DNA from: Rhodanobacteraceae bacterium
GTDB lineage: Bacteria > Pseudomonadota > Gammaproteobacteria > Xanthomonadales > Rhodanobacteraceae
Direction of reading: 5' to 3'
Assembly: GCA_009996615.1 (NCBI GenBank)
Contig: JAACZU010000005.1
Location: forward strand, 186,001 to 250,000
DNA: 64,000 bases
Program-made: the position numbers and the translations under genes
Part shown: one piece after another, positions 1 to 64,000 of the stretch
How positions within the stretch are numbered: position 1 is the first letter of the stretch
How the letters are laid out: the number at the start of each line of letters is the position of its first letter
Notes under the pieces: generated by a model
Database searches by the model: none
What the model saw: only the letters and a program-made list of their open reading frames with translations
Told to the model about the DNA's origin: nothing

Positions 1-565
1 CGCGCGCCAGTTCGGCCAGCTCGTCGAGGTCGGCCGCGCTGAACACCGAGCCGCACGGGTTGTGCGGCGTGTTGACCAGGATCATGCGCGTCTTCGGCGT
101 CACCGCGTCGCGGATGCGCTGCCAGTCCGGCGTGAAGCCGACCGGATCGAGCGGCACGTGCACCGCGCGGCCGCCGTTGAGCTCGATCGCCGGATCGTAG
201 CTGTCGTAGCATGGATCGAGCACGATGACCTCGTCGCCGCTGCGCACGACCGCGGCGATCGCCGCGAACAGCGCCTCGGTCGCGCCGGAGGTCACCGTGA
301 TCTCGGTGCCCGGATCGACCTTGCGTCCGTACAGCCGCTCGGTCTTGCGCGCGATCTGCTCGCGCAGCGCCGGCACGCCGGGCATCGGCGCGTACTGGTT
401 CTGGCCTTCGGCCATCGCGCGCACGAGCGCGTTGCGCAGCTCCGGCGGGCCATCGAAGTCCGGGAAGCCCTGGCCGAGGTTGATCGCCCGGTGCTCCGCC
501 GCGAGCTGGCTCATCACGGAAAAGATCGTGGTGCCGACCTTCGGCAGCTTGCTGTCGATGCGCAT
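1..565 (-). CDS. Methionine-type PLP aminotransferase (3' end cut off by window edge)
   Basis: Class I/II pyridoxal-phosphate aminotransferase, most like the YbdL/methionine aminotransferase group that converts methionine to its 2-oxo acid. The first 188 residues are visible and begin MRIDSKLPKVGTTIFSVMSQ. They contain the LGQGFPDFDGPP substrate-loop motif (about residues 33-44), the TSGATEALFAA cofactor-binding stretch and the NTPHNPCG motif. The PLP lysine lies beyond the window edge. ATG at 565 is chosen because the protein then begins just before the conserved N-terminal arm. The family is about 380 residues, so roughly half is present. The exact substrate is inferred from similarity to YbdL-like enzymes. 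Confidence 0.85.
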   Translation of the reverse strand, partial: MRIDSKLPKVGTTIFSVMSQLAAEHRAINLGQGFPDFDGPPELRNALVRAMAEGQNQYAPMPGVPALREQIARKTERLYGRKVDPGTEITVTSGATEALFAAIAAVVRSGDEVIVLDPCYDSYDPAIELNGGRAVHVPLDPVGFTPDWQRIRDAVTPKTRMILVNTPHNPCGSVFSAADLDELAELAR

Positions 566-830
566 GTGGCTCGCTCGTTTGGACGGCCAAATGGCCCTGA
601 ACGGCCAATGGTAGCACGCGCGCGACGCGCGCCCTGCCGGCCCGGCACCGGTGGCGTACGGCGCCGGCGACGACGCGGACCGAGAACCAGCGCACGCTTC
701 GCCCGCCGACGCCGGCGTATCGTGCCCGCCGCAAGACCCATGCATGATCCGCCCGTGGACGTAGCCGGAGAGGGCCGGCGAGCGCCGTGGACGGTCTGGC
801 CTGTCTTCGACGACTCCGGGGAGGGAGAGG

Positions 831-1682
831 ATGAGGACGCTGGTACTCGCCGCAGCGCTGACGGCGCTGCCTGGTTGTGCGCACGTCGCTGCCGGCGGAG
901 CGTCCCCGGTGCACGCGGTCGCCGCGCTGCCCGCTGCGCCCACGCCGGAGCGGCACGACTTCAGCGCCACGCTGGCCGAGGGCCAGCCGGTGGCGATCGA
1001 CAATCCGTACGGCGACGTGCGCCTGCGCTTCGGCGGCTACGCGCACGCGGTCGAGCTCCACGTCGTTCTGCAACAGCCGGTAACGGCGGCCCCGATCACG
1101 CTGGCGCCCGTCCACGACGCGGCCCACTTCCGGTTCGCCCCGCGCCTTCCGGCCGGCGCGACCGTCGCCGCGGGGCAGCGCGTCGACGTGGTCGCGTTCA
1201 TTCCGGTCGGCCATGCGGTCAGCGTGCGCACCGAGCAGGGCCTGATCGAGAGCCATGGCGTGCGCGGCGACATCGACCTGCGCAGCGTCTCCGGCGCCAT
1301 CGCGATCCGCGGCACGCAAGGCCGCGTGCAGGCGCAGACCGGCGCCGGTGCGATCGAGGCGTCGTTCGCCACGGCGCCGCAGGGCTCACAGCAGCGCCTG
1401 GCGACCAGCACCGGCAACATCGTGCTGGCCATCGACGACCACCTAGACGCCACGCTCGACCTGGCCACCTCCGGCGTGTTCGCCACCGAGTTTTCGCTCG
1501 AGGTGGAACGCCTCGCCGGGCAGGAGCCGAACAAGCGCGCGCGCGCCGTCGTCGGCGAGGACCGCGCGCGCATCACGCTGGAGAGCCGGCGCGGCGAGAT
1601 CCGCCTGCTGCGCCGCAGTGCATTCATCCCGCTGGGCGGCAAGCCGGCGGAGCAGGAGTACGAGGACAACGACAGCGACTGA
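831..1682 (+). CDS. Predicted lipoprotein with DUF4097-like beta-strand repeats
   Basis: A 283-residue exported protein. A short signal sequence ends in the lipobox LPGC (Cys16), so it is predicted to be lipid-anchored. Residues 60-270 alternate short beta strands and turns (patterns such as VRGDIDLRSVSGAIAIRG), as in DUF4097/adhesin-like beta-solenoid proteins. The last 10 residues are strongly acidic. ATG at 831 follows a GGAGAGG ribosome-binding site. Function unknown. It lies 87 bp upstream of a secreted PPC-domain gene in the same direction, and no catalytic motif is visible. Confidence 0.75.
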   Translation: MRTLVLAAALTALPGCAHVAAGGASPVHAVAALPAAPTPERHDFSATLAEGQPVAIDNPYGDVRLRFGGYAHAVELHVVLQQPVTAAPITLAPVHDAAHFRFAPRLPAGATVAAGQRVDVVAFIPVGHAVSVRTEQGLIESHGVRGDIDLRSVSGAIAIRGTQGRVQAQTGAGAIEASFATAPQGSQQRLATSTGNIVLAIDDHLDATLDLATSGVFATEFSLEVERLAGQEPNKRARAVVGEDRARITLESRRGEIRLLRRSAFIPLGGKPAEQEYEDNDSD

Positions 1683-1769
1683 CGCGGCGCCCGCGGGCGC
1701 GGCGTCGAAAGGACGTCGGCAAAAAAGTCCCTTGGCCAGACAGCCAACCTTACTGCTGGAGGATCCCGA

Positions 1770-4607
1770 ATGAACCGTTTGAGGAACGTCTTCGCCGGCG
1801 CAGCGATGTCGATGCTGCTTTGCGGCGGAGCATTTGCAGCCGCTCCGATCACGCTGCCACCCACGCCGGTCGAACTTGGCGAGCCGGTCACGCCGATCAG
1901 CATCGACGTCGACCTGCGCACGTTGCCGGTCGTGCCGCAATGGCAGGCCGGCATGCCGATCAAGGAAGCGCACAAACGCCAGTTCTTCCCGCCCGAGCGG
2001 CTCGACACGGCGGCGCCGGAGTGGTTGCAGGCGGCGCCCGACAACCTGCCCGAATTGCAGAAGATGTGGGACGAGAATGCGCTGCCGACGCCTTCCCGGG
2101 GCGCGCCGCGCAACCGCGTCAGCATCAACAACGGCTCCACTGGCGTGTCGCCGGGCGATCCGGTCGTCGACGTCAGCGCGAACTACATCGTCTACGGCGT
2201 CAACGGCAGCACCGGCACGAACTTCACCGTCTACGACAAGAGCGGCACCAAGCTGGCCGGCCCGACCACGTTCTCGTCGCTGGCGCCGTCCGGCGACGGC
2301 TGCCGCACCTCGGTCAGCGACCCGATCGTGCTGTTCGACCGGCTCGCCAACCGCTGGTTCCTGCTCGAGATGGGCGGCACCTCGTCGGCGCCGAAGATGT
2401 GCATCTACATTTCCAAGACCGAGAACCCGGTCTCCGGCGGCTGGTGGTTCTACGGCTTCTCGACGCCGACGCAGAACGACTACCCGCACTGCGGCGTGTG
2501 GCCGAACGCCTACGTCTGCACGGACAACGAAGGCCAGGCGAACGTGACCGCCTACGCCTACGACCGCGCCAACATGCTCAACGGCGCGACCGCGCGGCCG
2601 CAGCAGCGCTTCGCCAGCGTGCCCAAGCTGGCCGGCTACGGCTTCCAGGCGCTGACTCCGGCCACGTTCATGGGCGACAGTGCGCACGCGCCGCCGGCCG
2701 GATCGGCACAGATCCTCGCCCGCCACAACGACGACGAGGCGCATGCGGGCACCTCGGCCGATCCCTCGCGCGACTTCATCGACCTCTACGCGCTCAACAT
2801 CGACTGGACCACGCCGGCCAACAGCGGTATCACCACGCTGCCGCGCATCGCGATCACCGAGTTCAACAGCTGGTTCACGAACTACTCGACCTTCGCGACC
2901 GTGCCGCAGCCGGGTTCGACCTCCAAGCTCGACCCGATCCGCGAGGTCATCCTCAACTCGCTGGTCTACCGCAACCTCGGCAGCTACGAATCGATCGTCG
3001 GCCAGTTCTCGACCAACATGAACGCCGCGCGCAGCGGCAGCACGGTCAACGCCGGCGTGCGCTGGTTCGAGCTGCGCCGCACCGGCGGCGGCAACTGGAC
3101 GCTGCAGCAGGAAGGCACGTTCGGCCCGGGCGACACCAGCACGAACCACTTCGTCGGCTCGATCGCGACCGACAACAAGGGCAACATCGGCCTGGGCTAC
3201 AACGTCACCAAGACCAGCTCGCCGACGATCTACGCGACGCTCGGCTACACCGGCCGCAAGGTATCCGATCCCTCCGGCGTGATGACGCTGGGCGAGAACA
3301 CGGTCGCCGCCGGCAGTGCCGCGGAAACCTCGGGCCGCTGGGGCGACTACTACCAGATGGCGGTCGACCCGACCGACGACTGCACGTTCTGGATGGTCGG
3401 CATGTACCGCCCGGCCTCGAGCTGGAACACGCGCATCCAGGACTTCAAGTTCAACGACTGCGGCGCCGCGCCGAGCACGTGGTCGGTATCCGGCACGGTC
3501 ACGACCGGCACCGGCGTCGGCATCGCCGGTGTCACGGTCAGTACCGGCAGCTCGAGCACGACGACGAACTCGAGCGGCGCCTACACGCTCGGCGGCCTCG
3601 CCAACGGCACCTACACGCTGACGCCGAGCCTGACCGGCTACACGTTCTCGCCGGCGAGCAGCAGCGTGACGATCAGCGGCGCGAACGTCAGCGGCAAGAA
3701 CTTCACCGGCACGGCGGCGAACGTGCCACCGGTCGCCAACTTCAGCTTCACGACGAGCGGCCTGACCGCGAACTTCATCGACAACTCCAGCGACAGCGAC
3801 GGCACCATCGTGTCGCGCTCGTGGACCTTCGGCGACGGCGGCACCTCGACCGCGACGAACCCGAGCCGCACCTATGCCGCGGCCGGCACCTACACCGTCT
3901 CGCTGACCGTGACCGACAACGGCGGCGCCACCGACACGAAGACGCAGGCCGTCACGGTCACCTCCGGCGGCGGCAACGTGCTGCAGAACGGCGTCGCCGC
4001 GACCGGCCTCGCCGCGACCACCGGCAATTCGGTGATCTACACGCTGAGCGTGCCGGCCGGCGCGACCAACCTGAAGTTCGTCACCTCCGGCGGCAGCGGC
4101 GACGCCGACCTGTACGTGAAGTTCGGCTCGGCGCCGACGACCTCGAGCTACGACTGCCGCTCGTGGGCCAGCGGCAACAGCGAAACGTGCAGCATCACGA
4201 CCGCGCAGGCCGGCACGTACTACGTGATGGTCTATGCCTACGCGAGCTTCAGCGGCGTCAGCCTGACCGGCAGCTACACGACCGGCGGTGGTACGACGCT
4301 GACCAACGGCGTCCCGGTGACCGGACTGGCGGCGAGCACCGGCAACTGGACCGCTGACTACACGCTGGTGGTGCCGGCCGGCGCGACCAACCTGAAGTTC
4401 GTCATCAGCGGCGGTACCGGTGATGCGGACCTGTACGTGCAGCTCAACGCCGCACCGACCACGACCAGCTACCTGTGCCGGCCGTACCTCAGCGGCAACA
4501 ACGAGACCTGTTCGTGGACCGCGCCGACCGCCGGCACCTACCACGTCAGCCTGCGCGCGTACTCGACGTTCTCCGGCGTCACGCTGACGCCGAGCTACAC
4601 GCCATAG
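1770..4607 (+). CDS. Large secreted protein with PKD and two C-terminal PPC domains
   Basis: A 945-residue exported protein with a signal peptide of about 24 residues (cleavage near GGAFA/AAP). Order of regions: an unassigned beta-rich N-terminal region (about 30-565) with several paired Cys; a carboxypeptidase-regulatory-like fold (about 571-650); a PKD domain (about 654-735, with the WTFGDGG core); and two bacterial pre-peptidase C-terminal (PPC) domains (about 737-840 and 841-945), each with the GDADLYV motif. PKD and PPC domains usually accompany secreted hydrolases, yet no peptidase catalytic motif is visible, so the N-terminal part may be a propeller or an unrecognised enzyme. The start has a GGAGG site 8 bp upstream. 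A strong hairpin terminator follows. Confidence 0.8.
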   Translation: MNRLRNVFAGAAMSMLLCGGAFAAAPITLPPTPVELGEPVTPISIDVDLRTLPVVPQWQAGMPIKEAHKRQFFPPERLDTAAPEWLQAAPDNLPELQKMWDENALPTPSRGAPRNRVSINNGSTGVSPGDPVVDVSANYIVYGVNGSTGTNFTVYDKSGTKLAGPTTFSSLAPSGDGCRTSVSDPIVLFDRLANRWFLLEMGGTSSAPKMCIYISKTENPVSGGWWFYGFSTPTQNDYPHCGVWPNAYVCTDNEGQANVTAYAYDRANMLNGATARPQQRFASVPKLAGYGFQALTPATFMGDSAHAPPAGSAQILARHNDDEAHAGTSADPSRDFIDLYALNIDWTTPANSGITTLPRIAITEFNSWFTNYSTFATVPQPGSTSKLDPIREVILNSLVYRNLGSYESIVGQFSTNMNAARSGSTVNAGVRWFELRRTGGGNWTLQQEGTFGPGDTSTNHFVGSIATDNKGNIGLGYNVTKTSSPTIYATLGYTGRKVSDPSGVMTLGENTVAAGSAAETSGRWGDYYQMAVDPTDDCTFWMVGMYRPASSWNTRIQDFKFNDCGAAPSTWSVSGTVTTGTGVGIAGVTVSTGSSSTTTNSSGAYTLGGLANGTYTLTPSLTGYTFSPASSSVTISGANVSGKNFTGTAANVPPVANFSFTTSGLTANFIDNSSDSDGTIVSRSWTFGDGGTSTATNPSRTYAAAGTYTVSLTVTDNGGATDTKTQAVTVTSGGGNVLQNGVAATGLAATTGNSVIYTLSVPAGATNLKFVTSGGSGDADLYVKFGSAPTTSSYDCRSWASGNSETCSITTAQAGTYYVMVYAYASFSGVSLTGSYTTGGGTTLTNGVPVTGLAASTGNWTADYTLVVPAGATNLKFVISGGTGDADLYVQLNAAPTTTSYLCRPYLSGNNETCSWTAPTAGTYHVSLRAYSTFSGVTLTPSYTP

Positions 4608-4646
4608 CCCGGGTGGAGCGCCGCTGACGCGGCGCAGAAAAGCAGA

Positions 4647-4680
4647 ACGGCGGCCGGTGCAAACCCGGCCGCCGTTTTCT
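4647..4680. terminator. Intrinsic terminator shared by converging genes
   Basis: An 11-bp perfect GC stem (4647-4657 with 4665-4675) and a 7-nt loop, followed on the plus strand by TTTTCT. On the minus strand the stem is followed by CTGCTTTTC. It sits between the PPC-domain gene (+) and htpG (-) and can serve both. Confidence 0.85.
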
Positions 4681-4692
4681 TTCGGCGGGTGC

Positions 4693-6561
4693 TTACGCGT
4701 GCAGCAAGCGGTTCACGCGCGCGATGAACGCGGCCGGATCGTCGAGCTGGTCGCCGGCGGCGAGCTGCGCCTCCTCGAACAAGAGCTGGCCGAGGTCGGC
4801 GGCGCGCGTTTCGTCGGACTCGGCCTCGAGCTGCCTGACCAGTGGATGCGCCGGGTTGATCTCGAGGATCGGCTCGCCGCCCGGCATGTCGTGGCCGGCC
4901 TCGCGCAGCAGGCGCTGCATGTGCAGCGCCATGTCGTGTTCGCCAAGCACCAGGCACGAGGGCGAATCGACGAGGCGATGGCTGACGCGGACCTCGCCGA
5001 CGCGCGCGCCGAGCAGGTCGGCCAGCTTCTTCAGCAGCGGCTGCGCGGCCGCTTCGACTTTCTTGCGCGCCTCCTCGTCGGCCTGACCGAGGTCGAGGTC
5101 GCCCTTGGCCGCGTTGCGCAGCTTCTTGCCGGCGTACTCGCCGAGGTAGCCGATCATCCACTCGTCGATGCGGTCGCTCAGCAGCAGCACCTCGATGCCC
5201 TTCGCGCGCAGTGCCTCGATCTGCGGGCTGCCCTTGGCGGCCGCGTGCGAGTCGGCGGTGATGTACCAGATCGCGTCCTGGCCGGCCTGCATGCGGCCGA
5301 TGTAGTCGTCGAGCGAGACGTTCTTGTCCGCGCCCTCGCCATGCGTCGAGGCGAAGCGCAGCAGCTTGGCGATGCGCTCGCGGTTGGCGCCGTCCTCGGC
5401 GATGCCTTCCTTGAGCACGTTGCCGAACGCGTTGGTGAACTGCTGGAACTTCTCCGGCGCGTCCTTGGCCAGCTTCTCGAGCAGGTCGAGCGTGCGCTTG
5501 ACGCAGGCGGAACGGATCTGCGCGACGAGGCGGTTGTCCTGCAGGATCTCGCGGCTGACGTTGAGCGGCAGGTCGTCCGAGTCGACCACGCCGCGCACGA
5601 AGCGCAGGTAGTTCGGCAACAGCTGCTCGCTCGCGTCCATGATGAACACGCGGCGGATGTAGAGCTTGAGGCCGTGGCGCTCGTCGCGGCCACTGAACAC
5701 CGCGTCGAACGGCGGCTTCTCCGGCACGTACAGCAGCAGCGTGTAGCTCTGCGAGCCCTCGACGCGGTTGTGCGTCCACGCCAGCGCGTCGTTGAAGTCG
5801 TGCGAGAGCGACTTGTAGAACGCCTGGTAGTCCTCGTCCTTCAGCTCGCTCTTCGGCCGCGTCCACAGCGCGGCGGCGTGGTTGACGGTCTCGAACTCGT
5901 CGGTCGGCTTGCCGTCCTTCTGCACCGGCAGGCGGATCGGGAACGCGACGTGGTCGGAGTAGCGCTTGATCAGCTCGCGCAGTTTCCAGTTGTCGAGGAA
6001 CTCGCCCTCGTCGGCCTTCAGGTGCAGCGTGACCGTGGTGCCGCGCTGCGGCGCCTCGACCGTTTCCAGCGTGTACTGCCCGCTGCCGGCCGACTCCCAG
6101 CGCACGCCCTCGCCCGCCGGCGCGCCGGCCTTGCGCGTGACCAGCGTGACCTTGTCGGCGACGATGAAGGCGGAATAGAAGCCGACGCCGAACTGGCCGA
6201 TCAGCTGGGTGTCCTTGCGCGCGTCGCCCGACAGCGACTCGAGGAACTTGCGCGTGCCAGAGCGCGCGATCGTGCCGATGTTCTCGACCACCTCGTCGCG
6301 GCCCATGCCGATGCCGTTGTCGCGGATCGTCAGCGTGCGCGCGTCGCGGTCGACCGTTATCTCGATGCGCAGCTCGGCATCGTCGGCGGTCAGCGAAGCA
6401 TCCGACAGTGCGGCGAAGCGCAGCTTGTCGCAGGCGTCGGACGCATTCGAGATCAGCTCGCGCAGGAAGATCTCCTTGTGCGAGTACAGCGAGTGCGTGA
6501 CCAGGTGCAGGACCTGCGAGACCTCGGCCTCGAACGCGCGGGTTTCGGCAACGGAACTCAT
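4693..6561 (-). CDS. htpG: Molecular chaperone HtpG (Hsp90)
   Basis: Bacterial Hsp90, a cytoplasmic ATP-dependent homodimeric chaperone. The 622-residue length is close to the 624-634 usual for HtpG. N-terminal GHKL ATPase motifs are clear: ELISNASDACDKLR (helix with the catalytic Glu), DNGIGM, and QFGVGFYSAF in the ATP lid. The middle domain follows (about 235-500) and then the dimerisation domain. ATG at 6561 is chosen because it gives the canonical MSSVAETRAFEAEV start. The open frame extends further upstream, but that part does not resemble HtpG and runs into the insertion sequence. An AGGGA site precedes the start, and a heat-shock type promoter lies about 30 bp upstream. Confidence 0.97.
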   Translation of the reverse strand: MSSVAETRAFEAEVSQVLHLVTHSLYSHKEIFLRELISNASDACDKLRFAALSDASLTADDAELRIEITVDRDARTLTIRDNGIGMGRDEVVENIGTIARSGTRKFLESLSGDARKDTQLIGQFGVGFYSAFIVADKVTLVTRKAGAPAGEGVRWESAGSGQYTLETVEAPQRGTTVTLHLKADEGEFLDNWKLRELIKRYSDHVAFPIRLPVQKDGKPTDEFETVNHAAALWTRPKSELKDEDYQAFYKSLSHDFNDALAWTHNRVEGSQSYTLLLYVPEKPPFDAVFSGRDERHGLKLYIRRVFIMDASEQLLPNYLRFVRGVVDSDDLPLNVSREILQDNRLVAQIRSACVKRTLDLLEKLAKDAPEKFQQFTNAFGNVLKEGIAEDGANRERIAKLLRFASTHGEGADKNVSLDDYIGRMQAGQDAIWYITADSHAAAKGSPQIEALRAKGIEVLLLSDRIDEWMIGYLGEYAGKKLRNAAKGDLDLGQADEEARKKVEAAAQPLLKKLADLLGARVGEVRVSHRLVDSPSCLVLGEHDMALHMQRLLREAGHDMPGGEPILEINPAHPLVRQLEAESDETRAADLGQLLFEEAQLAAGDQLDDPAAFIARVNRLLHA

Positions 6562-6592
6562 GCGGCATTCCCTCATGAATGGAATGCGGCGC

Positions 6593-6621
6593 AGATGGAG
6601 GCTCGCATGCTCTCGTTCAAG
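6593..6621 (-). promoter_or_regulatory. Sigma-32 (heat-shock) type promoter of htpG
   Basis: On the minus strand CTTGAA (6621-6616) is followed after 15 bp by CTCCATCT (6600-6593). This agrees closely with the RpoH consensus CTTGAA / CCCCATnT. The predicted start would be near 6586, giving a leader of about 25 nt before the htpG ATG. htpG is a classical RpoH-regulated gene. The sequence match is direct; use by sigma-32 is inferred. Confidence 0.7.
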
Positions 6622-6722
6622 CCGTCGGCCGGTGTTCGAGAATCGCGATGCGGCGACACTGCACACGCCGCCGAGCGGCGGACCTGCGCGGCTGCAGGTA
6701 CAGGTGCTCCGCGGTGCTGACC

Positions 6723-6730
6723 AAGAAAAA
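6723..6730. repeat. Left copy of 8-bp target-site duplication
   Basis: AAGAAAAA immediately outside the left inverted repeat, identical to 8040-8047. An 8-bp duplication is typical for ISL3-family insertion. Confidence 0.9.
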
Positions 6731-8039
6731 GGTTCTTCGCGGAATCGCGGGAACGTGAAGGTTGACGGACGAGGATTGGTTAGATTGGCAGTCGCCAAAC
6801 CGACCAACCTCACCAAGCCTCGCCGTCCCGATGAATGCTATGGAGCTGCCTTCCTTCTGGGAAGGATTTTGTGTGGAGGCCTGCGAGGAGCCGGCCGAAG
6901 GAACGCTGCAGATCACGCTGAAGGCCGACCCGGCCCGGACGCCCTCGTGCGGCGGCTGTGGCCGTCCCAGTCCGCTGATCCATGACTGGCAATGGCGCCG
7001 CGTCCGCGACCGGGACCTGCTCGACCGGCGGCTCTGGCTGCGGATCCCCTTGCGCCGAGTGGACTGCCTGCATAGCGGCCGCCGGCGTGAGCGGGTGAGC
7101 TGGCTGGCGCCGCGGGCGCGCTTCACACGACGACTGCAGGCGTGGGTCGAGGCCTTGGTCCGGATGCTGCCGATCCAGCACGTCAGCGCACTGCTGGGCC
7201 TGCACTGGACGACGATCAAGGACATCGACCGGCGACGTCTGGAAGCGGCGCATGGCGAGTTCGACGGCCACGGCGTGCGTCGCCTGGTCATGGACGAGTT
7301 CGCGCTGCACAAGGGCCATCGCTACGCGACGGTGATCATGGACGCGCAGACCCTGCGGGTGCTGTGGGTCGGCGAGGGCAACAGCCGCAAGGCCATCGCG
7401 CCGTTCTTCGCGCTGCTGGGTGAGGAAGGCTGCCAAGCCATCGAGGCGGTCGCGATGGACATGAACACCGCCTTCGATCGCGAGGTGCGCCAGCACTGCC
7501 CGCAGGCCGAAGTGGTCTACGACCTGTTCCACGTCGTGGCGCGCTTCGGCCGCGAGGTGATCGACCGGGTGCGGGTGGATCAGGCCAATGCGCTGCGTCA
7601 GGACAAGCCGGCACGCGCGGTGATCAAGCGCAGCCGCTGGCTGTTGCTGCGCAACCGCGCCAACCTCAAGCCGGAACAGGCGATCGGGTTGGATGAATTG
7701 CTGGCGGCGAACCAGCCGCTGGCCACGGTGTACCTGCTGAAAACCAGCCTGAAGGAGATCTGGTACGCCCCCGATGTACGCGAGGGCTGGCGACGCTGGC
7801 GCGCCTGGTACCGGCTCGCCCTAGAAAGCGGCATCGTCGCGGTGATCCGCTTCGCCAAACGCCTCAAGCCCTACCTGCGCGGCATCCTCGCCAGCGCCCG
7901 CTACCGTTTGCACACGAGCGTGCTCGAAGGCGTCAACAACCGCATCAAGGTCATCAAGCGGATGGCCTATGGCTTCCGCGACTCAGCCTACTTCTTCCTC
8001 AAAATCAAGGCCGCCTTCCCCGGGAAAGCGTGAAGAACC
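6731..8039 (+). mobile_element. Complete ISL3-family insertion sequence (1,309 bp)
   Basis: The element is bounded by imperfect terminal inverted repeats, 6731-6754 and 8016-8039. They match at 17 of 24 positions with the first eight bases (GGTTCTTC) perfect, a typical ISL3 terminus. It carries one transposase gene whose TGA stop lies inside the right inverted repeat. Exact 8-bp direct repeats (AAGAAAAA) flank both ends, showing that it arrived by transposition as a unit. The insertion point is the A-rich shoulder of the terminator downstream of the OmpA-family gene. The copy looks intact and probably recent. Confidence 0.92.
6831..8033 (+). CDS. ISL3-family transposase
   Basis: A DDE-type transposase of 400 residues, normal for ISL3. 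The N-terminal part has a zinc-ribbon-like cysteine pair (CGGCG, about 40-44). The DUF4096/DDE_Tnp_ISL3 region carries the acidic residues in VMDEFALHKG (D155), AMDMNTAF (about D210) and LEGVNNRIKVIKR (E366). ATG at 6831 is preferred over an in-frame TTG at 6762 because family members begin near MELPSFWEGF; no strong ribosome-binding site precedes either. The reading frame is unbroken, so the product is expected to be functional. Confidence 0.92.
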   Translation: MNAMELPSFWEGFCVEACEEPAEGTLQITLKADPARTPSCGGCGRPSPLIHDWQWRRVRDRDLLDRRLWLRIPLRRVDCLHSGRRRERVSWLAPRARFTRRLQAWVEALVRMLPIQHVSALLGLHWTTIKDIDRRRLEAAHGEFDGHGVRRLVMDEFALHKGHRYATVIMDAQTLRVLWVGEGNSRKAIAPFFALLGEEGCQAIEAVAMDMNTAFDREVRQHCPQAEVVYDLFHVVARFGREVIDRVRVDQANALRQDKPARAVIKRSRWLLLRNRANLKPEQAIGLDELLAANQPLATVYLLKTSLKEIWYAPDVREGWRRWRAWYRLALESGIVAVIRFAKRLKPYLRGILASARYRLHTSVLEGVNNRIKVIKRMAYGFRDSAYFFLKIKAAFPGKA

Positions 8040-8047
8040 AAGAAAAA
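8040..8047. repeat. Right copy of 8-bp target-site duplication
   Basis: AAGAAAAA, identical to 6723-6730. It doubles as the start of the A-rich arm of the terminator at 8043-8070. Confidence 0.9.
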
Positions 8048-8072
8048 GCCCGGCTTGCGCCGGGCTTTTTCG
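8043..8072. terminator. Bidirectional intrinsic terminator of the OmpA-family gene
   Basis: An 11-bp stem (8043-8053 with 8060-8070) whose arms begin and end in five A/T pairs around a GC core, with a 6-nt loop. The structure works on both strands and stands between the transposase (+) and the OmpA-family gene (-). The insertion sequence landed on its A tract; the target duplication preserved the hairpin. Confidence 0.88.
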
Positions 8073-8094
8073 TTACGGCATGTCGAACCGCGTT

Positions 8095-12996
<4,902 letters not shown>

Positions 12997-13017
12997 ACGG
13001 CGCCCTTGCGCATTTGC

Positions 13018-13080
13018 GCCGGCCGGCCTGCGGCCGTCCAGCCTACACGCCGCAGGCTGGGCGCGCGCAGCGCGACCGGC
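13018..13080. repeat. REP-like palindrome, single copy
   Basis: An arm reading GCCGGCC...CGTCCAGCCTAC (13018-13046) is followed after 4 bp by a partly complementary arm CGCAGGCTGGGCGCGCGCAG... (13051-13080). The two arms correspond to the arms of the tandem array at 38709-38982, here in opposite order. It lies downstream of fadH. The rest of the 12997-13225 gap holds no gene. Confidence 0.75.
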
Positions 13081-13225
13081 GCTTGCGCAAGCACGCAGCA
13101 GCCGAACATGGAAATACGAAGAACACAAAGGACACGAAGCATCCCCAGGAGGGCGGATCAAGGCAAAGCCGGATCCGCCGCTTCGCGGCTTGATCCAGCC
13201 TACGAAAGCGCTGCTTCAGGCGCCG

Positions 13226-13933
13226 TCACGGCAACGGGTCGGCGGCGAGGTACGCCCGCCACGGCCCGAAGTCGAGCACCCGGTTCGTATAGGTCTCGAC
13301 GACCACGCTGAACGGCTGCTGCGAGCCCGTGTAGAGCACCGCCTCATGGCGCAGCAGTGCCGGCGGAATCCGCAGCGGCACGGTGTCGACGCTGGCCGGC
13401 GCCATCTCCCAGCCGGCCGGCAGCGGCGACCACAGCAGCTGCGCGGCCAGCGTGCGGCGCTGGAAGTCGAGCGCGCGCACGACCTTGCCGAACGGCTCGT
13501 CGGTGCCGTCCAGGCGCCGGTTCATGTCCGCGGTCAGTCGCCCCGGCACGTACCAGTTGTCGGCTTCCGACAGCACGCGCTCGCCACACATCAGCTGCAC
13601 GCGACGGTAGCCGAGCGGTTCGTCGTCGGCGACCGCGAGCCGCGTGCGCAATTCCAGCGGAATCGGCTTGTGCGCGCCGGGCACGCGCCGCGCGACGATG
13701 CGCGCCGGTTCGGCCAGGCGATGCGCCGCGCACCAGCGCTCGAGCGTCAAGGTCGCGCTGTCGTGGCTGAGCAGGTCCGCATTCAAGCCCTGCAGCAGGG
13801 CCAGCGCCTGCGTGCGCAGCAGGCGTTCCTGCGTGGCCGTGGCCGGCGTCGACGCGCAGGCGGCGAGCGCGAGCGACATCGCGGCCGACAGGCTCGCGCG
13901 GAGCGGAATTCCGGATGAAGGCATCGGATACAT
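13226..13933 (-). CDS. Lipoprotein with chorismate-lyase/UTRA-like fold
   Basis: A 235-residue protein. The signal sequence ends in LALAAC, a lipobox, so it is probably a lipoprotein. The middle part (about 100-200) has a pattern seen in UbiC/UTRA-fold proteins: a GYRRVQLMCGERVLSEADNW strand pair, then YVPGRLTADMNRRLDGTDEPFGKVV. UbiC removes pyruvate from chorismate to make 4-hydroxybenzoate, but true UbiC is cytoplasmic and shorter, so an exported lipid-anchored relative is unlikely to have that job. ATG at 13933 (MYPMPSS) is chosen because it starts directly before the hydrophobic signal; an upstream frame extension adds 29 residues without signal features. The fold is inferred and the function unknown. 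Confidence 0.6.
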   Translation of the reverse strand: MYPMPSSGIPLRASLSAAMSLALAACASTPATATQERLLRTQALALLQGLNADLLSHDSATLTLERWCAAHRLAEPARIVARRVPGAHKPIPLELRTRLAVADDEPLGYRRVQLMCGERVLSEADNWYVPGRLTADMNRRLDGTDEPFGKVVRALDFQRRTLAAQLLWSPLPAGWEMAPASVDTVPLRIPPALLRHEAVLYTGSQQPFSVVVETYTNRVLDFGPWRAYLAADPLP

Positions 13934-14100
13934 CGGGAAACGTGGACGGGCGTCGCCCGCATTGTACCCGTGGCACGCCACCAGCCACTGCTGGACGCTC
14001 CAGCGAAACGGCGTGTTCACGCCAAGCGCACAATCCGCGCATTGAATCGCGCCGCCGGCATCGCCAGTACGGTGGGCCTTTGCCCACCATGGAGACCGCG

Positions 14101-14712
14101 ATGAAGCTGTACTACTCCCCCGGCGCCTGCTCGCTCGCCGACCACATCGTGCTGGAATGGATCGGCCAGCCGTACGAGGCGGTGAAGATCACGCGCGAGG
14201 ACCGCGCCACGCCGGAGTTCCGCGCGCTCAACCCGGCCGGCGCGGTGCCGGTGCTCGAGCACGACGGCTGGGTGCTGACGCAGAACGCGGCGATCCTCGG
14301 CTACCTGATCGACACGCACCCCGAAGCGAAGCTCGGCGGCGACGGCACACCAAAGGGCCGCGCCGAAGTCATGCGCTGGCTCGCGTTCGTCAACTCCGAC
14401 GTGCACCCGACGTTCAAGCCGCTGTTCGGCGCGACGGCCTATCTGGAAGACGAAGCCGTCATCGAGAAGACCAAGGCCAACGCCAAGGCCGCGCTGCGTG
14501 CGCTGTACACGCGCGCCGATGCGCAGCTCGCCGACAAGGATTGGATTGCCGGCTCGCGTTCGGTCGCCGACGCCTACCTCTACGTCACGCTGCGCTGGGC
14601 GAAGGCGCTCGACATCGACCTGTCGGGGCTGGACCACCTCGCGGCGTTCGTCGCACGCATGGAAGCGGATGCGGCCGTGCAGAAGGTGCTGAAGGACGAA
14701 GGGCTCGCCTGA
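14101..14712 (+). CDS. Glutathione S-transferase
   Basis: A 203-residue cytosolic glutathione S-transferase. The N-terminal thioredoxin-fold domain (1-80) has the start MKLYYSPGACSLADHI, with Tyr4/Ser6 and Cys10 as in beta-class enzymes, and the glutathione-contact segment NPAGAVPVLEHDG (about 41-53, cis-Pro). The C-terminal helical domain contains the SVADAYLYVTLRW motif (conserved Asp N-cap). ATG at 14101 has GGAG 7 bp upstream. It stands alone on the plus strand within the minus-strand propionate locus, with an intrinsic terminator just downstream. Confidence 0.93.
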   Translation: MKLYYSPGACSLADHIVLEWIGQPYEAVKITREDRATPEFRALNPAGAVPVLEHDGWVLTQNAAILGYLIDTHPEAKLGGDGTPKGRAEVMRWLAFVNSDVHPTFKPLFGATAYLEDEAVIEKTKANAKAALRALYTRADAQLADKDWIAGSRSVADAYLYVTLRWAKALDIDLSGLDHLAAFVARMEADAAVQKVLKDEGLA

Positions 14713-14776
14713 GCCGCTCCTGCGGCAGCCCCGTAGGCGGGCCGGCGGCCCTTGCCCGGGCTACCGGTCGCCCATG

Positions 14777-14803
14777 AAAAAGCCGCGCATTGCGCGGCTT
14801 TTT
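14777..14803. terminator. Bidirectional intrinsic terminator between GST and prpC
   Basis: Arms 14777-14787 and 14793-14803 pair perfectly (five A/T pairs plus GCCGCG core, 5-nt loop), giving a T run on either strand. It separates the converging GST and prpC genes. Confidence 0.88.
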
Positions 14804-14824
14804 CGTCTCGGCTTCGGCGTGCGC

Positions 14825-15973
14825 TCAGCGCTGGTCGATCGGCACGAACTTCAGGTCCTCCGGACCGACGTAGTTCGCGCTCGGGCGGATGATCTTGCCA
14901 TCGATGCGCTGCTCGATCACGTGCGCGCTCCAGCCGGAGGTGCGCGAAATCACGAACAGCGGCGTGAACATCGCGGTCGGCACGCCCATCATGTGGTAGC
15001 TGACCGCGCTGAACCAGTCGAGGTTCGGGAACATCTTCTTGATCTCCCACATCGTCGATTCGAGGCGCTCGGCGATGTCGAACATCTTCATGTTGTGCTG
15101 CGCCGCCGACAGCTCACGCGCGACTTCCTTGATCACCTTGTTGCGCGGATCGCTGACCGTGTAGACCGGATGGCCGAAGCCGATCACGACTTCCTTGCGC
15201 TCGACGCGCGCACGGATGTCGGCCTCGGCCTCGTCCGGCGTGTCGTAGCGCTTCTGGATCTCGAATGCGACCTCGTTCGCACCGCCGTGCTTCGGCCCTC
15301 GCAGCGCGCCGATCGCGCCGGCGATCGCCGAGTACATGTCGCTGCCGGTGCCGGCGATCACGCGTGCGGTGAACGTGGAAGCATTGAACTCGTGCTCGGC
15401 GTACAGGATCAGCGACGTGTGCATCGCGCGCACCCACAGCTCGCTCGGCTTCTCGCCGTGCAGCAGATGCAGGAAGTGGCCGCCGATCGAGTCGTCGTCG
15501 GTCTCGACCTCGATGCGCTTGCCATTGACCGCGAAGTGGTACCAGTACAGCAGGATCGAGCCGAGCGAGGCCATCAGGCGGTCGGCGATGTCGCGCGCGC
15601 CCGGATGGTTGTGGTCGTCCTTCTCCGGCAGCGCGCATCCGAGCGCGGACACGCCGGTGCGCATCACGTCCATCGGATGCGCCGACGCCGGCAGCTGTTC
15701 GAGCACGGCCTTGACCGAAGCCGGAATGCCACGCAGCGCCTTCAGCTTGGCCTTGTAGCCGGCCAGTTCCGCGCGGTTGGGCAGCTTGCCGTGCACGAGC
15801 AGGTGCGCGATCTCCTCGAACTCGCAGGTGGTGGCGACGTCGAGGATGTCGTAGCCGCGGTAGTGCAGGTCGTTGCCGCTGCGGCCGACCGTGCACAGCG
15901 CGGTGTTGCCGGCGGCGACGCCGGACAGCGCAACCGACTTCTTCGGCTTGAATGTGGGCGTGGCTTCAGTCAT
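14825..15973 (-). CDS. prpC: 2-methylcitrate synthase
   Basis: Citrate-synthase-fold enzyme of 382 residues that condenses propionyl-CoA with oxaloacetate to 2-methylcitrate. The length and the truncated N-terminus (starting in the [15 protein letters not shown] region) match PrpC rather than the longer GltA. Catalytic motifs: GPKHGGANE (His near 229), GFGHPVY (His near 266) and the [17 protein letters not shown] segment with the C-terminal Arg contacts. ATG at 15973 has GGAG 7-8 bp upstream; the open frame continues 15 codons further without similarity. prpB lies 116 bp upstream in the same direction, so the two are probably co-transcribed. Confidence 0.93.
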
Positions 15974-16089
15974 TGGTGTTCTCCGGTTCGGTCCGCCGCA
16001 GCGCGGCAGACGCTTCAATCGTCATCGAGGCGAGGCAACCCGCTCTCGTTCCGGTATTTCCCCGAAACGCGCGGTGCTTCAACTTCCGC

Positions 16090-17001
16090 TCATTCGCCGC
16101 GCTTGCCGCTCGCGAACAGTGCGTCGAGCTTCTGCTCGTAGCCGTGGTAGCCGAGGAAGTCGTACAGCTCCTCGCGCGTCTGCAGCGTGTCGATGATGTT
16201 CTTCTGCGTGCCTTCGCGGCGCACGGTCTCGTAGAAGTTCAGCGCGGCCTTGTTCATCGCGCGATACGCGCCGCAGCAGTACAGCGCGATGTCGACGCCG
16301 GCGTCGCGCAGCTCGTCGGTGGTGAAGAACGGCGTCGAGCCGAACTCGGTCAGGTTGGCCAGGATCGGCACCTTCACCGCCGCCTTGAACTTGCGGTAGT
16401 CGTCGAGCGTCTTCATCGCCTCGGGGAAGATCATGTCGGCGCCGGCCTCGACGTAGGCGACCGCACGCTCGATCGCGCTGTCGATGCCCTCGACCGCGGC
16501 CGCGTCGGTGCGCGCCATGATCACGAACGAGGCGTCGGTGCGGGCGTCGACCGCGGACTTGACACGGTCGACCATCTCATCCTTCGACACGACTTCCTTG
16601 CCCGGGCGGTGGCCACAGCGCTTCTGGCCGACCTGGTCTTCCATGTGCACGGCGGCGACGCCGACGTTGATGAACGAGCGGATGGTGCGGCCGATGTTGA
16701 ACGCGCCACCCCAGCCGGTATCGATGTCGACCAGGAGCGGCATCTGCGTCGCGTCGACGATGCGACGCGCGTCGGTCAGCACGTCTTCCATCGTCGAGAT
16801 GCCGAGGTCCGGCACGCCGAGCGAGTTCGCCGCGACGCCGCCGCCGGACAGGTACAGCGCCTTGTAGCCGACGCGCTTGGCCATCAGGCCGGCGTAGGCG
16901 GTGATCGCGCCCATCACCTGCAGCGGGCTTTCCTCGGCGACGGCGGCACGGAAGCGCGCTCCTTGTGAAACCGGCGCGCCGGCGGATGCGTGGGGGCTCA
17001 T
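16090..17001 (-). CDS. prpB: 2-methylisocitrate lyase
   Basis: A 303-residue member of the isocitrate lyase/PEP mutase superfamily that cleaves 2-methylisocitrate to pyruvate and succinate, the last step of the methylcitrate cycle. Catalytic loop KRCGHR at 127-132 (Cys129 as general acid). Metal and substrate motifs [11 protein letters not shown] (90-99) and VHMEDQV (118-124). ATG at 17001 has GGAG 5 bp upstream. It is first of the prpB-prpC pair. No prpR-type regulator is visible beside it; the upstream neighbour is an ECF sigma factor only 56 bp away on the same strand. Confidence 0.94.
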
Positions 17002-17057
17002 GGCGACTCCGAAGACAAAGAGGGCATTTTAGCGTGCGCCGTCGCTGGCGGGGACGG

Positions 17058-17573
17058 TCAGCCAGCGGCCGGCTGCGCGCCGGCCGCCCACAGCATCAGC
17101 AGCGAGCGCGCCGCGCGCAGGTCGCGCTTGGCCGTCACCGGCGCGATGTCGAGCGCGGCCGCGATCTCGCCCAGCGGAATGCCGCCGAGGAGATGCCATT
17201 CGATCACGTCCGCCTTGCGCGCATCGACCTCGCGCAGACGGTCGAGCAGCGCCAGCAGGTCGAACGCTTCGGGGCCGAGCGACGTGGCCGCGGGCTCGGC
17301 GTCGCTGCGCAGCAGGTCCGCCACGCCGCCACGCTTGAGCGCATTGCGGCTGCGCGCATGGTCGATCAGGACCTGGCGCATCGCGCGCGCGGCGGTGCGG
17401 AACAGGTGGGCACGGTCCGAATACGTGTGTGATCCGTGCAGCTTCAGCCAGGCCTCGTGGACCAGCGCCGTCGTGTCCAGCGTATTGCCCTCGCCGCGGC
17501 GCAACTGCCGCGCGCGGCGCTTGAGCTGCTGGTACAGCTCGACGAACAGGACGTCGGAAGGGGCTTCGCGCAT
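17058..17573 (-). CDS. ECF-type RNA polymerase sigma factor (TIGR02999-like)
   Basis: A 171-residue ECF sigma factor. Sigma-70 region 2 (about 10-80) contains DTTALVHEAWLKLHG and the HLFRTAARAMRQVLIDHAR segment typical of the TIGR02999 subgroup. Region 4 (about 110-165) holds the helix-turn-helix GGIPLGEIAAALDIAPVTAK. ATG at 17573 follows the kinase stop by 25 bp, so the pair should be co-transcribed. In this subgroup the neighbouring serine/threonine kinase commonly belongs to the same signalling unit, in place of a classical anti-sigma factor. The target promoters are unknown. Confidence 0.88.
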   Translation of the reverse strand: MREAPSDVLFVELYQQLKRRARQLRRGEGNTLDTTALVHEAWLKLHGSHTYSDRAHLFRTAARAMRQVLIDHARSRNALKRGGVADLLRSDAEPAATSLGPEAFDLLALLDRLREVDARKADVIEWHLLGGIPLGEIAAALDIAPVTAKRDLRAARSLLMLWAAGAQPAAG

Positions 17574-17598
17574 CCGGCCAGCGTAGCAGGCCGGCGGC

Positions 17599-19971
17599 TC
17601 AGCGTTGGCGGGCGAGCGCCGTCTGCAGCAGCGGCAACGGCAGGCGCGCGGCGCGCTCCACGCGCGCGTCCGCAGGCCACGGCGCGAGCCGCCGCATCGC
17701 GGCCGCGTCGCGACCAAGTCCCAGCTCGGCCTCGGCCGCGGTGAAGACGAAATCCTCGCGCGCCTGCGCCGCCTCCGGCACCTGCGCCGCCAGTGCGAGC
17801 AAGCGCTCGGCGGCCGCCAGCGCCGGCGCGTAGCGCCGTCCGTCGAGCTCGGTCAGGGCGATGAACCAGCCGTTCTCGAGCCGGCGTGCGATCGGCGCCT
17901 GCTGCCGTTGCAGGATCGCCTCGACCGCGCGGTAGGCGGCGACCGCGTCCGCATGACGGCCGAGTCCGACCAGCGCCCGCGCGCGCAACTGGCGCAACTG
18001 CACGCCGTTGGACGAATCCGCGCCGTGCAGGCGGTCGCCCTCCGGCAGCAGCCGCTCGGACAGTGCGAGCGCATCGGCGTACCGGCGCTGGCGCGTCAGC
18101 AGGTAGAGCTGCGACAGCGCGACGTGGTGGGCGAGCGCACGCCAGCGCGCGGGCTGGCTGGCGGCTTGGGCAGCCGCCTCGGCGAGGTGGCGGTCCGCCT
18201 CGTCGAACTGCTCCAGGTAGATCAGGAAGTGGCCGAGGTCGGCCTGGACCTGCACGCCGAGCGAGCCCTGCTCCGGTCCGAGTCCGAGGGCGATCGGCAG
18301 CGCCTCGCGTAGCCCTTCGACGGCCGGCTCGTAGCGATGGTCCCAAGCCTCGGTGCTCGCCTGCACGCGCAGGGCAGTCACCAGCGCCAGCCGACCTTCC
18401 GAGCCCGCCGCGCGCGCCAGCGCGACCGCCATGCGCGAATGCTCGCGCGCGGCATCGAAGTGTCCGTCGGCGCGCTGCAGTTCCGCAAGGTAACTCAGTA
18501 CCAGCGCGCGCTCGGCCGCGTCGCCGTCCGCGCCAGCGCACGCTTCGAGCAGCGGGCGCGCGGCGCCCAGTTCGCCGATCTGGTCGAGCGCAGCGGCGAT
18601 ACGGTTGGCCAGGCGCAGCCGCACGGCCGGGGCCAGGCCCGAGCGCGCCTGCAACTGCTGCACGGCATCGAGCAGCACCTCGCGCGCCGTGAGGTCGCGA
18701 CGGTTCGAGGCGTACGGGTCGGCGGCAGTGAACAGCGCACCGAGCACGTCGCCGACCGCCTGCGCCGTGGCTGCCTCCCCGGCCGCGCGCGCCGCCTGCG
18801 TCTCGGCCTGGCGCTGCGCCAGTTCGGCACGCCGGGCGTTGCGCCAGGTGCCGTGGATGCCGGTGGCAGCGGCGGCCAGCGCGAACGCGCCGAGCGCCAG
18901 TGCAAGGCGATGGCGCGCCACGAAACGCCAGGCGCGATAACTCCAGCGCGCCGGCCGTGCGGCGACCGGGCGGCGCGCGCGCCAGCGCGCGAGATCGGCG
19001 GCCAGCGCGGCGGCGCCTGCATAGCGGTCCTCGACGCGCTCGGCGGTCGCCTGTTCGAGGATCGCCGCCAGGTCGGTGCCGAGGCGCTGGCGCCAACGCG
19101 TACGCGGCACCTCGCGCAGGCGCGCGTCGAACAGCACCTCGCCGAGCAGCACGCCGAGCTGGTAGACGTCGGCGGCCGCGCCGACCGGCTCGCCGCGCAG
19201 CTGCTCGGGCGCGGCATAGCCCGGCGTCCGCGGCACCCAGCCCGCGCTGGTGTCCTCGCCGTCCGCATCGTCGAGCAGGCGCGCGATGCCGAAATCGAGC
19301 AGGCGCACGCGCCCGCCGTCGTCGACCAGCACGTTGGCCGGCTTGATGTCCCGATGCAGCACGAGGCGCCCGTGCGCATAGGCGACGGCCGCGCAGACAT
19401 CCTCGACCAGCGTGACGCGCGCGGCGCGCGGCGGACGGGCGCGGCGTACCCACTCGGTAATCGGCTCGCCCTCGACGTATTCGATCGCGAGCCAAGCCTC
19501 CCCGTCCGGCTCGATGCCGCCGTCGATCAGGCGCGCGATCGCCGGATGCTCCAGCCGTGCAAGGATGCTGCGTTCGCGCAGGAAGCGCCGGCGCGCCACC
19601 GGCGACGACGCCGGCGCATGCAGGCGCTTGAGCGCCACGCGCTGCGCGAAGCCAGCCTCCGCGCGCACCGCTTCCCACACCTCGCCCATGCCGCCGCGGC
19701 CGAGCGCTCGCACCAGCACGAACGGGCCGATCGGCTGGCCCGCGCGCAGGGCGTCGTCGTCGATTCGGCGCAGCAAGGCTTCGTGCAGGATGCCGTCCGC
19801 CGGCTCGACCGGCGCCTGCGCGTCGACCCGCAGCATCGCCTCGACCAGCGCGGCCAAAGCCGGATCCTCGTCGCGCAGGATCGCCAGCGCGGCAGCCTGC
19901 GCGTCGCCGTCCAGATCGCCCAGGCGGTCGAATTGCTCCATTGCGCGGCGCTGGCGTTGTACCTCGTTCAT
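17599..19971 (-). CDS. Membrane-anchored serine/threonine protein kinase with TPR-like C-terminus
   Basis: A 790-residue Hanks-type kinase. Kinase domain about 80-335: glycine loop GRGGMG (91-96), VALK lysine 115, catalytic HRDIKPANVL (206-215), DFG 226-228 and APE 254-256 are all present, so it should be active. One transmembrane helix at about 353-372 puts the remaining 400 residues outside the cytoplasm. These are alpha-helical, Ala/Leu-rich and TPR-like. An acidic N-terminal extension (1-79) resembles that of kinases paired with TIGR02999 sigma factors. The sigma-factor gene follows at 25 bp. Confidence 0.92.
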   Translation of the reverse strand: MNEVQRQRRAMEQFDRLGDLDGDAQAAALAILRDEDPALAALVEAMLRVDAQAPVEPADGILHEALLRRIDDDALRAGQPIGPFVLVRALGRGGMGEVWEAVRAEAGFAQRVALKRLHAPASSPVARRRFLRERSILARLEHPAIARLIDGGIEPDGEAWLAIEYVEGEPITEWVRRARPPRAARVTLVEDVCAAVAYAHGRLVLHRDIKPANVLVDDGGRVRLLDFGIARLLDDADGEDTSAGWVPRTPGYAAPEQLRGEPVGAAADVYQLGVLLGEVLFDARLREVPRTRWRQRLGTDLAAILEQATAERVEDRYAGAAALAADLARWRARRPVAARPARWSYRAWRFVARHRLALALGAFALAAAATGIHGTWRNARRAELAQRQAETQAARAAGEAATAQAVGDVLGALFTAADPYASNRRDLTAREVLLDAVQQLQARSGLAPAVRLRLANRIAAALDQIGELGAARPLLEACAGADGDAAERALVLSYLAELQRADGHFDAAREHSRMAVALARAAGSEGRLALVTALRVQASTEAWDHRYEPAVEGLREALPIALGLGPEQGSLGVQVQADLGHFLIYLEQFDEADRHLAEAAAQAASQPARWRALAHHVALSQLYLLTRQRRYADALALSERLLPEGDRLHGADSSNGVQLRQLRARALVGLGRHADAVAAYRAVEAILQRQQAPIARRLENGWFIALTELDGRRYAPALAAAERLLALAAQVPEAAQAREDFVFTAAEAELGLGRDAAAMRRLAPWPADARVERAARLPLPLLQTALARQR

Positions 19972-20002
19972 GCGCCGATCCTAGCCGAGGCGACGGGACG
20001 CT

Positions 20003-21562
20003 TCAGTAGGCGCGCTCGAAGCCGTCGTCGAACAGGCGATCGGCGCCGCGCACGCGCAGCAGCAGCACGTCGTGGTTAATGTTGCCCGGGTCGTTGGCGT
20101 CCAGCTGGCGGTCGCCGGCGATCACCGGGCGCGTGTCGTCGAGCATCAACGCCGCGCCCCAGTGCCGCCGCGATTCGCCCACGCTGCTGTTGAAGGCGTA
20201 GCGCTTGAAGGCATCGCCAAACGACAGCGGGCTCGGCACGTATGGGACACCGCCTTGATCGGTGCGCTGCAGGCGCCCGAGCAGCACGTCGCTGTAGATC
20301 GCACTGCCCTGGCTGCGCCAGCTCCCGGCCATCCACAGCTGGCGACTGGCGCGGTCGTAGACCGCACTGGTGACCAGGCACGATTCGCGCACCTGCAACG
20401 CCGCCAGGGACGCGCAGAAGCGGTCGATCGACTGGAACAGCGCACCCTGCGCCATCAGCGCGCCGCTCGCCGGGTCGATCGGGATGCGCTCTAGCGACGG
20501 ACGGAACAGCGCGCCGCTGCCGTCGTCGCCGTCACTCTCGTTCAGCAGCACGAGTGCGGCGGCGTCGAAGCCGAGCGAGCCCGGGCCGGTCTCGAACGCG
20601 AGGCCACCGACGCTGGCGTGGTTGGCGTCGGACAGCGCCGGCACGACGATCTCCTCCATCGGCGTCAGCGCATCGTAGCGGCGCAGCAGGGCACGCCGCG
20701 GCGCGCCTGCGGGCTGGTAGTCCCAGGCGAGGAAAAAGTCATAGGCGCCCGCGCCTGACGAGCGCGAGAAGTGCACCTTGCGCGCCGCCTCGTAGTCGCC
20801 ATCCGAGGTCACGTCGTGGAACACCGGCGCATCGAAGGGCGTGCCGGCGAACACGTCCTTGCCGGCGTCGTCCATCAGCGTGAACGCGCCATTGGTCGGC
20901 GCCGCCGCCGCACTACCCTGCCGGTAGGTCAGCGCGGTCACGACCCAGCCGGTGCCGGGCTGCACGTCGATGTCGGACACTTCCGCGCCCCAGGTCGGGG
21001 CGCTGGCGTGGTCGGCGATGCTGCAACCCACGCCCTGCGGCGAGCTGCCGCCGTAGCCCCAGGTCTTGAACGTCGCATCCGGCGTGCCGTCCACGCCGAT
21101 GCGGCAGACCACGACCACGCTGTCGCCTGCGCTGGCCTGCACGCTGAACGCGTAGTACAGCTTGGCGGTGCCGTAGAGCACGGGACCGGCCACCTGCAGC
21201 ACGCCGTTGTGGCGCAGGACGCGGCCGAGGTCGCCCGGCGCGCCGAACGAGGTGTCGCGCGTGCCGTCGGCGTTCAACCGCACCAGGCCGACGCGGCCGC
21301 CCGCTCCGGGGTTGACCAGCGCGGCGACCAGGTATTTGCCCGAGGGCAGGCGGGCGATGCCGCGCGCGACGTCGAAGCCGCCGCCCAGGTTGTCGAAGTC
21401 GACCGTGGCCGAGCCCTGCCCGATGCCGCCGTTCAGCGCCGGCACGGTACCGACGTTGAAGCGCTGATCGAGGTCGGCATCGGCCGCGCGTGCCACCACT
21501 GGCAGCAGCGCCACGGCGGCGGCGAGGACGCGCGCGGACACGCGCAAGGAAAGAGTGTGCAT
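20003..21562 (-). CDS. Secreted delta-60-repeat (DUF5122-like) protein with RLFDDGFE tail
   Basis: A 519-residue exported protein with signal peptide 1-26 (VVARA/ADA). The N-terminal part (27-150) shows delta-60-type repeats: LDQRFNVGT, ARGIARLPSGKYLVAA, VRLNADGTRDTSFG. The rest is beta-rich and propeller-like with few recognisable motifs. The extreme C-terminus reads DRLFDDGFERAY, closely similar to the tails of two secreted proteins at 31945-36406. It lies downstream of the S46 peptidase gene in the same direction (135-bp gap). Function unknown; a surface or extracellular role is inferred from the signal peptide. Confidence 0.75.
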   Translation of the reverse strand: MHTLSLRVSARVLAAAVALLPVVARAADADLDQRFNVGTVPALNGGIGQGSATVDFDNLGGGFDVARGIARLPSGKYLVAALVNPGAGGRVGLVRLNADGTRDTSFGAPGDLGRVLRHNGVLQVAGPVLYGTAKLYYAFSVQASAGDSVVVVCRIGVDGTPDATFKTWGYGGSSPQGVGCSIADHASAPTWGAEVSDIDVQPGTGWVVTALTYRQGSAAAAPTNGAFTLMDDAGKDVFAGTPFDAPVFHDVTSDGDYEAARKVHFSRSSGAGAYDFFLAWDYQPAGAPRRALLRRYDALTPMEEIVVPALSDANHASVGGLAFETGPGSLGFDAAALVLLNESDGDDGSGALFRPSLERIPIDPASGALMAQGALFQSIDRFCASLAALQVRESCLVTSAVYDRASRQLWMAGSWRSQGSAIYSDVLLGRLQRTDQGGVPYVPSPLSFGDAFKRYAFNSSVGESRRHWGAALMLDDTRPVIAGDRQLDANDPGNINHDVLLLRVRGADRLFDDGFERAY

Positions 21563-21697
21563 GGCAGGCTCCGGGTCATGGGAGCCTGCAAGAACGCAAG
21601 ACGGCGACGATCGGGATCAGGCCGGGCAACATTCCCGGCGCGGCATCCCTTCGCACAAGCACCCTCCCCCGCTTGCGGGGGAAGGTGCCGCAGGCAA

Positions 21698-23773
21698 TCA
21701 GCGCTTGCGCGCCGCCTCGATCTCGTCGACCAGGCGGTCGGCGTGGTAGACGTTGCGCAGCGTCTCGATGATCGCGCCGCTGTGCACCGACACCGCGCGG
21801 TTCAGGCGCTCGTCGTACCAGTAGTTGCCGCCGAGCGAGTGGATGTTGCCGTCGAACACGAGGCCGACGACTTCCGCCTTGCCGTTGATGACCGGGCTGC
21901 CGGAATTGCCGCCGATGATGTCGTTGGTGCTGACGAAGTTGTAGCGCTGGCCGAGGTTCAGCGTGCCGTTCGCCTTGGCGTCATGCCAGCTCTGCGGCAG
22001 CGCGAACGGATAGGCGCCGGTCGCGTGCTCGAACGCGCCGCCGATCGTCGTGAACGGCACCACCGGCACGCCCTTCTCGTCCCAGCCCTTGACCGCGCCG
22101 AACGAGAAGCGCTGCGTGAAGGTGGCGTCCGGGTAGACGCTGGTGCCGTACTTGTCGAAGCGCGCGGCGGCGATCAGCGCCGAGTTCTTGACGATGACCG
22201 ACTCGACGTCGTTCTCGTAGCGTGCGCGGATCGCGCGCGCGTCGCCGTCGACCGCGCGGGCGAGCACGATGAACGGATCGTCGGACTTCGCGATCGCGTC
22301 CGCGCCGCCTTCCCACAGCGCCTTGCGCACGGCCGGATCGCCGAGCTTGCTGCCCTCGACCAGGCGCTTGGCCAGCGCTTCGGGCGACTCGTTGCCGAGC
22401 ACCTTCTTCACGAACGCATCGCCGGTGCCGAGGACCTCGCGCAGCTTGGTCAGCGACCAGCCGAGCTTGACCTTCTCGTAGTCGGCGTAGACCGGCGCGG
22501 TCGAGAACAGGCGCTGGGTCAGCGCCGGCAGCTTCGAGTCGGTGTACTCGCGCAGGCGCTCGGCGTCGGGCTTGCCGCGCTCGGCGGCGCCGCGCACGAG
22601 CATGCGGGCGTAGTCGTAGTAGCGCGTGTAGAAGCCGCGGCCGCCCTCGACGTAGCTGTAGCGGTCCATGATGTTGCGCTCGACCGCGACCGCCTTGGCG
22701 ATCTCGTCCCAGGCCGCGCCGTACTTCTGCTGGCGCGCCGGATCGGCGGCGACGAAGTCGCGCAGTTCGGTTTCCTGCGCGCGCTTGAGGTCGAACACGG
22801 CCGGATCCTGCAGCGCGGACAGGCGGCCGCGCAGCACCTTGTAGGAGTTTTCGGTGCCGAACAGGTCGCTCTGCGCGATGCGCCAGTTTTCCGCGTTCTC
22901 GTTGCGGAACTGCGTCAGCAGGCCGCGGCGCTCGGCCAGGAACAGCAGGTACGAGACGAGCTGGTCGTCACGCGCGAGCTCGAGCTGCGCGACGGTGAGC
23001 TGGCGGTCGGTGCCGCCGGGGTTGCCGACGATGACCGTCATCTCGCCTTCCGCGGCGCCGTCCTTCGAGAACGGGAAGTAATCCTTCGGCTTGACCGGCT
23101 TGCCGTTCTCGTACGCGCGCAGCAGGCCCATGTCGAGGTCGTAGCGCGGGAAGTTGAAGTTGTCCGGGTCGCCGCCGAAGAACGCGGCTTCGAGTTCCGG
23201 CGCGAACGCGAGGCGCACGTCCTGGATGCGGTGGTACTGGTACAGGCTGAAGACGCCGCCGTGGTACAGGTCGACCACGTCGCAGCGCGTGGTCGCGCTG
23301 TCCTTGCCGGCGCATTCCTTCTCGATCGCCGACTTGATCGCCTTCTCGGCCTTGCTGTAGGCCTCGCCGGACTTGCCCTCGGTCGCCGCCTTCACGCGCG
23401 CGGTGACGTCGGTGATCTTGTCGAGCCGGTTCAGCTCGATCTCCGGGCAGCGCAGCTCGTCCTTCTGTTCCTTGGCGAAGAAGCCGTGCTTGATGTAGTC
23501 GTGCTCGGCGCTCGACAGCTGCTGCACGCAGGCGTTGATGCAGTGGTGGTTGGTCAGCACCAGGCCGTTCGGCGACACGAACGAACCGGAGCAGCCGCCG
23601 GCCAGGCGCAGCGCGGCCTTCTGCACGTGCTCGGCCCACTTCGCATCCGGCGTGAAGCCGTGATTGGCCTGCACCTGCGCCTTGGGCAGGTTGTCCGGTG
23701 TCCACATGCCTTCGTCGGCGAACGCGCCGGCGCTGGTCAGCGCGAGCGCGAGGGAAACCACGAGCTTGTTCAT
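21698..23773 (-). CDS. Family S46 serine peptidase (dipeptidyl peptidase 7/11-like)
   Basis: A 691-residue secreted or periplasmic peptidase that removes dipeptides from the N-terminus of oligopeptides. Signal peptide 1-19 (SAGAFA/DEG). Family S46 starts with the EGMW motif seen here at 21-24. Catalytic His in VLTNHHCIN (His76), Ser in GGNSGSPV (near 624), and a central helical domain. Cys61 and Cys78 flank the His as in the family. ATG at 23773 (MNKLVVSL) is chosen; the frame also allows a start 4 codons upstream. S46 peptidases are typical of Xanthomonadales and Bacteroidetes and allow growth on peptides. Confidence 0.94.
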   Translation of the reverse strand: MNKLVVSLALALTSAGAFADEGMWTPDNLPKAQVQANHGFTPDAKWAEHVQKAALRLAGGCSGSFVSPNGLVLTNHHCINACVQQLSSAEHDYIKHGFFAKEQKDELRCPEIELNRLDKITDVTARVKAATEGKSGEAYSKAEKAIKSAIEKECAGKDSATTRCDVVDLYHGGVFSLYQYHRIQDVRLAFAPELEAAFFGGDPDNFNFPRYDLDMGLLRAYENGKPVKPKDYFPFSKDGAAEGEMTVIVGNPGGTDRQLTVAQLELARDDQLVSYLLFLAERRGLLTQFRNENAENWRIAQSDLFGTENSYKVLRGRLSALQDPAVFDLKRAQETELRDFVAADPARQQKYGAAWDEIAKAVAVERNIMDRYSYVEGGRGFYTRYYDYARMLVRGAAERGKPDAERLREYTDSKLPALTQRLFSTAPVYADYEKVKLGWSLTKLREVLGTGDAFVKKVLGNESPEALAKRLVEGSKLGDPAVRKALWEGGADAIAKSDDPFIVLARAVDGDARAIRARYENDVESVIVKNSALIAAARFDKYGTSVYPDATFTQRFSFGAVKGWDEKGVPVVPFTTIGGAFEHATGAYPFALPQSWHDAKANGTLNLGQRYNFVSTNDIIGGNSGSPVINGKAEVVGLVFDGNIHSLGGNYWYDERLNRAVSVHSGAIIETLRNVYHADRLVDEIEAARKR

Positions 23774-23790
23774 CGATGTCTCCATGCAGC

Positions 23791-23899
23791 TTCAAGCCCT
23801 CCCCTGCAAGGGAAGGGTTGGGTGGGGATGGGGTGGGAGCAGCGAAGGCGCCTCGCCTTCAAGCCCTCCCCTTCAAGGGGAGGGTTGGGTGGGGATGGT
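23791..23899. repeat. Two direct copies of a 42-bp intergenic repeat
   Basis: Copies at 23791-23832 and 23858-23899 are nearly identical. Each has a CCCTCCCC-TTCAAGGGGAGGG hairpin followed by TTGGGTGGGGATGG. Further copies occur at 48289-48329 (inverted) and, shortened, at 53071-53095, so it is a dispersed family. It fills much of the 269-bp gap between mdh and the S46 gene. Confidence 0.85.
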
Positions 23900-23949
23900 G
23901 TTCGATGGAAGGTGCGTGGACACCATTCACTCCCCGCCCTTGGCGCGCA

Positions 23950-24022
23950 GGGTGGGACGCAGCGCCAAAGGCGCGAGTCCCACCGTCAGCGGGCAGGCGG
24001 TGGGACTCGCCGCGTCCCACCC
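23950..24022. repeat. Nested palindrome downstream of mdh
   Basis: Inner perfect 13-bp arms 23973-23985 and 23998-24010 (GCGAGTCCCACCG and complement) lie within outer 11-bp arms 23950-23960 and 24012-24022 (GGGTGGGACGC and complement). The result is one long hairpin starting 20 bp beyond the mdh stop. There is no T run, so it is not a standard intrinsic terminator; it may stabilise the mdh transcript 3' end. Confidence 0.7.
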
Positions 24023-24042
24023 CACCCGCTTCGACAACGCCG

Positions 24043-25029
24043 TCAGCGCTTGGCGAACAGGTGCTCGACGCCGGCGCGCTCCTCGCGCAGTTCCTTGTCG
24101 GTCGCGTCCATGCGCGCGCGCGAGAACTCGTTGATGTCCAGGCCCTGCACGATCGTGTACTTGCCGTCCTTGCAGGTCACCGGGTAGCCGTAGATCACGC
24201 CCGGCGCGATGCCGTAGGAACCGTCGGACGGGATGCCCATCGAGACCCAGTCGCCGTCGGCGGTGCCGAGCGCCCAGGTGCGCATGTGGTCGATCGCGGC
24301 CGACGCGGCCGACGCGGCCGACGAGGCGCCACGCGCCTTGATGATCGCCGCGCCGCGCTGCTGCACGGTCGGGATGAACGTGTCCTGATACCACGCCTGG
24401 TCGACCAGCGCGGTCGCGGCCTTGCCGTCGACGGTGGCGTGGTGGATGTCCGGGTACTGGGTCGAGCTGTGGTTGCCCCAGATCGTCATCTTGCGGATCT
24501 GGGTCGTGTGCGCGCCGGTCTTCTCGGCGAGCTGCGACAGCGCGCGGTTGTGGTCCAGGCGCACCATCGCAGTGAAGCAGTTCGGGTCGAGGTCCGGCGC
24601 GTTCTGCTGCGCGATCAGCGCATTCGTGTTGGCCGGGTTGCCGACCACCAGCACCTTGACGTCGCGCTTGGCGTGGTCGTTCAGCGCCTTGCCCTGCGGG
24701 GCGAAGATCGCGCCGTTCGCCTCGAGCAGGTCCTTGCGCTCCATGCCGGGGCCGCGCGGGCGCGCACCGACCAGCAGCGCGTAGTCGACGTCCTTGAACG
24801 CGACGTTGACGTCGTCGGTCGTGACCACGCCGGCCAGCGTCGGGAACGCGCAGTCGTTGAGCTCCATCACCACGCCCTGCAGCGCGGGCAGCGCCGGCGT
24901 GATCTCGAGCAGGTGCAGGATCACCGGCTGGTCGGGGCCGAGCATGTCGCCGGCGGCAATGCGGAACAGCAGGGCGTAGCCGATCTGGCCGGCGGCGCCG
25001 GTCACGGCAACACGAACGGGAGCTTTCAT
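24043..25029 (-). CDS. mdh: Malate dehydrogenase
   Basis: A 328-residue NAD-dependent malate dehydrogenase of the cytoplasmic type (about 327 residues usual) that interconverts malate and oxaloacetate in the TCA cycle. NAD motif [17 protein letters not shown] (residues 9-25), substrate arginines in the [15 protein letters not shown] loop, [12 protein letters not shown], and catalytic His in [15 protein letters not shown] at 25029 ([15 protein letters not shown]) has GAGG 8 bp upstream; the open frame continues upstream without similarity. It supplies oxaloacetate also used by prpC about 9 kb away. Confidence 0.97.
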
Positions 25030-25078
25030 CGTCTCAACCTCTTGGGGTGTTCGAAAAAATGTTCGAAAAACGGGCGCG

Positions 25079-25450
25079 TCAGTCCGGCGCGTTCGCCGGC
25101 AGCAGGCCCGCCGCGAGCAGCGTCTTGCGGACCTGGTTGGGCACGTAGCCGTGGCTGCGCGTGTCGCCGACCAGCAGGATCGGCACGCCGCGGCCGTGCA
25201 GCAGCGCGAACGCGCGGGCACCGGCTTCGCTCTGCTCGACATCGTACTCGGCGAAGTGCACGCCCCAGCGCTTGAGGTCGGTGCGCAGCTTGCGGCAATA
25301 GCCGCACCAGCTCGCCGACAACAGCACTACCGGCTCGCTGCCGACCGCCGCGCGCAGCTCGGTCTGGTCGACCGGCACACCGCGCGTGCACGCCGCCAGC
25401 GCACCGAGCAGGCACGCCAGCAGCAGCGGGCGCAACAGGCGCGACACCAT
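25079..25450 (-). CDS. Thioredoxin/glutaredoxin-fold lipoprotein
   Basis: A 123-residue protein. The signal sequence ends in the lipobox LAAC (about Cys21), so it is predicted to be lipid-anchored on the periplasmic side. A thioredoxin-like core follows with the redox motif CGYC (in [15 protein letters not shown]) and the cis-Pro segment [10 protein letters not shown]. The ATG at 25450 lies 3 bp beyond the stop of the aminotransferase, so the two genes are translationally close. Expected to act as a periplasmic thiol-disulfide protein; partners unknown. dsbB occurs 30 kb away in this window. Confidence 0.8.
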
Positions 25451-25452
25451 CG

Positions 25453-26649
25453 TCACGCCAGCTCGGCGAAGAACTCGCGGAAGCGCTCGAGGCCCTTCGG
25501 CAACTGCTCGGCCGGGCAGGTGTAGGAGATGCGCAGCGCGTGCGGTTCGCCGAACGCCGAGCCCGGCACGCAGGCGACGCCCTTGGCCTCGAGCAGCGCG
25601 TTGCAGAAGTCGACGTCGTTGGCGATCTTGACGCCGTTGTGGCTCTTGCCGAACGCGCAGGAGATGTCCGGGAACACGTAGAACGCGCCTTCCGGACGCG
25701 GGCACACCACGCCCGGGATCGCGTTCATCGCCGCCAGCACCTGGTCGCGGCGCGCCTGGAACTCGGCGCACTTCTGCGCCGGCACGTCCTGCGGGCCGGA
25801 CAGCGCGGCGACCGCGGCGGCGGTGACGATCTCCGGCACGTTGGTGATGTGGTTCGAGTTCAGCGTCGTGAACGCCTGCGCGACCATCTCCGGACCGGCG
25901 ATGAAGCCGACGCGCCAGCCCGGCATGCCGTAGGTCTTGGAGATCGAGTCGACGTGGATCACGCGGTCGCGCAGTTCCGGACGCGCGTTGACGAAGTTGT
26001 GGTAGCCGACGCCGTCGAACACCATGCGGTTGTAGATGTCGTCGCAGATCACCCACACGTCCGGATGCTTCACCAGCACGTCCGCCAGCGCGGCGATCTC
26101 GTCCCGGGTGTAGACCATGCCGGTCGGGTTGTTCGGATTGTTGAACAGGAACACCTTGACGCCCGGCAGCGCCGCGTCGAGCTGGGCCGGGGTCAGCTTG
26201 TAGTTCTGGCTGGCCGGGCACGGCAGCAGGCGCATCTTCGCGTCGACGATCTCGGCGATGTCGACGTAGGTGGTCCAGTACGGCACCGCGAACGCGATCG
26301 TGTCGCCCGGATCGAGCAGCGCCTCGGCGAGGTTGTACAGCACGTGCTTGGCGCCGATGCCGGTGGCGACGTTCTTGCGCGTGTAGCCGGTCAGGCCGCC
26401 CTGCTCGAGGTGCTTGAGGAACGCATCGAGCAGCGCGTCGGCGCCGCGATTCGAGCCGTACTGGCCGCTGTCCCTGGCCAGCGCCTCGCGCACCGCTGCG
26501 TAGACGTGCTCCCCCGGCAGGAAGTTCGGCACGCCGATCGAGAAGCTGACGATGTCGCGACCGGCGGCCTTGAGCTGCTTGGCCTTTTCGGCAACGGCCA
26601 TGATCGCGCTGGGTTTGGCGCGGCTCATGCGCGCGGCGAGTGTCGGCAT
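25453..26649 (-). CDS. Class I/II aminotransferase (aspartate aminotransferase type)
   Basis: A 398-residue PLP-dependent aminotransferase of the AspC-Ib group that transfers an amino group, typically between aspartate and 2-oxoglutarate. Motifs: SIGVPNFLPGEHV near the N-terminus, NNPNNPTGMVY (PLP contact Asn), the CDDIYNRMVFDG Asp/Tyr pair, the PLP-lysine loop SISKTYGMPGWRVGF, and the carboxylate Arg in ALRISYTC. ATG at 26649 has GAGG 7 bp upstream. Exact substrate range cannot be fixed from sequence. Confidence 0.9.
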   Translation of the reverse strand: MPTLAARMSRAKPSAIMAVAEKAKQLKAAGRDIVSFSIGVPNFLPGEHVYAAVREALARDSGQYGSNRGADALLDAFLKHLEQGGLTGYTRKNVATGIGAKHVLYNLAEALLDPGDTIAFAVPYWTTYVDIAEIVDAKMRLLPCPASQNYKLTPAQLDAALPGVKVFLFNNPNNPTGMVYTRDEIAALADVLVKHPDVWVICDDIYNRMVFDGVGYHNFVNARPELRDRVIHVDSISKTYGMPGWRVGFIAGPEMVAQAFTTLNSNHITNVPEIVTAAAVAALSGPQDVPAQKCAEFQARRDQVLAAMNAIPGVVCPRPEGAFYVFPDISCAFGKSHNGVKIANDVDFCNALLEAKGVACVPGSAFGEPHALRISYTCPAEQLPKGLERFREFFAELA

Positions 26650-26849
26650 GGAAATCCTCGTGCGGTAAAGCAGTTGCGGGGACTGCGAAGTCTAGCACAG
26701 GGGGGGGCCGGCGGCCGGCCGCGTACGGCCGTCCATCCGGCGCGCCGCAGGCGCGATGCGGCTTGTGCGACGCCGCGTGCCATGACGGCTCACCGCGGCA
26801 CAATGGCCCGGCGCGGCAACGCGCGTCCTGCCCCGCGACGGAGATCGGC

Positions 26850-27122
26850 ATGGAGATATTCGGCAGCACACACAACCTGGCGATGGTCTTCCTGATCGGC
26901 CTGGTCGTCGGCGTCATCGCACGCTTCCTGATGCCCGGCCGCCAGCCCGGCGGCGTCATCGTGACCGCGCTGCTCGGCATCGTCGGCTCGCTGGTCGCGA
27001 CCTGGCTGGGCCAGACGGTCGGCTGGTACCAGGCGGGGCAGACCGCCGGCTGGATCGGCTCGGTCATCGGCGCGATCGTCGTGCTCGCGGCGTGGCACGC
27101 GATCCGGCGCGGCGGATCCTGA
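26850..27122 (+). CDS. GlsB/YeaQ/YmgE-family small membrane protein
   Basis: A 90-residue inner-membrane protein with three hydrophobic helices (about 10-28, 33-52, 63-82) and the family pattern GLVVGVIARFLMPG near the first helix. The family (transglycosylase-associated, YeaQ/YmgE) is linked to general stress; biochemical function is unknown. ATG at 26850 has GGAG 6 bp upstream. The 200-bp gap before it contains an 8-G run (26700-26707) and a GC-rich palindromic stretch but no gene. Confidence 0.88.
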   Translation: MEIFGSTHNLAMVFLIGLVVGVIARFLMPGRQPGGVIVTALLGIVGSLVATWLGQTVGWYQAGQTAGWIGSVIGAIVVLAAWHAIRRGGS

Positions 27123-27161
27123 GAGCCGCCCCCGGCCAGTGCCGGAGGCGGGCGGGACATC

Positions 27162-27671
<510 letters not shown>

Positions 27672-27781
27672 GCGATCGTTCCTTCGTGGAATGCGCGCCG
27701 GGGAGCGGCGCGACGGGCCGCGCAGTTTACGCCAAGCCCGGGAGCCTGTCGGACAGCGCCCCCCCCGCCGCCGCAAGAATG

Positions 27782-27813
27782 TTGCAGCGCAGCGGCCGGA
27801 ACCTGCGTATAAT
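27782..27813 (+). promoter_or_regulatory. Candidate sigma-70 promoter of typA
   Basis: A perfect TATAAT at 27808-27813 lies 54 bp upstream of the typA ATG. TTGCAG at 27782-27787 is the best -35 but gives a long 20-bp spacing, so the -35 assignment is uncertain. A run of eight C lies just upstream of the pair. Confidence 0.5.
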
Positions 27814-27867
27814 TCCGCCTCTTTCCCAGCCCATTCCGCGACGTCCGCCCGGCCGCCGCCCATTCGC

Positions 27868-29697
<1,830 letters not shown>

Positions 29698-29780
29698 GCT
29701 CCGCGCCGCGCGCCCCTGGTCCGGGCGTGCGGCGCGCTCCCCGGCCCGAGTCGGGATCGCCGCCATCGGGCCGAGGCGAG

Positions 29781-29827
29781 CGCATGGTCGCCATGACGGA
29801 GCCTGCCGGGCCCGTCATGGCGATGCG
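29781..29827. repeat. Hairpin between converging typA and regulator genes
   Basis: A perfect 11-bp inverted repeat (29789-29799 with 29812-29822) is extended to 16 bp by a further CGCAT/ATGCG pairing across a 3-nt bulge. It has no T run. It lies 13 bp from the stop of the regulator gene and 84 bp from the typA stop; it could limit convergent transcription or protect 3' ends. Confidence 0.6.
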
Positions 29828-29840
29828 ACGAGGTTGGGCC

Positions 29841-31778
29841 TCAGCCGGAACCGGAGGGCCCGCGCGGGGCGGCAGCGGTGGCGCCGGCCGCCGGCGCGCT
29901 CCGCTGGCCTCCTGCGGCGACGATATCGGCCCGCGCCGCTTCCAGCTGCACCGAATAGCGCTCGCCCATCAGGGCCCGCCCGCGCTCGAAGGCCTGCTCG
30001 GCCTGCGTCAGGTTGCCCTGGCGCGCGAGGTATCGCGCCTGGAGCAGCAGATACAGATAGCCGTCCTTGGCCGGCAGCGACGCCTCGCCCAGCAATGACT
30101 CCACGCTGGCCAGGTCGCCGGTGTGGAACAGCGCGTCCGCGTAGTCGGCCAGCATCTGCTGGTTCTGGGTACCTGATCGCCGGGCCAGTTCCCACACGCT
30201 GCGGAACAGCGTCGCCGCACGTTTCCAGTCGCCGTCCGCGCCGGCCAGCAGGGCCTGGGCGTGATCGGCGTATTGCTCCAGGGCCGGGGTAGTCCGCGCG
30301 AGCGCGCGGATTTGCTCCTCCTCGCCTCGCGCACGCGCCAGGTCGCCCGCATTGAGCGCCGCATAGACGAGGGCCAGGTGCAGGCTGACCGGGGGTGCCC
30401 CGAGGGGGCTGGCCAGATCGAGGCGCAATGCCGTGTCCCACGCTTCGATGGCCTCGCGGAAGCGGCCGCCCGCCGCCTCGATGAAGCCGAACAGGCTCAT
30501 CAGCTGGACTTGCTGCTGCGGATGGCGGGCCACCGTTCCTTCGTCCAGGGCCCGATGCACGGTCTCGCGCGCATTAGCGATGCGTCCGAGCTGCAACTGC
30601 GCCCAGGCAAGGCTGTCGAGCGCATCACGCGCCGCCCCCGGCACCTGCTGCTGCGCCGCCGCGCGCACCGCGACCTCGGCCGCGGCCAACGACTCCTCGA
30701 AGCGCCCGAGGTGCCCCAGCGTATGGGAGCGGATCGCATGCGCCCGGGCCAGCCGCGCGAAGTCCCCCGTCCGCTCGAACGCCGCGATGGCCACGTCCAG
30801 GTGCGTGAGCGCCTCGTTCCCGCGCCCCTCCCGGCCGGCCGCGATACCGAGCACGTAGGCGCTGTCTCCGGCCGCGTTGGTGTCGCCCGCGCGCTCGGCC
30901 AGGGTCTTGGCGCGTTGCGCAAACCGGCGTGCATCATCGTTCTGCCGCTCGGCCAGGGCCAGCGTCGCCCGCAAGACGGCCGTGCGCGCCTGCGCTTGGA
31001 CGTCCACGCCCTGCGCTTCGGCCGCGTCGAGGTCGCGCCGGGCCGCGGCGAACTCGAGCGTGTCGATGCCGACGGCCGCACGCGCCTGCAGGCAGCGCGT
31101 GCGCAGGGCGGCGGTAAGGTCGCCCGACAGCAGCTCGTCCAACGCGCCGAGGCAAGCCTCATCCAGGGCGCAGCGCGCTTCGGCCAGTTGCACCGCCACC
31201 TCGGACGAACCGGGCGTTTTCCGCTGCGCCTGCTCGAGCGCGAGCCGCGCCTGCGCGACACGGCCGGAGCGGATCAGCTCGGCGGGCGAGACGGCCACGC
31301 CCGCTTGCCGCCGCACCGCATACGCGACGACCAGGGCACCGATGAATACCGCGAGGAGCAGGACGATCGCGCCGATGCGACGGGTCGGGGCCTCCACCGC
31401 CGCGGCCCTGCGAGGGGCAGGGGCCGCCGGGGCGTCCTCGCCGGCAACGGCATCGGGAGGCGCCACCTCGCGTTCCTCGGTCGGCGCGATCCAGCGATAG
31501 CCGTGGCGAGGCAGCGTGCGGACATAGCGCGGGGCATTGCCGTTGTCCTCGAGCACGCGCCGCAGGCGCAGCACGGCTTGCGCGAGGGCACCGTCGGCCA
31601 GTTCGGCGCGCCCCCAGACGGCGGCGATCAGCTCGTCGCGGCCGACCGCGCGGTCCCGATGCGCGACCAGGTAGGCCAGCAGGTCGAACACCTTCGGCTC
31701 GACCGGTACCAGGACATCGCCCCGCCAGAGCTCGCGTTCCGGCACGCTCAGGCGGAAGGAATCAAACAGATAGCTCAC
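29841..31778 (-). CDS. CadC-like winged-helix regulator with transmembrane and TPR region
   Basis: A 645-residue one-component transmembrane regulator. Residues 3-98 are an OmpR/PhoB-type winged helix (FDSFRLSVPERELWRG; EPKVFDLLAYLVAHRDRAV; ALAQAVLRLRRVLEDNG; VRTLPRHGYRWIAP). An Ala/Pro-rich linker leads to one transmembrane helix (about 136-154). The remaining 490 residues are TPR-like helical repeats, predicted periplasmic, presumably the sensing part. The start is GTG at 31778; no strong ribosome-binding site is visible. It diverges from the secreted-protein operon at 31945 across 166 bp, so it is the obvious candidate regulator of that operon (inference). Confidence 0.85.
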   Translation of the reverse strand: MSYLFDSFRLSVPERELWRGDVLVPVEPKVFDLLAYLVAHRDRAVGRDELIAAVWGRAELADGALAQAVLRLRRVLEDNGNAPRYVRTLPRHGYRWIAPTEEREVAPPDAVAGEDAPAAPAPRRAAAVEAPTRRIGAIVLLLAVFIGALVVAYAVRRQAGVAVSPAELIRSGRVAQARLALEQAQRKTPGSSEVAVQLAEARCALDEACLGALDELLSGDLTAALRTRCLQARAAVGIDTLEFAAARRDLDAAEAQGVDVQAQARTAVLRATLALAERQNDDARRFAQRAKTLAERAGDTNAAGDSAYVLGIAAGREGRGNEALTHLDVAIAAFERTGDFARLARAHAIRSHTLGHLGRFEESLAAAEVAVRAAAQQQVPGAARDALDSLAWAQLQLGRIANARETVHRALDEGTVARHPQQQVQLMSLFGFIEAAGGRFREAIEAWDTALRLDLASPLGAPPVSLHLALVYAALNAGDLARARGEEEQIRALARTTPALEQYADHAQALLAGADGDWKRAATLFRSVWELARRSGTQNQQMLADYADALFHTGDLASVESLLGEASLPAKDGYLYLLLQARYLARQGNLTQAEQAFERGRALMGERYSVQLEAARADIVAAGGQRSAPAAGATAAAPRGPSGSG

Positions 31779-31848
31779 GTCGACGATCGCCTGCCAAGCG
31801 GGTCATCGTGAGCGATCGGTAGCCGTTTCGCAAGCCGCCAACCGGCTT

Positions 31849-31868
31849 CCATCATCGTTTCGTGATGG
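31849..31868. promoter_or_regulatory. Candidate operator palindrome in divergent spacer
   Basis: An imperfect palindrome CCATCATCG-TTT-CGTGATGG in the 166-bp spacer between the regulator gene and the beta-helix gene. The related motifs GTCATCGTGAGCGATCGG (31802-31819) and GATGGATCGGTGACG just downstream suggest repeated half-sites. Operator function is an inference from position and symmetry. Confidence 0.35.
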
Positions 31869-31944
31869 ATCGGTGACGCCCGTGCGGCGGCGTTCGCACA
31901 CCCTTCCGTGGACGCGGCGAGGGCCGCACATCGAAGGGGGCGTG

Positions 31945-34812
31945 ATGAACGTGTGGACTGCAAGGCCGGCCGTGCGCTGGCTGGTTGCCGCGATGGCAAT
32001 GACGGCCGCTGGCTGGGCCCATGCCGCAGGCGACCTGTGGCGCGACCGGACCGTGATCGGCACGCTGCCGTTCAGCGAAAGCCTGGACGCGAGCACGGCG
32101 AGCGAGGAGGGTACCGACCCTGTCCTCAACTGCTTCGTCGGTGCCGCCGGCAGCAGTGGACGGGCCACGGTGTGGTACCAGTACACGACGGGCGACAGCA
32201 CCGAGTACGTCAACATCTCCACCCAGGGCAGCGGCTATGACACGATCGTGGCCGTCTACACGGGCGCCCCGGGCGCGTTCCGCCTCGTCGCCGGCGGCTG
32301 CAACGACGACGGTGTCGGTACCACGCAGTCGCGCATCGCCGGCCTGCGCCTGGCGCCGCGCACGTCCTACAGCATCGAAGTCGCCTCGCATGGCACCGTG
32401 ACGGCCGGCGGATCGCTGGCCTTCGCCGTGACGCCCGCCCCGCTCTATGTCGTCAACCGCCAGGACGATCCCAGTCCGGCGGTCTCGGGCTGCACCGCGG
32501 CGGCCTGCACGCTGCGCTCGGCGATATCGGCGAGCAACGCCGTGCCCGGCGCCGTCATCGTGCCGGCCGGCACGTACACGATCGCCCTGGGCGCGAGCGG
32601 CGAGGACGCGAACGCCGGCGGCGACTTCGACATCCGCTCCGGCATGTCGATCTACGGCGCCGGCGCGGACCAGACGATCATCGATGCGAACCAGAAGGAC
32701 CGCATCTTCGACATCGACCCCGACGGCTTCGGCGCCCCCGCCACCGGCCGCGTCACCGCGCTGATCGCCGACCTTGCGCTGGTCAACGGCGGCGGCTCGT
32801 CGTTCTACGGCGACGGTGGCGCGATCCGTGCCTACAGCGGCAGCTCGAGCGCGCTGGTCAACAACGACTTCGTGGTCCTCGACCATGTCCGCATCCGCGC
32901 CAGCCGCTCGCAGCTGAACGGCGGCGCCGTGGCGTTGTCGGCGCGCGGGCAATTCATCGGCTGCGAGTTTTCCAGCAACTACGCCAACAGCACCGGCGGC
33001 GCGCTGACACTCGGGCCGTCCTTCGCGGGCGGCGACACCATCATCGATCTGATCGACAGCACGGTGGAGGGCAACCAGTCGCCGAGCAGCTTCAGCGGCG
33101 GCGGCGGCATCAAGAGCACGGCGCGCCTGCGCGTCACGAACTCGACGATCGCCAACAACACCAGCGGCTACCACGGCGGCGGCGTCTACTCCACCGGCAC
33201 CGGCACGCTCGAGCTGCGCAGCAGCACGGTCGCCAGGAACGTGGCCGCCAGCGGTGGCGGCACGTCCAACGGCGGCGGCATCCGGCTCGACAACGGGACG
33301 CTGATCGTGGCCAACACGATCCTGTCGGGCAACACGCGCGGCGGCGCCGCCGGCACGGCGGACGATTGCACGGCGGCCGCCGGCACGCTGACCGCGAACT
33401 ACTCGCTGCTCACGGCGGCGTCGGGATGCACGTTCAACGGCGGCAACAACATCCTCGGTGTCGATGCGGCGTTCGACGGCAGCATCGGCGACCACGGCGG
33501 ACCGACGCGCACCCTCGCCCTGGCCAGCACCAGTCCCGCGATCGATGCCGCCGATCCGCTCGGCTGCACCGGCGCGGGCGCGGCGCCGCTGGAATTCGAC
33601 CAGCGCGGTACGGGCTATCCGCGCAGCGTCAACGGCCGCTGCGACATCGGTGCGTACGAGGCCAGTTCGACGCGACCCGACGCGCCCGGAACGCCGCACC
33701 TGGATCCGGCGTCCGATACCGGCGCGTCCTCGAGCGACAACGTCACCGCGGCCACCAGCCTGCGCTTCATGGGCGTGTGCGATGGCAGCGACGTCATCAC
33801 CCTGCTGGTCGACGGCACGCCGGCCTCGCCGACGGACAGCTGCATCGCGGGCGCCTACGACATCGTGCTCGGCAGCCTGCCGCCGGAAGGCCCGCACGCG
33901 ATCGCGGCGACCGCGACGCGGGGCGGCGCGACCTCCGAGCCGTCGGCCAGCGTATTGGTCGTGCTCGACCGCACGGCGCCGCTGATGACCATCACCAGCG
34001 GCCCCGCGGGCGACGTCATGCAGGCCGACGCCAGCTTCGCGTTCGGCACGGACGATGCGATCACGGTCGAGTGCTCGATCGACGCCGGCGCATTCGTGGC
34101 CTGCAGCAGCCCCGTGGCCTACGGCGGCCTGGCGGTCGGGCCACACGCGTTCCGGCTGCGCGGGACCGATCTTGCCGGCAACAGCGGCGAAGCGAGCCGC
34201 TCGTGGACGGTCGTCGCCCCGAATGCGCCGTCCCGGCCGCTCCTGCAGTCCGGCAGCGACACCGGGCGCTCGCCGAGCGACGGCATCACGAATGCGCTGG
34301 CCCCGGTGTTCGACGGTACCTGCCTGGCCGGATCGACCGTGCGTTTTTATGTCGATGGCGCTCCAACCGCAGTGACGACCGCCTGCATCGACGGCACCTA
34401 CAGCAGCGCGCAGGCAGTGGGCGAGGGAACGCATGAGGTCGCCGCGACCGTCACGGCCGGCAACATCGAAAGCGCGCCCAGCACCGCCACCATCGTCGTC
34501 ATCGACCGCACGTCCCCGGCAGCCCCGGTCCTGGCGTCGCCGCTTCCGCAGAGCACGGTGGCGCCGCGGCTGGCGATTGCCGGCAGCGCCGAAGGCGATG
34601 CCGACGTCGAGGTATTCGACGGCAACACGGTCGCGTGCTCGTCCGTGGCCGACGGCGCTGGCCACTGGACGTGCAATGCGATCCTGGCGTCCGGGCAACA
34701 CGTCCTGAGCGCGTTCGCGACCGACGTGGCGGGCAATCGCAGCAGCGCCTCGGCTCCGGTGACCGTCGAAGTCGATCGGGTCTTTGCCGACGGTTTCGAT
34801 GGCAGCCCGTGA
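31945..34812 (+). CDS. Secreted CSLREA/beta-helix protein with Ig-like domains and RVFADGFD tail
   Basis: A 955-residue exported protein with signal peptide 1-28 (GWAHA/AGD). Order: a PPC-like beta domain (30-150; VWYQYTTGD, YDTIVAVYTGAPG); a CSLREA-type motif (CTAAACTLRSAISASNAVPG, about 185-205); a right-handed parallel beta-helix with an outlier-protein (choice-of-anchor Q) core (about 205-570; repeated N-x-GG, STVEGN, STIANN turns); then three or four bacterial Ig-like domains (about 575-940; repeated DRT(A/S)P strands). The C-terminus is DRVFADGFDGSP. ATG at 31945 follows an AAGGGGG site. First gene of an operon; next start 19 bp downstream. Probably surface or extracellular; ligand unknown. 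Confidence 0.82.
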   Translation: MNVWTARPAVRWLVAAMAMTAAGWAHAAGDLWRDRTVIGTLPFSESLDASTASEEGTDPVLNCFVGAAGSSGRATVWYQYTTGDSTEYVNISTQGSGYDTIVAVYTGAPGAFRLVAGGCNDDGVGTTQSRIAGLRLAPRTSYSIEVASHGTVTAGGSLAFAVTPAPLYVVNRQDDPSPAVSGCTAAACTLRSAISASNAVPGAVIVPAGTYTIALGASGEDANAGGDFDIRSGMSIYGAGADQTIIDANQKDRIFDIDPDGFGAPATGRVTALIADLALVNGGGSSFYGDGGAIRAYSGSSSALVNNDFVVLDHVRIRASRSQLNGGAVALSARGQFIGCEFSSNYANSTGGALTLGPSFAGGDTIIDLIDSTVEGNQSPSSFSGGGGIKSTARLRVTNSTIANNTSGYHGGGVYSTGTGTLELRSSTVARNVAASGGGTSNGGGIRLDNGTLIVANTILSGNTRGGAAGTADDCTAAAGTLTANYSLLTAASGCTFNGGNNILGVDAAFDGSIGDHGGPTRTLALASTSPAIDAADPLGCTGAGAAPLEFDQRGTGYPRSVNGRCDIGAYEASSTRPDAPGTPHLDPASDTGASSSDNVTAATSLRFMGVCDGSDVITLLVDGTPASPTDSCIAGAYDIVLGSLPPEGPHAIAATATRGGATSEPSASVLVVLDRTAPLMTITSGPAGDVMQADASFAFGTDDAITVECSIDAGAFVACSSPVAYGGLAVGPHAFRLRGTDLAGNSGEASRSWTVVAPNAPSRPLLQSGSDTGRSPSDGITNALAPVFDGTCLAGSTVRFYVDGAPTAVTTACIDGTYSSAQAVGEGTHEVAATVTAGNIESAPSTATIVVIDRTSPAAPVLASPLPQSTVAPRLAIAGSAEGDADVEVFDGNTVACSSVADGAGHWTCNAILASGQHVLSAFATDVAGNRSSASAPVTVEVDRVFADGFDGSP

Positions 34813-34831
34813 TCGCACAGGAACCCAATCC

Positions 34832-36406
34832 ATGACCCGCTCCATCACCCCCCGCCTTGGCCGCAGGCTGCTCCTTGCGGCGCTGCTCCACGGCGCCGGC
34901 GCCGCCGCGTTGCCGCTCGATGATCTGCCGCCCGAGCTGGCCAGGCGGCTGGCCGGCCCGGCATCCGCCAGCCACTTCGGGGCGAGCCTGGCCGCCGTCG
35001 GCGACTTCGACGGCGACGGCTACCTCGACATCGCCATCGGCGCGCCGTCGCAGGCTCGCGGCGGCGCGCAGGGCGCCGGCGCCGTCTACGTGGTCTATGG
35101 CACTTCGATCGGCATTCCGTCTCCGGACTTCGATGACCCGCAAAGCCCGTGGGTCAGCCGCATCGAAAGCGCCAGCGCGGGCTCCGGCACCGCGCTCGGC
35201 GTCAGCCTTGCCGCGACCGGTGACATCGATGGCGATGGTCGCGACGACCTCGCGATCGGCAGCGCGCTGGGCGAGTTCGGCGGATCGACGCCCGGCAAGG
35301 TGTGGATCGTGCGCGGGCGGCCAACGCGCGAGGCAACCATCGACGTCGACGCCGACACGCGGACCACGACCCTGACCGGGGAGGCCGCATCCGATGGCTT
35401 CGGCCTCGTGCTGGCCGGAGGGGGCGACCTCAATGGCGACGGTCGCCCCGACCTCGCCATCGGCGCCGTCTACGCCAATGGATTCAACGGCAGCACCTAC
35501 GTGCTGTACGGATCGAGCACGCCGCCCGCCAGCATCGGCGCGGCGGCACTTGACGGTGCTGCCGGCGTGACGTTCAGCGACTCCGGCGATTTCGACCTCT
35601 CCGGCATCTCGCTGGCACTCGGCGGCGACGTCAATGGGGACGGCATCGACGACCTCGTGATCGGCGCGCTCGGCCCCAACGATGCAGCCAGCAATTACGT
35701 CGGCGGCGCCTACGTCGTGTTCGGCCGTGCCGGCGGCTGGGGCGCGGGCGCCGTCGACCTGCAGGCACTCGCGGCCGGCCAGGGCACGCGGATCCTCGGC
35801 AGCTACTACGCCGCCAGCGGCGCGGACTCGGCCGGCAGCGCGGTGGCGATCCTGCGCGACCAGAACGGCGACCACATCGACGAGATCGTCGTCGCCGATC
35901 CGGATGCCAGCCCGCTGGGCCGGGGCCTGGCAGGTGCGGTCGGTGTCGTGTATGGATCCAGCACCCTGCCGGCCAGCCTGACCTTCGCCGACCTCGACGG
36001 GCAACGCGGCTACCAGCTCTTCGGCGCGGCCGGCGGTGACAAGTTCGGCAGCGCGCTGGCCCATGCCGATGTGAACGGCGACGGTATCGACGACCTTGCC
36101 ATTGCCGCCGTGCAGCGCGTCAACAGCACCTCGCTCGGCACCGGAAGGGTATTCGTGCACTTCGGCCGCAGCACCGAAATCGCCGCGCGCGACATGGCGC
36201 CCTGGCTCGGCGGCCGCGGCTACGGCGAGCTCTACACGCCGGGCAGCGGCACCGTGGATTTCGGCGAGCTGGCCGGCGCCTGCCGCGCGACCTGCCCGCC
36301 GGGCGCGCGCCTGCTGCTCGGCGCGGCATCCGACGGCACCGGCAACGGCACGGTCTACGTGCTTGAGCGCAGCGATCGCATCTTCGCAGACGGAGCCGAG
36401 CCGTGA
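34832..36406 (+). CDS. Secreted FG-GAP (integrin-alpha-like) beta-propeller protein with RIFADG tail
   Basis: A 524-residue exported protein. The signal region 1-24 contains an Arg-rich n-region and LLLAALLHGAGAAALP. At least six FG-GAP repeats are visible, each with a calcium-loop motif: GDFDGDGYLDIAIGAP, GDIDGDGRDDLAIGSA, GDLNGDGRPDLAIGAV, GDVNGDGIDDLVIGAL, DQNGDHIDEIVVADP, ADVNGDGIDDLAIAAV. Together they should fold as a seven-bladed propeller. The C-terminus is SDRIFADGAEP, like the preceding gene's tail. It starts 19 bp after the beta-helix gene, and its stop overlaps the start of the CpcT-like gene. Role unknown; adhesion or scaffold is inferred. Confidence 0.85.
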   Translation: MTRSITPRLGRRLLLAALLHGAGAAALPLDDLPPELARRLAGPASASHFGASLAAVGDFDGDGYLDIAIGAPSQARGGAQGAGAVYVVYGTSIGIPSPDFDDPQSPWVSRIESASAGSGTALGVSLAATGDIDGDGRDDLAIGSALGEFGGSTPGKVWIVRGRPTREATIDVDADTRTTTLTGEAASDGFGLVLAGGGDLNGDGRPDLAIGAVYANGFNGSTYVLYGSSTPPASIGAAALDGAAGVTFSDSGDFDLSGISLALGGDVNGDGIDDLVIGALGPNDAASNYVGGAYVVFGRAGGWGAGAVDLQALAAGQGTRILGSYYAASGADSAGSAVAILRDQNGDHIDEIVVADPDASPLGRGLAGAVGVVYGSSTLPASLTFADLDGQRGYQLFGAAGGDKFGSALAHADVNGDGIDDLAIAAVQRVNSTSLGTGRVFVHFGRSTEIAARDMAPWLGGRGYGELYTPGSGTVDFGELAGACRATCPPGARLLLGAASDGTGNGTVYVLERSDRIFADGAEP

Positions 36407-37068
36407 GGTCTCCCCTGCCCCTGCCGACGCGTCGGCTGCAGCTGCTGGCCGGCACCCTCGCGCTCGCGCTGATGCACTGCGCCGACGCGGCCGCGGCCCA
36501 TGCGCACGAAGCGGAACTGCAGACCGTCGCCACCTATCTCGCCGGCGAATTCTCCAGTGCCCGGCAGGCCGCCGGCGATCCCGACTTCCATGCCGTCAGC
36601 CTGCGCATGACGCCGATCTGGCCGGAGCGGCGCGGCGAGCACTGGCTCTACGTCGAGCAGGCGCTGGCGACGCATCCGGACCAGCCCTACCGCCAGCGCG
36701 TCTATCGCCTGGTCTGGCGGGATGGTGTCCGCAGCATCGTCTATACGCTGCCCGCCGAGGCAGCGCGTGCCGTGGCCGGGACGGACGCGGTGACGACGGT
36801 GATGCAGCGCTGGCAGCCGGACGACCTGAGCGAACGGCGCGGCTGCGACATCCTGCTGCGCAAGGACGCGCAAGGCGGCTATGCCGGCAGCACGCACGGG
36901 CACGGCTGCCCGAGCGAGCTGCATGGCGCGGCCTATGCGACATCCGACGTCACGCTTGCCGCCGACGGGCTGGCCAGCTGGGACCGCGGCTTCGATGCGC
37001 AAGGCCACCAGGTCTGGGGCGCCGAAAAGGGACCTTACCGGTTCGAGCGCACCAAGCCGTCCGAGTAG
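36403..37068 (+). CDS. CpcT/CpeT-family (DUF1001) protein, exported
   Basis: A 221-residue protein with a signal peptide of about 30 residues (ADAAAA/HAH). The rest matches the CpcT/CpeT chromophore-lyase family pattern: LAGEFSSARQA, the PIWPERRGEHWLYVEQA strand, PYRQRVYRLV, the ERRGCDILLR segment, STHGHGCPSELHGAAYATSD, and WDRGFDAQGHQVWGAEKGPY. In cyanobacteria these proteins attach bilins to phycobiliproteins. This organism shows no sign of phycobiliproteins and the protein is exported, so it must do something else. The GTG start at 36403 overlaps the previous stop by 4 bp (GTGA), indicating translational coupling. Confidence 0.8.
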   Translation: MRSPLPLPTRRLQLLAGTLALALMHCADAAAAHAHEAELQTVATYLAGEFSSARQAAGDPDFHAVSLRMTPIWPERRGEHWLYVEQALATHPDQPYRQRVYRLVWRDGVRSIVYTLPAEAARAVAGTDAVTTVMQRWQPDDLSERRGCDILLRKDAQGGYAGSTHGHGCPSELHGAAYATSDVTLAADGLASWDRGFDAQGHQVWGAEKGPYRFERTKPSE

Positions 37069-37318
37069 GCGGTCGTTTTCGCCGGCGGTCGCGGCGAGGG
37101 TGCGGGCCGGCGCGCACTCGCCACGCCTCCACGCCGCCGGCGAGTGCCGGATGGCCTCGTCATCAGCCGGCCGGCGCATGCCGAGCGGCCACCGATGCCA
37201 TCGCCGCAACGGCCCATGCCGCGCGCGCCACTCGCTGCGCGCAGACACCGCTCGCCGCGCATCGCGGACCGAGATGCCTCATCATGGACGCAGTCGCAGG
37301 CCACGGATCCAACGCTCC

Positions 37319-38638
37319 ATGTCGCGCAGTCCCCTGCCCCGCCTGCTCGCCATCGCCGGCCTGCTCGCGCCGCTGGCCGCACGCGCCGACGACGCGCCGG
37401 CGCCGTTCGTGCCGCAACTGCTCGGCGCGCAATACACCTTCGTCGACCAGCACTAGGGCGCGCTGCGCTCGCCGTACGCGGGACCGCCGAGCCTGGAGCC
37501 GTCGGGCGACACCGCGCGCTCGCACACGTTCGGCGCGTACCTCGGCGTGCAACTGCCGGCGCACCTACAGTTCTACTTCGACTTGGAGATGTTCAAGGGC
37601 GAAGGCGTCAGCAACGCGAGCGGGCTCGGCGGCCTGACCAACGGCGACGTGATCCGCTCCGGCACGGTCGTGCTCGGCAAGCGCCCGTACGTCGCGCGGC
37701 GCTACCTGCGCTATGTCTGGCCGCTCGGCGGCGGGACGGCCGAGCGGGAGCGCGCGCAGGGCCAGTTGCCGGGACCGGAGGCGGTGCGGCGCGTCGAGGC
37801 CAAGCTCGGCAAGCTGGCCGCCAACGACGACTTCGACAGGAACCGCTACGCGAACGCGACGCGCACGCAGTTCATTAACTGGAGCCTGTGGAACGACACC
37901 CCCTGGGACTTCGCGGCCGACACGCGCGGCTACAGCAACGGCCTGATGCTGGCCTGGGTCGAGCGCGGCTGGGCGCTGCGCTACGGCCTCTACCAGATGC
38001 CGACCGAGGCGAACGGGCAGACGCTGGAGTGGCCGCTTGGCCGCGCGCGCGGCGAGCAGGTCGAGCTGACCGTGCAGCCGGCGCCGGACGGCTGGGCGCT
38101 GCGCCTGCTCGCGTTCCGCAACATCGCGCGCATGGGCGTCTACCGCGACGCGCTCGCCGCGGCCGCCGGCGGCGGCCAGCCGCCCGACATCCACGCCGAC
38201 GACCGCGACGGCCGGCGCAAGCACGGCTACGCGGCGAACTTCGAACTGCCGCTCGCCGACGACGGTGAAACCGGCCTGTTCGCGCGCGCGGGCTGGAACG
38301 ACGGCCGCACCGAATCGTTCGTGTTCACCGAGGTCGACCGCACGCTCACGTTCGGCGTGCAGCTTTCCGGCGCGCACTGGGGCCGTGCCGACGACCGCCT
38401 CGGCATCGGCTACGCGATCAACGCGCTGTCCGCCGACCACCGCGCCTACCTCGCGGCCGGCGGCGAAGGCTTCGTGCTCGGCGACGGCCGCGAACGCATC
38501 ATCGAAGCCTACTACCGCGTGCAAGTGCTGCCGCACCTGCAGATCAGCCCGGACCTGCAGTGGATCCGCAACCCGGGCTACAACCGCGACCGCGGCCCCG
38601 TGCGCTTCGCCGAGGTGCGCGCGCACCTGGAGTTCTGA
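37319..38638 (+). pseudogene. OprB-type carbohydrate porin gene interrupted by an in-frame TAG
   Basis: The full-length frame runs from ATG 37319 (signal peptide MSRSPLPRLLAIAGLLAPLA, cleavage after ARA) to 38638, 440 codons including stop. It encodes an OprB-like carbohydrate-selective porin: QYTFVDQH, then FDLEMFKGEGVSNASGLGGL, RRYLRYVWPLGGG, many aromatic beta strands and the C-terminal Phe (HLEF) needed for barrel insertion. Codon 46 (37454-37456) is TAG between CAC and GGC. The family usually has Gln there, and CAG to TAG is one transition. The frame is otherwise intact on both sides, so the lesion looks recent. An in-frame GTG at 37547 could start a truncated product lacking the signal peptide. 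A sequencing error remains possible. Confidence 0.75.
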
Positions 38639-38708
38639 GCACGCCTGCTTCGAGATCGGCTGCACCTGTGCGGCGTGTGGCCCTGGCGGGCGCACTGCGA
38701 GTGCCACC

Positions 38709-38982
38709 GTAGGCTGGACGCGCGCAGCGCGGCCGGCACTTTCCCGGTGCGGTGCGTGGCCCTGGGCGCATGCCGGCCGGCCTGCGGCCGTCCAACCTAC
38801 GAATGCCCGCGTGGGTGCCGGCAGCCGCCGTAGGCTGGACGCGCGCAGCGCGGCCGGCGCTTTCCCGGTGCGGTGTCTGGCCCTGACGGGGCATGCCGGC
38901 CGGCCTGCGGCCGTCCAGCCTACGAGTGCCAACGTGGGTGCAGGCATTCCACCGTAGGCTGGACGCGCGCAGCGCGGCCGGC
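38709..38982. repeat. Tandem array of REP-like palindromes, period about 122 bp
   Basis: Three forward arms (GTAGGCTGGACG plus GC-rich tail) at 38709-38737, 38830-38858 and 38954-38982 alternate with two reverse arms (ending CGTCCAGCCTAC or one-base variant) at 38772-38800 and 38895-38923. Units are spaced 121 and 124 bp. The intervening CTTTCCCGGTGCGGTG stretch is also repeated. Each arm pair can form a long hairpin. It occupies most of the 390-bp gap 38639-39028 between the porin and the propeller gene; no gene is present there. A related pair lies at 13018-13080. Confidence 0.9.
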
Positions 38983-39028
38983 GCTTTCCGGTTGCTGTCG
39001 CCACGCGGGCGGCGCCTCGACGAGGCTC

Positions 39029-42000
39029 CTACGGCACGTCGCGCGACTCCTCGCCGCCGCCGAGGCCGATCTCATCGGGCGTCGGCACGCGGATCGGCGT
39101 GAGGCCGGCCTGCTGCAGTTGCGCATCGAGCGCGGCCAGATCCTGCTCGCGCAGCGTTTGCCACGTTGCGATCGCGCGATCGAGGCGCGCACGGTAGTCG
39201 GCCAGCACCTGCTGCTGCGGCGCGGTCGGTGCGCGGTCGGCGCCGTCGATGTCGGTCGCGAGCGAAGCGAGCACCTCGCCGATCGCGCCGAGGTTCGGCG
39301 CCGTCTCGCCCTCGCCGGCGTGCAGCGGTTCGAGCTTCGCGGCGAACGCGGTGAGCGCGTCCTTGAGCGGCACCTGCGCGGCGGCGCCGCCGCGCCTGGT
39401 CAGCGCATCGAGCTGCTGCTGCACGGCGGCGACTTCGCCGTGGCCCTGCCAGACACGCGCCAGCTCGACGTCGATCGCCTGCGAGAACGCCAGCGCCTGC
39501 GCGAGCTCGGCGGGCGGCGTCGATACGCGCGGGTCGGCCAGCACGCGCAGCGGCTGGCGCAGTTCGCGACCGTCGACGGCGAGCACGAGCTGGTAGTCGC
39601 CCGGCAGCGCGAGCGGGCCTTCCGGCGTCAGCGGCGTGTCGCGGCCCCAGGTCGCGGCGATCGACCAGTTGTACGCGACCGCCTTCGGCCGCGGCAGGCG
39701 CAGGTCCCAGACGAAGCGGTGCGCGCCAGCGGCGGTCGCGAGCGGCCCCGCCGGGCGCAGCCAGCCGGCGGCGAAGTAGCGCGCGGCGGCCGGCTCCTGG
39801 GTCGGCGCGGCGCTGTCGAAGCGGCGCACGAGGCGCCCTTCACCGTCGCGGATGTCGAGCGTCACGCGCCGGGCCGGCTGCGCCAGCGTGTAGTCGATGA
39901 TCGCGCCAGCCGGCGGGTTGGTGCCGAGCGCGGTATCGGCCGGCAGCGGCGTGTCCTTGTTCTGGTTCGCGCGCACGCGGTACGCCGGCGCCGGCGCGAA
40001 CAGGTGCGCGCGCGCCTTCGCCACGCTCGCATCGAGCTGGCGCAGCGGGCTGACGTCGTCGAGCACCCAGATCGCGCGGCCCTGGGTCGCCGCGATCAGG
40101 TCGTTGCCGTGCACGAGCAGGTCGCGCACCCAGGCGACCGGCAGGTTGCGCTGCAGGCTCTGCCAGTGCGCGCCGTCGTCGAGCGAGACGAACACGCCGG
40201 CGTCGGTGCCGGCGTAGAGCAGGCCGCGGCGGACGGGGTCGGCGCGCACGACGCCGACGAAATGGCCGTCTGGAAGTCCATTCGCGATCTCGGACCAGCT
40301 CGCGCCGTAGTCGCGCGTGCGCAGGATGCGCGGGCGGAAATCGTCCTGGCGATGGTTGTCGACCGCGATGTAGGCGGTGCCCGGTTCGAGCGCGGACACG
40401 TCGAGCGTGGCGATCTTGGCCCAGTCCGGCACCTGCTTCGGCGTGACGTCGCGCCAGCTCTTGCCGCCGTCGCGGGTCAGCTGCACGCGGCCGTTGTCGG
40501 TGCCGATCCAGATTTCGTCGTTGCCGTGCGGCGACGGCGCGATCGAGAAGATCACGCCGTAGCCGCAGGCGGTCGCGTGCTCGATCGCGACGTCGCCGTC
40601 GCAGTGCTCGGCGACGTCGCGCTGGCCGGTCAGATCCGGGCTGATCGTGTCCCAGCTGCGGCCCTGGTCGGTCGAGCGGAACAGCACCTGCGCGCCGGCG
40701 TACAGCGCGTGCGGCGCCTGGCGCGCGAACGCGATCGGCGAGATCCAGGTGGATCGGTACTTCACGTCGGTCGGGCGCGCGCCGTAGCTCGACACCGGCC
40801 ACGGCGACACGTTCTGCACGGTGCCGGTGCGTGCGTCCCAGCGCGAGATGCGGCCGCCGAGACCGGAGCCGTAGACGATGTCCGGATCGGCCGGATCCGG
40901 CAGGTCGTAGTCGCGCTCGTCGCCGCCGACCGGATGCCAGTCGCGGTACGACAGCGCGCCGTAGTCGCTGCGGCTGGCGATGCGCACGGTGCCCGAGTCC
41001 TGCTGGCCGGAGTAGATCCAGTACGGGAAGCGATCGTCGGTGGCGAGGTGGTAGAACTGCCCGGTCGGCTGGTTGTACCAGTCGCTCCAGTGCGCGCCGC
41101 CGTCGACGCTGACCACGGTGCCCTGGTCGCTGGCGGTGACCATGCGCGCAGGCTGCTTCGGGTTGATCCACAGGTGGTGGTAGTCGTCGCCGCCCGGCGC
41201 GCCCTTGAGGATCGTGAAGGTCTGGCCGGCGTCCGTCGACTTGTGGATCGACTGGCCGACCGTGTAGACGGTGTCCGGATCGTCCGGCGCGACGGTCAGC
41301 CGGCTCATGTACCAGCTCGCGACCGCCTTCGCGTCGTTGACGCGCTCCCAGTGCATGCCGCCGTCGTCGGAGCGGTACAGGCCGCCCTGCGCGCCGGCGT
41401 CGATGCTGGCGTAGATCCGCGTCGCACCGTTCTTGAGGTGCGTGACCGCGAGACCGATGCGGCCGAGCGCACCGGTCGGCCAACCCTCGCCGCCGAGGCG
41501 TTGCCAGGTCACGCCGCCGTCGCGCGAGGCATGGATCGCGCTGCCCGCGCCGCTGATCGGCGTGAAATAGCTCAGCCACGGCCAGTTGCGCGCGGTCCAC
41601 GCGGCCGCGAACACGAGGTTCGGCTGCGCCGGATCGGCGGCCAGGTCGACCACGCCGGTCTGCTCGTCGACGAACAGCGTCTGCGTCCAGTGCTTGCCGC
41701 CGTCGGTGGTACGGAACACGCCGCGCTCGCGGTTCGGCCCGAAGATGTGGCCGAGCGCGCCGACCAGCACGGTGTCGGGATTTTTCGGATCGACCAGCAA
41801 CGCGCCGATGTGCCGCGTCGCCTCGAGCCCGAGCGGACGCCAGTGCGCGCCGCCGTCGTCTGAGCGGTACACGCCGTTGCCAGCGGCGATGTCATAGCGC
41901 GGCTCCGGCTGGCCGGTGCCGGCGTAGAGCACCTGCGGATTCGACGGCGCGACCGCGATCGCGCCGATCGACGCGGCGCCGAGGCCTTCGGACATCGGCT

Positions 42001-42232
42001 GCCAGGTCGCGCCGGCATCGTCGCTCTTCCATACGCCACCGCCGGCCGCGCCGAAGTAGAACGTGTCCGGCTGCTCGGCGATGCCGGTCGCCATCGTCGC
42101 CCAGCCGCCGCGGAACGGGCCGAGCTGGCGCCATTGCAGGCCGCCGAACTGCGCATCGGATGGCGTGGAGTCGGCCGCCGCGCTCGCGGCGACGAGGACG
42201 GCGGCGAACACGAGCAGGCGACGGGCGATCAT
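39029..42232 (-). CDS. Secreted sortilin-like Asp-box (BNR/VPS10) propeller protein
   Basis: A 1,067-residue exported protein of the group usually named WD40/YVTN/BNR-repeat glycosyl hydrolase-like or VPS10-sortilin-like. Signal peptide about 1-21 (ASAAA/DST). The conserved opening LQWRQLGPFRGGWATMATGI follows. I count about eleven Asp-box motifs of the S-x-D-x-G-x-x-W type (for example KSDDAGATW, RSDDGGAHW, SRDGGVTW, TRDGGKSW, TRDYGASW), implying two propellers across about 30-720. The C-terminal 340 residues contain Ig-like strands and a helical tail. Despite the usual name no hydrolase residues are established. ATG at 42232 has GGGGAG 6 bp upstream. Confidence 0.88.
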   Translation of the reverse strand: MIARRLLVFAAVLVAASAAADSTPSDAQFGGLQWRQLGPFRGGWATMATGIAEQPDTFYFGAAGGGVWKSDDAGATWQPMSEGLGAASIGAIAVAPSNPQVLYAGTGQPEPRYDIAAGNGVYRSDDGGAHWRPLGLEATRHIGALLVDPKNPDTVLVGALGHIFGPNRERGVFRTTDGGKHWTQTLFVDEQTGVVDLAADPAQPNLVFAAAWTARNWPWLSYFTPISGAGSAIHASRDGGVTWQRLGGEGWPTGALGRIGLAVTHLKNGATRIYASIDAGAQGGLYRSDDGGMHWERVNDAKAVASWYMSRLTVAPDDPDTVYTVGQSIHKSTDAGQTFTILKGAPGGDDYHHLWINPKQPARMVTASDQGTVVSVDGGAHWSDWYNQPTGQFYHLATDDRFPYWIYSGQQDSGTVRIASRSDYGALSYRDWHPVGGDERDYDLPDPADPDIVYGSGLGGRISRWDARTGTVQNVSPWPVSSYGARPTDVKYRSTWISPIAFARQAPHALYAGAQVLFRSTDQGRSWDTISPDLTGQRDVAEHCDGDVAIEHATACGYGVIFSIAPSPHGNDEIWIGTDNGRVQLTRDGGKSWRDVTPKQVPDWAKIATLDVSALEPGTAYIAVDNHRQDDFRPRILRTRDYGASWSEIANGLPDGHFVGVVRADPVRRGLLYAGTDAGVFVSLDDGAHWQSLQRNLPVAWVRDLLVHGNDLIAATQGRAIWVLDDVSPLRQLDASVAKARAHLFAPAPAYRVRANQNKDTPLPADTALGTNPPAGAIIDYTLAQPARRVTLDIRDGEGRLVRRFDSAAPTQEPAAARYFAAGWLRPAGPLATAAGAHRFVWDLRLPRPKAVAYNWSIAATWGRDTPLTPEGPLALPGDYQLVLAVDGRELRQPLRVLADPRVSTPPAELAQALAFSQAIDVELARVWQGHGEVAAVQQQLDALTRRGGAAAQVPLKDALTAFAAKLEPLHAGEGETAPNLGAIGEVLASLATDIDGADRAPTAPQQQVLADYRARLDRAIATWQTLREQDLAALDAQLQQAGLTPIRVPTPDEIGLGGGEESRDVP

Positions 42233-42355
42233 GGGAACTCCCCGGATGGATGAAGGAAGGCGCGACCGCGGCACTCCGCCGCCGGGTCGCCGTGCAACGA
42301 ATCGCGACGATACTCCTGCACGAGTGCGGCGGGCATAGGCGGAAAGTCGTGAAAA

Positions 42356-42390
42356 GTCCGATGTCATGCCCGCGAACGCGGGCATCCATG
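42356..42390. repeat. Left 35-bp boundary repeat of the R-M cassette
   Basis: It contains the palindrome ATGCCCGCGAACGCGGGCAT. It is 33 of 35 bases identical to the reverse complement of 48018-48052, so the pair forms inverted repeats around the HTH-mod-res cassette. A run of nine G (42398-42406) lies just inside. Confidence 0.85.
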
Positions 42391-42430
42391 TCGCCCCGGG
42401 GGGGGGCCAAGCAAATCCGTCAGTGCTCGC

Positions 42431-42811
42431 TCACGAGGCCAGAGCGGCGATCAACTCCCGTACGAGCTTGCGATGCTGCGCCGGCAGCGCGAGGTAGCCT
42501 TCGACGGCTTCGCGGTCGTGCGGCTTGAGAGCCGCATCCCAAGGCAGTCGGGGTTCGCCGATGCGAGACGTTGAACCGCCGTAGCGCAACGCGTGAGGCT
42601 CGACGCCAAGCAGGCGGGCCAGCACCTGCAGCTTGTCCTGCCCGGGGAGCGAGCGGCCGTTTAGCCAACGCGATGCGGACTGGAAAGTGATCGGCTCGCC
42701 GCGATAGCGCAGGTTGAACTCGCGCGAGAGGACCGAAGGGCGCGGCTCGTAGCCGGCCGCGCGCATCGCCTCGGCCAGCCGTTTGGAGAACGCTTCCCTT
42801 TCCTCTTTCAT
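42431..42811 (-). CDS. Helix-turn-helix (XRE-like) regulator beside the R-M genes
   Basis: A 126-residue DNA-binding protein. The N-terminal region (1-85) has an XRE/cI-like helix-turn-helix: FSKRLAEAMRAAGYEP, VLSREFNLRY, then ITFQSASRWLNGRSLPG as the likely recognition helix, and KLQVLARLLGVEPHALRYG. The C-terminal 40 residues are helical and of unknown function. ATG at 42811 (MKEEREAFSKRLAEA) is chosen; an upstream in-frame alternative lacks similarity. It is divergent from mod with a 96-bp spacer holding a palindrome, so it probably controls mod/res expression, itself, or both (inference). Confidence 0.75.
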   Translation of the reverse strand: MKEEREAFSKRLAEAMRAAGYEPRPSVLSREFNLRYRGEPITFQSASRWLNGRSLPGQDKLQVLARLLGVEPHALRYGGSTSRIGEPRLPWDAALKPHDREAVEGYLALPAQHRKLVRELIAALAS

Positions 42812-42848
42812 GCCGCGGCACGGTACGGAACCGCTCCGGCGACAGTTC

Positions 42849-42882
42849 ACCTTTCACGTTCAGTGTGATTCACTTGAAAGGT
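42849..42882. promoter_or_regulatory. Candidate operator between HTH regulator and mod
   Basis: Inverted 8-bp arms ACCTTTCA (42849-42856) and TGAAAGGT (42875-42882), separated by 18 bp, lie in the divergent spacer. Position and symmetry fit a binding site for the adjacent regulator; no direct evidence. Confidence 0.4.
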
Positions 42883-42907
42883 TCATATCGATGGAAGCAA
42901 CAGGTTC

Positions 42908-44998
42908 ATGGGGAAGTCGCTGCTGGAACAACTGCCGAAGATCGTCGCCGAAGGAAAACAGCAGGCGGAGCGCATCCTCGAGGGGCTGGAAGGCCGCCGC
43001 CGCGTCGGCCTGCAGACGCGCGAGTGGGTGTTGCCCTCGCGCGACGTCGCGGCGAAAGACTGGATCGCCGACGCGGCGCGCCTGGCGCATCTGCGCGACG
43101 ACGACGCGTCCGCGTGGACGAACCGACTGATCTACGGCGACAACCTGCTCGCGATGGCCGCGCTGCTAGCCGGGGACGAGCACACGCCGAGCCTGCGCGG
43201 CAAGATCGACCTGATCTACATCGACCCGCCGTTCGACTCGAAGGCCGACTACCGCACCAAGGTCGCGCTGCCCGGCGTCGAACTGGAGCAGCGGCCGACC
43301 GTGATCGAGCAATTCGCGTATTCGGATACGTGGTCCGACGGGACCGCGTCATACCTCGCGATGATCACGCCGCGGTTGGTGCTGATGCGCGAGTTGCTGG
43401 CCGACACGGGATCTATCTACGTGCATCTTGATTGGCACGTCGGACATTACGTCAAAATCGTTATGGATGAGGTGTTCGGAAAACAGAACTTCCGCAACGA
43501 TATCTCGTGGATACGCTCAGCTTCCCACAATGACACGACCGGTAAGTATGGGATAACAAAAGATTCGATTCTTTTCTACACGAAAGCCAGCGATTACAAA
43601 TTTTCCAAGAAGTACTTGCCGTACTCCCAGGAATACATCGACGCGGAATGGAATCGGACGGCGAGCGGCCGATTTTGGAAATCAGAGAACATGCTGGACC
43701 CGCAGGGAAAGATGGAGTCCTACAACTTCCACGGCACTGAGGCACGCTGGCGAACTAGCCGCGAGAAAATGGACGCACTGTGGAATGCCGAACAAACAGA
43801 GGTCCCCAACAGCCATGGACGCATAAAACTTGGAAAAAATGGGCGCCCAATCAAACGATGCCGAATCATCTTTCTTGATGAACTTCCCGGCGTACCTCTG
43901 AGCGACATTTGGAATGACATTTCCTACATCGCGGGAGGCTCCAGTCAGAGTGTCGGCTATGCTACCCAGAAGCCAGACAAGCTGCTTGAACGCATCATAG
44001 ACGTTTCGAGTTCGGAAGGAGGACTCGTCGCCGACTTCAACGGCGGTTCCGGCACCACCGCCGCCGTCGCGGAAAAGCTCGGTCGCCGCTGGATCGCCTG
44101 CGACCTCGGCAAACCCGCCTGCATGATCATGCGCAAGCGCCTGATCGACCAAGGCGCAAAACCGTTCCTGTATCAGGCGATCGGCGACTACCAGGTCGAG
44201 GCGGCGCGTTCGACCCTCGGACGCAGCTTCCGCGTCGGCGACCTGTCGCAGATCGTGCTGTCCTTGTACGGCGCGTTGCCGCTGCCGGCGGACGACAACC
44301 CGCAGCGCAACCTCGGCTCGATTGTCGGCGGCGGCACGAAGACGCTGGTCGTGGTCGATTCGCCGGCCAAGCTGACCGGCGCGGCCACGCTGCGGCGCGC
44401 AGTCGCGCAGCGCGACAACCTGCTCGGCGGCTGGGACAAGGTCGTCGTGCTCGGCTGGAACTTCGAGCCCGGCATCGGCGAGGCCATCGCGACGCTGAAC
44501 GACGCGCGGCTCGAGGTGCTGGTGATTCCGCCCGACCTGCTCGACCGCCTGAAGAAGAAGGGCGGCATCGACAAGCTGCGCAAGGACGTGCGCTTCGCCA
44601 GCCTGCAATACCTCAGCATCAATCCAGTCGAGCGCACGCGCAGCGGCGACGAGGAGCGCATCGCGGTCGACCTGAAGAACTACGTGCTGCTGTCGCCGGA
44701 AGCGATCAGCCTCGACGAGGACAACCGCGCCAAGCTGCACAAGGTCATGAACGCCGAGCCGCTGGCGCTGATCGAGTACTGGGCGATCGATCCGGACTAC
44801 GACGGCGAGGTGTTCCGCTCGGTCTGGCAGGACTACCGCGGCAACACCGCCAACGACGACGATCCGCTGCGCGTGGTCACGCGCGCCGAATTCTCGGTGC
44901 CGCATCGCGCCGGCGAGCGCAGCGTCTGCGTGCGCGCCGTGGACGTATTCGGTTTCGAGGCGGAAGTCGTGCAAGTCGTCGCGGAGCCGGCGGCATGA
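42908..44998 (+). CDS. mod: Type III restriction-modification DNA methyltransferase (Mod)
   Basis: A 696-residue site-specific DNA methyltransferase of the beta class. Motif IV comes first (YIDPPF, DPPF at 106-109) and the AdoMet-binding motif I comes later (DFNGGSGTT, about 376-384); the DPPF/DPPY motif marks an amino methylase, probably adenine-N6. The roughly 210 residues between them are the target-recognition region, encoded by DNA of clearly lower GC (about 43395-44030) than the flanks. The last 300 residues form the C-terminal Mod domain that contacts Res. The stop overlaps the res start (ATGA). The recognition sequence cannot be predicted from the sequence alone. Confidence 0.92.
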
Positions 44999-47943
44999 GC
45001 ACGCTTGCAGGTTCCGATCCACTGCCGTTGGCGACTGCGCTGACGAAGCGCACGCGTGACCTTTGCATCGGCCTGGAACAAGGCACCGCGACGCTGTACG
45101 ACCTCGTCACGCCGATGACGGCGGACCTGCTGCACTGGTGGTTTGGCGAGGACGCCTGCGCGTCGCGCCGCGCGAACTTCCATCCGGGGCAGCGCCAGGC
45201 GATCCTCAACGTGATCGTTGCGCACGAAGTGCTCGGCGGCACCGATCTGGCCGACCTGTATCGCAAGGCTTGCGCCGATGCGCTGCTGGAAGGTGGCCTG
45301 CTGGCGGAGGTGACGCAGGACAAGCACGCGCATCCGAAGTACTGTCTGAAGATGGCGACCGGCACCGGCAAGACCTGGGTGCTGCAGGCACTGCTGGTGT
45401 GGCAACTGCTGAACAAGACCGTCGCGCTGGAAGAAGGCATCGACGACGCACGCTTCACGCGCCGATTCCTGATCGTGGCGCCGGGCCTGATCGTCTACGA
45501 ACGCCTGCTTGATGCGTTTCTCGGCAAGGAACGCGCGGACGGCCTGCGCGATTTCGCAACCTCGGACATCGCCACGCAGGCCGAACTGTTCATGCCGCCA
45601 GCGTGGCGTGAGCGCGTCGAGCAGTTCGTGCGCAGCAATGTCTGCACCAAGGCCGAGATTGGCCTGAAGGCGACCGGCAACGGCCTGATCGCGATCACGA
45701 ACTGGCATCTGCTCGCTGAGGCAGGCGACGAGGAGGAAGCGGTCGACGAGGTCGAACTGCTCGACGCACCGGCCATGGTGGCCGAGCCGGCGACGATCGC
45801 GTACCAGGTGCTGCCGCTGACGCCGGGCCGCGCGACGGGCAACAGCCTCGACGTGCTTGACCGCCGCTGGGCGCGCGGCAACGTGCTGTCGTACCTCGCC
45901 GACCTGCCGGATTTGCTCGTCTTCAACGACGAAGCGCACCATATCCACGACTTCAAGCGCGAAGGCGAAACGACCGAGGTCGAATGGCAGAAGAGCCTGA
46001 CGCGCATCGCCGCCGGCAAGGGACGGCGCTTCGTGCAGGTGGACTTCTCGGCGACGCCGTACAACCAGATCGGCAGCGGCAGGAAGCAGCGCAAGGCGTA
46101 TTTCCCGCACATCGCGGTGGACTTCGACCTGCGCGAGGCGATGCGACTGGGATTGGTGAAGTCGCTCGTACTCGACAAGCGCAAGGAACTCGGCGCGCTG
46201 CCACTGGAGTTCAAGGCGGACCGCGACGACGACGGCAACGCCGAGCTTTCCACCGGCCAGCGCGTGATGCTGCGCGCCGGCCTGCAAAAGCTGCGAAAGC
46301 TGGAAGCGGATTTCGCGCGGCTCGATCCCGAGCGCCATCCGAAAATGCTGGTCGTGTGCGAGGACACGAAGATCACGCCGCTCGTCGCCGAGTTCCTGCA
46401 GGGCGAGGGACTGCACGAGGACGACGTGCTGACGGTCGACTCCGGCAAGAAGGCCGAACTCGGCGAGAAGGAATGGGCGCCGCTGCGCCAGCGCCTGTTC
46501 GACGTCGACCGCCATGCGCAGCCGCGCGTGATCGTCAGCGTTCTGATGCTGCGCGAGGGATTCGACGTCAACAACATCTGCGTGATCGTGCCGCTGCGCT
46601 CGTCGCAGGCGTCGATCCTATTGGAGCAGACGATCGGTCGCGGCCTGCGCCTGATGTGGCGCGATGCCGGCCCGATCCAGGACATCAAGCGCGAGAATCG
46701 CGAACGCATCAATCGCGGCGAGGAACCGGGTTCGCTGATCGACATCCTGTCGATCGTCGAGCATCCGGCCTTCCAGAGCTTCTACGACGACCTGATGCGG
46801 GACGGCCTCGTCGGCACGACCAGCGACGACGACACGACCAGCGGTATCGGCGACGCGATCGCCTCGGAGCTGCGCGAGGATTACAGGTGCTACGACTTCG
46901 CCATCCCGTTCATCCTGAGCGAGGCCGACGAGACCATCGAGCACCTGCCGATCGACGTGGCCGCGCTGGCGCCATTTTCGGGCCTGGGCCGCGCGGAGCT
47001 TGTGGCGCTGTTGGGCAAGGGTGACACGTTCGCCTCGCAGGATCTGCAGAGCAGCACGCTGTTCGGCGACTACCGAGTCGATGGCCTGGTCATGAACGTC
47101 GGCGGCTACAACGAATACCTGTCGCGGCTGACGCGACGGATCGCGCAAGCGCTGTCGCAACCGCTGCCGCGCGGCAATCGCGTGTCCGACCGGATGACCA
47201 TGCCGTACCAGCAGATCGACACCGCCGCACTCGCCGGCGCGCTCGACGACTACGTGCGCGAACGGCTGTTCCGCGAACCCTTCGAGCCGTTCGAGGACGA
47301 GCAGTGGCGACTGCTGCTGTTGCAGCCGGTCGTCGACCATGTCGTGAAGGTTTTCGCGCTCGCGTTCGCGAATGCCGCGCAGCGCGCGCCCACCGGCACG
47401 ACCGAAGTGCGGCACCGCCATCTGTCCGAAGTGCCGACGCTGACGGTGCGTGAAAGCGCCTCGATGGAGGTCTCCAAGTGCATCTATCAGCGGCTCGGCT
47501 GGCCGGCGCGAAACGGCGGATTGGAGCGCGCGTTCATCGAGTGGGCCGACGACGATGCGGGCATCGAGGCGTTCTGCAAACTCAGCGAGACGCGCCATGA
47601 TTTCGTGCGCCTGCGCTACGTGAAGGATGACGGCATGCCGGCGTTCTATTTCCCCGACTTTCTCGTGCGCACGGCCGATGCGGTTTATCTGGTCGAGACC
47701 AAGGCCGAGCAGCAGGTGATCCATCCGAACGTGCAGCGCAAGCTGCGCGCCGCGGCGACCTGGTGCGCGCGGATCAACGACTTGCCGTCCGAGTTGCGCG
47801 ACGGGCGCGAGTGGCGCTACGCGCTGGTCGGCGAATCGGTGTTCTTCGACTGGCGTGACAAGGGCGCACGGCTGGCCGAACTGCTCGCGTTCGCTCGCGT
47901 GCGCGCGGCGAATGCGCCTGCGCAGGAGAGTCTTGCGCTGTAG
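44995..47943 (+). CDS. res: Type III restriction enzyme Res subunit (helicase-nuclease)
   Basis: A 982-residue superfamily 2 ATPase/translocase fused to an endonuclease. Walker A ATGTGKTW (about 121-128), DEAH box FNDEAHH (312-315), SAT motif VDFSATPYN, helicase C-terminal domain with [11 protein letters not shown], and a C-terminal PD-(D/E)xK nuclease core: [19 protein letters not shown] (about 887-904). Res acts with Mod, cutting after translocation between head-to-head unmethylated sites. It begins with ATGA overlapping the mod stop, so expression is coupled. All key motifs are intact, so an active system is expected. Confidence 0.92.
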
Positions 47944-48017
47944 CGGCGCAGCGCACCGGACCTGAGAAGACGTCCGCGAAGGAGCGGGAATCCATTGTCC
48001 GGTGGCCATCAGAACAG

Positions 48018-48052
48018 TATGGATGCCCGCGTTCGCGGGCATGACGTCGGAC
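48018..48052. repeat. Right 35-bp boundary repeat of the R-M cassette
   Basis: Inverted near-copy (33/35) of 42356-42390, starting 74 bp after the res stop. It begins a 500-bp repeat-rich, gene-free stretch (47944-48509). Confidence 0.85.
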
Positions 48053-48101
48053 TGATTGGTCGGACCTTACCTACGGGGGAAGGTCTGGAAAAGACGCCTC
48101 T

Positions 48102-48182
48102 CGTCGTTCCGGCGAAAGCCGGAACCCAGCGGCTTCCTGCGGGTAGCAAAGGCGCTGGGTCCCGGCGTTCGCCGGGACGACG
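48102..48182. repeat. Composite hairpin repeat
   Basis: Two short hairpins (48102-48131 and 48153-48182) share complementary outer arms: CGTCGT with ACGACG, and ACCCAGCG with CGCTGGGT. The inner hairpins are TCCGGCGAAAGCCGGA and CCCGGCGTTCGCCGGG. The whole 81 bp can fold as a branched structure. This organisation resembles paired REP (BIME-like) elements. Confidence 0.7.
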
Positions 48183-48288
48183 ATTTGTTCAGATCATCCG
48201 GATGGTTCGGGCACGCTGACGCGCGCTCGCTGGGATGCGGGCACGGATGCACGTCGTGTATCGCGATAAGGGATGCGCGCCAGCAACA

Positions 48289-48463
48289 CCATCCCCACCC
48301 AACCCTCCCCTTGAAGGGGAGGGCTCAAGAGCGGTGCGCGGCCGCATGCGCGATTACTGGGAATTCGGGGCGCGCGACGTGCCGCGTGCGACTCGAGAAT
48401 GGCACGCCGTGCTTCGTCCGAACCCTCTCCCCAACCCCTCTCCCGGAGGGAGAGGGGCTTGAG
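48289..48463. repeat. Intergenic repeats upstream-side of the amidohydrolase gene 3' end
   Basis: 48289-48329 is an inverted copy of the 42-bp family at 23791-23899 (CCATCCCCACCC then the CCCTCCCC hairpin). 48421-48463 is a related CCCTCTCCC...GGGAGAGGGG hairpin block. A CATCGCGGCTGAAGCCGCT motif follows at 48467-48485 and recurs at about 53237-53255. No gene is seen in 47944-48509. Confidence 0.75.
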
Positions 48464-48509
48464 GGCATCGCGGCTGAAGCCGCTCTACGTCCTGCGAAGC
48501 ACCCAGCAG

Positions 48510-49808
48510 TCAGGGCTTGGGCTCGCCGCGGTACTTGCTCTGGTATTTGTCGTACAGGCGCGTGTGCTTGGTGGTCAGGTCGACTTCGCGGCCGTCGATC
48601 CAGACGCGCTCGACCGCGTTGCGCGCGTCGAGCACGTCGCCGCTGGCGACGAACAGGGTGGCCTGCTTGCCGACGTCGAGCGAGCCGAGGCGGTCGGCGA
48701 CGCCGAGGATTTCGGCCGGGGCGAGCGTGATCGCGCGCAGCGCGCCTTCCTCGCCGAGGCCGAACGCGGCGTAGCTGGCGGCCTGGTACGGCAGGTTGCG
48801 TTCGAACGAGGCGGCCATGCCGTCGCCGTCGTTGGCGATTGCGATGCGCACGCCGGCGGCGGCGAGCTTGCCGGCCGCGGCGAACACGCTGTCGTAGGCC
48901 TCCCAGCGGCGCTTGGGCAGGTTGTGCGAGGAGCCGAGGATGACCGGCACGTCCTGCGCCTTCAGCGTGGCGGCGAGGCGCCAGGCGTCGCCGCCGCCGA
49001 CGATGACCGGGCGCAGCTTCTCGCGCTCGGCGAACGCGAGCGCGTCCCGGATCTCGACCGCGCTGTCGGCGAGCAGCAGCACCGGTTCGCGGCGCTCGAG
49101 CGCCGGCAGCATCGCTTCCCAGCGCAGGTCCGGCACGCGCACCGTGCCGGCGGCCTTGGCCACGGCGTAGGCGCGCGCGTCGGCGAACGCCTTGGCGAGC
49201 GCGTCGCGCTTCTTCTGCTGCGCTTCCTTGGCGCGGTCGCGCGCGGCCTGCGGCAGCCATTCGGGCACGCGGTCGCTCGGCCACGCGACGACTAGGCCGG
49301 CGGCCGATTTCACCGTCATCTGTTCGGCCGTCCAGCCGTCCGGCTGCATCAGTGCGGCGCGGCCGGCGATCACGCCGTCGCGGCCGGCGCGCGGCAGGAT
49401 CAGCGCGCCGGTGACGCCGTTCGCGCGCGCGACCGGCCACAGCTCGGTGTCGGGATTGACCGCGACTTCGGCGCGCACTTCGGGCGTGACCGCGCCGGCC
49501 TCGGCCATGTCGTTGGTCGCACGCACGGCCGAGACTTCGGTCAGGCCGAGCACGCTGTTGGCCGCGATCAGGCCGGGGTAGATGCGCTTGCCGGACACGT
49601 CGATGCGCTGCGCGTCGGCGGGCGCGTCGACCTTGGCGCCGAGCGCGGCGATGCGGCCGTCGGCGATCAGCAGTTCGCCGCCGGCGATCACGCCGTGGCT
49701 GACCGTGTGGAGGTCGGCGCCGTGCAGCAGCACGGGCGCGGCCGGCGTCGCGGCCGTCGCGCTGGCGGCCAGCGCGGCGAGGGCGAGAGCGAGGATCGAG
49801 CGCTTCAT
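48510..49808 (-). CDS. Exported amidohydrolase-family protein lacking the HxH metal motif
   Basis: A 432-residue member of the amidohydrolase superfamily. Signal peptide about 1-20 (ASATA/ATP). The fold is recognisable from ADGRIAALGAKVD, the strand KRIYPGLIAANSVLGLTE and the C-terminal GSLDVGKQATLFVASGDVL. At the position of the usual GLIDAHSHL metal site it has GLIAANSVL, so both metal-binding His are missing. It may be a non-catalytic partner of the upstream protein. ATG at 49808 overlaps the upstream stop (TGATG), so the two are coupled; an in-frame TTG one codon earlier is less likely. Confidence 0.83.
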   Translation of the reverse strand: MKRSILALALAALAASATAATPAAPVLLHGADLHTVSHGVIAGGELLIADGRIAALGAKVDAPADAQRIDVSGKRIYPGLIAANSVLGLTEVSAVRATNDMAEAGAVTPEVRAEVAVNPDTELWPVARANGVTGALILPRAGRDGVIAGRAALMQPDGWTAEQMTVKSAAGLVVAWPSDRVPEWLPQAARDRAKEAQQKKRDALAKAFADARAYAVAKAAGTVRVPDLRWEAMLPALERREPVLLLADSAVEIRDALAFAEREKLRPVIVGGGDAWRLAATLKAQDVPVILGSSHNLPKRRWEAYDSVFAAAGKLAAAGVRIAIANDGDGMAASFERNLPYQAASYAAFGLGEEGALRAITLAPAEILGVADRLGSLDVGKQATLFVASGDVLDARNAVERVWIDGREVDLTTKHTRLYDKYQSKYRGEPKP

Positions 49809-52800
49809 CAATGGATCTCCTCGTCGGTGCAGACGTCGACCGGTTCGCTGTTGTGGTAGGGCGTGCGCCAGCTGGCCAGGCGGCTGTGCCAGCCGTGCTC
49901 GAACAGCTCGGCGGCGGCCTGCTCGGCCGGCGTCGGCTTGTCCTTCGTGCCCTTGTCGGCCTTGGCCAGCGCCTTGACGCGCTCGGGCAGCATCTTGGCG
50001 ATCAGGCGCGCGCGCTCGGCCTCGATGCGCGCCTGCTCGCGCGCATCGTCGGCGCGGTCGAAATACTTGCGGCCGTCGATCCAGGTCTGTTCCGGATACG
50101 CCAGCGTCGACAGCGGGTGCGCGTTCCAGATCACGAAGTCGGCGTCATGGCCGGCTTCGAGCGAACCGATGCGCTGGTCGAGGTGCAGCTGGCGCGCCGG
50201 GTTGCGCGTGACGAAGTCGAGCGCCTCGGTCTCGGACAGGCCGCCGTACTTGACCGCCTTGGCGGCCTCGACGTTGAGGCGGCGGCCGAGTTCGTCGGAG
50301 TCGGAGTTGAACGAGACGACCACGCCCTGCCGCGCCATCAGCGCGCCGTTGTACGGGATCGCGTCGACGACTTCCATCTTGTACGCCCACCAGTCGCTGA
50401 AGGTCGACGCGCCGGCGCCGAGCTTGGCGAGCACGTCGGCGACCTTGTAGCCCTCGAGCACGTGCTGGAACGTCGGCACGATGTGGAAGCGCTCGGCGAC
50501 GCGCGCGAACGCGAGGATCTCGTCCTGGCGGTAGCTGTGGATCTGCACCAGGCGCTGGCCGGCGAGGATTTCGGCGAGCGCTTCGAGGCGCAGGTCGCGG
50601 CGCTGCGGTTCGCCGCCCTTGGCCTTGGCGCGCTCGGCGTAGTCCTGCGCGGCGAGAAAGCTGTCGGTGATGAGCTCCGGCACGCCCATGCGTGTCTGCG
50701 GATAGCGCGTGGTGAACGACTCGCCCCAGTTCGCCTGCTTGACGTTCTCGCCGAGCGCGAACTTGATCGTCGGCGTGGCGCCGGCCAGGCGCAGGCCGTC
50801 GGCGTCGGCGCCCCAGCGCAGCTTGATGATCTGCGACTGGCCGCCGATCGGGTTGGCCGAGCCGTGCAGCAGCTGCGCCGCGGTGGTGCCGCCGGCGAGC
50901 TGGCGGTAGATCGAGATGTCGGTCGGATCGAGCACGTCGCCGATGCGCACTTCGCTGGTCACCGCGTGCGAGCCTTCGTTGACGCCGCGCGCGATCGCGA
51001 TGTGCGAGTGCGCGTCGATCAGGCCGGGCGTCACGTGCTTGCCGCGGCCGTCGATCTCGAGCGCACCGGTCGGCGCCTTGAGGTCGCGGCCGACGGCGCG
51101 CACGCGGCCGTCGACGACGAGCATGTCCGCGTCGTCGAGGCGGCCCTGCGCGCCCTGCGTCCACACCGTCGCGTGGCGCACGACCAGCGCACGCGGCGAC
51201 GCCGGCGGTTCGGCGCGGCCGTACTCGCCGGCCGGATAGCGCAGCGTGCCGGGCAACGCCGGCTTCGGCGCCGCGGCCGCAGCGGTGCGCGTAGCGGCGC
51301 GCTCGCGCGTGCCGACCACGCGCGCCTCGGCGCCGCCGGGCAGCGCGACGCGGCCGCTGAAGCGGTCCGCTTCGAGCGTGGCGACGATCGCGACGCGGTC
51401 CTTGCCGCCGACCAGTTCGCCGGGCGGATACAGCAGCATCTGCTGCTCGCCGAGCGTGACCGGGAACGTGGCGTTGCCGGCCTTCGCGTTGAGGCTGGCG
51501 AGCTCGCCGGAAATGTCGAGCGCGGCAGGCCCGTTCAGGCCGCTCCAGCTCAGCGTCCAGTGGCCGCGCGGATCGGGCGTGGCGGCGTTGCCGATCACGT
51601 AACGCTTGCCGTCGACCCAGGTCTCGTGGATGCGCGCGGTGTCCGAACGGAACAGGTCCGCATCGGCGATCAGGAACTGCGCCTGGCGGCCCGGTTCAAG
51701 CGTGCCGAGACGATCGGACACGCCGAGCAGCGCGGCCGGCTGCACGGTCAGCGCAGCGAGCGCGGCAGTTTCGTCGAGGCCCGCGGCGATCGCCTTGCGC
51801 AGCGCCGGCCAGAACTGCTCCTCGAGCTTCTTCAGGCCCGCCGCGGTCAGCGCGAACGGCACGCCGGCCTCGGCCAGCACGCGCGCGTTGTACGGCGCCC
51901 ATTCCCAGTGCTCGAGCTCGGCCAGCGAGACGTCGAGCGCGCGGTCCGGGTCCTCGACCGCGGGCGCCTCGTTGGTCGCCAGCGGCACGATCACCGGCAC
52001 ACCGGCCGCCTTCAGTTCGGCCACGCGGCGGTATTCGTGGCCGTTGCCGGCCAGCGCCAGGCGCAGCTTGAACTCGCGCGCGATCGCCAGCGCACGCGCA
52101 TAGTCGAGCTCGTCGCTGGTCGCGAAGATCACCGGCTGCTGGTTGCCGACGACCGGCGCAAGCGCGGCCAGCGCAAGGTTCGCCTCGCCACGCTCGGCGC
52201 CGGCGTGCCGCGCGGCCCAGGCCGCGTGCTCCTGCTGCCAGCGCGCGTCGAGCAGGGTCTGGCGGATCAGCGCGATCGCGCCCATCAGCGAGCCGGGGTA
52301 CTCGTCGGACGGCCACGCGCCCTGCTCGAACGCGAGCTGCTGCGCCGCGCGCGGCGCCAGCAGCACCTCGTTCAGGCGCTCGGCGTCGGCGGTGCTGACG
52401 AGCGCGCCCTGGCCGCGGAAGATGCCGCTCTGCGGCGTCGACAGCACGCTGGTGAAGCCGAGCCGGCGCAGCTCGCCGGCGCTCTTGGCGTCGGGCTTGA
52501 GCTGCTCGGCGAGATCGGTTTCCGGATGCACGAGGCGGTTCCAGTGGCGCGCGCCGGTCGGCGCCGGCGTGACCGCGGCGGCGCGGCGCGCGGGCGCCGC
52601 GGCCGCCGCCTCGCTCGCCTCGGCGGGCTGCGCGTAGCGGCTCTGCGCGTCGATGAAGCCGGGATAGACGGTACGCCCGCCGGCGTCGACGACCTGCGCG
52701 CCGGCCGGCACGCTCACGCGCGCACCAGCCGCGGCGACGAGGCCGTCCCGCACGAGCAGCGTGCCGTCGTCGACGACGACGCCGGGCTTGATGACCAGGC

Positions 52801-52957
52801 GCGCATGCGTGATCGCGACGACGCGCGGCGTGCGGTCGCGGATGCCGGCCGGCGGCGTGGTCGACACCTGCGCGTGGCCGGCCGACGCCATTACGGTCAG
52901 GACGGTGATGGACAGGACGCGCGCGGACGCGGCGCGCATGCGCTGGAAGGTTCTCAT
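49808..52957 (-). CDS. Exported double-domain amidohydrolase (degenerate plus intact half)
   Basis: A 1,049-residue protein with an N-terminal signal (about 1-30, ASAGHA/QVS). It carries two amidohydrolase modules in tandem. The first (about 40-480) has TVYPGFIDAQSRYAQP where HxH is expected, so its metal site is lost. The second (about 590-1030) has KHVTPGLIDAHSHIAI with HxH intact (near 650), LVQIHSYRQDE and PTFQHVLEGYK His-containing segments, and FNSDSDELGRR (Asp). Only the second half is likely catalytic, perhaps on imide or peptide-like substrates. The downstream coupled gene resembles the first, degenerate module. The substrate is unknown. Confidence 0.87.
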   Translation of the reverse strand: MRTFQRMRAASARVLSITVLTVMASAGHAQVSTTPPAGIRDRTPRVVAITHARLVIKPGVVVDDGTLLVRDGLVAAAGARVSVPAGAQVVDAGGRTVYPGFIDAQSRYAQPAEASEAAAAAPARRAAAVTPAPTGARHWNRLVHPETDLAEQLKPDAKSAGELRRLGFTSVLSTPQSGIFRGQGALVSTADAERLNEVLLAPRAAQQLAFEQGAWPSDEYPGSLMGAIALIRQTLLDARWQQEHAAWAARHAGAERGEANLALAALAPVVGNQQPVIFATSDELDYARALAIAREFKLRLALAGNGHEYRRVAELKAAGVPVIVPLATNEAPAVEDPDRALDVSLAELEHWEWAPYNARVLAEAGVPFALTAAGLKKLEEQFWPALRKAIAAGLDETAALAALTVQPAALLGVSDRLGTLEPGRQAQFLIADADLFRSDTARIHETWVDGKRYVIGNAATPDPRGHWTLSWSGLNGPAALDISGELASLNAKAGNATFPVTLGEQQMLLYPPGELVGGKDRVAIVATLEADRFSGRVALPGGAEARVVGTRERAATRTAAAAAPKPALPGTLRYPAGEYGRAEPPASPRALVVRHATVWTQGAQGRLDDADMLVVDGRVRAVGRDLKAPTGALEIDGRGKHVTPGLIDAHSHIAIARGVNEGSHAVTSEVRIGDVLDPTDISIYRQLAGGTTAAQLLHGSANPIGGQSQIIKLRWGADADGLRLAGATPTIKFALGENVKQANWGESFTTRYPQTRMGVPELITDSFLAAQDYAERAKAKGGEPQRRDLRLEALAEILAGQRLVQIHSYRQDEILAFARVAERFHIVPTFQHVLEGYKVADVLAKLGAGASTFSDWWAYKMEVVDAIPYNGALMARQGVVVSFNSDSDELGRRLNVEAAKAVKYGGLSETEALDFVTRNPARQLHLDQRIGSLEAGHDADFVIWNAHPLSTLAYPEQTWIDGRKYFDRADDAREQARIEAERARLIAKMLPERVKALAKADKGTKDKPTPAEQAAAELFEHGWHSRLASWRTPYHNSEPVDVCTDEEIH

Positions 52958-53070
52958 CGGCGGTTTCCCCGGGAGCGACCTCCAAGCATAGCCCGCGCAC
53001 GAGCGCCCCCCGCGTGGCGAAAGTCACGGCGCGGGCAGGTGCCGCAGGAACGGCTGCAGCCGCGATTGCT

Positions 53071-53133
53071 CTTGAGCCCTCCCCTTCAAGGGGGTGAGCC
53101 GGGATTTCGATCGCTGCCCTCCGGCAGCGATCG
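53071..53133. repeat. Hairpins in the gap between amidohydrolase and DAHP synthase genes
   Basis: The 324-bp gap 52958-53281 has no gene. It contains a shortened CCCTCCCC-TTCAAGGGG repeat (53071-53095), a perfect 11-bp hairpin CGATCGCTGCC/GGCAGCGATCG (53108-53118 with 53123-53133), a smaller CCGCAC/GTGCGG hairpin (53145-53162) and a GCGGCTGAAGCCGC motif near 53240. Confidence 0.7.
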
Positions 53134-53281
53134 CCGGCGAACGGCCGCACAGGGATGTGCGGACCGGACTAGCGAGCGCAGGGACGCGCGAGGGCTTGGG
53201 TGGAAATGGCATTCCTGCTCGCCGGGCCGAAAAGCATCGCGGCTGAAGCCGCTCCCACATCCGCCCTGCCGCGCCCGGCGC

Positions 53282-54676
<1,395 letters not shown>

Positions 54677-54760
54677 GGGGACCACGTATGCTGCATTGCG
54701 GAAAAACATCATGCCACACGCGCGGCGACGCGCCTATCGGCACATCGCACGCATGCGACG

Positions 54761-55276
54761 TCAGGCCTGCGTGCGCGCGCGGAAACCGGCCCACAGCGCG
54801 CCGCCGCCGAGCAGCACGAACCAGATCAGCGACCACGCCGGCATGGTCAGGCCGAGGAAGGTCCAGCTGATCTCGCCGCAGTCGCCGGTCGCCATGAACG
54901 CCTTCTTGATCGCCTCGGCGACCGGGAACGCGTCGAGCAGGTAGTTGAGGCCCGGGCCACAGCCGGCCATCAGCGGGTCCTTCGGGGAGAACTGCACGAT
55001 CAGGTGCCGCACCGCGACCACCGAGCCAATCACAGCGGCCAGCGCGACCAGCAGCGCGTAGACGCGGCGGCCGACTGCGCGCGGAGCGTGCACGGCGCCC
55101 GCGATGAACACAAGCCCCATCGCGATGAACGCCACGCGCTGGAAGATGCACTTCGGGCATGGCTCGACGCCCATCTGGAACTGCTCGAACAGGGCATAGG
55201 CGAGCAGCCCGAGGCACGCCAGGGCACCCAACGCAAACTGCGCACGGAACGGCCACGCGAACGGATTCCAGGTCAT
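54761..55276 (-). CDS. dsbB: Disulfide bond formation protein B
   Basis: A 171-residue inner-membrane oxidoreductase that reoxidises DsbA and passes electrons to quinone. It has four transmembrane helices. The first periplasmic loop has the CPKC pair (EPCPKCIFQR, about 39-46), and the second loop has Cys in MAGCGPGLNY and TGDCGEISW. ATG at 55276 (MTWNPFAWPFR) is chosen; a GTG three codons upstream is an alternative. The open frame continuing upstream has no similarity. Confidence 0.95.
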   Translation of the reverse strand: MTWNPFAWPFRAQFALGALACLGLLAYALFEQFQMGVEPCPKCIFQRVAFIAMGLVFIAGAVHAPRAVGRRVYALLVALAAVIGSVVAVRHLIVQFSPKDPLMAGCGPGLNYLLDAFPVAEAIKKAFMATGDCGEISWTFLGLTMPAWSLIWFVLLGGGALWAGFRARTQA

Positions 55277-55532
55277 TGCATTCACCGCTGAAGGAAAGGA
55301 GAAAGGATACCCCGGCGCCGCGCAGCGGCGTGAAGTGCGCGCGCTGGCCCGGGACGAAAGGCAGACCGCGGCGTCGCGCCAAAGTGCCGTGGCGCGACGG
55401 CCGGCGCGACGCAATGCCACGATGACCGCGCCGCCACCCGCGAAACATCGGGCGGGGCGGCGCGCGGCGCCGAGGCGCCGCGATGGTGAGCCGCGCGTCT
55501 CGCGTCAGCGGGGCGGCTGCGGACGCCGGAAA
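55277..55532. other. Gene-free spacer between dsbB and the rplQ terminator
   Basis: GC-rich spacer with no plausible gene on either strand and no RNA gene that I can recognise. Presumably it contains the dsbB promoter, but no convincing -35/-10 pair stands out. Short palindromes such as GGCGCC... are present at the level expected from base composition. Confidence 0.5.
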
Positions 55533-55559
55533 CAAAAAAGCCCCGGCGAACCGGGGCTT
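55533..55559 (-). terminator. Intrinsic terminator of the ribosomal alpha operon
   Basis: A 9-bp stem (55538-55546 with 55551-55559, AAGCCCCGG and complement) with a CGAA tetraloop. On the minus strand it is followed by a TTTTTT run, 27 bp beyond the rplQ stop. Ends the rpsM-rplQ transcript. Confidence 0.9.
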
Positions 55560-55586
55560 CTTCTTCAAACCGGTGGCGCGAGGACT

Positions 55587-55976
55587 TCAGTCCGCCGCTT
55601 CCTCGGTCGCCTCGACGCGCGGGCGATCGACCAGCTCGACGTAGGCCATCGGCGCATTGTCGCCGACGCGGAAGCCGCACTTGAGCAGGCGCAGGTAGCC
55701 GCCCTTGCGCTCGCGGTAGCGCGGGCCGAGCTCGACGAACAGCTTGCCGACCGCTTCCTTGTCGCGCAGGCGCGCGAACGCGAGGCGGCGGTTGGCGACG
55801 CTGTCGGTCTTGGCCAGCGTGATCAGCGGCTCGGCGACGCGGCGCAGTTCCTTCGCCTTCGGCAGGGTCGTGCGGATCAGCTCGTGCTTGAACAGCGACG
55901 CGGCCATGTTCTTGAACATCGCCTCGCGGTGGCTGCTCGTGCGGTTGAGCTTGCGACCGGACTTCATGTGGCGCAT
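55587..55976 (-). CDS. rplQ: 50S ribosomal protein L17
   Basis: A 129-residue L17 that lies at the polypeptide exit side of the 50S subunit. Canonical start [20 protein letters not shown] and the [26 protein letters not shown] core; the acidic C-terminal tail is normal. Last gene of the alpha operon, followed by a terminator. It is separated from rpoA by an unusually long 259-bp spacer with two palindromes. Confidence 0.97.
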
Positions 55977-56086
55977 GGGTGGATTCCTCTATCTCGATTG
56001 TTATGAGAGACCGGCGCCTGTGTCCGGTTTCCCGCGGATACCCGCTGATAGTCAGCCTTGTTTGGAACGGGCTGTTCTTTGGAAGT

Positions 56087-56226
56087 GCGGCCATGGATGG
56101 CCGCTTCGGGACTTCAACGAAGACGCTGACGCATCCTCACGCGGCCAACCTAGCCGCAGCGGCGATCAGGGATGATCGCACAAGTAAACCGCGGCCATGG
56201 ACGCCAAAGGTCGTGCACGGCCGCGG
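56087..56226. repeat. Palindromes in the rpoA-rplQ spacer
   Basis: Two inverted repeats: GCGGCCAT-GG-ATGGCCGC at 56087-56104, and CCGCGGCC (56189-56196) with GGCCGCGG (56219-56226), the latter ending 10 bp from the rpoA stop. They share the GCGGCCATGG core. The rest of the 55977-56235 spacer shows no gene. They may act as RNA hairpins between rpoA and rplQ or as dispersed repeats. Confidence 0.65.
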
Positions 56227-56235
56227 AGAAACACA

Positions 56236-57234
56236 TCAACCCAACTGCATGCCGTGGGCCAGGCCCGGCGGCGGCCAGCTTTCCAGCTTCATGCCGAGCT
56301 GCAGACCGCGCTGGAACAGCACGTCCTTGATCTCGGTCAGCGACTTCTTGCCGAGGTTCGGCGTCTTGAGCAGTTCGACTTCGGTCTTCTGCACCAGGTC
56401 GCCGATGTAGTAGATGCTCTCGGCCTTGAGGCAGTTGGCCGAACGCACGGTCAGCTCGAGGTCGTCGATCGGACGCAGCAGCACCGGGTCGACGCCGCCC
56501 TTGTCGGCCTTCGCATCGGCGCTCTCGCGGCGGCTGAAGTCGCCGAACACGCTGATCTGGTCCTGCAGGATCTCGGCGGCCTTGCGCACAGCCTCCTCGG
56601 CATCGATCGCACCATTGGTCTCGATGTCGAGCACGAGCTTGTCGAGGTCGGTACGCTGCTCCAGACGCGCGCTGTCGACGTTGTAGGCGACGCGGCGGAC
56701 CGGGCAGAACGAGGCATCGAGCTGCAGGCGACCGATCGGACGCGCTTCATCGTCCGGCAGGCGGCGGGCAGTGGCCGGCTGGTAGCCGACGCCGCGCGCG
56801 ACCTTCAGGCGCATGTTCAGCGCGATGTCCTTGGTCAGGTGGCAGATCACGTGCTCGGGGTTGACGATCTCGACCGTGTGATCGACCTTGATGTCGCCGG
56901 CGGTCACCACGCCCTTGCCCTTCTTGCTGAGCGTGAGCGTGGTCTCGTCGGTGCCGTGCAGGCGGATGGCGACGTCCTTGAGGTTCAGCAGGACCTCGAT
57001 GACGTCCTCCTGCAGGCCTTCCAGCGTCGTGTACTCGTGCAGCACGCCGTCGATTTCGACCTCGATGATCGCGCTGCCGGGAATGGACGACAGCAGCACA
57101 CGGCGCAGCGCATTGCCGAGCGTGTGGCCGAAGCCGCGCTCGAGCGGCTCGACGACGACCTTGGCCCGGTTCGCGCCCACGCGCTCGACGTGGATGCCGC
57201 GCGGACGCAGCACGTTGGTAGACGATCCCGTCAT
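56236..57234 (-). CDS. rpoA: RNA polymerase alpha subunit
   Basis: A 332-residue RpoA, the same length as in Xanthomonas. The N-terminal dimerisation domain ([23 protein letters not shown], about 30-52) is followed by the C-terminal domain that contacts UP elements and activators ([33 protein letters not shown]). ATG at 57234 ([13 protein letters not shown]) is chosen over one five codons upstream because it matches the usual start and has GGAG 9 bp upstream. Confidence 0.97.
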
Positions 57235-57306
57235 ATGAGGTAACTCCAAGAATCCGAGAGGATTCCTAAGTGGTGTATTTGCCGCGGAAAACCAGTACCG
57301 GCTCTC

Positions 57307-57939
57307 TTACTTCGAGTACAGCTCGATGATCAGGCTTTCGTTGATGTCCGACGGCAGGTCGGCGCGCTCGGGCAGCGCCTTGAACAGGCCGGTCGCCTTC
57401 TTAGCATCGACCTCGATCCACGACGGCACCAGGTCCATCTGCTGCGCGACGGTCAGGGCCTCCTGCACGCGCAACTGGCTCTTGGCGCCTTCGGTCAGCG
57501 CGATCTCGTCGCCCGGACGCACCTGGTAGGACGGCAGGTTGACCTTCTTGCCGTTGACACGGACCGCCGCGTGCGAGACGAGCTGGCGAGCCTGGGCGCG
57601 CGTGACCGCGAAGCCCATGCGGAAAACGACGTTGTCCAGACGCCCTTCGAGCAGGCGCAGCAGGTTCTCGCCGGCATTGCCCTTCTGGCTGGAGGCCTTC
57701 TTGTAGTACGAGCTGAACTGGCGCTCGAGCACGCCGTAGATGCGCTTGACCTTCTGCTTCTCGCGCAGCTGGACGCCGTAGTCCGACAGGCGGCCGCGCT
57801 TGGCGCCGGCGGCGCCGTGCTGGCCGGGCTTCTGCTCCAGCTTGCACTTCGAGTCGATCGCGCGCGCGGGGCTCTTGAGGCTGAGGTCGGCGCCTTCACG
57901 GCGCGCGAGCTTGCAGGTGGGTCCGATATAACGAGCCAT
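57307..57939 (-). CDS. rpsD: 30S ribosomal protein S4
   Basis: A 210-residue S4, a primary 16S rRNA-binding protein. It is the zinc-free form: the N-terminus [19 protein letters not shown] lacks the four-Cys cluster. The S4 RNA-binding domain is at about 97-160 ([20 protein letters not shown]). In many gammaproteobacteria S4 also represses the alpha operon by binding its leader; whether that applies here is not shown. It sits between rpsK (12 bp) and rpoA (72 bp). Confidence 0.97.
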
Positions 57940-57951
57940 GTGAGTGTTCCC

Positions 57952-58344
57952 TTAGACGCGACGCTTCTTCGGCGGACGGCAACCGTTGTGCGGGATCGGC
58001 GTCACGTCGATGATGTTGGTGACCTTGTAGCCCGCGTTGTTGAGCGCGCGGACGGCGGATTCACGGCCCGGGCCCGGGCCCTTGATGCGCACTTCGACGG
58101 TCTTGATGCCGTAGTCGGCAGCGGCGCGCGCGGCCTTGTCGGCGGCGACCTGCGCCGCGAACGGCGTCGACTTGCGCGAGCCACGGAAGCCCGCGCCGCC
58201 GGCGGTCGCCCACGACAGCGCATTGCCCTGACGGTCCGTGATCGTGACCACGGTGTTGTTGAATGAGGCCTGCACGTGGGCGACGGCGTCCGTCACCACG
58301 CGCTTGGCTTTCTTCTTGGTCTTGACTGCAGCCGGCTTGTTCAT
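57952..58344 (-). CDS. rpsK: 30S ribosomal protein S11
   Basis: A 130-residue S11 of the small-subunit platform. Basic N-terminus ([10 protein letters not shown]), [20 protein letters not shown] core and C-terminal [16 protein letters not shown]-like end ([15 protein letters not shown]). Normal length. Spaced 17 bp after rpsM and 12 bp before rpsD. Confidence 0.97.
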
Positions 58345-58361
58345 GGGTCCGGAGTGTCCTC

Positions 58362-58718
58362 TTACTTCTTGATGGCGCGACGCGGGCCCTTGCGGGTGCG
58401 AGCGTTGGTACGGGTGCGCTGGCCGCGCAGCGGCAGGCCGCGGCGATGGCGCAGGCCACGGTAGCTGCCCAGGTCGATCAGGCGCTTGATCGACATGCCG
58501 ACCTCGCGACGCAGGTCGCCCTCGACGATGAACTTGGCGATCTCGTGGCGCAGCTTGTCGACCTCGGCCTCGGCCAGGTCCTTGATCTTGGTGGCCGGGT
58601 TCACGCCGGCATCGGCGCAGACCTTCTTCGCGCGCGAACGGCCGACGCCGAAAATGCTCTGCAGGCCGATCACGACATGCTTCTGAACCGGCAGATTGAC
58701 ACCCGCAATGCGTGCCAT
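58362..58718 (-). CDS. rpsM: 30S ribosomal protein S13
   Basis: A 118-residue S13 of the 30S head, at the subunit interface. Start [20 protein letters not shown] and C-terminal [20 protein letters not shown] are canonical. It is the first gene of the alpha operon. The usual rpmJ does not precede it; instead a promoter-like TATAAT lies 48 bp upstream. Confidence 0.97.
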
Positions 58719-58765
58719 GCTTGTTGATCTCCGAAAAAACTTCTTAAATGCGCAGGGAACTTGAC

Positions 58766-58794
58766 ATTATAGCGGGAGCGGCCCCTCCGGAAAA
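58766..58794 (-). promoter_or_regulatory. Candidate promoter for the alpha operon in the secY-rpsM gap
   Basis: A perfect TATAAT on the minus strand (58771-58766) with a weak TTTTCC (58794-58789) at 17-bp spacing. It lies 48 bp upstream of the rpsM ATG in the 114-bp secY-rpsM gap, where rpmJ is often found in other bacteria. The -10 match is direct; the -35 is poor. Confidence 0.5.
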
Positions 58795-58832
58795 CCCCCG
58801 GTGCAAGGCCGCGCCCGATGCAGCTGGTACGC

Positions 58833-60143
58833 TCAACGGCCGCGCAGATTCGCCTTCTTGAGCAAGCTTTCGTACTGATGCGAGACCAGGTGTGCCTGGA
58901 CCTGCGCGGTGAAATCCATCACGACCACGACCACGATGAGGAGGGACGTGCCGCCGAAGTAGAACGGCACGTGCCAGGCGTTGCGCAGAACGTCCGGCAC
59001 CAGGCAGACCGCAACCAGGTACAGGGCGCCGGCACCGGTCAGGCGAGTCAGCACGCCGTCGATGTAGTCGGCGGTCGCCTTGCCCGGACGCAGGCCGGGG
59101 ATCAGCGCGCCGGAGCGCTTGAGGTTGTCCGCGGTCTCCTGCGAATTGAACGTCAGCGCCGTGTAGAAATACGCGAACACGATGATCAGCAACGCGTAGA
59201 TCAGCATGTGCAGCGGCTCGCCCGGGCCCAGCGCGGCGGTCAGGCGCTGCAGCCAGACCACGTCGCTGGAGCCGCTGAACCAGGTCGCGGCCGTCGCCGG
59301 GAACATCAGCAGCGACGAGGCGAAGATCGGCGGGATCACGCCGGCCATGTTGATCTTGAGCGGCAGGTGCGAGCTCTGGTTCATGTACGCCTTGCCGGCG
59401 CCGCCCTGGCGCCGCGCATAGTTCACGGTGATGCGGCGCTGGCCGCGCTCCATGAACACGACGAACATGGTCACTGCCACGACGATCGCGAACACGATCA
59501 GCACGCGCAGGATCGGCAGCTCGCCGGTCTGCGCCATGCCCAGCGTATGCACGACCGCCGCCGGCAGGCCGGCGACGATGCCGGCGAAGATCAGCAGCGA
59601 GATGCCGTTGCCGATGCCGCGCTCGGTGATCTGCTCGCCAAGCCACATCAGGAACATCGTTCCCGCCGTCAGGCCGACCACCGTGGTGAGCACGAAGCTC
59701 GGACCCGGCGCGTACACCACGCCCTGCTGCAACTGCAGCATGGTGGCGACGCCGAACGACTGGAAGATCGCCAGGCCCAGCGTGCCGAAGCGTGTATAGG
59801 TCGTCAGCTTGCGCCGACCCGACTCGCCTTCCTTGCGCAGCGCCTGCCAGCTCGGAATCACCGAGGCGAACATCTGCACGATGATCGACGCCGAGATGTA
59901 CGGGATCACGCCGAGCGCGAACACCGACATGCGGCTCAGCGCGCCGCCGGAGAACATGTTGAACATGTCGAGCAGGCCACCCGCCTTGCCAACCAGCTCG
60001 GCCATCCGCGCCGGGTCGACGCCCGGCAGCGGAATGAACGAACCAAGCCGGTAGACGACCAGCGCGCCGATCACGAACAGCAAACGCTGCTTGAGCTCGG
60101 TCAGCTTGCCGAGCGACGCCAGCGGATTGGTCTGCGAGGCCAC
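58833..60143 (-). CDS. secY: Protein translocase subunit SecY
   Basis: A 436-residue channel subunit of the SecYEG translocon with ten transmembrane helices. Conserved parts: [13 protein letters not shown] near helix 1, [27 protein letters not shown] plug/helix 2 region, and the cytoplasmic loop with [23 protein letters not shown] at 60143 follows rplO by 4 bp. Last gene of the spc operon here; normal length (435-445). Confidence 0.97.
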
Positions 60144-60147
60144 TCGC

Positions 60148-60582
60148 TTACTCCACGCTGCCGCCGGCAGCTTCGATTGCCGCCTTCGCGCCCGCGGTGA
60201 CGGCGACGCCCTTCAGCTTGACCGCGCGCTTGATCTCGCCCTTGAGGACGATCTTGGCGCGCGCGGCGCGTGTTTCGACCAGTCCCGCCGCCTTGAGCGT
60301 GTCGAAGTCGACGATGTCGGCCTTCAGCGCATCGAGCTGGTACAGCAGGACCTCGCAGGCCTCGTGGGCCTTGCGCGAGCGGAAGCCGACCTTCGGCAGG
60401 CGGCGCTGCAGCGGCATCTGGCCGCCTTCGAAACCGGCCTTGACCTTGCCCTTGCCGGAACGCGCGTACTGGCCCTTGTGGCCGCGACCCGCGGTCTTGC
60501 CGAGACCGGAGCCGATGCCGCGACCGACACGAACGCGCTCCTTGCGGGCGCCGGCAGCGGGCTTGAGAGTGTTGAGACGCAT
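60148..60582 (-). CDS. rplO: 50S ribosomal protein L15
   Basis: A 144-residue L15, a late-assembly 50S protein. Start [20 protein letters not shown] and the Gly-rich basic stretch [19 protein letters not shown] are canonical. Located between rpmD (27 bp) and secY (4 bp). Confidence 0.97.
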
Positions 60583-60609
60583 GTGGATCTACTCCCGTAG
60601 TGGTGCGCC

Positions 60610-60816
60610 TTACGCGCCTTCTTCGATGCGGACGAGGTAGCTGACCTGATTGATCAGGCCGCGCACCGACGGCGAATCCTTCAACTCGCGCACGTCGTTG
60701 AGCTTGCGCAGACCGAGCGCGCGGACGCTCACGCGATGGCGCTCCTGGCAGCTGTTGGGACTCTTGAACAGCCGCACGCGGATCGTCTTGCTTTCCGTTG
60801 CCTGGGTCTTAGCCAT
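60610..60816 (-). CDS. rpmD: 50S ribosomal protein L30
   Basis: A 68-residue L30, a non-essential 50S protein in many bacteria. Core [18 protein letters not shown] and the [20 protein letters not shown] segment. ATG at 60816 lies inside the end of rpsE (8-bp overlap), a coupled arrangement. Slightly longer at the N-terminus (KTQATESK) than the 58-60 residue form. Confidence 0.95.
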
Positions 60817-61321
60817 TGCCGAGCACCTCATCGACCGTCTTGCCACGCTTGGACGCGATGCGCTCCGGGGAGACCATCGCCTTCAAGCCATTGATCGTCG
60901 CACGCACCAGATTGATCGGGTTGCGCGAACCGACGGCCTTCGCCAGGACATTCTTGACGCCGACCACCTCAAGCACGGCGCGCATGGCACCGCCCGCGAT
61001 CACGCCGGTACCTTCCGACGCCGGCTGCATGAAGACCTTGGCCGCGCCGTGGTTGGCCTTGACCGCGTGGTACAGCGTGCCGTTGTCGAGCTGGATGTGG
61101 ACCATGCCCTTGCGTGCGCGCTCCATTGCCTTGGAGATCGCGACCGGCACTTCGCGCGCCTTGCCATAACCGAAGCCGACACGGCCAGCGCCGTCGCCGA
61201 CCACGGTCAGCGCCGTAAAGCTCATCTGGCGGCCGCCCTTGACGGTCTTCGCCACGCGGTTCACGGCGATCAGCTTCTCGAGGAAGCCGTCGCTGTTCTC
61301 ACGTTCGTTGGTGTTCGCCAT
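60809..61321 (-). CDS. rpsE: 30S ribosomal protein S5
   Basis: A 170-residue S5 that contributes to decoding accuracy. Double-stranded-RNA-binding fold with [37 protein letters not shown] and [18 protein letters not shown]. Normal length. The spacer to rplR upstream is 148 bp and carries an inverted repeat, unusual for this operon. Confidence 0.97.
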
Positions 61322-61406
61322 GTTTCACCTGTGATGCCGCCCGTTGGCCCGGTGCGGACTTTTGCTTGCGGCGTGGCCGCTTGGAGTTGTGTTGTTGCCG
61401 TGATGC

Positions 61407-61464
61407 GGGATTCGGGATTGGGGGTCCGGCAAGGCCGGCTAGCTCCCGACGAATCCCGAATCCC
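61407..61464. repeat. Inverted repeat between rplR and rpsE
   Basis: Perfect 13-bp arms GGGATTCGGGATT (61407-61419) and AATCCCGAATCCC (61452-61464) flank a 32-nt centre with its own CCGGCAAGGCCGG hairpin. It ends 6 bp from the rplR stop codon. It looks like a dispersed intergenic repeat that has entered the ribosomal operon without disrupting a gene. Confidence 0.8.
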
Positions 61465-61469
61465 AGCGC

Positions 61470-61823
61470 TTAGAACTTCAATCCCGCCTCGCGCGCGGCA
61501 TCCGCCAAGGCCTGGATGCGGCCGTGGTAGCGGTAGCCCGAACGGTCGAACGCGACCTTGTCGATGCCGGCCTTCAGCGCGAGCTCGGCCACGGCCTTGC
61601 CCACCGCCGCCGCCGCCACCTTGTTCTTCGTGCCGGACAACCCCTCGGCGAGGCCCTTCTGCACGGTCGAGGCCGCGGCGATGACCTTGGCGCCGTCCGC
61701 CGTCAGCACCTGCGCGTAGATGTGCTGCGAGCTGCGATGCACGCTCAGGCGCGGCACGCCGAGGGTGCGGATATGGGCGCGCGTGCTCTTGGCGCGGCGC
61801 AGTCTTGCGATGTTCTTTTCCAC
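61470..61823 (-). CDS. rplR: 50S ribosomal protein L18
   Basis: A 117-residue L18 that binds 5S rRNA with L5. Basic N-terminus ([19 protein letters not shown]) and the C-terminal [24 protein letters not shown] are canonical. 76 bp upstream is rplF; that gap also contains a small CCGGCC/GGCCGG hairpin (61862-61879). Confidence 0.97.
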
Positions 61824-61899
61824 TGTCGTTCTCCGTGAAGCTGAAAGCTCTGTCGAAAAGTCCGGCCATCGAAGGCCGGGCTCCTGCGGGGTACCCGCA

Positions 61900-62427
61900 T
61901 CAAGCCTTCTTGGCTTCCTTCAACGTGATCTGTTCGCCCGAGTAACGCACGCCCTTGCCCTTGTAGGGTTCCGGCGGACGGAACGCGCGGATCTTGGCAG
62001 CAACCTCGCCGACGGCCTGCTTGTCGGCGCCCTTGATCAAGATCTCGGTCTGCGCCGGCACTTCGATGGTGATGCCTTCCGGCGCCTTGAACACGACCGG
62101 GTGCGAGAAGCCGAGCGTCAGGTTCAGGTCCTTGCCCGCCATCGCGGCGCGATAACCGACGCCGACGAGTTCGAGCTTGCGCACGTAGCCCTCGCTGACG
62201 CCCGTGACCATGTTGTTGATCAGGGCGCGCGCGGTGCCGGCCATCTTGGTGGCGTCGGCGCTGCGGGCATGCAGCTTGATTTCACCGCCGTCGACGGCGA
62301 CGTCGACACCGGCCGGCGCGGCCAGCGCGAGGGTGCCCTTCGGGCCCTTCACGGTGATCGCATCGGACTTGACCTGGCACTCGACGCCCTTGGGCAGCGA
62401 AATGGGTTTCTTGGCAACGCGTGACAT
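61900..62427 (-). CDS. rplF: 50S ribosomal protein L6
   Basis: A 175-residue L6 near the GTPase centre of the 50S subunit. Start [16 protein letters not shown] and the C-terminal signature [16 protein letters not shown] are canonical. Spaced 17 bp after rpsH. Confidence 0.97.
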
Positions 62428-62444
62428 GGAGTTCGTCTCCCTGA

Positions 62445-62840
62445 TCAGGCGACCAGACCGATGACTTCGCCGCCCAGGCCCTTCTTGCGGGCTTGCGCGT
62501 CGGTCATGATCCCGGACGAGGTGGACACGATGGAGATGCCCAGGCCATTCAGGACCTTGGGCAGCTCGGCCTTGCCGCGGTACACGCGCAGGCCCGAGCG
62601 GCTCACGCGCTGGATGCGCTCGATGACCGGCTTGCCTTCGTGGTACTTGAGGGCGATCTCGAGGACCGGCTTGCCCTCGTTGGACGTGGTCTGGACGTCG
62701 GCGATGTAGCCTTCATCCTTCAACAGGCCGGCGATCGCCTGCTTCACGCGCGACGACGGCATCGAAACGGTCCGCTTGCCCATGGCCTGCGCATTGCGGA
62801 TGCGCGTGAACATGTCGGCGATGGGATCAGTCATGCTCAT
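62445..62840 (-). CDS. rpsH: 30S ribosomal protein S8
   Basis: A 131-residue S8, a primary 16S rRNA binder and the classical translational repressor of the spc operon. Start [18 protein letters not shown] and the C-terminal [21 protein letters not shown] (S8 signature) are canonical. 69 bp downstream of rpsN. Confidence 0.97.
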
Positions 62841-62909
62841 GATTACTTCCTTCCAGCATCGATATCCCGGGCCCGCGGCAGCGCCGCGGAACCCGAAAAG
62901 GGGGTTATG

Positions 62910-63215
62910 TTACCAGCTTGCCTTGCGCAGGCCAGGCACGTCGCCACGCATGGTCGCCTCGCGCAGCTTGTGGCGCGCCAGACCGAACTTGCTGTAGACG
63001 CCACGCGAGCGGCCGGTCAGCTCGCACCGATTGCGCTGGCGCGCGGGGCTCGAGTCGCGCGGCATCTTCTGCAGCTTGACCACCGCCGCCATCTTCTCGT
63101 CGTACGAGGCGGTCGTGCTGGAGACGAGCGCCTTCAGCTCCGCCCGCTTGGCGGCATGACGCTTGACCAGCTTGGCGCGCTTGGTCTCGCGATTCACCAT
63201 CGATTTCTTGGCCAT
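62910..63215 (-). CDS. rpsN: 30S ribosomal protein S14 (zinc-free form)
   Basis: A 101-residue S14 of the 30S head. The length and the single-Cys [16 protein letters not shown] motif identify the zinc-independent type. ATG at 63215 ([15 protein letters not shown]) is chosen, with GAGG upstream; the frame extends further into rplE without similarity. 16 bp after rplE. Confidence 0.97.
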
Positions 63216-63231
63216 GCTCTTTCCTCGCGGA

Positions 63232-63774
63232 TCAGTTGCGGAACGGGAAGCTGAAGGCTTCGAGCAACGCCCTGGCTTCCTCGTCGGTGCGCGCGGTGGT
63301 GGTGATCGAGATGTCCATGCCGCGCAGCGCGTCGATCTGGTCGAAATCGATCTCCGGGAAGATGATCTGTTCCTTGACGCCCATGTTGAAGTTGCCACGG
63401 CCGTCGAACGAACGCCCCGAGATGCCGCGGAAGTCACGCACGCGCGGCAGCGAGATGTTGATCAGGCGATCAAGGAACTCGTACATCTGCGCGCGGCGCA
63501 GCGTCACCTTGCAGCCGATCGGCCAGTTCTCGCGGATCTTGAACGTGGCGTGCGCTTTACGCGTCATCGTCACGATCGGCTTCTGGCCCGCGATCTTCGC
63601 CATGTCGGCGACCGCGTTCTCCAGAATCTTCTTGTTGCCGACCGCCTCGCCCACGCCCATGTTCAGCGTGATCTTGGACAGGCGCGGGACCTGCATCGGG
63701 TTGGTGTACTTGAAGCGATCGGTCAGCTTCTGCGTGACCTGCTCTTTGTAGAACTTTTCAAGGCGCGTCGTCAT
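63232..63774 (-). CDS. rplE: 50S ribosomal protein L5
   Basis: A 180-residue L5 that binds 5S rRNA and contacts P-site tRNA. Start [17 protein letters not shown] at 63774; motifs [47 protein letters not shown], and C-terminal [20 protein letters not shown]. Preceded by rplX with an 11-bp gap. Confidence 0.97.
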
Positions 63775-63785
63775 CGCAGCGGACC

Positions 63786-64000
63786 TCAAGCGTCAACCAC
63801 TTCGCCGGTCGGACGGAACACGCGGACCTTGCGCCCATCCTCGAGCGTCTTGAAGCCCACGCGCTCACCCTTGCCGGTGGCGGTGTTGAACAGCATTACG
63901 TTGGAGATGTGGATCGCGGCCTCGCGCTCGACGATTCCGCCAGGCTGGTTGGCCTGCGGATTCGGCTTGGTATGGCGCTTGACCAGGTTGACGTTCTGCA
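63786..64000 (-). CDS. rplX: 50S ribosomal protein L24 (N-terminus beyond window edge)
   Basis: The C-terminal 70 residues of L24, an assembly-initiator protein of the 50S subunit. Visible: [39 protein letters not shown], and the end [12 protein letters not shown]. The stop TGA is at 63788-63786. The spc operon evidently continues past the window end (rplN expected). Confidence 0.95.

What the first reader, a model, noticed from the sequence alone, without database searches (positions are those of the whole stretch)
34777..36406. Shared R-[LIV]-F-[AD]-D-G-[FA]-[ED] tail on three otherwise unrelated secreted proteins
The last residues of three exported proteins are nearly superimposable: DRVFADGFDGSP (gene ending 34812), SDRIFADGAEP (ending 36406) and DRLFDDGFERAY (gene 20003-21562). 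Their bodies are different folds: beta-helix/Ig, FG-GAP propeller and delta-60 repeats. A conserved tail at the extreme C-terminus after variable domains is how sorting or secretion tags look. It differs from PEP-CTERM, GlyGly-CTERM and Por signals because it has no hydrophobic helix, no basic cluster and no long domain. I know of no assigned function. If it is a tag, a dedicated exporter or anchoring enzyme should exist in the genome.
Basis: partly seen in the sequence, partly recalled or inferred. Interest (0 to 1): 0.75.

Follow-up and report, generated by a model that had tools for sequence, protein, structure and literature searches.

The report
Nine-residue address tag on secreted proteins
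Dozens of otherwise unrelated secreted proteins in this bacterium and its relatives carry the same nine-residue tag, usually at the very end, which is probably an address label read by the cell's export machinery.

Summary
The tag is [DE]-x-[ILV]-F-x-[DN]-G-F-[DE]. The window's genome holds 61 DNA matches against 0 for the reversed pattern. Of 59 distinct sites read, 46 lie within 20 residues of the stop; 46 of 49 full-length carriers start with a signal-peptide-like segment. Carriers match 59 Pfam families; no listed hit is a tag model. The strict pattern occurs in 78 of 151 genomes of the order Lysobacterales, up to 93 copies each. In 388 genomes outside the order it occurs singly in 17, chance-like. 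Exosortase and rhombosortase do not fit. A type II secretion GspC with a PDZ domain co-occurs: 59 of 65 genomes with two or more tags, 13 of 73 with none; 5/5 versus 0/20 in the own family. I propose a linear recruitment tag for type II secretion. The tag is shown. Its link to T2SS is correlative, with two real exceptions and a confound (an ECF sigma family tracks the tags equally well). The PDZ step is inference.

The parts
31945..34812 (+). secreted protein 1: signal-peptide-like start, choice-of-anchor Q (beta-helix) region, Big_13 Ig-like domains, tag
   Evidence: start chosen at the ATG in front of the signal-peptide-like segment
34774..34800 (+). tag DRVFADGFD, followed by GSP and stop
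34832..36406 (+). secreted protein 2: signal-peptide-like start, FG-GAP repeats, tag
   Evidence: model
36374..36400 (+). tag variant DRIFADGAE (A in place of F at position 8), followed by P and stop
20003..21562 (-). secreted protein 3: signal-peptide-like start, delta-60/DUF5122 repeats, tag
20015..20041 (-). tag DRLFDDGFE, followed by RAY and stop

Best explanation
The nine residues [DE]-x-[ILV]-F-x-[DN]-G-F-[DE] are a short linear sorting tag on proteins that cross the inner membrane by a Sec-type signal peptide. The tag is normally near the last thing in the chain, but can also stand at the mature N-terminus or between domains, so it works as an exposed flexible segment and needs no free carboxylate. 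In the periplasm it most likely recruits the folded protein to a type II secretion system for passage through the outer membrane. Shown: the tag, its position, its carriers, its distribution in the order and its co-occurrence with PDZ-type GspC. Inferred: passage by the T2SS. Speculative: direct binding to the PDZ domain.
For: Tag: 36 vs 1, 38 vs 2 and 61 vs 0 genome matches against the reversed pattern; 46 of 59 own sites and 76 of 81 sites sampled within 20 residues of the stop; all four Gly codons and both Phe and Asp codons used, so it is kept at protein level. Carriers: 46 of 49 full-length own carriers have a signal-peptide-like start. Many bodies are families that elsewhere use other sorting signals: choice-of-anchor Q in 7 of 47 and choice-of-anchor J in 3 of 47 carriers; a choice-of-anchor Q homologue outside the order ends in a GlyGly-CTERM-like tail (L325, by eye) and one in the own genome in a PEP/IPTL-like helix (L371, by eye). 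Machine: PDZ-type GspC in 59 of 65 genomes with 2 or more tags and 13 of 73 with none, Fisher p 4e-19 without correction for kinship; genus-level permutation within families p 6e-4; own family 5/5 vs 0/20. PDZ by Pfam in the own GspC and by alignment in 51 others read; the GspC tree largely follows the families, as vertical inheritance would give. The one genome with no GspD match (G019) has no tags. Literature: EpsC's PDZ is needed for VesB secretion and a disordered PelI loop binds OutC's PDZ (PMC12369372, passages and Discussion read); Xanthomonas XpsC has a single helix instead of a PDZ (PMC11981180, passages read).
Against: G063 and G097 (97 and 98% complete) have 14 and 8 degenerate-pattern matches (7 and 3 strict) without a detectable PDZ-type GspC (the G097 hit is a trypsin-plus-two-PDZ HtrA-type protease). 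Four more genomes with 2 or more tags lack it (G048, G059, G114, G118), but these are fragmentary or incomplete. Thirteen genomes have PDZ-type GspC and no strict tag, seven of them in one genus of f10; of eight re-searched with the degenerate pattern seven stay at 0 or 1 and G064 has 2. The copy number of ECF sigma family Sig-70_X6, no exporter, tracks the tags as well (57 of 64 genera, p 5e-5, threshold of 13 copies chosen by me), so lineage history may produce such links. PDZ-type GspC also occurs outside the order (V. cholerae, D. dadantii: PMC11981180), where the tag is not seen beyond single hits. Variable distance to the C-terminus and internal copies argue against classical C-terminal PDZ binding. 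I have no secretion data.
Confidence: 0.5

Rival explanations
1. The tag is a surface-retention or anchoring tag: after export it binds, or is joined to, an unidentified outer-membrane or surface component.
For: Carriers include choice-of-anchor families, whose name says that relatives carry varied anchoring signals. G063 and G097 have tag matches without PDZ-type GspC. PDZ-type GspC is not sufficient for tags.
Against: Exosortase is absent from G110, which has 93 tags, and rhombosortase over its cut-off occurs in only 1 of 65 genomes with 2 or more tags. No helix or basic cluster in the tag. No receptor found; I could not profile whole proteomes.
Confidence: 0.27
2. The tag is a processing or quality-control signal: a periplasmic protease or chaperone reads the exposed F-x-D-G-F segment.
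For: The Asp-Gly pair and aromatic residues in an exposed tail would suit a peptidase or chaperone (inference). A PDZ protease of HtrA type is present in G097, which has tag matches and no PDZ-type GspC.
Against: Tags also sit just after the signal peptide and between domains, where cleavage would remove nothing or split the protein. The tag is order-bound, while such proteases are near universal (recalled).
Confidence: 0.1
3. The tag is a structural remnant: the first strand of a jelly-roll/choice-of-anchor domain (F-x-D-G-F-E-S-G-D-x-S-x-W, likeness recalled) or the last strand of each body, spread by recombination.
For: L105 and L312 continue into FETGDTSAW and FESGDVSSWS. About ten own internal copies are followed by a further stretch of 160-740 residues. 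Tandem tags occur.
Against: Conserved at protein level with free synonymous codons, on many unrelated bodies, mostly ending within a few residues; low-confidence end in the model of protein 2.
Confidence: 0.08

Closest known systems
GlyGly-CTERM / rhombosortase and MYXO-CTERM / myxosortase
   Same: Many unrelated exported proteins of one genome share only a C-terminal signal; [quoted passage not shown] a choice-of-anchor Q homologue carries a GlyGly-like tail (L325).
   Different: No transmembrane helix, no basic cluster, 9 residues against 22 for GlyGly-CTERM (PMC3237569, passages read); rhombosortase is not matched with it; the tag may be internal or N-terminal. Myxosortase was not searched.
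PEP-CTERM / exosortase
   Same: Many-per-genome C-terminal tag in Gram-negative bacteria.
   Different: No helix or basic cluster; exosortase is not detected in 31 of 65 genomes with 2 or more tags, including the one with 93.
Type II secretion determinants linked to GspC PDZ (PelI/Pel3 Fn3 loop 3, VesB Ig-fold)
   Same: Exposed flexible segment on a folded periplasmic substrate, with an acidic residue needed in PelI; PDZ domain of GspC involved (PMC7949064 abstract and Discussion, PMC12369372 passages and Discussion).
   Different: Those are composite, substrate-specific structural signals; the authors of PMC12369372 note the lack of a linear universal signal. Here one linear motif recurs on dozens of proteins.
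Type IX secretion C-terminal domain
   Same: C-terminal position on secreted proteins of varied folds.
   Different: The T9SS signal is a folded domain of about 70-100 residues in Bacteroidota (recalled); T9SS genes were not searched here.

Membership tests
PEP-CTERM / GlyGly-CTERM / MYXO-CTERM sorting signals | signature motif + transmembrane helix + basic C-terminus | tested here: not met
   215 tags with 12 upstream residues: no hydrophobic stretch or basic cluster; 156 of 215 stop right after the nine residues, but that set is largely stop-anchored; in the unanchored samples 76 of 81 stop within 20 residues
PEP-CTERM / GlyGly-CTERM / MYXO-CTERM sorting signals | co-occurrence with the cognate sorting enzyme | tested here: not met
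   exosortase in 34 of 65 genomes with 2+ tags and 20 of 73 tag-free; rhombosortase over cut-off in 1 of 65 and 9 of 73; myxosortase not tested
C-terminal sorting tag (general kind) | recurs on unrelated exported proteins, at the C-terminus, many per genome | tested here: met
Type II secretion substrate | Sec/Tat signal peptide | tested here: met
   46 of 49 full-length own carriers by a home-made rule; 55 of 68 in the loci
Type II secretion substrate | T2SS present in the genome | tested here: met
   GspD match in 150 of 151 genomes, 144 over cut-off; own gspC, D, E, F on G000:C34
Type II secretion substrate | release depends on the T2SS | not testable with these tools
   needs a mutant
GspC-PDZ ligand | co-occurrence of tag and PDZ-type GspC | tested here: inconclusive
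   strong association with real exceptions (G063, G097; 13 PDZ-GspC genomes without strict tags) and a confound (Sig-70_X6)
GspC-PDZ ligand | direct binding | not testable with these tools
   no complex prediction or assay available
Type I secretion signal | C-terminal signal on proteins without N-terminal signal peptide (recalled) | tested here: not met
   carriers have signal-peptide-like starts

The most novel reading that the evidence does not exclude
A portable linear type II secretion signal: nine residues that, placed at either end or in a linker, route any folded periplasmic protein out through the T2SS by binding the PDZ domain of GspC, used by dozens of proteins per genome in many families of Lysobacterales.
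Probability: 0.25. Interest if true: 0.93.

Novelty: new variant of a known kind. Interest (0 to 1): 0.8.

Why it matters
How a T2SS picks its cargo is an open question; two 2025 papers state that no conserved, or no linear universal, signal is known (PMC11981180, PMC12369372, passages read). A nine-residue tag carried by dozens of secreted proteins, mostly in lineages that keep a PDZ-type GspC, makes the question directly testable by deleting or transplanting nine residues. Even if the T2SS link fails, the tag is an apparently unnamed sorting signal of many families of one bacterial order and would let annotators list its exported proteins.

Tried and rejected
Exosortase (PF09721) and rhombosortase (TIGR03902) as the partner enzyme: neither fits. 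TIGR03902 matches rhomboids in all 151 genomes below its cut-off; I counted only the 12 over it. Plain presence of a T2SS as discriminator: GspD is nearly universal in the order, so only PDZ-type GspC separates. Classical C-terminal PDZ ligand needing a free carboxylate: rejected, because the distance to the stop varies and internal and N-terminal copies exist. A dedicated neighbour gene: the recurrent neighbours of tag genes are kinase-like proteins (13 of 119 loci) and ECF-sigma-like proteins (10 of 119) (named by eye). From the copy numbers I judge this about what their density would give, without a formal test, so I do not call it an association. A PDZ-GspC genus hiding a variant tag: the degenerate pattern gives 0 or 1 in the four genomes of that f10 genus re-searched. 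A longer hairpin in the GspC PDZ of most tag-rich lineages is only a lead: f10 genomes with 8-9 tags lack it and it follows phylogeny. Motif strings in the paper library: six strings, 0 papers; related searches listed nothing on it.

Full report
What was checked. The three bodies are unrelated: Big_13 plus choice-of-anchor Q, FG-GAP, and DUF5122/delta-60.

Genome scale. The window lies on contig C5 of a 3.91 Mb genome (G000). F-x-D-G-F-[DE] at DNA level gives 36 matches against 1 for the reversed pattern; D-x-[hydrophobic]-F-x-D-G gives 38 against 2; the degenerate [DE]-x-[hydrophobic]-F-x-[DNSG]-G-F-[DE] gives 61 against 0. I read 59 distinct sites; of the other two, I take one to be merged by my duplicate filter with an identical neighbour, and one (C6:18905) was not fetched. 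46 of 59 end within 20 residues of the stop, 14 of them exactly at the last residue. Ten of the 59 are cut at the edge of the fetched stretch; of the other 49, 46 have a signal-peptide-like start (home-made rule, three misses). The remaining sites are informative: two own proteins (L036, and L449, whose body begins like a DUF1800 protein and matches that family) and one in genome G016 (L285) carry the tag just after a signal-peptide-like segment (L285 by eye), and about ten own proteins carry it well inside. So the tag is an exposed segment, not a strict C-terminal carboxylate signal.

Other genomes. In three samples not anchored on a stop codon (loci), 30 of 31, 29 of 31 and 17 of 19 sites lie within 20 residues of the stop; one miss (L277) has only four residues in front and is probably not a gene. 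A logo of 215 distinct sites reads D at position 1, I/L/V at 3, D or N at 6 and E or D at 9. Those positions and the fixed F, G and F are set by the search patterns, and the set includes the stop-anchored loci, so it proves neither conservation nor position. What it does show is free codon choice: all four Gly codons (91, 56, 36, 32) and both Phe and Asp codons. Selection is therefore on the protein. Tandem tags occur in Marinicella (L223/L305) and in L143.

Distribution. The strict pattern is found in 78 of 151 genomes of the order, with up to 93 copies. In a draw of 398 genomes of the phylum, 10 belong to the order; of the other 388, 17 have one match each. Of those 17 loci, 16 are internal or in frames too short to be a gene, and one (L262, at a contig edge) cannot be told. 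Most of the listed titles are Lysobacterales (Dokdonella, Marinicella, Tahibacter, Chiayiivirga, Pseudofulvimonas and MAGs); others are MAGs named only to class or phylum. Odd titles are an Alcanivoracaceae MAG (L138, which looks like a real tag on a long protein), a Pelagibacteraceae SAG (L177) and a Bacillota MAG (L197); the last two have only 28 and 4 residues in front of the motif and are probably chance. No call names the own genus; Dokdonella is a guess from these relatives. G036 has the contig lengths of Marinicella litoralis KMM 3900, so its genus g36 is Marinicella.

Carriers. In the loci, 55 of 68 tagged ORFs against 126 of 459 other ORFs have a signal-peptide-like start; of 701 ORFs, 100 cut at a locus end and 74 shorter than 120 residues were dropped first, and the control set includes some spurious ORFs. 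47 own carriers (46 with a signal-peptide-like start plus window protein 2; some with internal tags) match 59 Pfam families, none in more than 5 carriers. NCBIfam adds choice-of-anchor Q (7 of 47), choice-of-anchor J (3 of 47), and weaker resemblances to M36 peptidases named as myxosortase-, rhombosortase- or T9SS-dependent (scores against cut-offs not shown there). No listed hit is a model of the tag; searches list the 25 families with most members of 59 and 42, where a tag model would head the list, but a nine-residue model might miss the E-value limits. Of 21 own choice-of-anchor Q matches, the protein end was read for 20 (one runs off its stretch): 10 end in the tag, one has it inside (C8:67152), six end in near variants judged by eye (such as DTIFYGDFE, DRLLTDGFDG), and three have none, one of these ending in a PEP/IPTL-like helix (L371). 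A homologue outside the order (L325) ends in a GlyGly-CTERM-like tail. The tag thus sits where other lineages carry known sorting signals. In an AlphaFold model of window protein 2 (mean pLDDT 73.7, five sequences) the last two blocks, with the tag, have pLDDT 64 and 35, consistent with a flexible end but weak evidence.

Which machine. GspD is present in 150 of 151 genomes of the order, but the five tagged genomes of the own family have, beside the common type (E about 1e-141 to 1e-149), a second one with E about 1e-168 to 1e-175 that the 20 tag-free ones do not show. The own copy lies with gspC, gspE and gspF on contig C34 (L353); that GspC is T2SSC plus a PDZ domain by Pfam. I searched GspC (TIGR01713) and read the hits of 33 loci and 20: 52 are GspC with a PDZ-like end by alignment, and the one from G097 is a trypsin-plus-PDZ HtrA-type protease. 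Taking E at or below 1e-9: 59 of 65 genomes with two or more tags have it, against 13 of 73 without tags (Fisher p 4e-19, kinship not corrected; the 13 genomes with exactly one tag are left out; with them, 70 of 78 against 13 of 73). By genus (majority of its genomes) 55 of 64 agree, p 6e-4 when labels are shuffled within families. In the own family it is 5 of 5 against 0 of 20. The GspC tree largely groups by family, as expected of an ancestral system lost in several lineages together with the tag.

Results against. G063 and G097 have tags or tag matches and no PDZ-type GspC; for G063 the strict loci read are genuine C-terminal tags, for G097 the loci were not read. Four fragmentary or incomplete genomes with tags also lack it. 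Thirteen genomes have PDZ-type GspC and no strict tags. The association is therefore support, not proof, and lineage history could create it. Exosortase shows a weak association (p 0.04 within families) but is not detected in 31 of 65 genomes with two or more tags; rhombosortase shows none.

Mechanism. Proteins exported by Sec fold in the periplasm and expose the tag. GspC's second periplasmic region is thought to be a substrate docking site, and is a PDZ fold in some species and a single helix in Xanthomonas (PMC11981180, passages read). EpsC's PDZ is required for VesB and captures a reporter fused to VesB's Ig-fold, and a disordered PelI loop binds OutC's PDZ (PMC12369372, passages and Discussion read). 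The PelI loop needs Asp58 (PMC7949064, Discussion read). A flexible acidic-aromatic segment read by the GspC PDZ is therefore plausible; here it would be one shared linear motif instead of a composite structural one. GlyGly-CTERM and MYXO-CTERM proteins also leave by the T2SS (PMC11980579, passages read).

Novelty. No paper in the held library contains the motif strings tried (six strings, 0 papers), and related searches listed none on it; most subscription papers, and preprints, are not held. I file it as a new family of C-terminal sorting tag without membrane helix. Whether it is the first linear T2SS signal is open.

Noticed in passing
window 17058-21562 (-): Tagged gene 20003-21562 is followed on the same strand by a protein kinase with weak TPR matches (17599-19971) and an ECF sigma factor (17058-17717) (Pfam): an operon-like tag gene / kinase / sigma module.
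   Followed up: partly
window 29841-31778 (-): A regulator with a Trans_reg_C DNA-binding domain and weak TPR matches is divergent from tagged gene 31945-34812; a cluster of similar-looking regulators occurs in 4 of 119 tag loci (by eye).
   Followed up: partly
G000 and order: Copy number of the Sig-70_X6 ECF sigma family tracks tag number across the order (Spearman 0.69) for no known reason.
   Followed up: partly
L036, L449 (own genome), L285 (G016): The tag directly follows the signal-peptide-like segment, at the mature N-terminus.
   Followed up: partly
L223/L305, L143: Tandem copies of the tag at one C-terminus.
   Followed up: no
L371 (G000:C7:77500-80500) and G000:C4:269564-270007: A choice-of-anchor Q protein ending in a PEP/IPTL-like helix (by eye), and an exosortase-like gene, in the same genome.
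   Followed up: partly
L105, L312: The motif runs on into FETGDTSAW / FESGDVSSWS, resembling (from memory) the start of a jelly-roll domain; the tag may have arisen from, or mimic, such a first strand.
   Followed up: no
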